Counted from the stretch's first letter, positions 1 through 44,386 are shown. The stretch is DNA of 44,386 bases from Candidatus Gastranaerophilales bacterium (GCA_944323875.1 CALUUH010000015.1:1-44386); one strand, 5' to 3'. The notes: generated by a model not told the origin, from the sequence alone. A program made the numbers and translations.

Positions 1-384
1 TTTTTTAAACAATATCTTGCAAAATATATTAATCATACAAAAATCGAGGAGGCAAAAGACTACAAATCACTGGTATACTTTGCGGATGGCTCATGCATGT
101 GGCTTTATGGTGGTGGTGGATCGATTGATATCAAATACGCAGTTAATTGTAACAGCGGAGAGGATAAAAATGGGATTGATAATTTTGCCTTCTTAATTAA
201 TTTTAAAAGCAACAATATTAATATAGGAAACAAAACGTTTACCGGTTATTACATTTCTCCAATAGACAGCTTAACTCGTGAGCAGGCAATTGCTAACTGT
301 AAAAATAACTCTTATACTTGTACAGCACTTTTAGAAAAATTTGACAACTGGGAGTTCAAAGAAGATTATCCCTACAAATTTTAA
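1..384 (+). CDS. C-terminal part of a type IV pilin/pseudopilin-like protein (5' end outside window)
   Basis: The frame is open from the first base of the window, so the gene is truncated at its 5' end; the first internal ATG at 97 is unlikely to be the start. The visible 127 residues contain a cysteine pair and a tail with CTALLEKFDNWEFKEDYPYK. The same kind of tail, a CTA tripeptide followed by an aromatic/Asp-rich end, occurs in the pilin-like protein at 11384-12076 and in the fragment at 42528-42716. This places it in the same group of secreted prepilin-type proteins. The N-terminal cleavage motif and hydrophobic helix are not visible, so the call rests on the tail and on the paralogue in this window. 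Its function (pilus subunit, minor pilin or secretion pseudopilin) cannot be decided. Confidence 0.6.
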   Translation, partial: FFKQYLAKYINHTKIEEAKDYKSLVYFADGSCMWLYGGGGSIDIKYAVNCNSGEDKNGIDNFAFLINFKSNNINIGNKTFTGYYISPIDSLTREQAIANCKNNSYTCTALLEKFDNWEFKEDYPYKF

Positions 385-460
385 CCGCCTGCAGGAATAA
401 TTGCCATTGACACAGCACAGTAAATCACAAGCCATTGATATCTATCAGCTTAAGGCCGCG

Positions 461-2188
461 TTATGCAGCTCTGTTACCGTAAAAGTTAACCATTTTGCTT
501 TTCAAAAATTCGGTGTTAACCTGTGATTTATTATCAGTTTGCTGAGTTGCAGCCATTTGAGCAGCATTTCTTGCTTCACGTTTATTGGTCATATAGATAT
601 TCAATCGCGGAATTCCGATACCGAGTACCAGTGCAGAGTATGCATATCCAATTAACTGTGCGAGGTTAAGAACATTCAGTTTACCTCTTGTTACTTTATC
701 TGCTTCTGGAAGTAATTTCATCATTTTAGAGAAACTTAAAGCCTTGCTGTGTTCACCAAGTGTTGAAACTCCTGCTTTTTTCAATCCTTCAATTAATACT
801 TCATCTTTTGTTTTGAGTGAAGAATTAATAAAGCGCTTGAATACATTTTTACTTGTTTCTGCTGTATTCAGCAATGATTTAGATTTATCAAGAGCCATTA
901 CAGCACCTTTTGTAACAAGACTGCCGAGAATTAACAGGTTCAGGAAGCCCAGAGTATCTTTAATTGCGGATTCTCTGAGTTCGTCTTTGTCACGTGCGGC
1001 AAAAAGTCTTGACATAATTGTCATACCATACACAAATTTCAACTGATTAATAGTCGGTGTCATTCCTTTGAACTGTAATTTGGAAAGGAATTTAGAAGGT
1101 TTTGTTGTAATAGTTGCAAGTGCACCTGTACCGAGCGCTAAACCTGTAATAATTTTCATTGCCGCAAATGATTTACTGTCATCTTTCTTACGGCCTTCTA
1201 CACCTACAAAACCGTCACTGCCCGTACGTTTTTTGGTTAAGTATCTGTTCATCGGCTGTACTGACATACCAAACAATGCCGCAAATCCTAAACCAAGTGC
1301 TGAACGCTGTAAATTCAAGGATTTAAGACCTTTAACAAATTTATTGCTTAAATAACTGTCGCTGTGTAAAAATTCGTCTATTACATTATCTTGAACAAAA
1401 GTCTTAGATATATTTAAAATATTTTCAACAGTTGTTCTTAATGTCGCTGTAGAAGAAGTTAAGCGGTTTTCTATTTTTGCAGTTTCTTTTCCGCCTGTTG
1501 CTTCTGAAATTACATTGACTATACGTTCAAGCCGTTCATTGTAAAGCTTTTTGTTAAACTTCTTATAACTATCTTTTTTATTTTTAACAATTTCAGCATC
1601 TTCCATGTTTTGAACAAAGTCGCTTATTAACATATCTTTTGCTTCGGCTGAGATTGTTTTATACCCGTTGTTAAAGGTAGAAATTCTGTTCAGAAGCTTG
1701 TTTGCAAAATCTTCTTTAACTTCTTTTGGCAGCACTGAATACTTGCCATTTGAATCTTTAACTATAGTACCGCCTTTGTCCTGATAATATTTTAAAGAGT
1801 CGTACCAATCAGCAGCAATAATATCAATGGCATTATTATCAGCATAAATTTTATGTGCGTTTATTCCGTATTTGTTGTTAAATGCTGTTGCCAGCGCCAA
1901 ACCAGCAACTGTTCCGTAAACACCTACCATTGAGTGGTTAAAAGTACCGCATGATTCTCTGATAAATGTTTCAGTACCGGCTTGAGGACCGCGTTTTTTC
2001 ATATCAGTCCAGGTTCTCGGAATAACCATTGAGCCTAAGTCTACAGCGTTTGCGCCCCATGCCTGATTGGTTTCAAAAAATCTCAATCCGCCAGTTACAA
2101 CATCCATTGCGCCTGTAAATCGAGGCTGTTCATCTTTGTTACTGTTTAGTTTTTGTTCATACTTTGGGGTAATAGATTGTATTTTCAT
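461..2188 (-). CDS. Multi-pass membrane protein of unknown function, paralogue of the next gene
   Basis: A 575-residue protein I do not recognise by family name. The ATG at 2188 is preceded by AAGGAG at good spacing. It has an N-terminal F-T-G motif (residues 24-26) in a polar stretch with no signal peptide, then several hydrophobic segments (roughly 87-105, 295-316, 345-362, 405-430 and 510-535) separated by long charged helices. It is clearly paralogous to the protein encoded just upstream (2203-3909). Shared blocks are IPRT, SMQP-x-NR (here SVQPMNR), LQFKG followed by a Pro, SR...A..D..ELRE...D, and a C-terminal IP-x-x-N-x-x-x-TNK. The two genes are 14 bases apart, so they form one leftward operon. 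The conserved LQFKG and DELRE blocks probably face the cytoplasm, but topology is a guess. Confidence 0.75.
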   Translation of the reverse strand: MKIQSITPKYEQKLNSNKDEQPRFTGAMDVVTGGLRFFETNQAWGANAVDLGSMVIPRTWTDMKKRGPQAGTETFIRESCGTFNHSMVGVYGTVAGLALATAFNNKYGINAHKIYADNNAIDIIAADWYDSLKYYQDKGGTIVKDSNGKYSVLPKEVKEDFANKLLNRISTFNNGYKTISAEAKDMLISDFVQNMEDAEIVKNKKDSYKKFNKKLYNERLERIVNVISEATGGKETAKIENRLTSSTATLRTTVENILNISKTFVQDNVIDEFLHSDSYLSNKFVKGLKSLNLQRSALGLGFAALFGMSVQPMNRYLTKKRTGSDGFVGVEGRKKDDSKSFAAMKIITGLALGTGALATITTKPSKFLSKLQFKGMTPTINQLKFVYGMTIMSRLFAARDKDELRESAIKDTLGFLNLLILGSLVTKGAVMALDKSKSLLNTAETSKNVFKRFINSSLKTKDEVLIEGLKKAGVSTLGEHSKALSFSKMMKLLPEADKVTRGKLNVLNLAQLIGYAYSALVLGIGIPRLNIYMTNKREARNAAQMAATQQTDNKSQVNTEFLKSKMVNFYGNRAA

Positions 2189-2202
2189 AGTTAATTATCT
2201 CC

Positions 2203-3909
2203 TTACGAATTAAAAATTGCCCGAAACGCCGGATTATGTTTGATTGAAGCCTTTACGATGTCTGATGACAACGTAGAGCCCGCGGCGGCGCCGGTCGATG
2301 ACCCGGGTTTGATATTCGCAAGTTCTTTTTCTTTGCGTTCTTGTTCTTTTTTGTTTGTAACTGTTCTGTTATACAGAGGAATAAATACGCCCAGTGCAAT
2401 GAGAGAGAATGCAAGGTTTCCGATCTGACAAATTGTTCTTAATCGTTTGTCTTTTACGGTTGCTAATTCATCTGTAGATTTAAGCGCTGTATGTTTTGTC
2501 CAGTGCCAGAATTTTTCCAGCGGATTAGCATTACGTTTTAACGGTTTGAGTGTATTTATTAATTTAGCATTAGGATCTTTGTGTTCAATATAAGTAGCAA
2601 TTCCTTTTGCAGCAAAATCGCCTAAGAAATAAAAACTCAGGAAGGTTGCAATATCACGGATTGTTGCTTCACGAAGATCGTTTGCATCTTCACTTGCACC
2701 CATACGGCTTGCAAATGTCGCTGTTGAAATTATACGAGCCTGATCCATTGACGGGAATTTGCCCTTGAATTGCAGCATATTCAATGTCGGCAGCTTCATC
2801 ATAGAAAGCAAACCTACTCCGATCATTGAGCTTACAGAAATTATTTTTTGTTTAAATAATTGTGCTTTTTCTTCTTTTGTAGGTTCCTGATATTCTTTAC
2901 CGTTATAAATCGGCGCACCTTTTTGACCTGCTGATTTGTGCGTAATCCACCTGTTAATCGGCTGCATTGAAATAGCAAGAGGAATTATTACGGCAAGGCC
3001 GCCTAAACTTTTCCAGTTAACAAATTTACTTGCTTTTTTAGCATAAGTTTCTAACTGCGATGATTCCGTTATATTTTCTTTAGCCACACCGCGGAGGAAC
3101 TTAACCATATTTGAATAAATACTTTCAAGATTTGTTGAATGGTATTTATTGTCCCCTTTGAATTTCAGGTTTTCTGTAATATGGGTTTTAGCAGCAATTG
3201 TGTCAAATGCTTCTTTTGATAATTTTGAACCGTTGTGTTCATCATGAACAGCTTTAACCAGTTTTTCAAATATTTTGTCATCATCTGATGTCAAAATTTT
3301 GTTAAATGCTTTTTCATCTTTTCCGTCAACGCCTGATATATCATAAGTCAGATTTTTGAAAGCATTGAATAATTTTTCATCACCTGTACCTTGAGCGTTT
3401 TTATAGTAATGGGTAATTTTCTCGATAGTATTACTGTCAGCCCAGTTGCTTGCAAGGTTAGATTTGTTAAACGGCTTCATAATAGCAGGAACGAATTTGT
3501 TCAATCCTTTTGCTATGCCGTAAACGATATATCCCGGAATAAGACAGTTTACGATAAGTCCTGAGGACTCACGTCTAAATGCTTCCATACCGGCAAGCAG
3601 ATTTATCTTATGATGTTTTTTCTCTTTATTTTCGTCCTGTTTTTGTGCTGTATTATCTTTTGGAACAGCAAATGTTTCAACCAGTGTACGCGGAATAATC
3701 GCCGTTGCAAGGTCAAGCACTGTTACATTTATCATAGGGTGCTTTTCGCACTGTTGGACTAATTTAATTCCGCCATCGGCAGCCTTTTTTGCATAAGTGT
3801 GTGCAAGGCGGCTTGCTGTATCTTGAAATCCGCCAAAAGATACGTCATTCGTTTTTAGACGCGGGGTATTTTGTTTATCTATACTACTTAATTTAATTTC
3901 ACTAATCAT
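2203..3909 (-). CDS. Multi-pass membrane protein of unknown function, first gene of the paralogous pair
   Basis: A 568-residue protein, unrecognised. The start at 3909 has only a weak ribosome-binding site (AGGT). N-terminal residues 23-27 read VSFGG, an instance of the F-x-G motif seen in four proteins of this window. Hydrophobic stretches lie near residues 120-145, 300-318, 365-385, 420-440 and 505-525. The central block SMQPINRWITHKSAGQKG and the LQFKGKFPSMDQ block align with the downstream paralogue, as does the DANDLREATIRDIATFLSF block. A lysine/glutamate-rich insert near residues 85-105 is specific to this copy. A strong extended -10 promoter sits just upstream. The pair looks like an old duplication kept as a two-gene operon, perhaps forming a hetero-oligomer in the inner membrane (inference). 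Confidence 0.75.
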   Translation of the reverse strand: MISEIKLSSIDKQNTPRLKTNDVSFGGFQDTASRLAHTYAKKAADGGIKLVQQCEKHPMINVTVLDLATAIIPRTLVETFAVPKDNTAQKQDENKEKKHHKINLLAGMEAFRRESSGLIVNCLIPGYIVYGIAKGLNKFVPAIMKPFNKSNLASNWADSNTIEKITHYYKNAQGTGDEKLFNAFKNLTYDISGVDGKDEKAFNKILTSDDDKIFEKLVKAVHDEHNGSKLSKEAFDTIAAKTHITENLKFKGDNKYHSTNLESIYSNMVKFLRGVAKENITESSQLETYAKKASKFVNWKSLGGLAVIIPLAISMQPINRWITHKSAGQKGAPIYNGKEYQEPTKEEKAQLFKQKIISVSSMIGVGLLSMMKLPTLNMLQFKGKFPSMDQARIISTATFASRMGASEDANDLREATIRDIATFLSFYFLGDFAAKGIATYIEHKDPNAKLINTLKPLKRNANPLEKFWHWTKHTALKSTDELATVKDKRLRTICQIGNLAFSLIALGVFIPLYNRTVTNKKEQERKEKELANIKPGSSTGAAAGSTLSSDIVKASIKHNPAFRAIFNS

Positions 3910-3943
3910 AAATTTTTGTCTGGTTTACCTAATAACTACACGT

Positions 3944-3952
3944 ATTATAACA
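3944..3952 (-). promoter_or_regulatory. Extended -10 promoter for the paralogous membrane-protein operon
   Basis: Read on the minus strand this is TGTTATAAT, a perfect extended -10 element. It would start transcription near 3937, about 28 bases before the ATG at 3909. No good -35 is present at 16-18 bases, which is normal for extended -10 promoters. Confidence 0.55.
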
Positions 3953-4434
3953 AGCACACAATCATTATAAAAGCGGGGCAAAATTAAAATTGCCATTTAT
4001 ACACTTAATGTAAAGTTTATATTAAGAACATTTTTTGATTTATTTTCTAAAAATAGTATTCTTAAAAATACTTTATAAATATTTAGAACAAAAGTTATTT
4101 CGGCTATATTAAATATACCTTAAAAATGCAATTTTTTGAACTCGTTTTTTATGTAAATTTTTGTAACGATTTTTGACTTGGTGCACTTTTTCAGCCTTAA
4201 TTTAATCATTTTTTCTTTTGCATGCTTATATATTTATACAAATTTTTATGGAAATTGCATCCGTTCATATAGATAACGCTTTCCGATAATGTATATTTTT
4301 TCATTGCGCATTGTGCCTAAATATAATTCTGTATTTTAAACATTCTTGAAATAACAGTGCTGTAGAATGGTTATATGCGTCATTCAACCTTATCATATTC
4401 ATAAGTTGCTCTTATAATTTTGGGAGGCTTTGTT
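3953..4434. other. AT-rich divergent intergenic region
   Basis: About 480 bases between divergently transcribed genes. It is strongly AT-rich with no convincing ORF on either strand and no RNA gene I can recognise. The left end carries the leftward promoter. For the rightward gene there is a TATAAT at 4413-4418, but it lies only a few bases before the ribosome-binding site at 4422-4427, so it may not be used. Another TATAAT lies at 4322-4327, also without a well-spaced -35. Confidence 0.5.
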
Positions 4435-5358
4435 ATGAAAAAAGCTTTTATTGTTTTATGTATTATATTATCAGTAAATATCGCATACGCAGGTCAGTAT
4501 ACTGCCACGCTGGATAAAATAGAGAATGAGGTTTTCGGCTTCCAGTACGGCAATGAATCTGACGAAACTCGCCTGAGTCGTATAGAAGAAAGTGTTTACG
4601 GTCAGGCTTCAAGTAATTCAACACCGGACAGAATTGCAAAACTAACAAAAGATCTTTCGGCAAATGAAATAGGAAAAGAAATTCCGCCGAAAGAAGATAC
4701 TTTTATGGATGACTCAGGTGATTATATAAGTGAGCAGCCTGTTGCTCAGGGCCCAAACGTTGATTATCCTGCTGTCAATGAACTCGAAATGCAGGTTTTT
4801 AAAACAGAATATAAAAATCAGAACATAAATGACAGACTTGCCAATCTGGAAAAACAAACCTTCGGCAAAATCTTTAATGATGACTTAAGTACACGTGTTG
4901 ACAGACTTAAAGCAGAAATAAAACCTTCCTCACTAATGGATAATCAAATTGCGCAATCGTCAAATGAATTTTACGACGATGATGTTGTAGAATTGGACAA
5001 AAATTATCATTTAGATAGATACGAACCGCCTTCATTTGATTATAATGCATATAACGCACGTCATTCAAGACCTACAGCCGCTCCAAAGCGCACAAATCTC
5101 GCAAGCATTGAAAAATCTTTATTCAAACAAGCATACAACAGTGATGATATAGATAACCGTCTATCAAGAATTGAATCAGGCATGTTCGGTACAACTTTTG
5201 CCAATGACACGCAGCAAGACCGTATAAACAGAATTGCAAGTGCGTATAGTGCACAAAAATCAGCCAAAACGTATGACTCAAACAAATTTTCTCAAAATAT
5301 GGCAACAGCCATGCAAATTGGAACACTTATATTAATGGTCCTCGCATGCGTTCTATAG
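4435..5358 (+). CDS. Exported repeat protein with three copies of a helical L-x-x-IE/VFG repeat
   Basis: The start is the ATG at 4435, with GGGAGG seven bases upstream; the in-frame TTG at 4420 overlaps that ribosome-binding site and is rejected. Residues 1-19 form a signal peptide ending AYA, so the protein is exported. Three repeats of about 47 residues follow (about 26-73, 117-163 and 222-268). Each has the pattern L-x-x-(I/L)E-x-x-(V/T/L)F, a Y, then RL-x-(R/N)(I/L)E, a second FG/YG, and a final R-x-x-x(I/L). Acidic or low-complexity linkers separate them. A hydrophobic tail (about 289-307) could anchor it. I recall similar repeats in other Melainabacteria proteins but know no function. 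It may be a periplasmic scaffold. Confidence 0.75.
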   Translation: MKKAFIVLCIILSVNIAYAGQYTATLDKIENEVFGFQYGNESDETRLSRIEESVYGQASSNSTPDRIAKLTKDLSANEIGKEIPPKEDTFMDDSGDYISEQPVAQGPNVDYPAVNELEMQVFKTEYKNQNINDRLANLEKQTFGKIFNDDLSTRVDRLKAEIKPSSLMDNQIAQSSNEFYDDDVVELDKNYHLDRYEPPSFDYNAYNARHSRPTAAPKRTNLASIEKSLFKQAYNSDDIDNRLSRIESGMFGTTFANDTQQDRINRIASAYSAQKSAKTYDSNKFSQNMATAMQIGTLILMVLACVL

Positions 5359-5498
5359 GAACCAATAAATATAATGTTTAATTGAACTACAAATAAAATA
5401 AACGCTGTAATATATTGCATTTTGTTTTTTTTTATTGTTCAATATTCGTACAGCAAAATAAAAAATTGCGAGTTCTAAAGAAAGAAGACAATTACAAA

Positions 5499-6368
5499 TT
5501 GCCGAAAAATATAACATTAGCAAAGCTTGCGGGATTTTGTTACGGTGTAAAAAGAGCCGTGGAAACCGCTAAAAAATTGAAAGCAGAAAACCCTGACAAA
5601 CACGTTTTTGTGCTGGGAGAACTTATTCATAACTCTCAGGTCATCAATGAACTGGAACAATTAGGAATTAAAACTCTTACAGAAATTCCTCAATCCGGTG
5701 AAGGTATTTGTGTTATCAGAAGTCATGGTGAAAGTCCGGAAGTCATTGAAAAAATTAAAAACGCCGGCTTTACTCCGGTTGATTTGACCTGTCCTGACGT
5801 TAAAAAAGTTCAGCAAACAGCAATTGAGCTTGCCAAAGACAACTATTTTGTTGTAATTGTCGGGAAATCTGAGCATCCGGAAGTCATCGCAATCAAGGCT
5901 AACGCTGAACTCTGGAGTAAAAATGTTGTAGTCGCTGCTTCCGTAGAGCAGCTTAAACCTTATGAACACGAAATCAAATCTCACAAGCGTGTCGGCGTGG
6001 TCGTTCAAACAACACAAAGAATCACGACCTTAAACGAAATTGTTGAATACCTTACCGCAATATCAAAAGAATTACACATCGCAAACACAATTTGTGCCAG
6101 CACGGCAATGCGGCAAAAAGAAGCTAAAGAACTCGCTCAAAACAGCGATTTAATGATTGTTGTCGGGTCTAAAAAAAGTGCAAACACAACCCATTTAGCA
6201 GAAATCTTGAAAGATATAACAAAAACTATCCATATTGAAAATGACTATGAACTCGACAATTACAAAGATTTAATTAACAATGCACAAAATATTTCAATAA
6301 CAGCAGGGGCTTCCACCCCGCAGAATGTTATTGAAAAAGTACTAAATAAACTGGAAAAAGGAGAATAA
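5499..6368 (+). CDS. ispH: 4-hydroxy-3-methylbut-2-enyl diphosphate reductase (IspH/LytB)
   Basis: The last enzyme of the methylerythritol phosphate pathway, reducing HMBPP to isopentenyl and dimethylallyl diphosphate with a 4Fe-4S cluster. All signature residues are present (numbered from the TTG at 5499): cluster cysteines C14 (GFCYGVKRA), C98 (DLTCPDVKK) and C199 (NTICAST); H44 in ELIHN; H126 and E128 in SEHPE; the TTQ block near 171; and GASTPQ near the end. Length is about 289 residues, normal for the family. No ATG lies near the expected N-terminus. In-frame TTG codons at 5415, 5466 and 5499 are the candidates; 5499 gives the usual N-terminus, but its upstream AGAAGA is a poor ribosome-binding site. 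The ribosome-binding site of rpsA overlaps the end of this gene, so the two are cotranscribed. Confidence 0.93.
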   Translation: MPKNITLAKLAGFCYGVKRAVETAKKLKAENPDKHVFVLGELIHNSQVINELEQLGIKTLTEIPQSGEGICVIRSHGESPEVIEKIKNAGFTPVDLTCPDVKKVQQTAIELAKDNYFVVIVGKSEHPEVIAIKANAELWSKNVVVAASVEQLKPYEHEIKSHKRVGVVVQTTQRITTLNEIVEYLTAISKELHIANTICASTAMRQKEAKELAQNSDLMIVVGSKKSANTTHLAEILKDITKTIHIENDYELDNYKDLINNAQNISITAGASTPQNVIEKVLNKLEKGE

Positions 6369-6372
6369 ATTA

Positions 6373-7473
6373 ATGACAACAACTTTAGTAAAACCATCAA
6401 TGGATGAATTTGAAAAATTATTGGAAGAATCTTTCTCAAAAAGTTATTCAGTAGCTGATATCGTTGAAGGTACAGTTATCAAAAAAGAACCGGAAGGTTA
6501 TCTTGTAAGCGTTAAGGGCGCTAAAACAGAAGCTTTTCTGCCTGAAAAAGAAATCTCAAGCGCAGAAGGTGCTGAATCTGTTGAAGTAGGTGATGTAAAA
6601 GAATTCTACGTCCTCAAAGAAGAAAACGACGAAGAAAATATGCTTTTATCACTGAAAAGATTATCATTTGCTCAAGCCTGGGCGCAGCTTAATGACGCTA
6701 AAATTCAAGGCGATACAATTCTTGCAAAAGTTATTTCTATCGTAAAAGGCGGCGTATTGGTTGATGTTGCTGACCTGAAAGGTTTCATCCCTTCTTCTCA
6801 ATTGAGAACAGGCACACCTTTTGACGGTTTGATCGACACAAAAGTCGAAGTTAAAGTATTGGAAGCTGATCCGAAGAAAAACAAATTAATACTTTCACAA
6901 AGACTTGCAGTTGCAGAGCAGCGCGATCAGGTCGTGGACAACATTCTTTCTGAACTGGAAGAAGACCAGATTGTAAAAGGTGAAGTCGTAAGAATTGCTG
7001 ATTTCGGTGCATTTGTTGACATCAACGGCATTGACGGTTTACTGCCTATCTCTGAAATTTCATGGTCAAGAATCAAACACCCTTCCGATGTTATCAAACT
7101 CGGTGAAACTATCGAAGTTAAAATTATCAAAATAGATCAGGAATTAAAAAGAATTTCACTTTCTTTGAAGAGAATGGGAGAAGATCCGTGGCAGCAAATT
7201 GAAGGTCAATTTCAGGAAGGTCAAATCATAACAGGTACTGTTAACAAAGTAACCGGTTTTGGTGCATTTATCAACATTTTCCCTGGTGTTGAAGCATTAT
7301 TGCCTGTTTCTGAAATGGCTGAAGAAAACGTTAATCCGTTTAACAAATTCAAAGTTGGCGACAGTGTGGAAGTTCTTATTAAAAAATTCACACCGCAAGA
7401 ACACAGAATTGCACTGAGCATCAAAGATATTAACAAAACAGAAGAAACAGCTTCTGCTGAAATTGCAGAATAG
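6373..7473 (+). CDS. rpsA: Ribosomal protein S1, four S1 domains
   Basis: An RNA-binding 30S protein that helps mRNAs load onto the ribosome. The 366 residues hold four S1/OB-fold domains, at about 20-90, 103-172, 193-268 and 280-352. The last two are the most typical (DFGAFVDINGIDGLLPISE and GFGAFINIFPGVEALLPVSE). The four-domain length matches cyanobacterial and Firmicutes S1 better than the six-domain form of E. coli. The start has AAGGAG inside the last codons of ispH, four bases after the ispH stop. The ispH-rpsA neighbourhood is also known as a gene fusion in some Firmicutes. A strong GC-rich hairpin follows the gene. Confidence 0.93.
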   Translation: MTTTLVKPSMDEFEKLLEESFSKSYSVADIVEGTVIKKEPEGYLVSVKGAKTEAFLPEKEISSAEGAESVEVGDVKEFYVLKEENDEENMLLSLKRLSFAQAWAQLNDAKIQGDTILAKVISIVKGGVLVDVADLKGFIPSSQLRTGTPFDGLIDTKVEVKVLEADPKKNKLILSQRLAVAEQRDQVVDNILSELEEDQIVKGEVVRIADFGAFVDINGIDGLLPISEISWSRIKHPSDVIKLGETIEVKIIKIDQELKRISLSLKRMGEDPWQQIEGQFQEGQIITGTVNKVTGFGAFINIFPGVEALLPVSEMAEENVNPFNKFKVGDSVEVLIKKFTPQEHRIALSIKDINKTEETASAEIAE

Positions 7474-7487
7474 TCAGGTTTGTATTT

Positions 7488-7516
7488 GAGGCGGGCGGCT
7501 TATAGCCGCCCGCCTC
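7488..7516 (+). terminator. GC-rich hairpin terminator after rpsA
   Basis: A perfect 13-base-pair stem (7488-7500 with 7504-7516) with a three-base TAT loop, followed by only a short CTTTA tract. The stem is almost pure GC in an AT-rich region, 15 bases after the rpsA stop. The weak U-tract leaves a pause or RNA-stability role possible. Confidence 0.7.
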
Positions 7517-7670
7517 TTTATGTTGCGAATACCCGTTGAGGGATGCCCGTATAAAAGAAAAATAATGCATTTTATGAGAAAAAATGTATAAAAAATGAAA
7601 AATTGAAAGCGGCGTAATTAGGGCGTTTGAGGTAGGAAAATAGCCACTTGGTGTAGGTGAAAACACTTAG

Positions 7671-7694
7671 ACGAAAACATGTATATGTTTTCGT
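7671..7694. repeat. 10-bp perfect inverted repeat upstream of an orphan gene
   Basis: ACGAAAACAT (7671-7680) and its complement (7685-7694) flank a GTAT loop, about 70 bases before the start at 7763. It could be an operator, or an mRNA hairpin. No U-tract follows it, so a terminator is unlikely. Confidence 0.5.
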
Positions 7695-7762
7695 GGACTT
7701 GCGGAGCGGAAATAAAGGTTTAAAATAGAAATATCTGGTTAAAAAAGAAAGGAGAAGTAAAA

Positions 7763-8254
7763 ATGACAAACAATGAAGAAAAAGTTCACGTAAGAGCTTA
7801 CGTAAAAGACGACGGGACCAAATTATCCCCGAGATTAAAATCTTTTGTAACAGAAAAAATAAAAACACAGATTTACAAATCAGATTGCCAGGGAATTTAT
7901 TTTCATACAAATAGTTCATTATCAAAGGCAATAGGAAGCAGTAACGAATTAAAAACATACATAAGAAAAAATATCCAGACATTAGCCGCAGGGAATACTG
8001 TAAGTAACGGAAGTGTGAATTTCACAAGTACAGAGAATTTACATCTTTCTTTAGGGCATGCAGACATAATTGATATGCATCTTGATAAAAATAATACACT
8101 CAAAGCTTATGTTATTGATACGTACGATTTTAATGAGGATGACCCAAGTTGGCAGGTTGAATGGGCCTATAATATACAGGAACAGGGGTTAATCACTAAT
8201 TACTACACAATAACGGAAATATCTATTCCGGTTGAAGAATGGGCATGGATATAA
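7763..8254 (+). CDS. Hypothetical protein with N-terminal V-x-AYVKDDGT motif
   Basis: A 163-residue soluble protein, unrecognised. The ATG has AAAGGAG eight bases upstream, so it is probably translated. The N-terminus reads VHVRAYVKDDGTKLSP; I recall a similar V-x-AY-x-(K/R)-x-DGT phrase at the start of many accessory and phage-linked hypothetical proteins, but it does not give a function. A second block, LSLGHADIIDMHLDKNN, followed by AYVIDTYDFNEDDPSW, looks like a folded core with many acidic and aromatic residues. No signal peptide or membrane segment is visible. It sits alone between the rpsA hairpin and a leftward pair of membrane-protein genes, in a patch with the look of accessory DNA. 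Confidence 0.65.
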   Translation: MTNNEEKVHVRAYVKDDGTKLSPRLKSFVTEKIKTQIYKSDCQGIYFHTNSSLSKAIGSSNELKTYIRKNIQTLAAGNTVSNGSVNFTSTENLHLSLGHADIIDMHLDKNNTLKAYVIDTYDFNEDDPSWQVEWAYNIQEQGLITNYYTITEISIPVEEWAWI

Positions 8255-8258
8255 TATC

Positions 8259-8624
8259 TTAAGTCGTTTCTTTAATAAAAATCCAAAAAGAACAACCAAT
8301 AATTATAATTTCAATTAAAAGGGCTATAATTAATATTATATAGTCCTTTTTGAACAATTTAATATTTCGTAAATATTTAATAAGAAATATTAATATCATT
8401 ACAATAGCTATAAGTTGCACAAGATATATTAAATCAGAAATTATTAATAAGAATAAGGTAAAAAGTAAACTACCAATAGATCTCTGGACTGATTCAAACT
8501 CACCACCCAATAAAAATAAGTTCACTCCAAATATATAAACAAAAACCACACTAAGCCAGAACAAAAGAATACTTGCCTGTATAATACTAAATATAATGGC
8601 TAAAAATTTTTTGAAATTAAACAT
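8259..8624 (-). CDS. Small AT-rich multi-pass membrane protein
   Basis: A 121-residue protein made almost entirely of hydrophobic helices, about three: 5-40, 50-85 and 93-115. It is unrecognised. The upstream sequence TTAAGGATAA supplies a ribosome-binding site. The upstream 100 bases are a near copy of those upstream of the neighbouring gene (8707-9165), including the promoter. The two proteins share a weak FLLG-x-x-F motif after the first helix and a K-rich loop before the last one. They are therefore probably diverged tandem duplicates. Codons are even more A/T-rich than in the housekeeping genes around it, which suggests acquired or relaxed sequence. Confidence 0.6.
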   Translation of the reverse strand: MFNFKKFLAIIFSIIQASILLFWLSVVFVYIFGVNLFLLGGEFESVQRSIGSLLFTLFLLIISDLIYLVQLIAIVMILIFLIKYLRNIKLFKKDYIILIIALLIEIIIIGCSFWIFIKETT

Positions 8625-8632
8625 GTGTAATT

Positions 8633-8732
8633 TATCCTTAATCGTTTATACATTAATAATAAATCCAAATAGTTAAAAGTCAATATCTTAATTCAACATA
8701 ATTTTATCAAAATTTATACAAAATACAATTAG
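8633..8732 (-). repeat. Direct repeat copy 1 carrying a promoter and ribosome-binding site
   Basis: About 100 bases that match 9171-9271 in the same orientation, with roughly four in five positions identical. Read leftward it contains TTGACT (8678-8683), a 16-base spacer, TATTAT (8656-8661), then TTAAGGATAA just before the gene at 8624. Its far end overlaps the last codons of the gene at 8707-9165, so the duplicated unit included the end of one gene and the promoter of the next. Confidence 0.7.
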
Positions 8733-9165
8733 GTATCCCATATAAAAAATGGAACCAATAATAATTTATATTTTCATGCAGAATTTGTAATATTGTATTG
8801 ATAAACACAACGAACTGAATTAAAAGTGAAAAAATAAGAATCAAGAGACAACAATTATTACATTTTTGTTGTTTAATAAGCTGATATAATTTTTTTAATG
8901 CAAGTATAAGAAAGAAATAATATGAAAAATGTTTTATGGTAGCTATCAAAAAATAAATAATATATTTTAGTTCTTCAGGTGTTATTACTCCATTAATGAT
9001 ATGATTTATCCATAAAAAAATATCACTAAATTGAAAATCCCAGCCTAATAAAAAAAGATATATAATAAATCCGTATGTTATCCATAAAAATGTAAAATAC
9101 ATTTCAAGAACCAGATACAATGCTGCAATTATGTGAAGATATTTTATTTTACGAAGTCTATTCAT
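8707..9165 (-). CDS. AT-rich multi-pass membrane protein, paralogue of its downstream neighbour
   Basis: A 152-residue protein with about three hydrophobic segments (roughly 10-42, 65-90 and 105-130). It is unrecognised. AAGGAT precedes the ATG and a TTGACT-N16-TATTAT promoter lies in the duplicated region upstream. It shares the FLLG-x-x-F motif and general layout with the 8259-8624 protein, but sequence identity is low, so the genes have diverged far more than their promoters. A short two-cysteine loop (KCNNCC) precedes the last helix. Function is unknown; with the duplication, a small lineage-specific or defence/immunity-like membrane protein is possible, but nothing proves it. Confidence 0.6.
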   Translation of the reverse strand: MNRLRKIKYLHIIAALYLVLEMYFTFLWITYGFIIYLFLLGWDFQFSDIFLWINHIINGVITPEELKYIIYFLIATIKHFSYYFFLILALKKLYQLIKQQKCNNCCLLILIFSLLIQFVVFINTILQILHENINYYWFHFLYGIPNCILYKF

Positions 9166-9170
9166 AGAAT

Positions 9171-9271
9171 TATCCTTAATGATTTATATAATTAATAATA
9201 AATCTAAACAATTAAAAGTCAATATCTTAATTCAAAATAATTCTATCAAAATCTTTACTGAATACAATTAG
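9171..9271 (-). repeat. Direct repeat copy 2 carrying a promoter and a gene-tail remnant
   Basis: Counterpart of 8633-8732, offset by about 538 bases. The promoter is TTGACT (9217-9222), 16 bases, TATTAT (9195-9200), driving the gene at 9165. The distal part still resembles the 3' end of the 8707-9165 gene: read leftward it encodes an NCI tripeptide followed quickly by a stop. This indicates the remnant of a third copy now lost. Confidence 0.65.
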
Positions 9272-9302
9272 CCATTCAACAAGTCGTAAAAAATAACACA
9301 AC

Positions 9303-9331
9303 TTGCGCAAAAACTAAAATCACTGTACAAT
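9303..9331 (+). promoter_or_regulatory. Promoter of ruvC, probably leaderless
   Basis: TTGCGC (9303-9308), a 17-base spacer and TACAAT (9326-9331). The ATG follows seven bases later with no Shine-Dalgarno sequence, so transcription would start at or next to the first base of the start codon. Confidence 0.5.
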
Positions 9332-9338
9332 TGAAATC

Positions 9339-9809
9339 ATGAAGATTATTGGTATAGATCCGGGAATGGCGATTGTAGGATACAGCATTTTGGATTTTGA
9401 CGGCGAAACTCCGACACTTTTGCACTCCGGCTCAATCAGAACAGCAAAAGAAAAATCAGAATCCGCACGGCTGCTGGAAATTTTTGAAGATATGACAACT
9501 ATCGTAGAAAAATACAAGCCTGATATTGCCTCTATCGAAAAGTTATTTTTCTTTAAAAACCAAACAACCGTAATGCCTGTCGCTCACGCAAGAGGTGTTA
9601 TCTTGACTGTTCTGGAAAAATCTCAAATTCCTATTTTTGAATACACGCCAATGGAGGTCAAACAAGTCTTAACCGGCTACGGCCGCGCTGATAAAAAAGA
9701 AGTTCAACAAATGGTGAAAATCGCTCTTAATCGCGACGAATTACCAAAACTCGATGATACAGTTGACGCCATTGCCATTGCAATTTGCCACACACGCAAT
9801 TGTTTGTGA
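9339..9809 (+). CDS. ruvC: Holliday junction resolvase RuvC
   Basis: Endonuclease that cuts Holliday junctions together with the RuvAB branch-migration complex. The 156 residues cover the family at its usual size. Catalytic acidic residues are all visible: D7 in GIDPG, E67 in SIEKLFF, and D140 and D143 in LDDTVDAIAIAICH. The FFKNQTTVMPVAHARGV block is typical of RuvC helices at the dimer interface. It ends in TGA, and the next ATG starts 25 bases later, so the downstream membrane protein and mtnA may be cotranscribed. Confidence 0.95.
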   Translation: MKIIGIDPGMAIVGYSILDFDGETPTLLHSGSIRTAKEKSESARLLEIFEDMTTIVEKYKPDIASIEKLFFFKNQTTVMPVAHARGVILTVLEKSQIPIFEYTPMEVKQVLTGYGRADKKEVQQMVKIALNRDELPKLDDTVDAIAIAICHTRNCL

Positions 9810-9834
9810 TAATATTATTTCCGGAGATGAGTTT

Positions 9835-10302
9835 ATGAATAAATTATTACTAAAACAGGTTAGCATATTGAGTATTATCGCAGGCATAATCCTTGCACTT
9901 TTAACATTAATACCTGTTGTCGGACAGCTTGCATTTATAGTGCTTATGGCACTGGTTTCCGCAATTATAATAGTTTTTATGGCAAAATTTGACCTGATTG
10001 ACATTATGGAAATACGCGAAAGTGTTGTTCTGGGCGCTTTAATCGGCTTTGTGTCATTTCTTGCTTTTGCAGTTGTATTTCTACCTGCAGCCTGGGTCTT
10101 AGGCCGATTTTTTAATCTGGCTTATTTGTACGGAATTTCTATGATACTCAATGTCGGAAGCTTCGGGATAATATTTTTACTTACGCTTTTTGTAGCTGTT
10201 TTGAGCGCTACAATTAATGCATTCAGTGCTTTTATAACCTTCTATGTCTTAGAATTCTTAAAAAGTATTGAAAAAAACGATAATGATAAATTCAAATTAT
10301 AA
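9835..10302 (+). CDS. Four-helix membrane protein of unknown function
   Basis: Start chosen at the ATG at 9835, with GGAG eight bases upstream; the frame is open further back but that part overlaps ruvC. The 155-residue product has four hydrophobic segments (about 8-28, 31-50, 63-90 and 100-140), with small residues and a short charged tail. It is unrecognised; DUF-type small integral membrane proteins have this look. It lies between ruvC and mtnA, ten bases before the mtnA start, so it is likely part of the same transcript. No functional link to either neighbour is evident. Confidence 0.75.
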   Translation: MNKLLLKQVSILSIIAGIILALLTLIPVVGQLAFIVLMALVSAIIIVFMAKFDLIDIMEIRESVVLGALIGFVSFLAFAVVFLPAAWVLGRFFNLAYLYGISMILNVGSFGIIFLLTLFVAVLSATINAFSAFITFYVLEFLKSIEKNDNDKFKL

Positions 10303-10312
10303 GGATAAAAAA

Positions 10313-11371
10313 ATGACGGAATTCAAATCAAAAATAAAAACAATCGAATGGATAGATACATACTCACGAATGGTCGATCAAACACTTTTACCGGAAGAAT
10401 TTAAGTACGTAAATATAACCGGCGGACAGCAAATGTATGACGCAATAAAAACAATGATTGTCCGCGGTGCTCCGGCTATCGGTGTTGCAGGCGCACACGG
10501 TGTTGTTTTATACGCGCAGGAACTCGCTAAAGAAAATCTGTCACGCGACGAATTTATCAGAAAACTTAATGAAAAAGCTGACTATATGGCAAGCTCCAGA
10601 CCTACAGCCGTTAATTTAATGTGGGCTGTTGCAAAACAAAAAGAGATTATCAACAATTCAAAATCTGATATAGCCGGCATTGTTGAAGAACTTAAACAAA
10701 ACGGTATTAAATTAGAAAACGAAGATATCGAAATTAACAAAAAAATCGGAGATTACGGAGCAGAAGTCGTTCCTAAGGGCGCAACCATCCTGACTCACTG
10801 TAATGCTGGCGCACTGGCAACAGTCGGATACGGTACAGCACTCGGCGTTGTGCGTTCTGCATTTGCCAGTGACCCAACAATTCAGGTTTTTGCTGACGAA
10901 ACACGACCGCGGCAGCAGGGAGCGAGAATTACAACTCTTGAACTCACGATGGACGGAATTCCAACGACTTTGATTACAGATGGCATGTGCTCATATTTTA
11001 TGAAAAAAGGCATGATAGATATGGTCGTGGTCGGGGCCGACAGAATTGCGGCAAATGGCGATACTGCAAACAAGATTGGGACATATACCGTTGCCATTGC
11101 GGCGAAATACCATAATGTACCTTTTTATATTGCCGCACCGTTATCTACGATTGACACAAGCATAAAAACCGGCGACGAGATAGTAATTGAAGAACGCTCA
11201 CGTGATGAAGTTACACATATTAACGGAAAAATAATTTGTGCACCGGAAGTGAATGTTATCAATCCGGGATTTGATGTCACGCCGCACGAACTAATCACAG
11301 GAATTATAACAGAAAAGGGCATTTTGCGTCCTGATTACAAGATGTCTATACGGAATGCATTTAAAACATAA
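10313..11371 (+). CDS. mtnA: S-methyl-5-thioribose-1-phosphate isomerase
   Basis: Converts methylthioribose-1-phosphate to methylthioribulose-1-phosphate in methionine salvage; it belongs to the eIF2B alpha/beta/delta-like family. The ATG at 10313 with AAGGA six bases upstream gives 352 residues, the normal length; an in-frame TTG at 10268 inside the preceding gene is rejected. Conserved blocks include IVRGAPAIGVAGA, SSRPTAVNL, the catalytic cysteine in LTHCNAGALATVGYGTALG, ADETRPRQQGARIT and the catalytic aspartate in VVGADRIAANGDTANKIGT. No other salvage genes are next to it, so the rest of the pathway would be elsewhere; some stand-alone homologues act on ribose-1,5-bisphosphate-like substrates instead. 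Confidence 0.93.
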   Translation: MTEFKSKIKTIEWIDTYSRMVDQTLLPEEFKYVNITGGQQMYDAIKTMIVRGAPAIGVAGAHGVVLYAQELAKENLSRDEFIRKLNEKADYMASSRPTAVNLMWAVAKQKEIINNSKSDIAGIVEELKQNGIKLENEDIEINKKIGDYGAEVVPKGATILTHCNAGALATVGYGTALGVVRSAFASDPTIQVFADETRPRQQGARITTLELTMDGIPTTLITDGMCSYFMKKGMIDMVVVGADRIAANGDTANKIGTYTVAIAAKYHNVPFYIAAPLSTIDTSIKTGDEIVIEERSRDEVTHINGKIICAPEVNVINPGFDVTPHELITGIITEKGILRPDYKMSIRNAFKT

Positions 11372-11383
11372 TATAAGCAAAAA

Positions 11384-12076
11384 TTAATAATAGCTTATAC
11401 TGTAATTATCCCGCATTACACGCGCGGTACAAGCGAGCCCGAGTCCTGCCGTATTACAATTATATGTAGAATCTTCTCCGGCAGGGACAATTGTTTCATC
11501 ACGCAGCACAAATGCAAAAATATCTGACCCGACGCGGTTAGGTCGGCGATCTCCGTTTACATCAACAATGAATACAACAGAGGTACCGTCAACTTTTACG
11601 CCAAATTCATCTTCTATAACCGCTTGAGAAAAAACATTCACCAATACATTCATACCATCTGTCAGAGTAAACATATACTGATAAGGTTCGGTTGAAGTTA
11701 AATATACTTTGCCGCTTAAATATGTAGTGGGATATTTCCAACAGCCGGCCTGATTAGAACATTCACGTAAAACCTGAAAATAAGGTTTATAGTATTTATA
11801 TGCCTTCGCGGCTGAATTGTAATCATAATCCTTTAAGTCCCAATATACCGGCGACATATTGTCGTTAACAACAAGCTGTGTTACCTGAGAAAGTGAATTT
11901 TGAATTTTTCTCAATGCAACCATATTTTTCTTTTCATCTATTGCAGAAACAATATTTGTTATAAGTAATGCCGCAATAGTACCAACAATAGCAATCGCAA
12001 GAACTAATTCAGGCATTGACAATCCTGATTTTGCAGAAATTCTCTCAAAATCTCTTCCAGCAGTAAAGTGTATCAA
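11384..12076 (-). CDS. Type IV pilin/pseudopilin-like protein with prepilin cleavage site
   Basis: Start chosen as the TTG at 12076, with AGGAG six bases upstream; the ATG at 12106 has no ribosome-binding site. This gives an 18-residue leader ending in G18, cleaved before L19 by prepilin peptidase, with the essential glutamate at +5 (SGLSMPELVLAIAIVG) followed by a hydrophobic helix. The mature part has cysteine pairs (CSNQAGC and CNTAGLGLAC) and the phrase VFIVDVNGDRRPNRVGSDIFAF, a DxNGDxxPNxxG segment typical of major-pilin-like proteins with a possible metal-binding loop. The tail CTARVMRDNYSI resembles the pilin end at 1-384. It is probably a minor pilin or a secretion pseudopilin. It converges with mtnA, 12 bases apart. 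Confidence 0.85.
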   Translation of the reverse strand: MIHFTAGRDFERISAKSGLSMPELVLAIAIVGTIAALLITNIVSAIDEKKNMVALRKIQNSLSQVTQLVVNDNMSPVYWDLKDYDYNSAAKAYKYYKPYFQVLRECSNQAGCWKYPTTYLSGKVYLTSTEPYQYMFTLTDGMNVLVNVFSQAVIEDEFGVKVDGTSVVFIVDVNGDRRPNRVGSDIFAFVLRDETIVPAGEDSTYNCNTAGLGLACTARVMRDNYSISYY

Positions 12077-12179
12077 TTTATTCTCCTGAATTATTAAATT
12101 GCTCAATAAATATTATATAGCGTATGTTCTAATTATTCCCAATTTTAACATTTTTTAAACATAAAATTAAAAAATTGGT

Positions 12180-12216
12180 ACAAACAGATGACTTTACACT
12201 CTGTTTGTCTTACATT
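12180..12216 (+). promoter_or_regulatory. bioF promoter with overlapping 9-bp inverted-repeat operator
   Basis: ACAAACAGA (12180-12188) and TCTGTTTGT (12200-12208) form a perfect inverted repeat with an 11-base spacer. It overlaps a possible -35 (ATGACT, 12188-12193) and the spacer before a -10 (TACATT, 12211-12216). The bioF ATG follows six bases later without a Shine-Dalgarno sequence. A repressor bound here would block the promoter. The half-site is not the classical BirA box. Confidence 0.5.
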
Positions 12217-12222
12217 TAGTGT

Positions 12223-13353
12223 ATGTACGAAAACTATTCTGATATATTAAAAACGCTTGATAGCAACTCACATTTCAGGACGATAAAAGATTTTACCGGC
12301 AAGGATGAAAAATATATTTATAACGGCGGGCAAAAACTGCTTAATCTGTCGTCCAATAATTATCTTGGATTAGCGGATAATAAAAAAATTACCGAACGAT
12401 TTCTGGATACGACCGGAACAGAATACTCATTTGGAAGTGCATCTGCAAGGTTGCTGACAGGTACTTTGCCCGTTTACAAAGAGTTAGAGAATTTAATAAG
12501 TGAACTTTTTAATACTCAGGGGACACTGCTTTTTAACAGCGGATATCATGCCAATGTCGGAATTAACAGCACTCTGGCGCAAAAAGGAGATGTTATTTTT
12601 TCTGACAAACTTAATCATGCCAGTATAATTGACGGTATGCAGCTTGCGCAAGGAAAATTTTTCAGATACCCGCACAATGATATGAGTGCACTTGAAAAAC
12701 TTCTTCTCAGAGAAAGAAAAAATTTCAAAGAGGCGATAATTGTGTCTGAAAGTGTGTTTAGTATGGATGGCGACATTGCGGATATCGCAAAACTTGTTGA
12801 ATTAAAAAACAAATACAACTGTATGCTTGTTCTTGACGAAGCGCATGCATTCGGAGTATTCGGTCAAAAAGGTCTTGGTGTTTCAGAAACCCTAGGATTA
12901 ATTAACGAAGTTGATTTGATTGTTGGAACTTTTGGCAAAGCAATAGGCTCAGTAGGGGCTTTTGCGACCGGTAAAAAAGTTCTTATTGACTATTTAATAA
13001 ACAAGGCGCGTTCTTTTATTTTTTCAACTTCTTTGCCGCCGATTAACATAGCTTTTTCAAAATGGATTATAGAAAATGAATTACCGCACACTTATGAAAA
13101 GCGGCAAAATATGCTTGCGCTCGGGAGGAAATTCAACAGCCGGAGCCATATTATACCGGTAATTATTGGTGAGAATGACAAAACTGTTCAAATGTGCGAT
13201 ATTTTGTATCAAAACGGGTATTTCACACTGCCTATCAGGCCGCCGACTGTTCCTGCAGGAACTTCCAGAATAAGAATTTCTTTGACTACAGAGATTGAAG
13301 AAAATGATTTGACGAAACTTCAGGAGATATTAAAATGCAATATTACTGGTTAA
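12223..13353 (+). CDS. bioF: 8-amino-7-oxononanoate synthase (biotin synthesis)
   Basis: PLP-dependent alpha-oxoamine synthase joining pimeloyl-ACP (or -CoA) and alanine, the first step of biotin ring assembly. The family features are clear: SSNNYLGLA near 43-51, the substrate/PLP loop GSASARLLTGT, H132 in KLNHASI, D205 and H208 in LDEAHAFG, and PLP lysine K239 in GTFGKAIGS. Length (376) is normal. It starts a tight operon: the last 19 bases overlap bioG. This context supports BioF over the related glycine C-acetyltransferase, which shares the fold. Confidence 0.92.
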   Translation: MYENYSDILKTLDSNSHFRTIKDFTGKDEKYIYNGGQKLLNLSSNNYLGLADNKKITERFLDTTGTEYSFGSASARLLTGTLPVYKELENLISELFNTQGTLLFNSGYHANVGINSTLAQKGDVIFSDKLNHASIIDGMQLAQGKFFRYPHNDMSALEKLLLRERKNFKEAIIVSESVFSMDGDIADIAKLVELKNKYNCMLVLDEAHAFGVFGQKGLGVSETLGLINEVDLIVGTFGKAIGSVGAFATGKKVLIDYLINKARSFIFSTSLPPINIAFSKWIIENELPHTYEKRQNMLALGRKFNSRSHIIPVIIGENDKTVQMCDILYQNGYFTLPIRPPTVPAGTSRIRISLTTEIEENDLTKLQEILKCNITG

Positions 13354-13997
13354 ATAAAAACAACAACGAGAATTTAATAATTTTTTTCGGCGGCTGGAGC
13401 TTTGACCACAAACCTTTTGAATATTTGGAGTGCGGAAAAAATGATGTATTAATGTTTTATGATTATACGGACTTAAATCTGCCGGAAGGTATTTTTGAGG
13501 TATCGGATTATAATGACATAAAACTTATAAGCTGGTCAATGGGTGTTTTTGCAGCGTATTATCTTCGCGATAGGCTGCCGGAATTCAGTTATAAACTTGC
13601 GGTAAACGGTACTCCGTTTCCTGTTGATAACAGTTTGGGTATTCCGGAGAGAACCTTCAATTTGACATTGCAGTATGCCGAAACAGGTTTACAGGGAAAA
13701 TTTTACAAAAATGTTTTTTCAAATGATGATTTTCTTGCAAAATATCAGCAGTCACCTGTGGAACGTTCAATTCAAAACCGTGTCGAAGAACTGGTAAGTC
13801 TTGATAATTTTATTAAATCTTCCACTCAAACCTATGACGGCAAATATTATAACCGCGCAATAGTCGGGCTGGAGGACAAAATTATTCCGGTTAAAAATCA
13901 GTTGAATTGCTGGAATGATTTAGCGGTAAAACTTGAGTGCGGACATTTTCCGTTCTATAATTTTACAAGCTGGGACGAAATATTAAAATGCAGGTAA
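13335..13997 (+). CDS. bioG: Pimeloyl-ACP methyl ester esterase BioG (DUF452-type)
   Basis: Alpha/beta hydrolase that removes the methyl group from pimeloyl-ACP methyl ester and so ends the disguised fatty-acid route to pimelate; it replaces E. coli BioH. Visible are the strand IIFFGGWSFD near the N-terminus, nucleophile S68 in ISWSMGVF, the acid in GLEDKIIP and the base in CGHFPF near the end. The length (220) and lack of a cap domain fit BioG. It overlaps bioF by 19 bases and bioC by 10, so translation is coupled. Confidence 0.9.
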   Translation: MQYYWLNKNNNENLIIFFGGWSFDHKPFEYLECGKNDVLMFYDYTDLNLPEGIFEVSDYNDIKLISWSMGVFAAYYLRDRLPEFSYKLAVNGTPFPVDNSLGIPERTFNLTLQYAETGLQGKFYKNVFSNDDFLAKYQQSPVERSIQNRVEELVSLDNFIKSSTQTYDGKYYNRAIVGLEDKIIPVKNQLNCWNDLAVKLECGHFPFYNFTSWDEILKCR

Positions 13998-14725
13998 ACC
14001 CTAAAATCGTAAAAAAACAGTTTGAAAAAAATATGGATAAGTACAATGAAAATGCACTTGTCCAAATTGAACTTGCTCAAAAACTGACTGATGCGTTATG
14101 CGAATACAGATGCAGTTTTAGACGAATTCTGGAACTCGGATCCGGCACAGGGATTTTAAGCAGGGAAATTCTAAAACAGCTTTCTTATGAGCAGTATTTT
14201 GCAAACGATCTTGTCGAAAAATCAAAAAAATATCTGGATAAAATTATACCTGAATATACTTTTATTTGCGGTAATGCTCAAAAGATTAAACCCAACTGTA
14301 AAATGGATTTGATTATATCTAATGCGATGTTTCAGTGGTTTAATTCACTTGAGGGGGCTGTTGAACATTTTTCAGGACTTTTGGAGAAAAACGGACTGCT
14401 TGCATTTACGACATTTGCACCGGAAAATTTTAAGGAAATAAGAGAGGTTACGGGGCTATCGCTTGAATATAAATCAACAGATTACATCAAAGATATTCTA
14501 AGTAAAAATTATGAGGTATTGCATCTGGAAGAATACACACGGATTTTGAAATTCAAAAGTCCTCTGGAGCTTCTTGCACACATGAAAAATACCGGTGTTA
14601 ATTCACTTTCGGCCAAAAGCCTGACGTTTAAAGAAGTTAAGGAATTTTGTGATAAATATACAGAATTATTTCCGGATAACCGGTTGACTTACGCGCCGAT
14701 AATTGTCATTGCAAAATCTAAGTGA
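13988..14725 (+). CDS. bioC: Malonyl-ACP O-methyltransferase
   Basis: SAM-dependent methyltransferase that methylates malonyl-ACP to start pimelate synthesis. The SAM motif is ILELGSGTGILS (about 47-58), with the later LIISNAMFQWF motif typical of BioC. Its N-terminus, KKQFEKNMDKYNENA, matches the F...A..Y...A pattern of the family. The 245 residues are the expected size. With bioF and bioG it forms a complete pimeloyl-ACP-to-KAPA module. The genes for the later steps (bioA, bioD, bioB) are not in the window. Confidence 0.92.
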   Translation: MQVNPKIVKKQFEKNMDKYNENALVQIELAQKLTDALCEYRCSFRRILELGSGTGILSREILKQLSYEQYFANDLVEKSKKYLDKIIPEYTFICGNAQKIKPNCKMDLIISNAMFQWFNSLEGAVEHFSGLLEKNGLLAFTTFAPENFKEIREVTGLSLEYKSTDYIKDILSKNYEVLHLEEYTRILKFKSPLELLAHMKNTGVNSLSAKSLTFKEVKEFCDKYTELFPDNRLTYAPIIVIAKSK

Positions 14726-14737
14726 CTGCTTTTGGAG

Positions 14738-14743
14738 TATAAT
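14738..14743 (+). promoter_or_regulatory. -10 element immediately before hemW
   Basis: A perfect TATAAT six bases before the hemW ATG. No clear -35 is found at the proper distance. A GGAG lies at 14734-14737, but 12 bases from the ATG, long for a ribosome-binding site. Either a leaderless internal promoter or plain readthrough from bioC could express hemW. Confidence 0.35.
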
Positions 14744-14749
14744 AAACCT

Positions 14750-15838
14750 ATGGCGCAGAATGTTTATATCCACATACCTTTTTGCAGGCAAAAATGCAGG
14801 TATTGTTCGTTTGTATCTTTTCCTGAATTGCGGCAAAAAGAGCTGTATCTAAATAAATTGGAAGAAGAAATTAAATATTTTTATAAGCAGGAACTTTTAA
14901 AGACGCTGTATTTTGGCGGCGGTACACCATCTTTGCTCGAGCCGGATGAAATATCACGGCTCATAAGACTTTTTAATATCGCCCCTGATGCCGAAATAAC
15001 AGTTGAATTAAATCCGGAAAATATAACTTATGAATATTTGCAAAAACTAAAATCGGCCGGCGTGAACAGATTGAGCATTGGCTGTCAGACTTTTGATGAA
15101 AAAAAACTTGTACAAATCGGCCGGAAACATTTGGATCAGGATGTTTTGAATGCGGTAAATAATGCATTTGCAGCCGGTTTTGACAATGTAAGTCTTGATT
15201 TTATATACGGATTACCTGAACAAACAGTGAGCGAATTCGAACAGGATTTATTAAAGGCGGTTTCTTTAGATGTACAACATATTTCGTTGTATGGATTAAA
15301 AATAGAGGACGGATGTTATTTTGCATCGCACATGCCGGAAAATCTTCCTGATAGCGATTTGCAGGCCGATATGTATTTGAAGGCTGTTGAAGTCTTAAAA
15401 TTAAATGGATACGAGCATTACGAAGTCAGTAATTTCGCAAAATCGGGGTATTACTCACGACACAACTTGAACTACTGGGATAATAATTCGTATTATGGTT
15501 TTGGAATTTCCGCGCACGGATATATTGATAACAAAAGATATTCAAATCACGAAAAATTTGATGAATATTTTGAGTCACCATGCCGGCATGCTACAGAGCA
15601 TGTCGTTACGGATGAAGAAAAACTTGAAGAAGAAATTTTTTTAGGTTTCCGGAAAATGTCCGGTGTTTCTATAGACAACATAAATAAAAAATTCGATATG
15701 GATTTTGAAAAGCAGTACAGCCGGATACTGGAAAAATATATTGCAAGCGGTCATATCGTAAAACAAAACGGGCGCTTTAAGTTGACGGATCAAGGTATTC
15801 TTGTGAGTACAATTATTCTTGCAGATTTTTTGGAATAA
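14750..15838 (+). CDS. hemW: Radical SAM protein HemW (HemN-like heme chaperone)
   Basis: Start chosen at the ATG at 14750, giving MAQNVYIHIPFC; the TTG at 14732 overlaps the purine-rich stretch and is rejected. The radical SAM cluster motif is C12-x3-C16-x2-C19, followed by S-F rather than the extra cysteine of true coproporphyrinogen dehydrogenase HemN. This supports HemW, which carries heme. Further blocks are TLYFGGGTPSLL, VELNPENIT, GVNRLSIGCQTFD, the central SLDFIYGLPEQT and HYEVSNFAKSG with YWDNNSYYGFGISAH. The 362-residue length fits. It follows the biotin genes, 24 bases after bioC, probably by chance of operon assembly. Confidence 0.85.
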   Translation: MAQNVYIHIPFCRQKCRYCSFVSFPELRQKELYLNKLEEEIKYFYKQELLKTLYFGGGTPSLLEPDEISRLIRLFNIAPDAEITVELNPENITYEYLQKLKSAGVNRLSIGCQTFDEKKLVQIGRKHLDQDVLNAVNNAFAAGFDNVSLDFIYGLPEQTVSEFEQDLLKAVSLDVQHISLYGLKIEDGCYFASHMPENLPDSDLQADMYLKAVEVLKLNGYEHYEVSNFAKSGYYSRHNLNYWDNNSYYGFGISAHGYIDNKRYSNHEKFDEYFESPCRHATEHVVTDEEKLEEEIFLGFRKMSGVSIDNINKKFDMDFEKQYSRILEKYIASGHIVKQNGRFKLTDQGILVSTIILADFLE

Positions 15839-15843
15839 ATAAT

Positions 15844-15866
15844 GGCGCCGGCCTGCGGCCGGCGCC
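15844..15866. terminator. Symmetric GC hairpin between convergent genes
   Basis: A perfect 10-base-pair stem (15844-15853 with 15857-15866) made only of G and C with a TGC loop. It lies five bases after the hemW stop and downstream of the convergent gene at 15941. Neither side has a U-tract, so it may work as a transcription barrier, a 3'-end protector of mRNA or a protein site rather than a standard terminator. Confidence 0.55.
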
Positions 15867-15940
15867 TGACAAATCTATTAACTATTAGCGATTTCGGATG
15901 CTATCTCATCAATTAATTGATCCATTTCATCGCGTTTCAG

Positions 15941-16309
15941 TCAATCTTTTCCACGGATTTTGTTAAATTTTTCAGCACACCATGCGATTGTATTGTCATA
16001 AGCCTCAGCAACACCTTCACCGATTTTTGCACATACATTTTTCGCGTTTGCCATAAATCCTTCCGGAGCTTCTATAGATGTTAACTTACCTTTTTTAGCG
16101 GCAACACCAAGTCCTACGGCTGCAGCTGCAAGTACTCCTACTGTCCATAAAAATGCTTTTAGTCCGGTATGTTTTTTCTTAGGTTTTTCAAAACTGTCAG
16201 CCGGCATTTCTGGAGCACTGCCTTGAGGCTGCTGCGGCTGAGAAAATTTACCTTCACGTTCCAAGATAGGATTACCTTTAAAATTTACACCTGATACAGA
16301 ATTTAACAT
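15941..16309 (-). CDS. Small membrane protein with N-terminal NFKG motif, probably truncated by a TGA
   Basis: The 122-residue product starts at an ATG with AGGAGG upstream. Residues 8-12 are VNFKG, the F-x-G motif shared with other proteins here; a Gln/Pro-rich stretch follows, then KPKKKH, one membrane helix (about 50-70) and a helical tail ending in RGKD. The stop is TGA, but the frame continues without another stop for 20 codons and then meets TAA TAG. The extension reads LKRDEMDQLIDEIASEIANS, a plausible amphipathic helix. A single change from TGG would restore a 143-residue protein. The function is unknown; it resembles small DUF883-like or helical anchor proteins only in layout. Confidence 0.7.
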   Translation of the reverse strand: MLNSVSGVNFKGNPILEREGKFSQPQQPQGSAPEMPADSFEKPKKKHTGLKAFLWTVGVLAAAAVGLGVAAKKGKLTSIEAPEGFMANAKNVCAKIGEGVAEAYDNTIAWCAEKFNKIRGKD

Positions 16310-16472
16310 ATAGAACCTCCTATTTTCACACTATTGGATACAGATATAAAACACCTGATAGTTTTATTTTGTCTAAAAAATCAGACAATTTCAATAATTG
16401 TAACAAAAGTTTACAAGAAAATGGAATATTTTTTATTCCCGTGTCATCTATATAAATAAGGAGAATTTTAAT

Positions 16473-17369
16473 ATGGAGTCACAACAGGATATTCTAATAT
16501 ATATTGAAGAGAACGATAAAAACGAAGCGCGTACTATTGCAGGCTCATTTGCCGATACTAATGTTAAAAATCGTGCGTATTTTAATATATTGGGAGCACG
16601 CCTTGCCGGCAGATATCTGGCAAGTGAAGGCATTGCCATGTCGCCGGTTGATAATCTCCATAATATACGCAAAGTGCTTGAAGAATTGGATATTTCAGAT
16701 GTTATACTGCCAAGAACACATATTGATGTAAGAATTGTCTTTGATGAAAAATATATCTTTATTCCGAAATCTCATTTTGAATTAAAAATCCAGCCGCATA
16801 TATACTTTGTGTTCCTGATGGCTAAGGATCAATCGCATGTGAAATTTTTAGGATTTATTGAATCTTCTGCAATAAATCAAGAATTGCAAAATCAGGAATA
16901 TTATTTTGTGGCAAAATCACAATTACAGCCGCCTGAAAATTTGAAATCTTATCTTGATAATGCGCAAACCTCCACCAGAACTGAGCTTTCTCAAGAGGAA
17001 TTGCAAAATTTTGAAGAAAGCATTATTGACATGGTTGACAACGATATCGCTTTGCTGGAAAGAAAAATATTATTAAAAGTTTTAACTAAAAATCAGGAAT
17101 TAAGAAATAAATTTATAGAATTCGAAAATTTTGAATTAATTTCCTACCGTGTGGCAAGTGAATATGACCTGCAAGAGCCTTCTGACGGGCAAAACGAACC
17201 GGAAACAACAGAGCCCGAAATAGAAAAAACTCCGCAGGATGAATTTGAAGTTTTTGAAAGTGCAGACGAATTTTTTGAAAATCTATCTCAAACGGAGGAT
17301 GTAAAATCTGAAAATATGTATAATGATATAGATGGAGAATTGTCTGCTGAGGCAGAAAATAATAATTAA
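16473..17369 (+). CDS. Possible DUF1822-like protein at the head of the sigma/TonB-like cluster
   Basis: A 298-residue soluble protein; the ATG has AAGGAG upstream. Residues about 85-165 alternate strands with a RIVFDEKYIFIPKSHFELK stretch, an LGFIES turn and KSQLQPPENLKSYL. From memory this resembles the cyanobacterial DUF1822 family, in which a leucine-rich LGF turn is followed by LPLSQLQPL; I cannot confirm it. The last 70 residues are acidic and disordered (many E, D, Q). The next gene begins 34 bases after its stop with a similarly acidic protein, and a sigma factor follows. In cyanobacteria I recall DUF1822 genes lying beside sigma factor genes, which fits this context. A regulatory or signalling role is an inference. 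Confidence 0.5.
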   Translation: MESQQDILIYIEENDKNEARTIAGSFADTNVKNRAYFNILGARLAGRYLASEGIAMSPVDNLHNIRKVLEELDISDVILPRTHIDVRIVFDEKYIFIPKSHFELKIQPHIYFVFLMAKDQSHVKFLGFIESSAINQELQNQEYYFVAKSQLQPPENLKSYLDNAQTSTRTELSQEELQNFEESIIDMVDNDIALLERKILLKVLTKNQELRNKFIEFENFELISYRVASEYDLQEPSDGQNEPETTEPEIEKTPQDEFEVFESADEFFENLSQTEDVKSENMYNDIDGELSAEAENNN

Positions 17370-17403
17370 TACCGAAAACTTAAGAATGTAAGGGGAATCC
17401 GTG

Positions 17404-19365
17404 ATGACTAAAGAAGAGGATAAATTACCGCTGAATACTGAAGAAGATTTAACACTTCCTAATCTGGAAGAAGGATTGAATATTGAAGAAATTCCTTCAA
17501 TTGAAGATTTAATTTCTCTGGATAAAGAAGAAATCGAAAAAATTCAGGAAACCGAAATTGCAAATGTATTCAAAAGCAATGAGGATACATCCGGAGTTTT
17601 TGAGGATAATATTGACCTTTCACCTGATATCAATACTGATTTTACCGAACAAAATCATCAGTTTGATACAAGTTTAGACAGTAATTTTGATAATATGAAT
17701 TTGTTTGATGAAGATACTCCTCTTACTCTTGATGAACCTCCTGCATTTGAACATAACTTTGATAATGATTTATCTTTTGATGAAGAACCGGAAATATCAG
17801 AAGAAACCTCCTCTGATAATGACTCCATGAGTGGAGATTTACCTGACTTAAATATTTCAGATGAACCGGTTATTAATTTTGATGAACAACAGGATATTTT
17901 TGCACAAGATGAAATAGAAATGCCTGAAATTGAAGAAGATAAACCATTAGAAACAGACAATGAACAGGCTGCAGCAGAACAGGAACAGGAAGAACACATT
18001 CATGACTCTATAGATGAACCTGTATTTGAAATGCCTGCTCTTGATGAGAATTTTGCAGATGACTCACAAGGTTTTAGTTTTCAAGATGAGTTTACCAGTA
18101 CAGAAGATACCAATCCTGTAGTCGAGCAGGAAGAAGCGATATTGGATGAACAAGAAAATTATGACATGCCGGCTGACTCAGAAGAAAATGAACCTGAATT
18201 ATCAGAAAACACTGAAATTTCAGACGAACAAACAGAACATGTTGATGACTCTGTTATGGCTGATGCATCCGAGCTTCCGGAAGTACATGAAATATCAGAA
18301 GATACTTTAATTCATGATGAACATATTCCGGAGGAAACTCCTAAGCATACGCGCACAACAGAAGATGTTTTTGCAAAAATTGACTCTCTGTTGAATGATG
18401 ACAGTGCATTTGAAGCAGGCAAGACACCCCCTCAAACAGAGCCGGCTCTTGAATTTACACCTGTTGAAGAAATGCCTAAACCAAAATATCGTTCAACTTT
18501 CAACCCTGCAAAATATATGAGAAAAAGCAGAAAAACTGAAAATACTGTCGAAATTGCAGAAAGAGAAGAAAAACTCGGTATTCTTTATGCGGCAAGAAAA
18601 GTGCTTGATAATATCAAGAATTTTAGTGAAGAACTCAGTGCAGGCGACAATCCGTCTATTGCAGAAATGTTAAACAGTGAAACAGGTAAAAAAGCACTCG
18701 TAACTGCAGCTGTTTGTGTCGTGGTACTCGGGGCCGGAATTGGCGGGGTAACACTTCTGAATAACAAGTCTGTAGAAGAAATAGAAACAATCAGCAAAAA
18801 TGACGTTTCAACACCGCTGGAAAGTCCGGCGGCTCAACAAAACGAACAGCCTGTTCAGCCTGCTGAAACAACTCCGGCTGCTGCTCCTCTGATTGACGAA
18901 AAGGCCAATGTATCAGCTGATGCGCCTGACATAAATCAAATTGAAAAACCTCAGTTAACAGTTAAGCAGGATGTAATAAAAGAAGAAGTTCAAAAACAGG
19001 TAAAACAGCAAAATCCTGAATCATATCTAACTGTTAAAAAAATCCAGTGGCAGGTCCCTGATTATCTTTCTTACAGTCCAAATATTAAATCCTATCTGCA
19101 AGCAGCAGGAAAGAGTATAAAATTAGGTCTGTCCAGCGATTTACTGCTTACAACAGAATACGCGTACTCAAATGTTGTCAAAGTAAATCTTAAACTCAAC
19201 AATTCCGGCGCTGTTCAAAATGCAAGTATCTCAACAAGCAGCGGTTCCAAAGAGATTGATAACATTGTGTTACAATCTGTTAAAAGTACCTTAAACGTAG
19301 TAAAACCGCCTGCCGGAGAGGTAAAAACACCTGATTTTAACTTAATACTTACAATATATTTGTAA
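17404..19365 (+). CDS. Long acidic protein with one membrane helix and a TonB-like C-terminal domain
   Basis: Start at the ATG at 17404, eight bases after AGGGG (the GTG at 17401 is also possible). The 653 residues have three parts. Residues 1 to about 365 are very acidic, rich in E, D and N, probably disordered and cytoplasmic. A basic stretch (SRKTENTVEIAEREEKL and nearby) precedes a single transmembrane helix at about 430-452. A Pro/Gln-rich linker leads to a C-terminal domain (about 540-653) ending VKVNLKLNNSGAVQNASIST, followed by SSG...ID...L.SVKSTL, a P-P pair and LILTIYL. This pattern matches the TonB C-terminal fold, found in energy transducers and envelope proteins. Unlike TonB, the cytoplasmic tail is huge, so a signal-relay role is more likely than classical transport (inference). 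Confidence 0.65.
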   Translation: MTKEEDKLPLNTEEDLTLPNLEEGLNIEEIPSIEDLISLDKEEIEKIQETEIANVFKSNEDTSGVFEDNIDLSPDINTDFTEQNHQFDTSLDSNFDNMNLFDEDTPLTLDEPPAFEHNFDNDLSFDEEPEISEETSSDNDSMSGDLPDLNISDEPVINFDEQQDIFAQDEIEMPEIEEDKPLETDNEQAAAEQEQEEHIHDSIDEPVFEMPALDENFADDSQGFSFQDEFTSTEDTNPVVEQEEAILDEQENYDMPADSEENEPELSENTEISDEQTEHVDDSVMADASELPEVHEISEDTLIHDEHIPEETPKHTRTTEDVFAKIDSLLNDDSAFEAGKTPPQTEPALEFTPVEEMPKPKYRSTFNPAKYMRKSRKTENTVEIAEREEKLGILYAARKVLDNIKNFSEELSAGDNPSIAEMLNSETGKKALVTAAVCVVVLGAGIGGVTLLNNKSVEEIETISKNDVSTPLESPAAQQNEQPVQPAETTPAAAPLIDEKANVSADAPDINQIEKPQLTVKQDVIKEEVQKQVKQQNPESYLTVKKIQWQVPDYLSYSPNIKSYLQAAGKSIKLGLSSDLLLTTEYAYSNVVKVNLKLNNSGAVQNASISTSSGSKEIDNIVLQSVKSTLNVVKPPAGEVKTPDFNLILTIYL

Positions 19366-19368
19366 ATA

Positions 19369-19377
19369 TGTTATAAT
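19369..19377 (+). promoter_or_regulatory. Extended -10 promoter upstream of the sigma factor gene
   Basis: TGTTATAAT in the short gap after the TonB-like gene, with CTTACA (19348-19353) 18 bases upstream of the hexamer as a possible -35. It would start transcription near 19384, just before the AAGGA ribosome-binding site, so the sigma gene can be expressed on its own as well as by readthrough. Confidence 0.55.
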
Positions 19378-19402
19378 GTCTTTGAGATAAGGAAAATTCA
19401 TA

Positions 19403-19972
19403 GTGGAAGAGTTAGCTCAAGACAAATTAGAACTAATATCCAAAATAATTAAAAATGATAAAAAGTTTGTAAATAATGAAGATTTATATGACGATTTCTT
19501 CAACGAAACTTGCAAGCGTAGTTTCCTCATCGCAAAAACAGTTAATTCCGAATCAACATTGACAACTTATGTCAGAAGAATAGCTTCTACCGCAATTCTT
19601 AATGTCCTGAAAGACCATGGCCGCTTGCGCCGTACAAGAGAAGGTTATAAGGCGACAAAAGAGGTCTCTCTTGAAGCGATAACTCCTGAGAGCATGGATT
19701 ATTCCAATGTGATTATACATTATGAGGCAGTTGACTTTGGTGATACTCCGGAAGATATTGTTATAAAAAAAGAAATTCTTAGACAGGTTCAGGATAATTT
19801 ATACAGAATAAATGCCGAAGAACCTGAAAAAAAATATTTACACCTTTATAAATTACGTTATGAAGATGGCATGACTCAAAAGGAAATTGCACAACAAATG
19901 CAGCTGTCACAGTCAGAAGTTTGCAAAAGACTGTTCAGGCTGCTTGAAAAAATAAAACAAGCCTTTAACTAA
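19403..19972 (+). CDS. Sigma-70 family RNA polymerase sigma factor
   Basis: Start GTG with AAGGA about nine bases upstream. The 189-residue protein has a region-2-like N-terminal part (about 25-80, with LTTYVRRIASTAILNVLKDHG and the arginine-rich RLRRTR that would contact -10 DNA) and a clear region 4 helix-turn-helix near 153-187 (MTQKEIAQQMQLSQSEVCKR). The short length and missing regions 1 and 3 fit an ECF-type or cyanobacterial minor sigma factor. It lies 16 bases before the zinc-ribbon ATPase gene and 37 after the TonB-like gene, so it may control or be controlled by these neighbours. No anti-sigma factor with a recognisable fold is present; the acidic tails of the two upstream proteins are candidates to hold it (speculation). 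Confidence 0.85.
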   Translation: MEELAQDKLELISKIIKNDKKFVNNEDLYDDFFNETCKRSFLIAKTVNSESTLTTYVRRIASTAILNVLKDHGRLRRTREGYKATKEVSLEAITPESMDYSNVIIHYEAVDFGDTPEDIVIKKEILRQVQDNLYRINAEEPEKKYLHLYKLRYEDGMTQKEIAQQMQLSQSEVCKRLFRLLEKIKQAFN

Positions 19973-19988
19973 ATCAGGATTACGGAAA

Positions 19989-22943
19989 ATGAAATGCCCG
20001 ACATGTAAAAAAGATATTCCGGACGACTCGCTTAAATGTCCATACTGCAAGACCAGAACAGGTCTTGTTTGTCCGGCGTGCAATACCGTAAATTCTGTTT
20101 TTAATCTTACCTGCAAAACTTGCGGGCAGGAAATTTTAAAAGTTTGCCAACACTGCAGCGCCGTAAACTTTTTAGATGCAAAAAAATGCAGGAAATGCGG
20201 ATTCCCGTTTGAAGAAGAGGAACAACCGGAACAGGTACAGGCAAATACTTTTGAACTACCTCCGCAAATATTGCCGCAATTGACAGCAAAACATATTCTT
20301 GTAAAAGGCATTCTGTCAAAGGATAAAAAAATCTTTTCAATCAGCGGTAAAAAAGGCTCCGGCAAAACCGTTGTTCTGCGTTCTGTCATGGAAGAAATGA
20401 ATAAGCACGAATACTCCTGGATTTACGGAAAATGCACCCCTATCACCCAGTTGACGGCCGGCGGAGTCATTCAGGATATTCTCTTAAATATTTTTTCTCT
20501 GCCAAATTTTTGCATTGACAATCCGCAATTCAGAAAAGATTTCGGTAAATTTTTCCAGAATGAATTTCCTTTCCTCTCTAACAGTGAAACTGAATTACTG
20601 ATGAATTTTCTATACCCTGTCAAGCTTGGTATATTTGAAGATTTGTTCAAAAACAAAGCGAAAACTTATGACTTACTTAATAAATTATTCGACGATATTT
20701 TAGAGGGGCGTAAATTTGTTATAACTATTGATAATTTTGATTTTATAGACGGATTTTCTTATGAATTTTTGTCAAAACTTATTCAGCGTGATAATGTCAA
20801 AGACAATCTGAAAATGCTCCTTGTCTATAACGAGCAAAAGTCTGCTAAAGCATATTTCTCATTGCCGGATAATCCTTATCTTGATGTGACAATTGCTCCG
20901 CTTGAAACCTCTCAGGTTAATCAGGTAGTCTCTCAGAAAAAAGAGAATTTAGAAGATTTTCTGGCGCTTAATCCGGCAGAAATAACAGATCTTTTACAAA
21001 AAAGCAAAGGCAATCCGGCGTTTATTGAACAAACATTATGTCTGCGTTTTGACTGTCAGATAGCAGACAAACCATTCGGCATTCCGGTAAACTTTTCAGA
21101 TATTTTGAGTTACAGGCTGGAGATTTTAAAAATCATCAACCCTATAGCTTACAAAATCCTTGTCGGAGCATCTGTAATCGGAGATAAAATAAACATCAAT
21201 CTCGTAAAAGAAATATTTGAACTTGATGATGAAAAATTTTCAGATATTCTGGCATATCTTGAACAAATGAGTTTTATCACACCGCTAAACGATATATTTT
21301 ATGAGTTCAAGAGTTTAACCCTGTGGGAAACAATCATAAAAAATGCAAAAAAAGCCGACTGTTTTGAAAGCATAAATGAAAAAGTTTTTTATGCGATAAA
21401 AGATTTCATCATGAACTCAAATGCAATACCGGCAATAATTGCACAAAATCTTAAAAATCCGCAAATGGCGCTTGAAATATGGACAAAAAACACGCGTCTG
21501 GGAGCTTATGTCGGAGATGTAAATTTATATGCTATTTCACAAAAACAATGTCTTGCTTTGATAAATGAAATGGACGACAGCGAAACTTTGCATATAAGAT
21601 TTAACATAGCCGAAAGATTGGGCAAACTTCTTGCGGAGGCAAACCCGAAAGAAGCAATGGAGTATCTGCCGGACGCAATATCAAACGCGCAGGCTGTCGG
21701 AGACACTCCGAAAGAAATAGAGCTTCTTGCATATCTTTCCAAATGCTGCCGCAAAACCGGCAATTATTTCGGAGAAGTTGAATGCATAGATTCTGTATTA
21801 GACAAAACAAATCCGGAAAAAACGCTTGAAATAGCTTTATTAAAAGCTTCAAAATTAAACGCACTGTTAAATATCGGAAACCTCGGCCAAATAGTCAATA
21901 TGGTTGACACAGAAATCATGCCTGTATTTGACAACATTCTAAGCAGAAAATACAAGCGCCGCGACATTCCTGTGGAATTTGTTTATGAAAGCTGGTTAAA
22001 GACTTATCTTGTACTTGCCAATGCGCTTGTAATGCAGGGCAATGACAGATCGTTTGAAATATTAACTATTTTATTTGATATAATTGACCGTCATCAGCTT
22101 GAAGATGAATTGTTTATATGCAACTGCAAATTAACTCTTGCATTTGCCAATACAATGAAAGGCGACCTCAAAACATCTAAAAAAATCCTTGAAGAAATTT
22201 TGAAAAATCATAAAGATGACAGTATGGATGCTGATGCTGTTTTACGCTGGAATTTTATCAATATAATAAATAATTTTCTCGTACAAAATTATAACGGTAT
22301 GCAGCAGGATTTATTCCAGATTGTTACATACGCAAACAACAACGGTGATAACTTTACAAAAAATATCCTGAAAACGCTTCTTGGTAAAATATTCAAAGAC
22401 AATGAACAAACCAAACATGCAATGGATATTTATAACGAGCAGATTACATATTTTGCTAAAGAAAAAATGGCAACCGGAGCACTTTTGACCTGGTATTTAA
22501 TTGCAGACGCGGCATTAATCACCGAAGGCGCAAAAACAGCCATAGATATTGCATCGCAGGCTCTGGAAGTTGCCCAGAGTCCGAAAATCAATAATTATTT
22601 CTTTGCAGCACTTTTAAAAACAGTTATTGCAAAAGCGTTCATAACGCTTTCGGATTATGAAGCGGCAAAAATGAATATAGAAAGTGCTCTTGTTCTGACA
22701 CAGAGATATAATATGATGGATTTGAGTTCCAGAATATTACTTTTATTCGGTAAATATTATCAGGAAATAGGTCTGATTAAATCACCACAGCAGACAGAAT
22801 ATCTAACAGCCTCCGGCAAATTATATCAAAAGGCTTCCGAGATAGTTAAAGAGACCAAGAACAAATATGTTCATAAACAAATAGAAAAGGCAAAACAAGT
22901 TTTGCGTTCCTTCTGTAACATCAACGGCATAAAGATAAAGTAA
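19989..22943 (+). CDS. Large protein with three zinc ribbons, an AAA/STAND-type ATPase domain and TPR-like repeats
   Basis: The 984-residue protein begins with three regular zinc ribbons: C3/C6/C17/C20, C28/C31/C42/C45 and C53/C56/C67/C70, each CX2C-X10-CX2C. An ATPase domain follows, with Walker A GKKGSGKT at 120-127 and Walker B FVITIDNFD near 243-251, then a winged-helix-like segment near 370-440. The rest, from about 500 to 980, is helical with TPR-like pairs. This layout resembles the ATPase/TPR halves of signal-transduction ATPases with numerous domains (AfsR, MalT or cyclase-linked types), without any visible output domain. The N-terminal ribbons are unusual. It may sense a protein or nucleotide signal for the sigma factor encoded 16 bases upstream; that is inference. 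No signal peptide, so it is cytoplasmic. Confidence 0.75.
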   Translation: MKCPTCKKDIPDDSLKCPYCKTRTGLVCPACNTVNSVFNLTCKTCGQEILKVCQHCSAVNFLDAKKCRKCGFPFEEEEQPEQVQANTFELPPQILPQLTAKHILVKGILSKDKKIFSISGKKGSGKTVVLRSVMEEMNKHEYSWIYGKCTPITQLTAGGVIQDILLNIFSLPNFCIDNPQFRKDFGKFFQNEFPFLSNSETELLMNFLYPVKLGIFEDLFKNKAKTYDLLNKLFDDILEGRKFVITIDNFDFIDGFSYEFLSKLIQRDNVKDNLKMLLVYNEQKSAKAYFSLPDNPYLDVTIAPLETSQVNQVVSQKKENLEDFLALNPAEITDLLQKSKGNPAFIEQTLCLRFDCQIADKPFGIPVNFSDILSYRLEILKIINPIAYKILVGASVIGDKININLVKEIFELDDEKFSDILAYLEQMSFITPLNDIFYEFKSLTLWETIIKNAKKADCFESINEKVFYAIKDFIMNSNAIPAIIAQNLKNPQMALEIWTKNTRLGAYVGDVNLYAISQKQCLALINEMDDSETLHIRFNIAERLGKLLAEANPKEAMEYLPDAISNAQAVGDTPKEIELLAYLSKCCRKTGNYFGEVECIDSVLDKTNPEKTLEIALLKASKLNALLNIGNLGQIVNMVDTEIMPVFDNILSRKYKRRDIPVEFVYESWLKTYLVLANALVMQGNDRSFEILTILFDIIDRHQLEDELFICNCKLTLAFANTMKGDLKTSKKILEEILKNHKDDSMDADAVLRWNFINIINNFLVQNYNGMQQDLFQIVTYANNNGDNFTKNILKTLLGKIFKDNEQTKHAMDIYNEQITYFAKEKMATGALLTWYLIADAALITEGAKTAIDIASQALEVAQSPKINNYFFAALLKTVIAKAFITLSDYEAAKMNIESALVLTQRYNMMDLSSRILLLFGKYYQEIGLIKSPQQTEYLTASGKLYQKASEIVKETKNKYVHKQIEKAKQVLRSFCNINGIKIK

Positions 22944-23043
22944 TAAAAAAACATGTAATGATAATGTTGTTCAAATACACTTAAAATTGTCGAGCTTTCC
23001 TTTCTAATTTGACACGTTTAAGCCAAAGGCATAAAATAATAAT

Positions 23044-23898
23044 ATGAAAAGGATAATTTTAACAATTTTATTATCTATTTTGGTTGCGCAATTTGCTTTT
23101 GCGTCAGAAAAACCTTTGCCGGCCGTCCAGACCGCTGATCAAAATGCCGAAGAAGATTTTATCCTGCCGAATATTTTCATCTGGCCGGATCCCTCGGATA
23201 TAATTCAGGAGGAAACTACCGTCGAAAATAAAGTTGAAGAAAATATTATCCAGACGCCGGAGCCAACACCGGTTAAATACGACGAAAGCTCTATTGTCAG
23301 GTATGATTTATCACAGGATTATGATGAAGTTATAGAGTTAACAGAGATCCAGAACAAAAAATTTAATCTAAGTACACAATACAATGCCAGTTTACCTTTA
23401 AGCACAACTCTTTCTGATAAAATACAGAACAAAGCAGTAATGCCGCACACGTACCGGCGGGAAGAATACAGTATTACTCCAATGACAAAAAATGAAGTAG
23501 AAAAAATCGGAAACTTTCAGTTTGGAACGATATATAATTCAGGGATTGATACCTCTCAACTGGAATACAATGCAGGACTATTTACCCGTTATGAGCGGGA
23601 AAAGTTTGCCATTTCCACGGCTTATCAAAAAAATCAGATGACAACTTACGGATTAACAACAACCAATTTTTATCTTGTGCCGGAACTTAAACTCAACGAC
23701 TCAATCTCAATATCAAATGTACTTAAAGCAGACACTACAAGAAACAGGCGCTCAAGTGAACTTGTTTTAACAATAAAACCTTTTGCACGCAAAGGCAACG
23801 ACAGGGTTAATCTGGAATTTGGCGCCGGACAGACTTACGACGAAAACAACGCGCTGTTTAAAACACAATTCCGCTTTAACACAAAAATCCAATTGTAA
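23044..23898 (+). CDS. Exported protein with a beta-rich, barrel-like C-terminal half
   Basis: The 284-residue protein has a signal peptide (residues 1-20, cleaved near FAFA-S). A Pro- and acid-rich stretch to about residue 95 follows. From about 165 to the end, alternating hydrophobic and polar residues form a series of strands (LEYNAGLFTRYEREKFAIST, TTTNFYLVPELKLND and others), and the chain ends in FRFNTKIQL. The last strand with an aromatic and terminal Leu resembles the end of an outer-membrane barrel. The number of strands (about eight) would suit a small barrel or a lid domain. It could also be a periplasmic beta-sandwich. The gene stands about 100 bases after the zinc-ribbon ATPase gene. 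Confidence 0.6.
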   Translation: MKRIILTILLSILVAQFAFASEKPLPAVQTADQNAEEDFILPNIFIWPDPSDIIQEETTVENKVEENIIQTPEPTPVKYDESSIVRYDLSQDYDEVIELTEIQNKKFNLSTQYNASLPLSTTLSDKIQNKAVMPHTYRREEYSITPMTKNEVEKIGNFQFGTIYNSGIDTSQLEYNAGLFTRYEREKFAISTAYQKNQMTTYGLTTTNFYLVPELKLNDSISISNVLKADTTRNRRSSELVLTIKPFARKGNDRVNLEFGAGQTYDENNALFKTQFRFNTKIQL

Positions 23899-23965
23899 AT
23901 TTAATGTATATAAATTGTCCGGCCGGTTTATTTCTATTATAATTTAATTAACAGAGGTTGGAGAA

Positions 23966-24403
23966 TTGGCAACTACACGCAGACAACAAAATACTCAGGA
24001 AATAAATACATCAGAAGAATTAAAACAAAAACTCGATAAAAAAACAGGGTTTTATTATTCCTTCCTGACGCTGGTGCTTCTGTTCTGCCTTATTCAGGTA
24101 GGTTTCGGGGTAATCTTAAATGTGTCTAAGACTATTTCTTACCGCGCCAAAATATCTACATTACAAAAAATCAAAAATGCAGCGACCAGCAGAAATGACG
24201 ATTTGAAAGAGGAAATAAAGATGTTTTCTTCAATGTCCAGTCTGGAAGGCATTGCTCGTAACAATCTGAAAATGGCCAGCGAAGATGAAGTTCTTATCCT
24301 TATAAACAACCCTCCGGCAGAAAAAACAATGCCTAATAAAAAGAATTTTTTGAAAGAATTTATAAAAAGTAAGCTGAAAACAGGAAAAACTAATGCAGAA
24401 TAA
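23966..24403 (+). CDS. Septum formation initiator family protein (FtsB/DivIC-like)
   Basis: Start TTG with AGAGG eight bases upstream; no ATG lies near. The 145 residues include a cytoplasmic charged tail (about 1-28), one membrane helix (about 30-52) and a periplasmic coiled coil (about 60-90), followed by SLEGIARNNLKMASEDEVLIL. The last block is the hallmark of FtsB/DivIC: a Leu-x-x-(I/V)AR segment and a Met-Ala-x-x-(D/E)E-x-(V/I) edge. These proteins bridge FtsL and FtsQ in the divisome. The gene overlaps the following TPR gene by 11 bases, so translation is coupled. Confidence 0.8.
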   Translation: MATTRRQQNTQEINTSEELKQKLDKKTGFYYSFLTLVLLFCLIQVGFGVILNVSKTISYRAKISTLQKIKNAATSRNDDLKEEIKMFSSMSSLEGIARNNLKMASEDEVLILINNPPAEKTMPNKKNFLKEFIKSKLKTGKTNAE

Positions 24404-25979
24404 AGAAATTTTAGAATATATACAACATGCATTTGAACTCAAAGATCAAAAATGTTACAAACAGGCAATAGAAATGCTGTATAAGGCTCTGGAAGCCGAA
24501 AGTGAAAATATTGAAGTTCTTTTTCAAATCGGTGAACTGTATTTTTTAATGGGAAACAGTCAGCGCGCTATACAGTATTTGGAAAAAGTACTAGCTAAAA
24601 ATCCAAAACACACAGACAGCATTGCTTTACTAAAAAAAATTTATTGCTCTCTCAATATGTATGATGAAGCTTTTCGATATGCGGAAATTCTCTTTTCAGA
24701 ATATAAAACTCCGCAAAATCTTGCAGAATTAATTAAACTATCAGGGAAAATAAATAATGAGAAACTTGAAGAGTACAAAAAATCTGAATTATTTAACACC
24801 GATATAGTTCAATCTGCTCTTGCGCATGTGTACTATGAGCAGGGAGAAATTGATAAAGCAAAAGAGATTTTAGAAAAAATCAACGATAATGATGATGCGG
24901 TTATTCTGCTTGGCAAAATCAATTTTGACGAAAATAATTTTGAAAAATCAAAAGAACTTTTTGCAAAATTACCGCTGAATTACGAAAACGCAGAAGTTCT
25001 GAATTATCGCGGTTTATTCTATCTTGAAGATATGAATTTTATAGAAGCAATAAAATCCTTTTCTAAAGCGTTAAGTCTGGACAAACAAAATGCGCGTTAT
25101 GCTTACAATTTAGGCAATGCATATTTCTACAACGGCTGGATGAAAGAAGCCGTAAAATCTTATCTGGATGCGGTTTGTCTTGCACCTGATATAATGGATT
25201 ACAGATATTCTCTGGCGTATTTGTATTATACGACAGGTGCGTATGAAAAAACGCAAAGAGAAATTGATTTTATTCTGGAAAACGATCCGGTACATTACCG
25301 CGCTATTATTCTCAATGCATTGTTAAAATTCAGAAAAAAAGATTTTTTAGGCGCTAAAAACGATTTGGAAAAAGTTTTACAAACAAAAGAAGATGATTTT
25401 GCCATCACATCACTTGTAAAAGTCTACTGTGAGCTTCAAATGTTTGAAAAAGCAGAACTTCTGCTTAACCCGCTGCTTGAAAAATATCCTGAAAAAGCAC
25501 AGTACAAATGTGATTTAGCCGAGATTTTGCTGGCACAGAAAAAAGACAGGGGAGCTCTTGATATCTTAAAACCGCTTATTGAAAAAGAAGAAAATTATCT
25601 GCCTGCATACAGTCTTGCTGCCGCGGCTGCATTTGAGATAAAAGATTTGGGAACCGCTAAAGAATATGCGCAACGTTCAATTTCCATTGATATGAATTTT
25701 GCGCCGGGGTACTACTATCTTGCACTCGTCCGCAAAGAAGAAAAAGATTACGATGAAGCAATTGAATGTATGAAGCGTGCTGTAATGTATGATTTAAACA
25801 ACGCTGAATATTATGCTGAAATGAGTAAGATTTATCAATTAAAAGGGGATATCAAAACCGCACTTGAATATGCGAATGAAGCCTCTGCAATTGATAACTC
25901 AACAAAATACAAAGTACTGTATAGTGAACTTGCATCGCTAAACAGAAAAAGAAAAAACGACGAAAAAGTTGTCCTCTAA
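24393..25979 (+). CDS. TPR-repeat protein
   Basis: A 528-residue soluble protein made almost wholly of tetratricopeptide repeats; clear units begin near residues 17, 50, 200, 235, 270, 305, 365, 400 and 440, with the usual W/L-G-Y-A-F pattern (for example YNLGNAYFYNGWMKEAVKSY). No signal peptide or membrane segment is seen, so it is cytoplasmic or membrane-associated through partners. Its start lies inside the end of the FtsB/DivIC-like gene, so it probably works with the divisome or as an assembly platform for envelope proteins (inference). TPR proteins have no fixed enzyme function. A promoter for the next gene sits at its end. Confidence 0.85.
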   Translation: MQNKEILEYIQHAFELKDQKCYKQAIEMLYKALEAESENIEVLFQIGELYFLMGNSQRAIQYLEKVLAKNPKHTDSIALLKKIYCSLNMYDEAFRYAEILFSEYKTPQNLAELIKLSGKINNEKLEEYKKSELFNTDIVQSALAHVYYEQGEIDKAKEILEKINDNDDAVILLGKINFDENNFEKSKELFAKLPLNYENAEVLNYRGLFYLEDMNFIEAIKSFSKALSLDKQNARYAYNLGNAYFYNGWMKEAVKSYLDAVCLAPDIMDYRYSLAYLYYTTGAYEKTQREIDFILENDPVHYRAIILNALLKFRKKDFLGAKNDLEKVLQTKEDDFAITSLVKVYCELQMFEKAELLLNPLLEKYPEKAQYKCDLAEILLAQKKDRGALDILKPLIEKEENYLPAYSLAAAAAFEIKDLGTAKEYAQRSISIDMNFAPGYYYLALVRKEEKDYDEAIECMKRAVMYDLNNAEYYAEMSKIYQLKGDIKTALEYANEASAIDNSTKYKVLYSELASLNRKRKNDEKVVL

Positions 25980-25996
25980 AAAAATAATATTATAAT
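25969..25996 (+). promoter_or_regulatory. Promoter for the exported HExxH protein
   Basis: TTGTCC (25969-25974), a 16-base spacer and a perfect TATAAT (25991-25996), overlapping the end of the TPR gene. Transcription would start near 26003, giving a leader of about 39 bases with GGAG before the GTG start. Confidence 0.5.
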
Positions 25997-26041
25997 GTTA
26001 TGTATGTAGTATTTAATTAAAAATGAAAGAGGAGATTGGCT

Positions 26042-26722
26042 GTGAGTACGAAACTGAAAAGATTAACCGGAGTAATTGCATTATCGGTATTATTGGTTTT
26101 ACCGGCAATAGCAAAGGATGATGAAATATTTATTCCGCAAAACTATCCTGAAAAATATAATGCGGAAAAAATTAAAGCTATCAAACCAATGTATAAAAAT
26201 ATAAGCAAAGAACAGGTTATCCATGTTGCGCTTGATATGCTGCAAGGAACAAACGGCGATTTTTCCAGGAAAGCGATTATGGGAAACAATTTGTCAGGTA
26301 AACCTGTGAAAGTTGAATTTCGTGATCTGGCAAGTATAAATCCTGAATATGCTGAATTTGATGCGCTCGGCTGGAAAAAGGGTAAAAATTTGTATATCTA
26401 CATAAACCCTAAGCATCAGGACGCGCCGCCTGCTGCAATTGCGGCTTTACTTGCGCACGAGGCGCTTCATCAGGATGAGTATAACTCGCTTGCCGAAGAA
26501 ACTTATGCCTGGACTATGGAGGCGGCTGTATGGTGTGAACTGTCAAAAATTTATCCTGACAGCGGGGATGAAAACCTTCACCCGCTCGTGAACAGAGAAA
26601 ACACTTTGAAAAAATTGTTTGAACGCGGAGGGTATACAAACCAGTACATTAAAAAGACTGTATATTCAAACGAAGGCTACAAAAATCTGCCTTCAACCTC
26701 TCCGGGATTTGAAGAGTTGTAA
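26042..26722 (+). CDS. Exported putative zinc metallopeptidase-like protein (HExxH)
   Basis: Start chosen as GTG at 26042, seven bases after GGAG (26031-26034); the TTG at 26036 is only one base from GGAG. The 226 residues start with a signal peptide (MSTKLKRL, then a hydrophobic core to about 25, cleaved near AIA-K). Residues 139-143 are HEALH, the zinc-binding HExxH motif in a helix (IAALLAHEALHQ), followed by E152 and E153, which could be the third ligand of a gluzincin-like site. The protein is small for a zincin and I do not recognise its family; many lineage-specific exported proteins with HExxH are inactive. It is probably periplasmic or surface-exposed. Confidence 0.65.
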   Translation: MSTKLKRLTGVIALSVLLVLPAIAKDDEIFIPQNYPEKYNAEKIKAIKPMYKNISKEQVIHVALDMLQGTNGDFSRKAIMGNNLSGKPVKVEFRDLASINPEYAEFDALGWKKGKNLYIYINPKHQDAPPAAIAALLAHEALHQDEYNSLAEETYAWTMEAAVWCELSKIYPDSGDENLHPLVNRENTLKKLFERGGYTNQYIKKTVYSNEGYKNLPSTSPGFEEL

Positions 26723-26728
26723 TGGATT

Positions 26729-26774
26729 AAAAAGGATTATTTTTCGACAATGATTTCGGAATTTAATCCTTTTT
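26729..26774 (+). terminator. Stem with A/T tract after the HExxH gene
   Basis: AAAAAGGATTA (26729-26739) pairs with TAATCCTTTTT (26764-26774), an 11-base-pair stem with a 24-base loop, running into a sixth T. It begins seven bases after the stop and would act as an intrinsic terminator on the plus strand, although the loop is long. Confidence 0.5.
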
Positions 26775-26816
26775 TAGATAATTTTGACTAATTCTAATTC
26801 GTTACTCAAAAGTATA

Positions 26817-26845
26817 TTGATTAAAAAAATTCCTTGTTGTTAAAT
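26817..26845 (+). promoter_or_regulatory. Promoter of ctpA, probably leaderless
   Basis: TTGATT (26817-26822), a 17-base spacer and TTAAAT (26840-26845). The ATG at 26852 follows six bases later. The AAAGG next to the ATG is only one base away from it and cannot be a normal ribosome-binding site. Confidence 0.45.
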
Positions 26846-26851
26846 AAAGGT

Positions 26852-28078
26852 ATGAAAAAAAAGCAGGTTGTTATATTCATAATTTTGGTTTGTATTTTGA
26901 TTGCATTAAACAAGTTTTTAATGTACAAAACAACCACGCCTATTATTGAAACACCTGAACTTATCAATCATAACCATGTCTCCTCCCAGCGCCTATTTGA
27001 CAATGTTTGGGAAGAAATTCGCGATAACTATTATGACCCTGATTTGAATAATCAAAACTGGGAACGCTGGAAAAACAGATATCATGGCAAAATTAAAACC
27101 GATGATGATGCGAAAGTGGCTATAGACACCATGCTTGCAAGTCTTGATGATCCGTATTCAAGATTTTTAACCAAAGCAGAATACTCTGATCAAAATACCT
27201 CTATAAATTCCAAGATTACAGGTATCGGGGTTAATATAGCGTCAGTTTCCGGTAAAATTCATATCATTAACGTAATAGAAGGTACACCGGCGCAATATTC
27301 AAATCTTTTGCCGAACGATGTAATTGTTGCCATAGACGGCAAAGATGTCAGCGGAATGGCACTTTCTGATGTTGCTAATCTTGTCAGAGGGCCGGAAAAC
27401 AGCATTGTTGAAATTACGGTGCTGCGCAACAATGACAAACTGGTTAAAAAAGTAGTACGCAAAGAGATTAAGATAAAAACCGTCAGAAGTTCTGTTGATA
27501 AAAATATCGGTTATATAAAAATATCTTCATTCATAGGTTCAGCGACCCCTAATGAATTTTTAGAAGCCCTGGAAAAAACAAAAGATACAGAAGGGTTAAT
27601 CATAGACCTACGCGGAAACACAGGCGGTCTTTTGCCGAATGCAATATTTATCGCCAATCTATTTATCCCTGAGGGTAAATTAGTCAGTATTGTCGGCCGC
27701 GGAGGTTATAAATATGATATTGTTGCACAGGATACGGAATTCGGAGTCAAAAAGCCGCTGGTTGTGCTTATAGACGGTGCTTCTGCCAGCGCAAGTGAAA
27801 TTCTGTCAGGCGCTTTGAAAGATTACCATAAAGCCAAACTGATAGGCACAAGAACTTACGGAAAAGGTATGGTGCAAAAAATTATCCCTATGCAAAACGA
27901 AACAGGGCTTAATCTGACAATAGCAAAATATCTTACACCAAAAGGCACTGATATAAACAAAAAAGGCATTGAGCCGGATATTAAAGTTACATTCAGTCTG
28001 AACGACTTAAAAACACGCAATGATGCACAATTAAATGCAGCAAAAAATTACCTTGCCAAAATGATTTCTCAACGTTAA
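26852..28078 (+). CDS. ctpA: C-terminal processing peptidase, S41 family (CtpA/Prc-like)
   Basis: Start taken as the ATG at 26852 (408 residues); an in-frame TTG at 26834 is possible. A single membrane anchor (about 5-24) or uncleaved signal holds it at the periplasmic face. Order: N-terminal helical part with LDDPYSRFLTKAEY, PDZ domain (about 115-195, with GIGVNIASVSGKIHIINVIEG), then the protease core, including IDLRGNTGG, the nucleophile S313 in DGASASASEIL and general base K338 in GTRTYGKGMVQ. Ser/Lys dyad spacing (25) fits the family. CtpA cleaves C-termini of periplasmic and outer membrane proteins, and in cyanobacteria matures photosystem II D1; here, without photosystems, it would be an envelope protease. 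Confidence 0.9.
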   Translation: MKKKQVVIFIILVCILIALNKFLMYKTTTPIIETPELINHNHVSSQRLFDNVWEEIRDNYYDPDLNNQNWERWKNRYHGKIKTDDDAKVAIDTMLASLDDPYSRFLTKAEYSDQNTSINSKITGIGVNIASVSGKIHIINVIEGTPAQYSNLLPNDVIVAIDGKDVSGMALSDVANLVRGPENSIVEITVLRNNDKLVKKVVRKEIKIKTVRSSVDKNIGYIKISSFIGSATPNEFLEALEKTKDTEGLIIDLRGNTGGLLPNAIFIANLFIPEGKLVSIVGRGGYKYDIVAQDTEFGVKKPLVVLIDGASASASEILSGALKDYHKAKLIGTRTYGKGMVQKIIPMQNETGLNLTIAKYLTPKGTDINKKGIEPDIKVTFSLNDLKTRNDAQLNAAKNYLAKMISQR

Positions 28079-28093
28079 TCTTACTATTCACAT

Positions 28094-28121
28094 TTGCGAA
28101 TTTATATTTTCAGTTTATAAT
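28094..28121 (+). promoter_or_regulatory. Promoter of mnmG with almost no leader
   Basis: TTGCGA (28094-28099), a 16-base spacer and a perfect TATAAT (28116-28121). The ATG lies nine bases downstream, with no Shine-Dalgarno sequence between, so the transcript would have zero to three leader bases. Confidence 0.5.
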
Positions 28122-28130
28122 AAAACTGTT

Positions 28131-30014
28131 ATGGATTATGTGAACAACAAATTTGATTGTATTGTAGTCGGAGCAGGCCACGCCGGATGTGAAGCCGCAA
28201 TTTCGTGCGCACGTTTGGGGGCAAATGTTTTATTATGTTCTCTAAATCTTGACAATATTGCGCTTATGCCCTGTAATCCTGCGATAGGCGGCCCGGCAAA
28301 ATCAACTCTTGTCAGAGAAATAGATGCGCTCGGCGGAGTTATGGGCGAAGCAGCTGACGCGACTTACATTCAAATGAAAACCCTGAATTCATCCAAAGGC
28401 CCTGCTGTACGCGCCTTGCGTGCTCAATCTGACAAGCGGCAGTATATGGATTATATGCGTAATCTTATTGAAAAAATTGATAATATCCATCTTCGTCAGG
28501 CTTGTATAACAGATTTACTCGTCAAAGACGGCGCTGTTTGCGGGGTAATTGATGAGTTTGGTATAGAATATTCCGCTCCTGTTGCAATATTAACCACAGG
28601 GACTTCACTATCAGGTAAAATCTTTGTCGGGTTGAAATCCTATGATGCAGGACGTCTTGGCGAGAAAGCCGCAATAGGACTTTCAGACTCTTTACGCAGC
28701 CTCGGCATTACTCTGAAAAAATTAAAAACCGGAACTCCGCCGCGTGTAGATAAAAGAACTATTGATTATTCAAAAATGACAATTCAACCGGGGGATGAAG
28801 AATTGAATTTCTATTCCTTCAAACCCAACAGGCCTATTCGTCCGCAATATCCTTGTTATTTGACAAGAACAAATGAGTTGACGCACGAAATTATACGCGC
28901 CAATCTTGATAAATCGCCTATGTTTCAGGGGCTTATTCATGGTGTCGGGCCAAGATACTGTCCGTCTATTGAAGATAAAGTCGTAAGGTTCAGCGAAAAT
29001 CCTTCTCACCATATATTTATTGAACCGGAAGGGCTTGGAAATTACGAAATGTACATTCAGGGATTTTCAAGCAGTTTACCGGCTGATGTTCAGGTAAAAA
29101 TGTTAAGAACATTACCGGGGCTGGAAAACGCGCATGTAATCAAACCGGCTTATGCAGTTGAATACGATTATGTCCCGGCCGTGCAAACAACGCATTCTTT
29201 GATGTCAAAATCTATAAAAGGGCTTTTCTTTGCCGGCCAAATCAACGGAACAAGCGGTTATGAAGAAGCGGCCGCGCAAGGTTTGATAGCCGGTATTAAT
29301 GCAATGAACTATCTTAATAATACAGAAATGCTGGAGTTGTCAAGAAGCTCATCTTATATCGGAACTCTTATTGATGATCTTGTAACAAAAGATATTCAAG
29401 ACCCGTATAGGATGCTCACTTCCCGTTCAGAATACCGTCTGCTGCTTCGTCAGGACAATGCGGATTTCAGATTAACCCCTACAGGCCATAAAATCGGTCT
29501 GATTGATGATGTTCAGTATAAAATTTTTACTGACAAGCAGGATGCCATAGAAAATGAATTGCAGCGTTGTCGTGAAGCAAAAATATCACCGACAGATGAA
29601 GTTAAGTCAATTCTTGCAAAATACGGAGAAAATATCGAGCGCGGTATGAAAATTGCCGAACTTTTAAAGCGCCCGAATTTGAATTATCAAATTATTAAAG
29701 AATTGGATGAAAATACGCGGGAATTAAATATTCCGAAAGATGTTTCAGAACAAGTTGAAATACTAATCAAATATGAAGGTTATCTCAAACGTCAGGAATT
29801 TCAGGTTGAGCAGTCAGGCAAGCTTGAAAAATACAGAATACCTGATGATATAGATTATTCCAAAATCGACCATATATCATCAGAAACAAAGGATAAGCTT
29901 TCCAAAATTCGTCCGAAAACCCTTGCGCAGGCATCACGTATAGGCGGAGTTAAACCGGCGGACATATCGGTTTTAATGGTCATGTTAGAACGCCGCAGCA
30001 TTGCAAGAAGTTAA
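28131..30014 (+). CDS. mnmG: tRNA uridine-34 5-carboxymethylaminomethyl modification enzyme, large subunit
   Basis: FAD-binding enzyme (GidA) that works with the GTPase MnmE to modify the wobble uridine of tRNAs. The FAD dinucleotide-binding motif is GAGHAGCEAA (14-23), and signatures are LMPCNPAIGGPAKSTLVREI, TGTSLSGKIFVG, LKTGTPPRV, the HGVGPRYCPSIEDKVVRF block with its conserved Cys, and FAGQINGTSGYEEAAAQGL. Length (627) is the usual size. The C-terminal helical domain that contacts tRNA and MnmE is complete (IGGVKPADISVLMV). The gene is single in its unit, after ctpA. Confidence 0.97.
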   Translation: MDYVNNKFDCIVVGAGHAGCEAAISCARLGANVLLCSLNLDNIALMPCNPAIGGPAKSTLVREIDALGGVMGEAADATYIQMKTLNSSKGPAVRALRAQSDKRQYMDYMRNLIEKIDNIHLRQACITDLLVKDGAVCGVIDEFGIEYSAPVAILTTGTSLSGKIFVGLKSYDAGRLGEKAAIGLSDSLRSLGITLKKLKTGTPPRVDKRTIDYSKMTIQPGDEELNFYSFKPNRPIRPQYPCYLTRTNELTHEIIRANLDKSPMFQGLIHGVGPRYCPSIEDKVVRFSENPSHHIFIEPEGLGNYEMYIQGFSSSLPADVQVKMLRTLPGLENAHVIKPAYAVEYDYVPAVQTTHSLMSKSIKGLFFAGQINGTSGYEEAAAQGLIAGINAMNYLNNTEMLELSRSSSYIGTLIDDLVTKDIQDPYRMLTSRSEYRLLLRQDNADFRLTPTGHKIGLIDDVQYKIFTDKQDAIENELQRCREAKISPTDEVKSILAKYGENIERGMKIAELLKRPNLNYQIIKELDENTRELNIPKDVSEQVEILIKYEGYLKRQEFQVEQSGKLEKYRIPDDIDYSKIDHISSETKDKLSKIRPKTLAQASRIGGVKPADISVLMVMLERRSIARS

Positions 30015-30105
30015 TATAAATTTTTGTAAATTTAATTACTATAAATGTAGTTATTGTTTTTATTTGAGTTAGATTATAAATATACAAAATATAGGAGTTT
30101 TAAAA

Positions 30106-30468
30106 ATGAATGTATCAAGAGTAACAATGGCTGGCCCTTTGGCGTTTAAAGCACAAACCACAATTAAAGCACCGGAAAGTTTATTAAGCAAGGAGGACAG
30201 AGAATATTTTGAATCTGTCGGGCAAGCAATAGGAACCCCTGCCGATACCATTGAAATAACCATTAGCGACCTGCAGGACAGCAAATCTAACCCTAATGTA
30301 AAAACATATAAGGTCACTAAAAATTACCATTTTGAAAATTCACAAAATAGATTTGAAAAACAAGGTACTATAAATATTCCCTATATCAAAAACGGTGAAG
30401 TTGTAGAAAAAAATTCACCTAAAAATTATATTGCCCAAACACTGGAAAAGCTCATCAAAGCTGAATAA
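30106..30468 (+). CDS. Small hypothetical protein with N-terminal LAFKA motif
   Basis: A 120-residue soluble protein with a good ribosome-binding site (AGGAG). It is unrecognised. The N-terminus, MNVSRVTMAGPLAFKAQ, carries an F-K-A version of the N-terminal F-x-G motif found in three other proteins here. The rest is a small charged alpha/beta domain with no cysteines, membrane segments or enzyme motifs. It lies between mnmG and the convergent tRNA genes and appears to be transcribed alone. It may belong to a lineage-restricted family. Confidence 0.65.
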   Translation: MNVSRVTMAGPLAFKAQTTIKAPESLLSKEDREYFESVGQAIGTPADTIEITISDLQDSKSNPNVKTYKVTKNYHFENSQNRFEKQGTINIPYIKNGEVVEKNSPKNYIAQTLEKLIKAE

Positions 30469-30498
30469 CTAAAAATAGTAATAAAGGCAATAAAAAAA

Positions 30499-30569
30499 CT
30501 CCCGGAGATGGGTTCGAACCACCGTTGGAAGATCCAGAGTCTTCAGTCCTGCCGCTAGACGATCCGGGA
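30499..30569 (-). tRNA. tRNA-Gln (anticodon CTG)
   Basis: On the minus strand it folds into a complete cloverleaf of 71 bases: perfect acceptor TCCCGGA/TCCGGGA with U1-A72 and discriminator G73 as in glutamine tRNAs, anticodon stem GAAGA/TCTTC with loop CTCTGGA (anticodon CUG), and TTCGAAC in the T-loop. CCA is not encoded. A run of seven T follows at once, a likely terminator. Confidence 0.93.
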
Positions 30570-30642
30570 ATTTAACAATGTCATTCTACAATAAATACAA
30601 TCTATTTGTCAATATTCAAACAATACTGATGTTTTTCGATAA

Positions 30643-31170
30643 TTAGATTTTGGAATCCATTCCAACAAGTGTATCAAAAAATCGTTTTAAGAATGAACGC
30701 TCACGTGCCAATTTTTCGCGTTCTGCATCCAGCGCTTTTAATTTCACACCCACTGTATCATAAAGATACGCCATAGTGTCAGCAGAACGGTCTGCTTCTG
30801 TTTTATACTGGCTTCTTATTTTTGTTAATTCACCATGATCCAAAAATTTTCCGCCGCAAGCATAACATTCATCAATTTGAACTTCTTTTTTTATACTGGC
30901 ATAATTCTTAACCATTCTTGCTCCGCATACAGGGCATGTTCTAGGAAGGCTTTCATCAACCTTTTCAAACTCTTTTCCTTCTAATGCGCTAACAAGTTTT
31001 TCTATATCTTCATGTTGTTCGTCAAAGCATTTATATTCTCTGTTGTCAAAATAAATGCCGCCGCATCCGTCCAAGCATACATCAATATTAATTCCTTCTG
31101 ACGGAATAAATATCTTTTTCATTTCTTTTTGACATGCAGGACATTTTATTGTTTTAAAATTATCTGCCAT
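30643..31170 (-). CDS. Protein with two zf-TFIIB-type zinc ribbons
   Basis: A 175-residue protein with GGAG upstream of the ATG at 31170. Two copies of the zf-TFIIB ribbon (a CPxC pair with a later C-x-x-CGG) are present: C10 and C13 with CLDGCGGIYFD (about 32-42), and CPVCGARM with CYACGGKFLDHGEL (about 79-116). The tail is helical and charged (LDAEREKLARERSFLKRFF). Such proteins are common in bacteria and mostly uncharacterised; a role in metal or redox sensing or in DNA or RNA binding has been suggested only by fold. It lies between two tRNA genes on the same strand and may share a transcript with tRNA-Ser. Confidence 0.8.
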   Translation of the reverse strand: MADNFKTIKCPACQKEMKKIFIPSEGINIDVCLDGCGGIYFDNREYKCFDEQHEDIEKLVSALEGKEFEKVDESLPRTCPVCGARMVKNYASIKKEVQIDECYACGGKFLDHGELTKIRSQYKTEADRSADTMAYLYDTVGVKLKALDAEREKLARERSFLKRFFDTLVGMDSKI

Positions 31171-31243
31171 TAGCTTTCTCCACTATACAAAAATATTAAT
31201 TCATTTGTTCAAAATTGTCAATGTCAAATAAATAATAAAAAAA

Positions 31244-31332
31244 CGGAGAAGGTGGGATTTGAACCCACGGTACAGATAGCTCCATACAACACCTTAGCAG
31301 GGTGCCGCCTTAAGCCACTCGGCCACTTCTCC
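31244..31332 (-). tRNA. tRNA-Ser (anticodon GCT)
   Basis: A class II tRNA of 89 bases: perfect acceptor GGAGAAG/CTTCTCC, discriminator G73, D-arm GTGGCCGAGTGGCTTAAGGC, anticodon loop CTGCTAA (anticodon GCU, reading AGC and AGU), a long variable arm and TTCAAAT in the T-loop. CCA is not encoded and a T7 tract starts two bases past the discriminator. Confidence 0.95.
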
Positions 31333-31439
31333 TTTTTGAATTATTCTTTTGTCATTTTGTAAAGGGATGCCCTTTCATATATTTTAATATAACATAAATA
31401 TTTTTTTTGAAAAGTGGTTTAAAAAAATTATTTTAGCTC

Positions 31440-31445
31440 TATAAT
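31440..31445 (+). promoter_or_regulatory. -10 element of thiG
   Basis: A perfect TATAAT, about 14 bases before the AGGAG ribosome-binding site (31460-31464). No clear -35 lies upstream. No TPP riboswitch consensus is visible between this and the start codon. Confidence 0.45.
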
Positions 31446-31471
31446 ATTATTGATGATATAGGAGATAACTT

Positions 31472-32245
31472 ATGACTATTAGAGTTGCTGATAAAGAATT
31501 TAAATCCCGTCTCTGGGTTGGCACAGGTAAATTTGATGATTTTGAAACTATGCGTCAGGCTCATGCCGCATCAGGCGCAGAAGTTGTTACGGTTGCCATA
31601 AGACGTGTTGATATGAATGCGCCGGGGCATGTCGGATTAATGGATTATATCGATACTAACAAGTACTGGATTCTTCCTAATACTGCCGGTTGTGCTACTG
31701 TTGATGAAGCTGTTCGTGTTGCAAGACTCTCTCGCGCAATGGGGATTAACAACTGGATTAAGCTTGAAGTTATTCCCGATCCTAAATATCTGATGCCGGA
31801 TCCTATTGCAACTCTTGAAGCTGCTAAAATTCTTATTGAAGATGGTTTTGTAGTTTTACCTTATATCAATGCTGACCCTGTTCTTGCTAAAAGACTTGAA
31901 GAAATCGGCTGTGCAACGATAATGCCGCTTGCTTCTCCAATAGGCTCAGGACAAGGCGTAAAAACTATAGAAAATATTAAAATTATTATTGAACAGGCAA
32001 ATATTCCTGTTGTTTGTGATGCCGGAATAGGCGTACCGTCTGATGCAGCTCTTGTCATGGAGCATGGTGCTGATTTTTGTCTTATAAACACTGCTATTGC
32101 AAAAGCACAGGATCCTGTTAAAATGGCCGAAGCTTTTAAATATGGCGTAATGGCCGGACGCGCTGCCTATGAGGCTGGAAGAATGCCGAAAAAAGAAATA
32201 GCAAGTGCATCTTCACCGCTTGTCGGAGTTGTCGGTAAAAGTTAA
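31472..32245 (+). CDS. thiG: Thiazole synthase ThiG
   Basis: Builds the thiazole-phosphate ring of thiamin from deoxyxylulose phosphate, dehydroglycine and the sulfur carried by ThiS. The 257-residue TIM barrel shows the Schiff-base lysine K97 in [11 protein letters not shown] and strong motifs [11 protein letters not shown]-like (here [10 protein letters not shown]), [24 protein letters not shown] and [12 protein letters not shown] normal partner (thiS or thiH) is not adjacent; the following gene is a DUF151 nuclease-like protein 31 bases away. Its own promoter and ribosome-binding site are present. Confidence 0.95.
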
Positions 32246-32276
32246 AATTCAGCTGTAAAACGAAAGGGTTATTTTT

Positions 32277-32792
32277 ATGATAGAAATGAAAGTTATGGGT
32301 ATTGCCCTTGATACAAGAACAGGTTCTCCTATTGTTGTTCTTCACGATAAAGAAAACAGAAAAGCATTGCCTATTTGGATAGGCTCAGCAGAAGCCAGTT
32401 CTATTATCCGTAAAATCGAAAATCTTACTGTTTCAAGACCAATGACCCACGATTTGATTATTAATATCATTGAAAAAGTCGGTTACACTCTTGATAGAGT
32501 CGAAATTAACGATGTTGAAAAAGATACTTACTACGCAACCCTGTTTTTGGCTGATAAAGACGGTAATGAAATAGAAATAGACTCCCGCCCGTCCGATGCT
32601 ATTGCTATTGCTATTCGTGTAGATGCTCCGATTTTTGTCACGGCTAATGTTATTTCTAACGGTTCCGTTTCTACTGACACGGCTAAAGATGAGGAAGAAG
32701 CTCAAGAATTTAAGAAATTTGTCCAAAGCATTAAACCGTCAGATTTTGAAAAACTTATGAAAGATAACGACCACCACGAAAGCGACCAGTAA
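32277..32792 (+). CDS. Bifunctional nuclease family protein (DUF151)
   Basis: A 171-residue protein with the DUF151/BFN fold across residues 1-128: MGIALDTRTGSPIVVLHDKE, LPIWIGSAEASSI, RPMTHDLI and the hallmark IDSRPSDAIAIAIR with VDAPIFV. In plants, members have RNase and DNase activity, and bacterial homologues are widespread and often stand near thiamin or stress genes. The last 40 residues are acidic and helical. AAAGGG lies about 11 bases before the ATG, and the gene probably forms an operon with thiG. Catalytic activity in bacteria is little tested, so the nuclease name is by family only. Confidence 0.88.
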   Translation: MIEMKVMGIALDTRTGSPIVVLHDKENRKALPIWIGSAEASSIIRKIENLTVSRPMTHDLIINIIEKVGYTLDRVEINDVEKDTYYATLFLADKDGNEIEIDSRPSDAIAIAIRVDAPIFVTANVISNGSVSTDTAKDEEEAQEFKKFVQSIKPSDFEKLMKDNDHHESDQ

Positions 32793-32800
32793 GCGGATAT

Positions 32801-32828
32801 TTGACAAAATACAAAAAATCATTAATAT
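32801..32828 (+). promoter_or_regulatory. Promoter for the lytic transglycosylase gene
   Basis: A consensus TTGACA (32801-32806) with TAATAT 16 bases later (32823-32828); TATAAA at 32826-32831 is an alternative. It starts a leader of about 50 bases ending in AAGGG and the ATG at 32890. Confidence 0.5.
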
Positions 32829-32889
32829 AAATAGAGGATAACAAATCGGTTTAACGGAAGTAAGATATTGTTAGACAAGGGTAGGTCGT

Positions 32890-33615
32890 ATGTTTTCAAG
32901 TTTTATCAGAAATTTATTATCCTCTGGAGGTGAAGCAAGCGCAATGCAGCGTGCAATGCAGCTTAACCAGAAGATTATTGCGTCTTATCCTCAAGCAAAT
33001 CGGACTAATCCGCAAAATCCGCTTGATACGATTTATCCTAATTCCAACCCGAATGTAAAATCGTTTGAAAAAGTTTTACAGTCATCCACAAATGTTAATT
33101 TCGGATCATTGCTGTTAAATCCTAAAAGTCTGAATGTAAATGCTCAGCTTGCCCAACCGGATTCTACAGATGCGATTACGAAAGCTATTCAACAAGCAGT
33201 AAATCCTACGGCTCCTGTACAATCTCAGCAGCCGGCATCAAAAAGTCAAATTCTCGATATAATTTCGCAAATATCAGAAAAGCACGGGGTTGATGAAAAT
33301 TTGATTAAGGCTGTGATTAAACAAGAATCCGGATTTAATCCTAATGCAAAATCAAAAGCAGGTGCTATGGGCTTAATGCAGTTAATGCCGCAGACCGCTA
33401 AACATTTAGGCGTAAAAGATCCTTATAATGCAGTACAAAATATTGACGGCGGGGTGCGATATTTAAAATCAATGCTTGAAAAATATAACGGGAATATAAT
33501 ACTGGCGCTTGCCGCATATAATGCAGGCCCAAATGCCGTTGACAGATATGACGGAGTACCGCCGTATTCAGAAACACAAAATTATGTAAAAAGCATTCTC
33601 GCAAATTATTTATAA
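32890..33615 (+). CDS. Lytic transglycosylase (SLT domain), possibly flagellum-associated
   Basis: A 241-residue protein whose C-terminal half (about 120-241) is a soluble lytic transglycosylase domain, cleaving peptidoglycan: catalytic E146 in [44 protein letters not shown] and [15 protein letters not shown]. The first 120 residues are polar and linker-like, without a signal peptide; this fits export through the flagellar apparatus, as for FlgJ-like rod muramidases, or an unusual export route. Three flagellar genes lie 3-5 kb downstream on the other strand. Alternatively it could be a general cell-wall enzyme. Confidence 0.85.
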
Positions 33616-33658
33616 AAACAAAATATTGATGACTTAAACATAATCAATCTGAATATTT

Positions 33659-35485
33659 TTACTCAATAATTTTACCGTCAAACAATTCCATTACCATATT
33701 GACAGTATCGGAATATAACAGGCTGTCCACAGTGTTTTTGGGTTTCAGTTTAACCTCTTTTATTTCATCTTTTGCAGTTTCAACTTCTTCCTCAGAAATT
33801 TCCTCTGCTTTTTTTACCGGCGGAGGAACGGCCGGACTAGACTTTGGGGGCGCTGCATCTACTTTTACATCGCTTGCTTGCGGAAGCCGTACAACAACAT
33901 GTGTGTTTTGCTGGTTAAACATTGTGTCTACAGCATTTTGTAATGTTTGTTTTTTAGAGCCTTCAACAAATTGTTTTAACAGAACTTCTGATTTTAATGT
34001 TAATGTAACCCCGTTTGGCGATATTTCTATCGGGTTTGCCCATTGTTTTAAAAGCGCACGTGTAGGGATGTTCTGTATATTTTCAAGCAATTGTCCCCAG
34101 AGTACACTGATATCACCGGAGGAAACAGGTTTTGACATCGGCACAGGTGAAAATTCTTCAACAGTCTGTTTAGGTGCTTCAACTTTTTCCTGTACAGGTT
34201 CCGGCGCAACCGGTTTTGATGTCGGTGTGCTTACTTCTTGCGTTTTCGGAATATCCGGTTTGGCTGCCGGCGGCTCAGGTTTTAAAACAGGTGCGGTCGC
34301 TGAATGGTATTGACGCGGCGGCTCTATTGCCCCGCCTTCCAGACGCGAAATTCTGTTTTGTAACTCCTGCAGCGTTGTGTTTTCCGTAAGATTTGCCATA
34401 TCAATTACGGCAACTTCCAGCCACAAACGCGGATTGTTTGTTGTTTTAAGTTCTTTTATGTATTCGGAACATTTTTCTATAAGTGAAACTATTTGATGTG
34501 TTTCCAGTTTTTCAGCCTGTTTTGAAAGCGCATTCAATTGTACATCATTCAACTGTGTTAATTCAAGAACAATATCTTTCTGACAGGTTTTGACAATTAA
34601 AAGATTTTTGAGATAGTCCAAAAGGTTTGTCAAAATTTGTGCAGGTTCGTTACCTGAATTGTATATTTTTTCAAGAATTGTAATCCCGTCATTCGGAGCA
34701 GAATTTATAATCGCATTTGTTAATTCATTAAGCACATCAAACGAAAGCCGTCCGAGTAAATTATTAATATCATCAGTTGTAATAGCCTGCTCTCCGTCAA
34801 GGACACTCAACTGGTCAAGCAAAGCAATACTGTCACGCATTCCGCCTGCTGAATTTTTTGCGATTGTCATAAGTGCATCGTCTGTTATATTTATTCCTTC
34901 TTTGTCGGAAATCATTCTCAGATGCGCAACAATATCTGAGGTTGTTATACGTTTGAAATCATATCTCTGGCAGCGGCTTTTGATAGTGTCCAAAACCTTA
35001 TGAACTTCGGTTGTTGCAAGTATAAAGATTACATTTTTCGGCGGTTCTTCAAGTGTTTTCAACAACGCATTAAACGCTGTTGTTGAAAGCATGTGAACTT
35101 CGTCTATAATATATATTTTATATCTGCTGTTTACCGGGGCATACATAACTTTTTCAAGAATATTTTGTGCATCCTCAACTTTTCTGTTGCTTGCAGCATC
35201 AATTTCTATAACGTCCATCGGAGTGGAATTTGTTATATCAATACAGTTTTCGCATTTGCCGCAAGGATGAATTGTCGGGCCTTCTTTACAGTTAAGAGAT
35301 TTGGCAAAAATTCTGGCTGTAGAGGTTTTTCCCGTACCTCTCGGGCCTGTAAAAAGGTATGCATGAGAAATCTTATTCAGGGCAATAGCGTTGGCGAGTG
35401 CCTTTTTTATATGTTCCTGTCCAACGACTTCTTCCAGTGTTTGCGGACGATATTTGCGATATAAAGGTATATATTTTTCGTTCAT
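33659..35485 (-). CDS. dnaX: DNA polymerase III subunits gamma and tau
   Basis: Start chosen at the ATG at 35485 (608 residues, MNEKYIPLYRKYRPQT); the in-frame upstream extension to 35533 is not conserved. The clamp-loader ATPase core has the P-loop GPRGTGKT (47-54), zinc cysteines C66, C75, C78 and C81, Walker B IDEVH (127-131), sensor 1 ATTEVHK and sensor 2 GGMRDSIALLDQ. Domain III follows, then a Pro-rich linker (about 395-460) and a C-terminal tau domain. It loads the sliding clamp and couples polymerases and helicase. An A7 run near residue 560 could allow a frameshift to a shorter product. It is divergent from ldcA, with 40 bases between start codons. Confidence 0.95.
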   Translation of the reverse strand: MNEKYIPLYRKYRPQTLEEVVGQEHIKKALANAIALNKISHAYLFTGPRGTGKTSTARIFAKSLNCKEGPTIHPCGKCENCIDITNSTPMDVIEIDAASNRKVEDAQNILEKVMYAPVNSRYKIYIIDEVHMLSTTAFNALLKTLEEPPKNVIFILATTEVHKVLDTIKSRCQRYDFKRITTSDIVAHLRMISDKEGINITDDALMTIAKNSAGGMRDSIALLDQLSVLDGEQAITTDDINNLLGRLSFDVLNELTNAIINSAPNDGITILEKIYNSGNEPAQILTNLLDYLKNLLIVKTCQKDIVLELTQLNDVQLNALSKQAEKLETHQIVSLIEKCSEYIKELKTTNNPRLWLEVAVIDMANLTENTTLQELQNRISRLEGGAIEPPRQYHSATAPVLKPEPPAAKPDIPKTQEVSTPTSKPVAPEPVQEKVEAPKQTVEEFSPVPMSKPVSSGDISVLWGQLLENIQNIPTRALLKQWANPIEISPNGVTLTLKSEVLLKQFVEGSKKQTLQNAVDTMFNQQNTHVVVRLPQASDVKVDAAPPKSSPAVPPPVKKAEEISEEEVETAKDEIKEVKLKPKNTVDSLLYSDTVNMVMELFDGKIIE

Positions 35486-35491
35486 GATATC

Positions 35492-35500
35492 ATTATAACA
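35492..35500 (-). promoter_or_regulatory. Extended -10 promoter of dnaX, probably leaderless
   Basis: On the minus strand TGTTATAAT lies six bases before the dnaX ATG. Transcription would begin at the A of the ATG, and no Shine-Dalgarno sequence exists. The 40-base gap to ldcA leaves no room for another promoter for dnaX close by. Confidence 0.5.
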
Positions 35501-35525
35501 GAAGTTAGAGAAAAAGGGTAAAAAT

Positions 35526-36422
35526 ATGAACATAATTAAACCTGCAAGTTTACAAATCGGGGATACAATAGGAATTTTGGCAACAGCAGGAGCTGTGGAA
35601 AGTCGTGAAAATGTATTGCGTGCAAAACAATTTTTTGAAACCCGGGGGTATAAAGTAGTTTTGAGCGAGAATGTTTTTGATGAATACCGCTATCTTGCAG
35701 GAAGTGATGAAAAAAAAGTCGAAGAACTGCATAAATTTTTCCTCAATCCCGAAATAAAAGCCATAATCTGTATGCGGGGCGGATATGGCGCAGTAAGGCT
35801 TGTAGAAAAGATAGATTATAATATTATCAGAAATAACCCGAAAATATTTTGCGGCTACTCTGATATCTCAGCGCTTTCCGTAATGATGTATAAACGTGCC
35901 GGTCTTGTTACATATTCAGGGCCGCTTGCCCAGAGCGATTTTGGGCTTGAAAACCCGTCAGAATTTACAATAAATGCATTCTTTGAAGCTGTTACATCTG
36001 ATAATCCACTTATCATTGAGCCGGAAAACGGAGTATCTTATTATTCTCAAGATGCAGAAGGCGTCTTGTGGGGCGGCAATCTTGCAACAGTTGTTTCGCT
36101 TTGCGGATTAGATTTTCTCCCTGATGAAAAATTTATCTTCTTTACAGAAGATCTTAACGAGCCTGTTTACAAAATAGACAAAATGATGTCCCAATTAATG
36201 AATATTAAGCAATTCAGAACGAATATCAGTGCCATAATTCTCGGTGATTTTTTAGATATTGATAACAAGCAATGGCTTGACGAACTGTTTTATGAAATTG
36301 CGGATAAACTTAAAATCCCTGTAATAAGCGGCTTTAAAATCACTCACGAAAAAGATAAAGTCACTTTGCCGTATGGCGCAAAATCAAAGCTTGAGCATGG
36401 ACGGTTAATCATAAACCAATAA
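35526..36422 (+). CDS. ldcA: Murein tetrapeptide LD-carboxypeptidase (S66 family)
   Basis: Cytoplasmic enzyme that removes the terminal D-alanine from murein tetrapeptides during cell-wall recycling. The 298 residues fit the family. The nucleophile is S112 in FCGYSDISALS; upstream MRGGYGAVRL is the conserved oxyanion block. The acid and base are in TEDLNEPVYKIDKMM (near 208) and KITHEKDKVTLPYGAKS (near the end). AAGGG precedes the ATG at 35526. It is divergent from dnaX and its promoter must lie inside or beyond the dnaX start. Confidence 0.9.
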   Translation: MNIIKPASLQIGDTIGILATAGAVESRENVLRAKQFFETRGYKVVLSENVFDEYRYLAGSDEKKVEELHKFFLNPEIKAIICMRGGYGAVRLVEKIDYNIIRNNPKIFCGYSDISALSVMMYKRAGLVTYSGPLAQSDFGLENPSEFTINAFFEAVTSDNPLIIEPENGVSYYSQDAEGVLWGGNLATVVSLCGLDFLPDEKFIFFTEDLNEPVYKIDKMMSQLMNIKQFRTNISAIILGDFLDIDNKQWLDELFYEIADKLKIPVISGFKITHEKDKVTLPYGAKSKLEHGRLIINQ

Positions 36423-36424
36423 AA

Positions 36425-36447
36425 AGAGGAACATCTTATGTTCCTCT
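36425..36447 (-). terminator. Intrinsic terminator of the flagellar operon
   Basis: AGAGGAACAT and its complement (36425-36434 and 36438-36447) form a 10-base-pair stem with a three-base loop. On the minus strand TTTTTATT starts directly at the foot of the stem, so it terminates the leftward flagellar operon. It may also work weakly for ldcA, whose stop codon is three bases away, although no U-tract lies on that side. Confidence 0.8.
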
Positions 36448-36490
36448 AAAAATGGAGTTTGAATTAAGAATAGTTTATTTTTATCATACC

Positions 36491-37327
36491 TTAACTACCT
36501 ACCAGACGAAGCGCTTCTTCCAGCAATTCTTTGTTAGATGAGATAAGTTTGTTAGATATCTCAAGCTGTAATTTAGCCATCTGGAAATACGAGATATTAC
36601 CTTTAAAATCTGCGTTAGATAATTCTAAAAGTCCTGAACGAATTTCGCCAACCCCCAGAACAGGTTTGCCGGATTCTTCGGTTTCAAGATAGTAGCCGTC
36701 TTTAAACTCGTATAAAGCCGCTGAATTATGAAAATTTCTCAGAGTGATTTTATAAAGCGGGACTGTTCTTTTGCCGCCGTCAGCTTTTCCGATAATTGTA
36801 CCGTCATTTTTAATTTCATATTCATCATATTTACCGAGGAATTTTCCGTTATTCGGATCAATCCAAAGTTTAATATCGGTTGTCGGAATGTCAAGCGAAC
36901 CGCCTTTGAGCGCTGTTTCCTGATACAAGTCAGCCGTAACAGGTTTTGTACCCTGCATTATTTCGCCTTTATCGTTCAAAATATAGCCCTGAACTGTGTT
37001 GCCGTTTTTAGCACGGTAAACACCTTCACTATCGAATGTAAATTCGCCAAGACGCGTGTAAACGCTTTTTCCTTCTTTTGTTTTTGTGAGGAAAAAGCCG
37101 CTGCCTTCCAGAAATACGTTATCTTTTGATGTACCGGGAGTAGATTTGCCCTGACTCATTTTCTTTTCATAGTCATCGGCCACTGCCCCGCCTAAAAATG
37201 TTTTAAAAGTAACCTGTTTTTCTTTAAAACCCGGAGTATAGATGTTGGTCATGTTGTCGGCAATAACATCCATCCAGTTAGTCGTTGCTTTCTGGGTATT
37301 TATTGCCGTGGTAAAAGAATCATTCAT
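36491..37327 (-). CDS. Flagellar hook/basal-body rod family protein (FlgE/FlgF/FlgG-like)
   Basis: Start chosen at the ATG at 37327, with AAGGAG seven bases upstream; the longer frame is spurious. The 278 residues have both conserved ends of the family: an N-terminal rod domain (FTTAINTQKATTNWMDVIADN, MTNIYTPGFKEK) and a C-terminal one (SNADFKGNISYFQMAKLQLE, ISNKLISSNKELLEEALRL). Between lies a central domain with FLEGSGFFLTKTKEGKSVYT and RLGEFTFDSEGVYR. Length suits FlgG or FlgF better than full-length FlgE, but a short hook protein is possible. It overlaps the fliK-like gene by eight bases, and forms with fliJ one operon. Confidence 0.85.
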   Translation of the reverse strand: MNDSFTTAINTQKATTNWMDVIADNMTNIYTPGFKEKQVTFKTFLGGAVADDYEKKMSQGKSTPGTSKDNVFLEGSGFFLTKTKEGKSVYTRLGEFTFDSEGVYRAKNGNTVQGYILNDKGEIMQGTKPVTADLYQETALKGGSLDIPTTDIKLWIDPNNGKFLGKYDEYEIKNDGTIIGKADGGKRTVPLYKITLRNFHNSAALYEFKDGYYLETEESGKPVLGVGEIRSGLLELSNADFKGNISYFQMAKLQLEISNKLISSNKELLEEALRLVGS

Positions 37328-38192
37328 CAGCGTTCTCCTTCTTATCTTTATTTTGTTGTTCTTGCTGCTGTTTATGTTTTGAATAAGATAACTGGCTGTA
37401 CGGAAGGTTTTCTTCATCAAAACGTTGGCGTAAAAATCCTATATTGTTTTTCAAATATTCTTCAACTGCTCTGTCTCCGGGGATAAAGTTTGCCATAATA
37501 CTTCCATCCCTGTTTACTTTTATAATTACGGAAACATCTTTGTCAAAATCTATTCTGAACGGTTGATTTGTTTTTAAAGAATCAGAAAGCAAATTCATCA
37601 TAGTTGATGATACTTTTGCCGTTTTTTCAGCCGCCTGAACATTAACTTCTGCAAGCTGGCTTAACTGTCCTGCTATAGACTGCATTGACATGTCGGTATT
37701 TTTAACCAGATCAGTAAAAAACATTGCGTCATTAGCGTCCATTGAAACTGTTTGATAATTCAGACTTGCCTGCATTGACGAAAAATCCGTGTTATTAAAA
37801 GACATTCTGTCACTTGTATTGAGAAGCGACTGGATATTCTTGCTTAATATAGACTGAGTATCATTCAAATCATCATTGTATGTTAACTCGCCTTTTAGCG
37901 TATTATTGTTTTTGATTTTGTCATCATTTTTTTGTTTGTCATTGTCCTTATCAGAGGTTTCTTTTTGTTCCTCTGTTTTTTGTGTTTCATCAGCCTGTTT
38001 ATTTTCTTCGGTTTGTTCAGTTTCTTCAACCTGTTCTGTTTTTTCTGCTGCATTTTCTTCTTTAGAAGAAGCTGTTTTCATTTCATCCTCAAAAGCGGAT
38101 GAATCTGTTTTTGATGTTCTGGAATTTTGTTTAACAGATGATGTTGATGTTGTGCTTGTTGAACTTACTGCTGATGATGTATCTATATTCAT
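37320..38192 (-). CDS. FliK-like flagellar hook-length control protein
   Basis: A 290-residue protein with a Ser/Thr-rich then Glu/Gln/Lys-rich disordered N-terminal region (about 1-100), a middle helical part (120-205) and a small C-terminal domain (about 205-275) with VIIKVNRDGSIMANFIPGDR and a helix ending in LRQRFDEENL. The order and the C-terminal V-x-x-(G/D)-x-V/I-x-x-F...LR..L pattern match FliK, which measures hook length and switches secretion specificity. It starts three bases after the fliJ stop and its last codons contain the ATG of the hook/rod gene. FliK is poorly conserved, so this rests largely on context. Confidence 0.7.
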   Translation of the reverse strand: MNIDTSSAVSSTSTTSTSSVKQNSRTSKTDSSAFEDEMKTASSKEENAAEKTEQVEETEQTEENKQADETQKTEEQKETSDKDNDKQKNDDKIKNNNTLKGELTYNDDLNDTQSILSKNIQSLLNTSDRMSFNNTDFSSMQASLNYQTVSMDANDAMFFTDLVKNTDMSMQSIAGQLSQLAEVNVQAAEKTAKVSSTMMNLLSDSLKTNQPFRIDFDKDVSVIIKVNRDGSIMANFIPGDRAVEEYLKNNIGFLRQRFDEENLPYSQLSYSKHKQQQEQQNKDKKENADE

Positions 38193-38195
38193 TAC

Positions 38196-38687
38196 CTACG
38201 CCTCATTGTCTAATGCTTCCAGTTGTCTTAGAATTTCTTTTTCTTCCTCCTCCTGTTTTTCAACGGATTGAGCGAAGAACCTTGTTACACCTAATTCGGA
38301 ATACTTTTTCAATTCCTGAGCCTTTTCTTCTTCAAGATAAGCTTCTCTGTTCTTTTCCTTGTGTTTTTCAAGAACCTTTACAGCCTGTTCAAGAAGAACG
38401 AGTTTGTGCTTTTCAGCATCAAGAATGTTTTGTTTTTCAATACGAATTTGTTCCAGTTGTTCTGCCTTTTCCCAGAGATGAACGAGATAATTGTCATAAG
38501 CCTCATACATCATCGGGTCTGCCTGCCGCATATTAGATTTTGTTGCTTCAATTTCAGCGTTGTTCTTTCTGATGTTTTCTTCTGCAATAATGACTTCTTG
38601 CTGTGCTTTTTGAACAACGAGTAATTGCTCTTCTTTTTTCCGGATTCTGAAATCCAGTATTTTCTGTAATCTGTAACGAAAAGGCAT
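38196..38687 (-). CDS. fliJ: Flagellar export chaperone FliJ
   Basis: A 163-residue coiled-coil protein that begins MPFRYRLQKILDFRIRKKEE, the F-x-YRLQ-x-(I/L)L signature of FliJ, which sits in the flagellar ATPase ring of FliI and aids export. The remaining chain is a long alpha-helical hairpin rich in E, K and Q, as expected. It heads a leftward three-gene operon with the FliK-like and rod/hook genes; the rest of the flagellar genes (fliI, flhA, flgD) are not in the window. A dyad symmetry is present about 10-50 bases before its start. Confidence 0.85.
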   Translation of the reverse strand: MPFRYRLQKILDFRIRKKEEQLLVVQKAQQEVIIAEENIRKNNAEIEATKSNMRQADPMMYEAYDNYLVHLWEKAEQLEQIRIEKQNILDAEKHKLVLLEQAVKVLEKHKEKNREAYLEEEKAQELKKYSELGVTRFFAQSVEKQEEEEKEILRQLEALDNEA

Positions 38688-38694
38688 TTTAGGC

Positions 38695-38735
38695 TACACT
38701 TTCTTGATGTTATTATGAAGGATTTTGAAAGTGTA
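38695..38735. repeat. 9-bp inverted repeat upstream of fliJ
   Basis: TACACTTTC (38695-38703) and GAAAGTGTA (38727-38735) are perfect complements with 23 bases between, just upstream of the fliJ start at 38687. The position suits an operator for the flagellar operon; it could also form a hairpin in the leader. No sigma-28 promoter consensus is visible. Confidence 0.45.
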
Positions 38736-38922
38736 ATAAACATCTAAACGTATGATATTATTAATGATAAGAGTTAATAAGTCAATTTTTCTTAAAATTT
38801 GACCATAAGTTCAATGAAAGGAATAAAATAACAGCCAATTTAACTCTTTTATTTGCAAGTTTTTATTTTTTCTGATACGATTATCTCATGAAGATTACAT
38901 TTTGCGTAAGGAAGGGGGCTAA

Positions 38923-40284
38923 ATGAAATTTTCCTCATCATTTAAAGTAGGTCTTTTAACACTCATAGCAATAATTTTACTCGTAGGTATTGTGTTCAAA
39001 GTAAAAGGCCGCGCTTTTTCTTCCGCAAAACGTATTGAAGTCCAGTTCAAGGATGTTAATGGCATGCGGCCTGGCGCAGGCGTTCAAATGATGGGGATTA
39101 GAGTCGGACAGGTCGAAGAAGTTCAGCCTGTATTGGACGGGGTTAACAGTCATGTTAATGTAAAATTCGTTATAACCGAGCCTCATATTTCTATCCCGCA
39201 GGCTTCAATGTTTTCCATCCAGCAATCGGGCCTCATCGGGGAATTATTTCTGGAAATCACCCCGCCCAAAAACAGAATTATCTATATCCCAATGACTAAC
39301 ACCAACATATTATACAAAGACGACGATGTGCAGATGAAGCTCGGTGACAAATATTATAATGTGGGTAAAATTACAAATATAGAAGTCGTTTCTCATGAAG
39401 TCGTACCTTATAATATAAGAGAAAGCATTAAAACAAATTATGCTTACAAAATCAATTATATAGTAAATCTTCCAGGATTAATTCTGCCGGAATTTTTAAA
39501 AGGCAGTGCCGTAAAAGAGGACGGTACTTACAAATTGAGAATATCAACTCTGGACGATGTTGTTTTGCCATATCCTAATCAAACCTCGCCTTATACAATC
39601 ATAGAACCTATGCGTATAGCTGACTTTATGGATTGGCAATATAAAGCGGCAGAATCTTTAACCGAAACCAACCAGAAAATTAATGATTTGCTTTCTGACG
39701 AAGTCATTGCTGAACTAAAAATGTCTGTAACTAATATCAACAGTTTGACAGCACAAACAAGCGATACAATGACTAAACTCAACGAACTCATTGAGTCTTC
39801 AAAAGGCGACATTGAAAATATGATGGCTATGATGGATCAAGCAACTCAAGATTTCCATACAATATCCGCAAATGTTAACAATATAATCGGAGATCCGCAA
39901 TTCAAAACAACAATTTATTCAACCGCGGATTCAGTGGAACAGCTTGCCAATAATTTGAATAAAATTATCGGTAATGACGAAGAAGCCGAACAAATGGCCC
40001 AAGATTTGAGAGCAATTACGCATAATGTTAATGAAATAAGTGCCTATGTTAATTCTTTGACTAAAGACGAGCAGTTGAAAAAAGATTTGACAAGAGCTGT
40101 AAACAATATCAACAACGCGATGTGTGATATATCAAGAACGCTTGCGGCGGTTAACAAGCTTACTCCTGAAAACAAATCCGAACTGGAAAAAATTATTGAT
40201 GATACATCTGAAACAACATCTAATTTAAGAAAATTCTCAGAAAAACTGAATAAACGCTTCCTGCTGTTCAGATTAATGTTCTGA
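38923..40284 (+). CDS. MCE/MlaD family protein (lipid transport across the envelope)
   Basis: A 453-residue protein. An N-terminal anchor (about 7-25) precedes one MCE domain (about 36-118, with VQFKDVNGMRPGAGVQMMGI, RVGQVEEV and QSGLIGELFLEITPP). A middle region with many conserved hydrophobic residues follows, and a long helical tail (about 235-450) of heptad-like repeats (NQKINDLLSDEVIAEL and similar) suggests an extended rod. MCE proteins form hexameric rings that pass lipids between inner and outer membranes. The ribosome-binding site AAGGAAGGGGG is strong. It precedes lpxK, so it is near lipid A synthesis; the ABC transporter genes usually found with MCE (mlaE, mlaF) are not adjacent. 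Confidence 0.87.
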   Translation: MKFSSSFKVGLLTLIAIILLVGIVFKVKGRAFSSAKRIEVQFKDVNGMRPGAGVQMMGIRVGQVEEVQPVLDGVNSHVNVKFVITEPHISIPQASMFSIQQSGLIGELFLEITPPKNRIIYIPMTNTNILYKDDDVQMKLGDKYYNVGKITNIEVVSHEVVPYNIRESIKTNYAYKINYIVNLPGLILPEFLKGSAVKEDGTYKLRISTLDDVVLPYPNQTSPYTIIEPMRIADFMDWQYKAAESLTETNQKINDLLSDEVIAELKMSVTNINSLTAQTSDTMTKLNELIESSKGDIENMMAMMDQATQDFHTISANVNNIIGDPQFKTTIYSTADSVEQLANNLNKIIGNDEEAEQMAQDLRAITHNVNEISAYVNSLTKDEQLKKDLTRAVNNINNAMCDISRTLAAVNKLTPENKSELEKIIDDTSETTSNLRKFSEKLNKRFLLFRLMF

Positions 40285-40301
40285 TTTTCTCGGGAAAAAC
40301 A

Positions 40302-41318
40302 ATGGAATTAAAAACTAAAATAACGGAAATTCATTATAATAAAGATGCAAAAGGTGCTTTATTTAAGCTGCTGGAATTTTGTTCGGTATTTTACGGACTT
40401 GGCAGCGGGTTAAAAAATCTGCTTTATGACAAAAATATTCTAAAACCTAAAAGAGTTCAGGCTTATGTAATATCTGTCGGGAATGTTACAACCGGAGGCG
40501 TCGGCAAAACACCCGTTGTTGCGGAAATAGCAAAATATTTGACATCAATCGGCCAAAAGCCGGCTATAGTTTCGCGCGGGTATGGCGGCGGGCTTTCCAA
40601 CAAAAATATAAATATAATTTCCGACGGTGAAAAAATTTATCACAATGCCCAAATGGCCGGCGATGAACCTTACTGGCTGGCTGAAAATACTAAATCCATC
40701 GTTATAACAACAAAAAACAGATTTAAAGGCGCTGAATATGCTGTTAAAAAATTCGCTGCTACGCACATAATCCTTGATGACGGCTTTCAACACAGAAAAC
40801 TGTATCGCGATTTGGATATTGTGCTAATGGACAGCGAAAAAGGTTTCGGCAACGAAAAACTTCTTCCGGCCGGCCCTTTGCGCGAAGGAACAGAAGCGTT
40901 TAAAAGGATTGATAAATTTGTCATTGTGAGTAAAAACACCGACCACAAACGTGCAGAAAAGCTGGCAAAAATTATGGGCAAAAAACTCAACCTGCAAACT
41001 TTTGTATGTAAAACCGAGCCTGATTATATTTATAATATTAAAACCGGCGGCAGATTGGAGACAGGCAGCGAAATTACGGCAATGTGTGCAATAGGGCAGC
41101 CCGAACAGTTTTTTGCATTTTTGCAAGGCTACAACCTCAAGTCTAAAATCGCGCTCGACGACCACCACCAATACTGTGAGGAAGATATAAAAAATATTCA
41201 GGGGAATATCGTTGTAACAGAAAAAGATGCCGTAAAATTACAGGGCTTAAACTACGATAATATTTATGCGTTAAAATTAAAGACGGTTATAGACGTAAAG
41301 GAATTGTTAGGTGAGTAA
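40302..41318 (+). CDS. lpxK: Tetraacyldisaccharide 4'-kinase (lipid A synthesis)
   Basis: Adds the 4'-phosphate to the lipid A precursor at the inner membrane. The P-loop is at about 60-71 (SVGNVTTGGVGKTP), followed by SRGYGGG, the substrate/metal motif GDEPYWLA and DDGFQHRKLYRDLDIVLMD, and the phosphate-binding LLPAGPLREG. The 338 residues match the family. It shows that this organism makes lipid A and is didermic. The end overlaps nth by eight bases, and it lies 17 bases after the MCE gene. The start ATG has only a weak ribosome-binding site. Confidence 0.95.
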   Translation: MELKTKITEIHYNKDAKGALFKLLEFCSVFYGLGSGLKNLLYDKNILKPKRVQAYVISVGNVTTGGVGKTPVVAEIAKYLTSIGQKPAIVSRGYGGGLSNKNINIISDGEKIYHNAQMAGDEPYWLAENTKSIVITTKNRFKGAEYAVKKFAATHIILDDGFQHRKLYRDLDIVLMDSEKGFGNEKLLPAGPLREGTEAFKRIDKFVIVSKNTDHKRAEKLAKIMGKKLNLQTFVCKTEPDYIYNIKTGGRLETGSEITAMCAIGQPEQFFAFLQGYNLKSKIALDDHHQYCEEDIKNIQGNIVVTEKDAVKLQGLNYDNIYALKLKTVIDVKELLGE

Positions 41319-41958
41319 AAAATTTAACGACAAAGACATTGATAAAGTTGTGGAACTTTTAAAAGAGGCTAAACAGCAAAAGAGTGAATTTGTAGGGCTT
41401 ATGGATTCATTTAATGATCCTTATCTTGTTTTGATTGCCTGCATATTGAGCCTAAGAACAAACGACAAAACGACATATCCGGCGACCTTGAGGATGCTGA
41501 AACTCGGCAAAACACCGCAGGATTTTGCCAAATGTGATGAAAAAGAACTGGAAAAAGCTATATATCCGGTTGGATTTTATGCTAACAAAGCAAAACAAAT
41601 TATCGAGCTTTCAAAAGAGATTGTCGAAAAATATAACGGCAAAGTTCCGGATACAATCGAAGAACTGGTTAAATTCAACGGAGTAGGACGCAAAACAGCG
41701 AATTTAACAGTTGCGCGCGGTTTTAACAAACCTGCAATATGTGTTGATGTCCATGTACACAGGATTTTCAACAGAATGGGTTATGTAAAAACCCAAAATC
41801 CGGAGGAAACAGAATTTGCGCTGCGGGAAAAACTTCCCGTAAAACACTGGATTGACATAAATACGCTGATTGTAACCCACGGTCAGAATGTCTGCAAGCC
41901 GCAAAAACCAATGTGCGATATTTGTCCGATAAAAGATTATTGTGCAAAAATTATTTAG
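41311..41958 (+). CDS. nth: Endonuclease III (DNA glycosylase/AP lyase)
   Basis: Removes oxidised pyrimidines. The start is GTG with AAGGA eight bases upstream inside lpxK. The 215-residue protein has the helix-hairpin-helix LVKFNGVGRKTANLTVA with catalytic lysine K128 and the aspartate D146 in CVDVHVHRI, and a C-terminal 4Fe-4S cluster C195-x6-C202-x2-C205-x5-C211. The domain layout is canonical. The overlap with lpxK indicates cotranscription, though the two are not functionally linked. Confidence 0.96.
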   Translation: MSKKFNDKDIDKVVELLKEAKQQKSEFVGLMDSFNDPYLVLIACILSLRTNDKTTYPATLRMLKLGKTPQDFAKCDEKELEKAIYPVGFYANKAKQIIELSKEIVEKYNGKVPDTIEELVKFNGVGRKTANLTVARGFNKPAICVDVHVHRIFNRMGYVKTQNPEETEFALREKLPVKHWIDINTLIVTHGQNVCKPQKPMCDICPIKDYCAKII

Positions 41959-42045
41959 TTTTGTTAAGGTATATTCTCGATTGAGGCAAAAATTTTTCTT
42001 CACCTGTTTTATCAAACTTACAGTAACAACCAAATCGGAGGTAGT

Positions 42046-42531
42046 ATGAACGTAGGCAGAATTATCGGCAATATTCAAAAAAGAATCAATACAAACAAAT
42101 TACTCAAACAAGAAAAAGAAATCGAAAATTTTGTACAGATACATGATGTTAATACAGCTGGCGATTCCTTCGGACAACTGTATACCGCACGACCGATAAT
42201 TGCAAGTTATGCAAAATCCAAAGGCGTACGTGTTGATGTGTTTGCGGCAAAAGACGGTGTTGAAAAAACTTATAAAGATGAGCCGGCAGAAAACTTGAAT
42301 GTTGTTTTAACAAATCTGTTAACACAAAAATCCGTTAAACAAAAAGTACCTGCACGCACTGATATTACCTATCCCAAACAAAGAGAACAAATCATTTTAA
42401 TTCCTGTAAAAGGTGAGCAAGATCTACAGTATGCAAGAACAGGTATTCAGTCTACAGAAGACAATTTCTTACGCAACTTCTACAGAACAATTGAAGATAT
42501 GGCCGGCCAAATAACAGGTAAAAACGTTTAG
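42046..42531 (+). CDS. Hypothetical soluble protein
   Basis: A 161-residue protein with a strong ribosome-binding site (CGGAGG) before the ATG. It is unrecognised. The N-terminus is basic and helical (MNVGRIIGNIQKRINTNKLL), and the rest is mixed alpha/beta with a SFGQLYTARPIIASYAKSKG segment. No signal peptide, membrane segment or cysteine is present. It follows nth after 87 bases and converges on the pilin fragment, overlapping it by four bases. It may be restricted to this lineage. Confidence 0.65.
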   Translation: MNVGRIIGNIQKRINTNKLLKQEKEIENFVQIHDVNTAGDSFGQLYTARPIIASYAKSKGVRVDVFAAKDGVEKTYKDEPAENLNVVLTNLLTQKSVKQKVPARTDITYPKQREQIILIPVKGEQDLQYARTGIQSTEDNFLRNFYRTIEDMAGQITGKNV

Positions 42532-42716
42532 TCACACTTGTGCTTGCCGCTCCAGGATAAATCATCACAATGCAAATAATCCATATTGCCATGCGTAATT
42601 ATCCACGCCGTACAATGTGCTGTGTTGTTGCTTGAAGGATTACAATAACGGCTAAAATCTTCATCTGTTTGATATCTTCCGCTAACTCCGCTAAATACCG
42701 ATTTGAACGAAATCAC
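42528..42716 (-). pseudogene. C-terminal fragment of a type IV pilin-like gene
   Basis: The predicted 62 residues end with a pilin-type tail: NNTAHCTAWIITHGNMDYLH, then CDD-LSW-GKHKC. The CTAWxI...NMDYLHCDDLSW layout is what I recall for type II/IV pilin-like proteins of this lineage, and CTA also occurs in the two other pilin genes here. The open frame extends back only to a stop near 42768, and no ribosome-binding site, leader peptide, prepilin cleavage site or hydrophobic helix is found upstream. The fragment is therefore probably a remnant of a larger gene, cut by deletion or rearrangement. It may alternatively be a short secreted protein. Confidence 0.5.
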
Positions 42717-42804
42717 AAAAAATGTGTAATATACACACTTGCTTTTCTTGTGTTTGTGTGTGATAATTTAGTAAAGATTATGCAATTGTTTTGGGTTATT
42801 ATTG

Positions 42805-42810
42805 TATAAT
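42805..42810 (+). promoter_or_regulatory. -10 element upstream of the nuoE-like gene
   Basis: A perfect TATAAT about 24 bases before the AGGAG ribosome-binding site, preceded by T-rich sequence. No -35 with good match is found at 16-18 bases. It would drive the hydrogenase-type operon that begins here. Confidence 0.45.
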
Positions 42811-42844
42811 TTTAGGTCAATACATTTACAGATAGGAGTTGGAG

Positions 42845-43339
42845 ATGACTGTAGAAAATCATCATAAAATCAACACATCTAAGTTAGATGAAATTTTGGC
42901 TTCTTATGAGTACAAAAAATCTAACCTGATTGCGATTTTACAAAAAGTGCAGGAAGTATACCGATACTTACCGGAAGACGCAATGATTTATATCGGTACA
43001 AAAATTGAAGGACTTTCTCCGGCAACTGTTTTTGGTGTTGCAACATTTTATGCACAATTTTCCCTCGAACCTAAAGGAAAATTCGAAATAAAAGTCTGTG
43101 ACGGAACAGCATGCCACGTCAGAGGCTCTATGCCGGTATTAAACGCTATTAAAAACAAACTAGAATTAAAAGACGGTTCTATGACAACTGAAGACGGTCT
43201 GTTTTCTCTGGAAACTGTAAGCTGTCTTGGTGCCTGCGGGCTTGCGCCGGTCGTTGTAATTAACGACAAAGTCTATCCGCAAATGACATCTGATGCAATA
43301 AGCATTGTTCTGGATACACTTTTGAAGGAGGGCCGTTAA
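42845..43339 (+). CDS. NuoE/HydC-like 2Fe-2S subunit (thioredoxin fold)
   Basis: Start at the ATG at 42845 with AGGAG six bases upstream; the TTG at 42839 is rejected. The 164 residues fit NuoE (24-kDa) subunits: helical N-terminus with LPEDAMIYIGTKIEGLSPAT and VFGVATFYAQF, then the 2Fe-2S ligands C85-x4-C90 (CDGTACHVRGS) and C127-x3-C131 (CLGACGLAPVV). The next gene is a NuoF with its own N-terminal 2Fe-2S domain, the arrangement of electron-bifurcating [FeFe]-hydrogenases (HydABC, HndABCD) and formate dehydrogenases rather than complex I. It would pass electrons between NAD(P)H and ferredoxin. The remaining catalytic subunit is beyond the window. Confidence 0.9.
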   Translation: MTVENHHKINTSKLDEILASYEYKKSNLIAILQKVQEVYRYLPEDAMIYIGTKIEGLSPATVFGVATFYAQFSLEPKGKFEIKVCDGTACHVRGSMPVLNAIKNKLELKDGSMTTEDGLFSLETVSCLGACGLAPVVVINDKVYPQMTSDAISIVLDTLLKEGR

Positions 43340-43340
43340 T

Positions 43341-44386
43341 ATGGAGAAAACCAGTTTGAATATCAATATCAAAGAAGAACAAAAAAAAGCTCAGGAGCTT
43401 ATAAAAAAACAAGGGTTGAGAGTTCTTGTCTGCGCCGGAACAGGCTGTGTTGCTAACGGCTCTTTAAAAGTTATTGAGAAATTTAAAGAACTCGGAGCCG
43501 ATGTATCTGTTCTCACGGATTACGACAAAATGACAATTGTTCCGACAGGCTGCCACGGTTTTTGCGAACAGGGTGTTCTTGTTATTATTCCGGATAAAGA
43601 CGTTACTTATGTAAAAGTAAAAGTTTCTGATGTAGAAGAAATTTACGAAAGCCACATCAGAAACGACAAGCCTGTTGAACGCTTGTTATACACTGACCCT
43701 AAAACTCATGAACATATTCACAAAAGCGAAGAGATAAATTTCTATGCAAAACAAACACGTACAGCGCTTGCAAACTGCGGACACATCAATGCAGAATGTA
43801 TTGATGAAGCAATTGCGGTAAGAGGTTATGAAGCACTGGCTAACGTCATAGAAGCGAATGATCCGGATGCTGTAATTACAGAGATTGAAAAATCCGGCTT
43901 GCGCGGCAGAGGCGGCGGCGGTTTCCCGACAGGAAGAAAATGGAGATTTACAGCTGCAAACAGAGGCGGAAAATCTTACGTTGTATGTAACGGTGACGAA
44001 GGCGATCCGGGTGCTTTCATGGACAGAAGTATTATGGAAGGCGATCCGCACAAGCTTCTTGAAGGTATGGCAATAGCAGCATTTGCTATTGGCGCTGATG
44101 AAGGTTACATTTATGTTCGTGCCGAATATCCGCTTGCGATTAAACGTTTGCGCAAAGCTATTGCGGATGCTGAAGAAAGACATTTCTTAGGCAAAAACAT
44201 AATGGGCAGTGATTTTTCATTCATACTCCACATTAAAGAAGGTGCCGGAGCATTTGTCTGCGGTGAAGAAACCGCTCTTATCGCATCAATTGAAGGTGAG
44301 CGCGGAATGCCGCGTCCGAAACCGCCGTTTCCTGCAAACAAAGGACTTTTCGGACGTCCGACACTGATTAACAACGTTGAAACGCT
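43341..44386 (+). CDS. NuoF/HydB-like NADH-binding flavoprotein, 3' end outside the window
   Basis: The gene starts at 43341, one base after the nuoE-like stop, with AAGGAGGG eight bases before the ATG, and runs off the right edge after 348 codons. An N-terminal thioredoxin-like 2Fe-2S domain has C31-x4-C36 and C71-x3-C75 (CAGTGC and CHGFC), absent from complex I NuoF. The FMN/NADH domain follows: GRGGGGFPTGRKW near 190-202, CNGDEGDPGAFMDR from C216, and GAGAFVCGEETALI. The N-terminal domain marks it as the beta subunit of a bifurcating hydrogenase or formate dehydrogenase. The C-terminal 4Fe-4S and ferredoxin domains would lie beyond the edge. Confidence 0.92.
   Translation, partial: MEKTSLNINIKEEQKKAQELIKKQGLRVLVCAGTGCVANGSLKVIEKFKELGADVSVLTDYDKMTIVPTGCHGFCEQGVLVIIPDKDVTYVKVKVSDVEEIYESHIRNDKPVERLLYTDPKTHEHIHKSEEINFYAKQTRTALANCGHINAECIDEAIAVRGYEALANVIEANDPDAVITEIEKSGLRGRGGGGFPTGRKWRFTAANRGGKSYVVCNGDEGDPGAFMDRSIMEGDPHKLLEGMAIAAFAIGADEGYIYVRAEYPLAIKRLRKAIADAEERHFLGKNIMGSDFSFILHIKEGAGAFVCGEETALIASIEGERGMPRPKPPFPANKGLFGRPTLINNVET

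Follow-up and report, generated by a model that had tools for sequence, protein, structure and literature searches.

The window analyzed here is a 44,386-nucleotide (44.4-kb) contig from a 1.94-Mb genome whose relatives are Candidatus Gastranaerophilales/Melainabacteria, largely from animal guts. On its plus strand, four co-directional open reading frames (A, B, C and D) are separated by intergenic gaps of 31, 37 and 16 bases, and a small divergent gene, U, shares the regulatory region of this operon. Candidatus Gastranaerophilales are non-photosynthetic gut Melainabacteria and relatives of cyanobacteria. The features of the locus, with positions counted from the first base of the window, are as follows.

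15941..16309, minus strand: gene U, a small single-transmembrane protein (122 aa)
16400..16417, plus strand: HLR1-like box GTAACAAAAGTTTACAAG (RpaB-type site), with two deviations from the 18-base consensus, one per repeat
16422..16448, plus strand: ECF-type promoter TGGAATA-N12-GTGTCATC, kept in almost every one of 84 aligned loci
16473..17369, plus strand: gene A, putative anti-sigma protein, predicted to be soluble in its own genus (298 aa)
16485..16973, plus strand: DUF1822-like domain of A, residues 5-167 (hhalign to cyanobacterial DUF1822 proteins)
16992..17162, plus strand: predicted class I anti-sigma domain of A, residues 174-230, with the Hx3Cx2C zinc motif lost (profile, fold and orthologs)
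17166..17366, plus strand: acidic disordered tail of A, residues 232-298 (pLDDT <50 in the AlphaFold model)
17401..19365, plus strand: gene B, acidic cytoplasmic region, one transmembrane helix and periplasmic TonB-like domain (654 aa, GTG start)
18694..18756, plus strand: membrane helix of B, residues about 432-452 (hydropathy maximum 2.35)
19165..19326, plus strand: TonB C-terminal domain of B, residues 589-642 (PF13103, TIGR01352)
19403..19972, plus strand: gene C, ECF sigma factor (189 aa, GTG start)
19989..22943, plus strand: gene D, triple zinc ribbon, STAND ATPase and helical repeats (984 aa)
19989..20204, plus strand: three zinc ribbons of D, residues 1-72 (12 invariant Cys)
20301..20810, plus strand: P-loop ATPase of D, residues 105-274 (Walker A GKKGSGKT at 120-127, IDNFD at 247-251)
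21456..22922, plus strand: helical (TPR-like) repeats of D, residues about 490-978 (AlphaFold model, pLDDT mostly >85)

Conservation of the gene order

The four-gene block is real and conserved in Candidatus Gastranaerophilales. A relative of D is present in 57 of 59 related genomes, and a sigma gene lies directly upstream of D, more often than chance would allow, in all 80 named loci, which are the closest of 305 relatives and under-represent distant ones; in these same loci a TonB-type protein precedes the sigma gene wherever the contig extends far enough. A first-pass annotation, made from the sequence, had described four adjacent co-directional genes with gaps of 16 to 37 bases, which the ORF coordinates confirm, and had made its reading depend on their being kept together in related genomes, as indeed they are. 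U itself has no Pfam or NCBIfam match. In 78 of 92 loci the anti-sigma gene is immediately preceded by a member of the U family, and in 8 more a spurious ORF lies between the two. Downstream of position 22943 (from 23044 onward), conservation stops at the closest genomes. Strong correlations among the distances of A, B, C and D (0.91-0.95) were rejected as evidence of coupling, as they reflect shared descent only.

The tabulated loci number 101, about 95 of them distinct, as a few of the named loci coincide with records from the genome search. Across the order, the sigma gene follows A-B in most loci, even where D lies elsewhere. Much of the order has D in a non-adjacent position, and other families keep A-B and the sigma gene together without it, mostly with an intact zinc motif (see below). 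Because D is often non-adjacent, and because unlinked D genes lack the ECF-type promoter, D is not an obligate partner. One could suppose that D merely shares a transcript with the sigma/anti-sigma pair and has no other tie to it, a view favored by the occurrence of D alone in several families and by the persistence of A-B with sigma elsewhere. However, the sigma and D genes stand strictly next to each other, short gaps apart, throughout most of family f1, and families f5 and f7 show this as well; we regard an unrelated D as unlikely.

Domains of the four proteins

Profile comparison suggests a DUF1822-like character for the N-terminal part of A: residues 5-167 align with DUF1822 proteins of photosynthetic cyanobacteria, over the N-terminal half of the latter only (hhalign probability 97.9, E = 5.7e-13). 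The copy of A at this locus has no Pfam match at E <= 1, neither to DUF1822 (PF08852) nor to zf-HC2. Orthologs do exceed the DUF1822 cut-off of 25, among them G002 from the same genus at 33.7 bits. A nuclease function for the DUF1822 domain was considered and set aside as a lead only; the matches were mostly to PD-(D/E)XK folds at borderline scores (Z 5-8), with catalytic residues apparently not intact.

Besides its DUF1822-like part, A carries what profile and model both indicate to be a class I anti-sigma domain. When its profile was searched against the PDB, the sole significant match was RsiW, the SigW anti-sigma factor (E = 8.8e-4, residues 178-229). The AlphaFold model of A has helices at residues 174-188, 194-204 and 208-230, and for residues 174-228 the closest fold is that of MucA in complex with AlgU (VIA-align Z of 7.3 over 54 residues, rmsd 2.2; Foldseek probability 0.66 at E of 1-4, which alone is not significant). 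Two orthologs, L048 and L055, score above the Pfam cut-off for zf-HC2, and residues about 184-213 of A align over the H-x3-C-x2-C of the fused proteins L048, L050 and L055. The helical domain and the adjoining ECF sigma gene of a class I anti-sigma factor are found here, and the zinc motif itself is absent. It is present in 17 of 46 sampled loci, including 14 of 16 order-level loci with a non-adjacent D (at residue about 200-211), and is missing from 27 of the 30 in which D is adjacent. Such a loss is nothing unusual in class I anti-sigma domains: the motif is common but not obligatory, and about 44% of these domains lack the zinc ligands (PMC7406223). The contrast between 27/30 and 14/16 notwithstanding, we rejected the idea that D joining the operon drove the loss: on the tree the motif has to change four times and D adjacency five times, and with so few independent changes no link between the two can be shown. 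Since A carries this domain, a likely partner of the sigma factor can be identified other than the acidic tail, and A would bind and inhibit sigma C. The first-pass annotation was right about both the DUF1822-like character of A and its acidic tail but had overlooked the anti-sigma domain between them.

The remaining proteins are largely what the same annotation had taken them to be. For B, it had proposed a long acidic cytoplasmic part and a periplasmic TonB-like domain, with which composition (117 D/E against 13 K/R in residues 1-370), hydropathy and two TonB C-terminal models (PF13103, 24.3 bits, cut-off 22; TIGR01352, 28.1 bits, cut-off 27.1) agree. In nearly all loci outside the genus, one ORF of about 650-1800 aa encodes both A and B; its product has a net charge of -35 to -327, and in it the DUF1822-like domain, anti-sigma domain, acidic linker, membrane helix and periplasmic TonB-like domain follow in that order. 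The protein is split in every examined genome of the genus and once more in L045. As A-B is a single ORF elsewhere, A and B each carry, in their acidic parts, one half of the same linker. Gene C, previously called a small sigma-70 family factor, is an ECF (group IV) sigma factor with regions 2 and 4 and no region 3 (TIGR02937, 72.7 bits against a cut-off of 42.9, residues 2-187; Sigma70_r4 above its cut-off, Sigma70_r2 weak at 14.2 bits against 24); no curated ECF subfamily model comes near its cut-off.

The combination of an ECF sigma factor with an anti-sigma protein that crosses the membrane once and has a TonB-like domain in the periplasm recalls FecI/FecR/FecA, where an ECF sigma is likewise under the control of a one-transmembrane protein, and could suggest signalling at the cell surface, with an outer-membrane receptor read by the TonB-like domain. 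However, the Plug domain of TonB-dependent receptors was found in none of six genus genomes, in searches where controls matched, and neither a receptor nor a FecR domain was found for this system. With no such receptor found in the genus, the TonB-like part is unlikely to read one and probably has a different ligand; a FecA-type arrangement is very improbable and was discarded.

The 984-residue protein D had been described as a zinc-ribbon/STAND-type ATPase with TPR repeats, and all three elements are borne out. All 12 Cys of the zinc ribbons are invariant in 16 homologs, and Pfam finds a double zinc ribbon and AAA_16, the latter above its cut-off. The best PDB match of the AlphaFold model (mean pLDDT 87.8) is the STAND-TPR protein 6mfv (E = 1.6e-11); Apaf-1 and MalT likewise rank high, and Avs3 is among the fold matches. 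Like 6mfv and MalT, D combines a P-loop ATPase, a winged-helix region and a scaffold of helical repeats, which places it among the STAND ATPases; it differs in its three N-terminal zinc ribbons, and a MalT-type DNA-binding domain was not found. A degenerate nucleotide-cyclase domain in longer relatives of D seemed plausible on inspection of the sequences but was rejected, as just 1 of 15 matches PF00211 (E = 0.049) and a profile search against the PDB came back empty.

Relation to known sigma modules

In its helical anti-sigma domain, neighboring ECF gene, membrane anchor and ECF-type promoter, the locus resembles the RsiW-SigW and MucA-AlgU pairs. In contrast to these, the anti-sigma domain here lies behind DUF1822 and far from the membrane helix, across an acidic linker; the periplasmic part is TonB-like, and in its own genus the protein is split in two. 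A second likeness is to modules of photosynthetic cyanobacteria, where a DUF1822 gene is commonly flanked by a sigma-like gene (firm in some loci, weak or absent elsewhere) on one side and a CHAT gene on the other. A CHAT protein follows the DUF1822 gene in 12 of the 14 tested, mostly as CHAT-CHASE2 and once as CHAT-nSTAND. What the two arrangements have in common is the clustering of a sigma-like gene with genes for a DUF1822 protein and for a large protein of switch or sensor type. In the cyanobacterial modules, however, the sigma gene comes first, the C-terminal half of DUF1822 takes the place of the anti-sigma domain and transmembrane helix, and the third protein has a CHAT domain, which is missing from D (no Pfam match at E <= 1). 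The best reading of the switch is as a variant of these modules. Within the literature searched, we found no prior description of this system as such, and its parts are of known kinds. The earlier statement that no described system has these parts was too strong, given that sigma/anti-sigma pairs are known and that ECF sigma factors with DUF1822 receive passing mention in a published survey, in cyanobacterial caspase-type (EACC2-caspase) neighborhoods (PMC8195603).

Such neighborhoods raise an alternative hypothesis, that the locus is a conflict or immunity module in which D senses invaders. STAND proteins are often invader sensors, and the fold match to Avs3 is consistent with such a role. 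In CASP, a type III-E CRISPR system comprising Csx30, CASP-sigma and TPR-CHAT, a CHAT protease cleaves the inhibitor of an ECF sigma factor (PMC10028731), so that there too an ECF sigma and its inhibitor accompany a large signal-gated protein. This operon, by contrast, has no Cas proteins and no CHAT protease. No protease or effector domain was found at the locus, and a PADLOC search returned nothing relevant, with weak HTH matches of the sigma factor only. Nor is the distribution patchy, the locus being single and stable in nearly all genomes of the family. We consider an immunity role quite improbable.

Regulation and proposed mechanism

The ECF-type promoter was defined from 84 upstream regions anchored on GGAA, so that the anchor's own conservation is in part built in by the method; the last C is kept in 99% and the second G in 96%. 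With 0 or 1 mismatches, each of six genus genomes has one site, always before this operon; elsewhere in the order, several further families carry a comparable site ahead of A-B. Because the promoter is unique to the operon at this stringency, sigma C probably reads the promoter of its own operon (autoregulation). Allowing 2 mismatches adds 33 sites across the six genomes, compared with 12 for the control; none of the 33 is clearly a shared promoter, and we found no targets outside the operon in these genomes, which lends no support to a wider regulon. Unlinked D genes were ruled out as regulon members, as the promoter is not above background there.

Just upstream of the promoter, at fixed spacing, lies a 10-bp direct repeat of the HLR1 form, (G/T)TTACAAAAN(G/T)TTACA, which is kept at that spacing in most of the 84 regions, with copies in relatives mostly fitting the consensus and the copy at this locus imperfect. 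HLR1 is bound by RpaB in cyanobacteria, and the consensus was taken from earlier work (PMC11633204, PMC9241938; consensus from PMC11633204). The pattern has 18 matches in this genome, 17 of them intergenic, against 1 for a reversed control, and the genome encodes an RpaB equivalog (363 bits, cut-off 330). Homologs of RpaB and NblS were reported in Melainabacteria in 2013, with their role unknown (PMC3787301). RpaB would most likely act at the HLR1-type box as a second input that tunes the operon.

The domains, conserved gene order, promoter and box are established by computation, and from them we propose an autoregulated ECF sigma/membrane anti-sigma switch with the STAND protein D as co-regulator or main output, to which we assign a probability of about two in three. 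A-B, one membrane protein in most relatives, would hold sigma C through its cytoplasmic anti-sigma domain while its periplasmic TonB-like domain senses the envelope. A signal would release sigma C to transcribe its own operon in positive feedback, with the HLR1-type box, most likely through RpaB, providing the second input. In the genus studied here the protein is split; A would therefore be soluble, and its signal would have to reach it through direct contact with B or else from D. Translated from the same mRNA, D would most likely serve as a cytoplasmic sensor that, once loaded with ATP and assembled, could perhaps shift the balance between A and sigma. The first-pass idea of a membrane-to-transcription signalling unit, with periplasmic domain, cytoplasmic sigma and ATP-driven STAND protein, is thus supported as a reading, although the A-B fusion, the promoter, the HLR1 box and the neighbor U had escaped it.

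Alternatively, D may be the main product, with the sigma/anti-sigma pair mainly serving to switch it on and D doing the cellular work as a STAND effector or scaffold. This gains favor from the promoter being single in the genome, and downstream cargo does vary by family, with a small secreted protein after the sigma gene in part of family f3. Against it, unlinked D genes lack the promoter, hence D has a life beyond the regulon, and the cyanobacterial DUF1822 modules place a sensor-type protein third. The output role is a real possibility that we would still not bet on. We slightly prefer D as a cytoplasmic co-regulator, because the third cyanobacterial gene encodes a sensor-type protein.

We speculate, more tentatively, that the STAND ATPase acts as the gate for a membrane anti-sigma factor of DUF1822 type and that RpaB controls this switch via HLR1 in non-photosynthetic gut bacteria, a combination that is doubtful as a whole. 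If true, this operon would give non-photosynthetic cyanobacterial relatives their first defined RpaB target, within the literature searched. The proposed switch offers a concrete, testable envelope signalling pathway for an uncultured gut order, with sigma factor, inhibitor and promoter named, and it ties the unexplained cyanobacterial DUF1822 family to sigma control. It also allows a direct test of what RpaB does in cyanobacterial relatives without photosynthesis, a question that dates from 2013 (PMC3787301).

Fold and cyanobacterial context of the DUF1822-like domain

The DUF1822-like domain of the putative anti-sigma protein A resembles the PD-(D/E)XK nuclease folds of Holliday resolvases, SPARDA and DpnI (Z 5-8); an intact active site is not obvious in it.

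Window 16485-16973: DUF1822-like domain, A residues 5-166

In photosynthetic cyanobacteria, sigma-like, DUF1822 and CHAT-CHASE2 genes are often consecutive (loci L102-L121); this row is a widespread module, on whose function we found no paper.

Variation around the sigma factor, the ATPase D and protein U

Two sigma factors of relatives carry a long acidic insert separating regions 2 and 4, and in one family of Gastranaerophilales (f3; loci L293, L298, L299, L302 and L307) a small protein of ~180-195 aa is encoded directly after sigma, in the position that the triple-zinc-ribbon STAND ATPase D holds in the window. These small proteins share a motif and are probably secreted. D itself has a paralog of ~1180 aa, a second triple-zinc-ribbon protein with one additional domain, and a gene judged by eye to be glycogen synthase-like lies immediately downstream of this paralog in L068, L069 and L071.

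L046:5642-7072: sigma with acidic insert, 476 aa against the usual ~190
L059:8911-9801: sigma with acidic insert, 296 aa against the usual ~190
L068:7862-11395 (contig G000:C3 of the window's genome): triple-zinc-ribbon paralog of D
Window 15941-16309 (protein U), and other proteins: (V/I/N)xFxG N-terminal motif

This short motif (e.g., MLNSVSGVNFKG) was observed near the N-terminus 21 times against 2.4 expected, an excess inflated by orthologs among the counted proteins.

HLR1-type boxes and a putative RpaB regulon

HLR1-type boxes are strongly enriched across the window's genome, G000 (18 compared to 1 in the control), where nearly all are intergenic, and family relatives show a comparable excess.

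Window 4150-4167 (-), and loci L319-L334: HLR1-type boxes

Together, enrichment and intergenic placement point to a predicted RpaB-type regulon in non-photosynthetic Melainabacteria.
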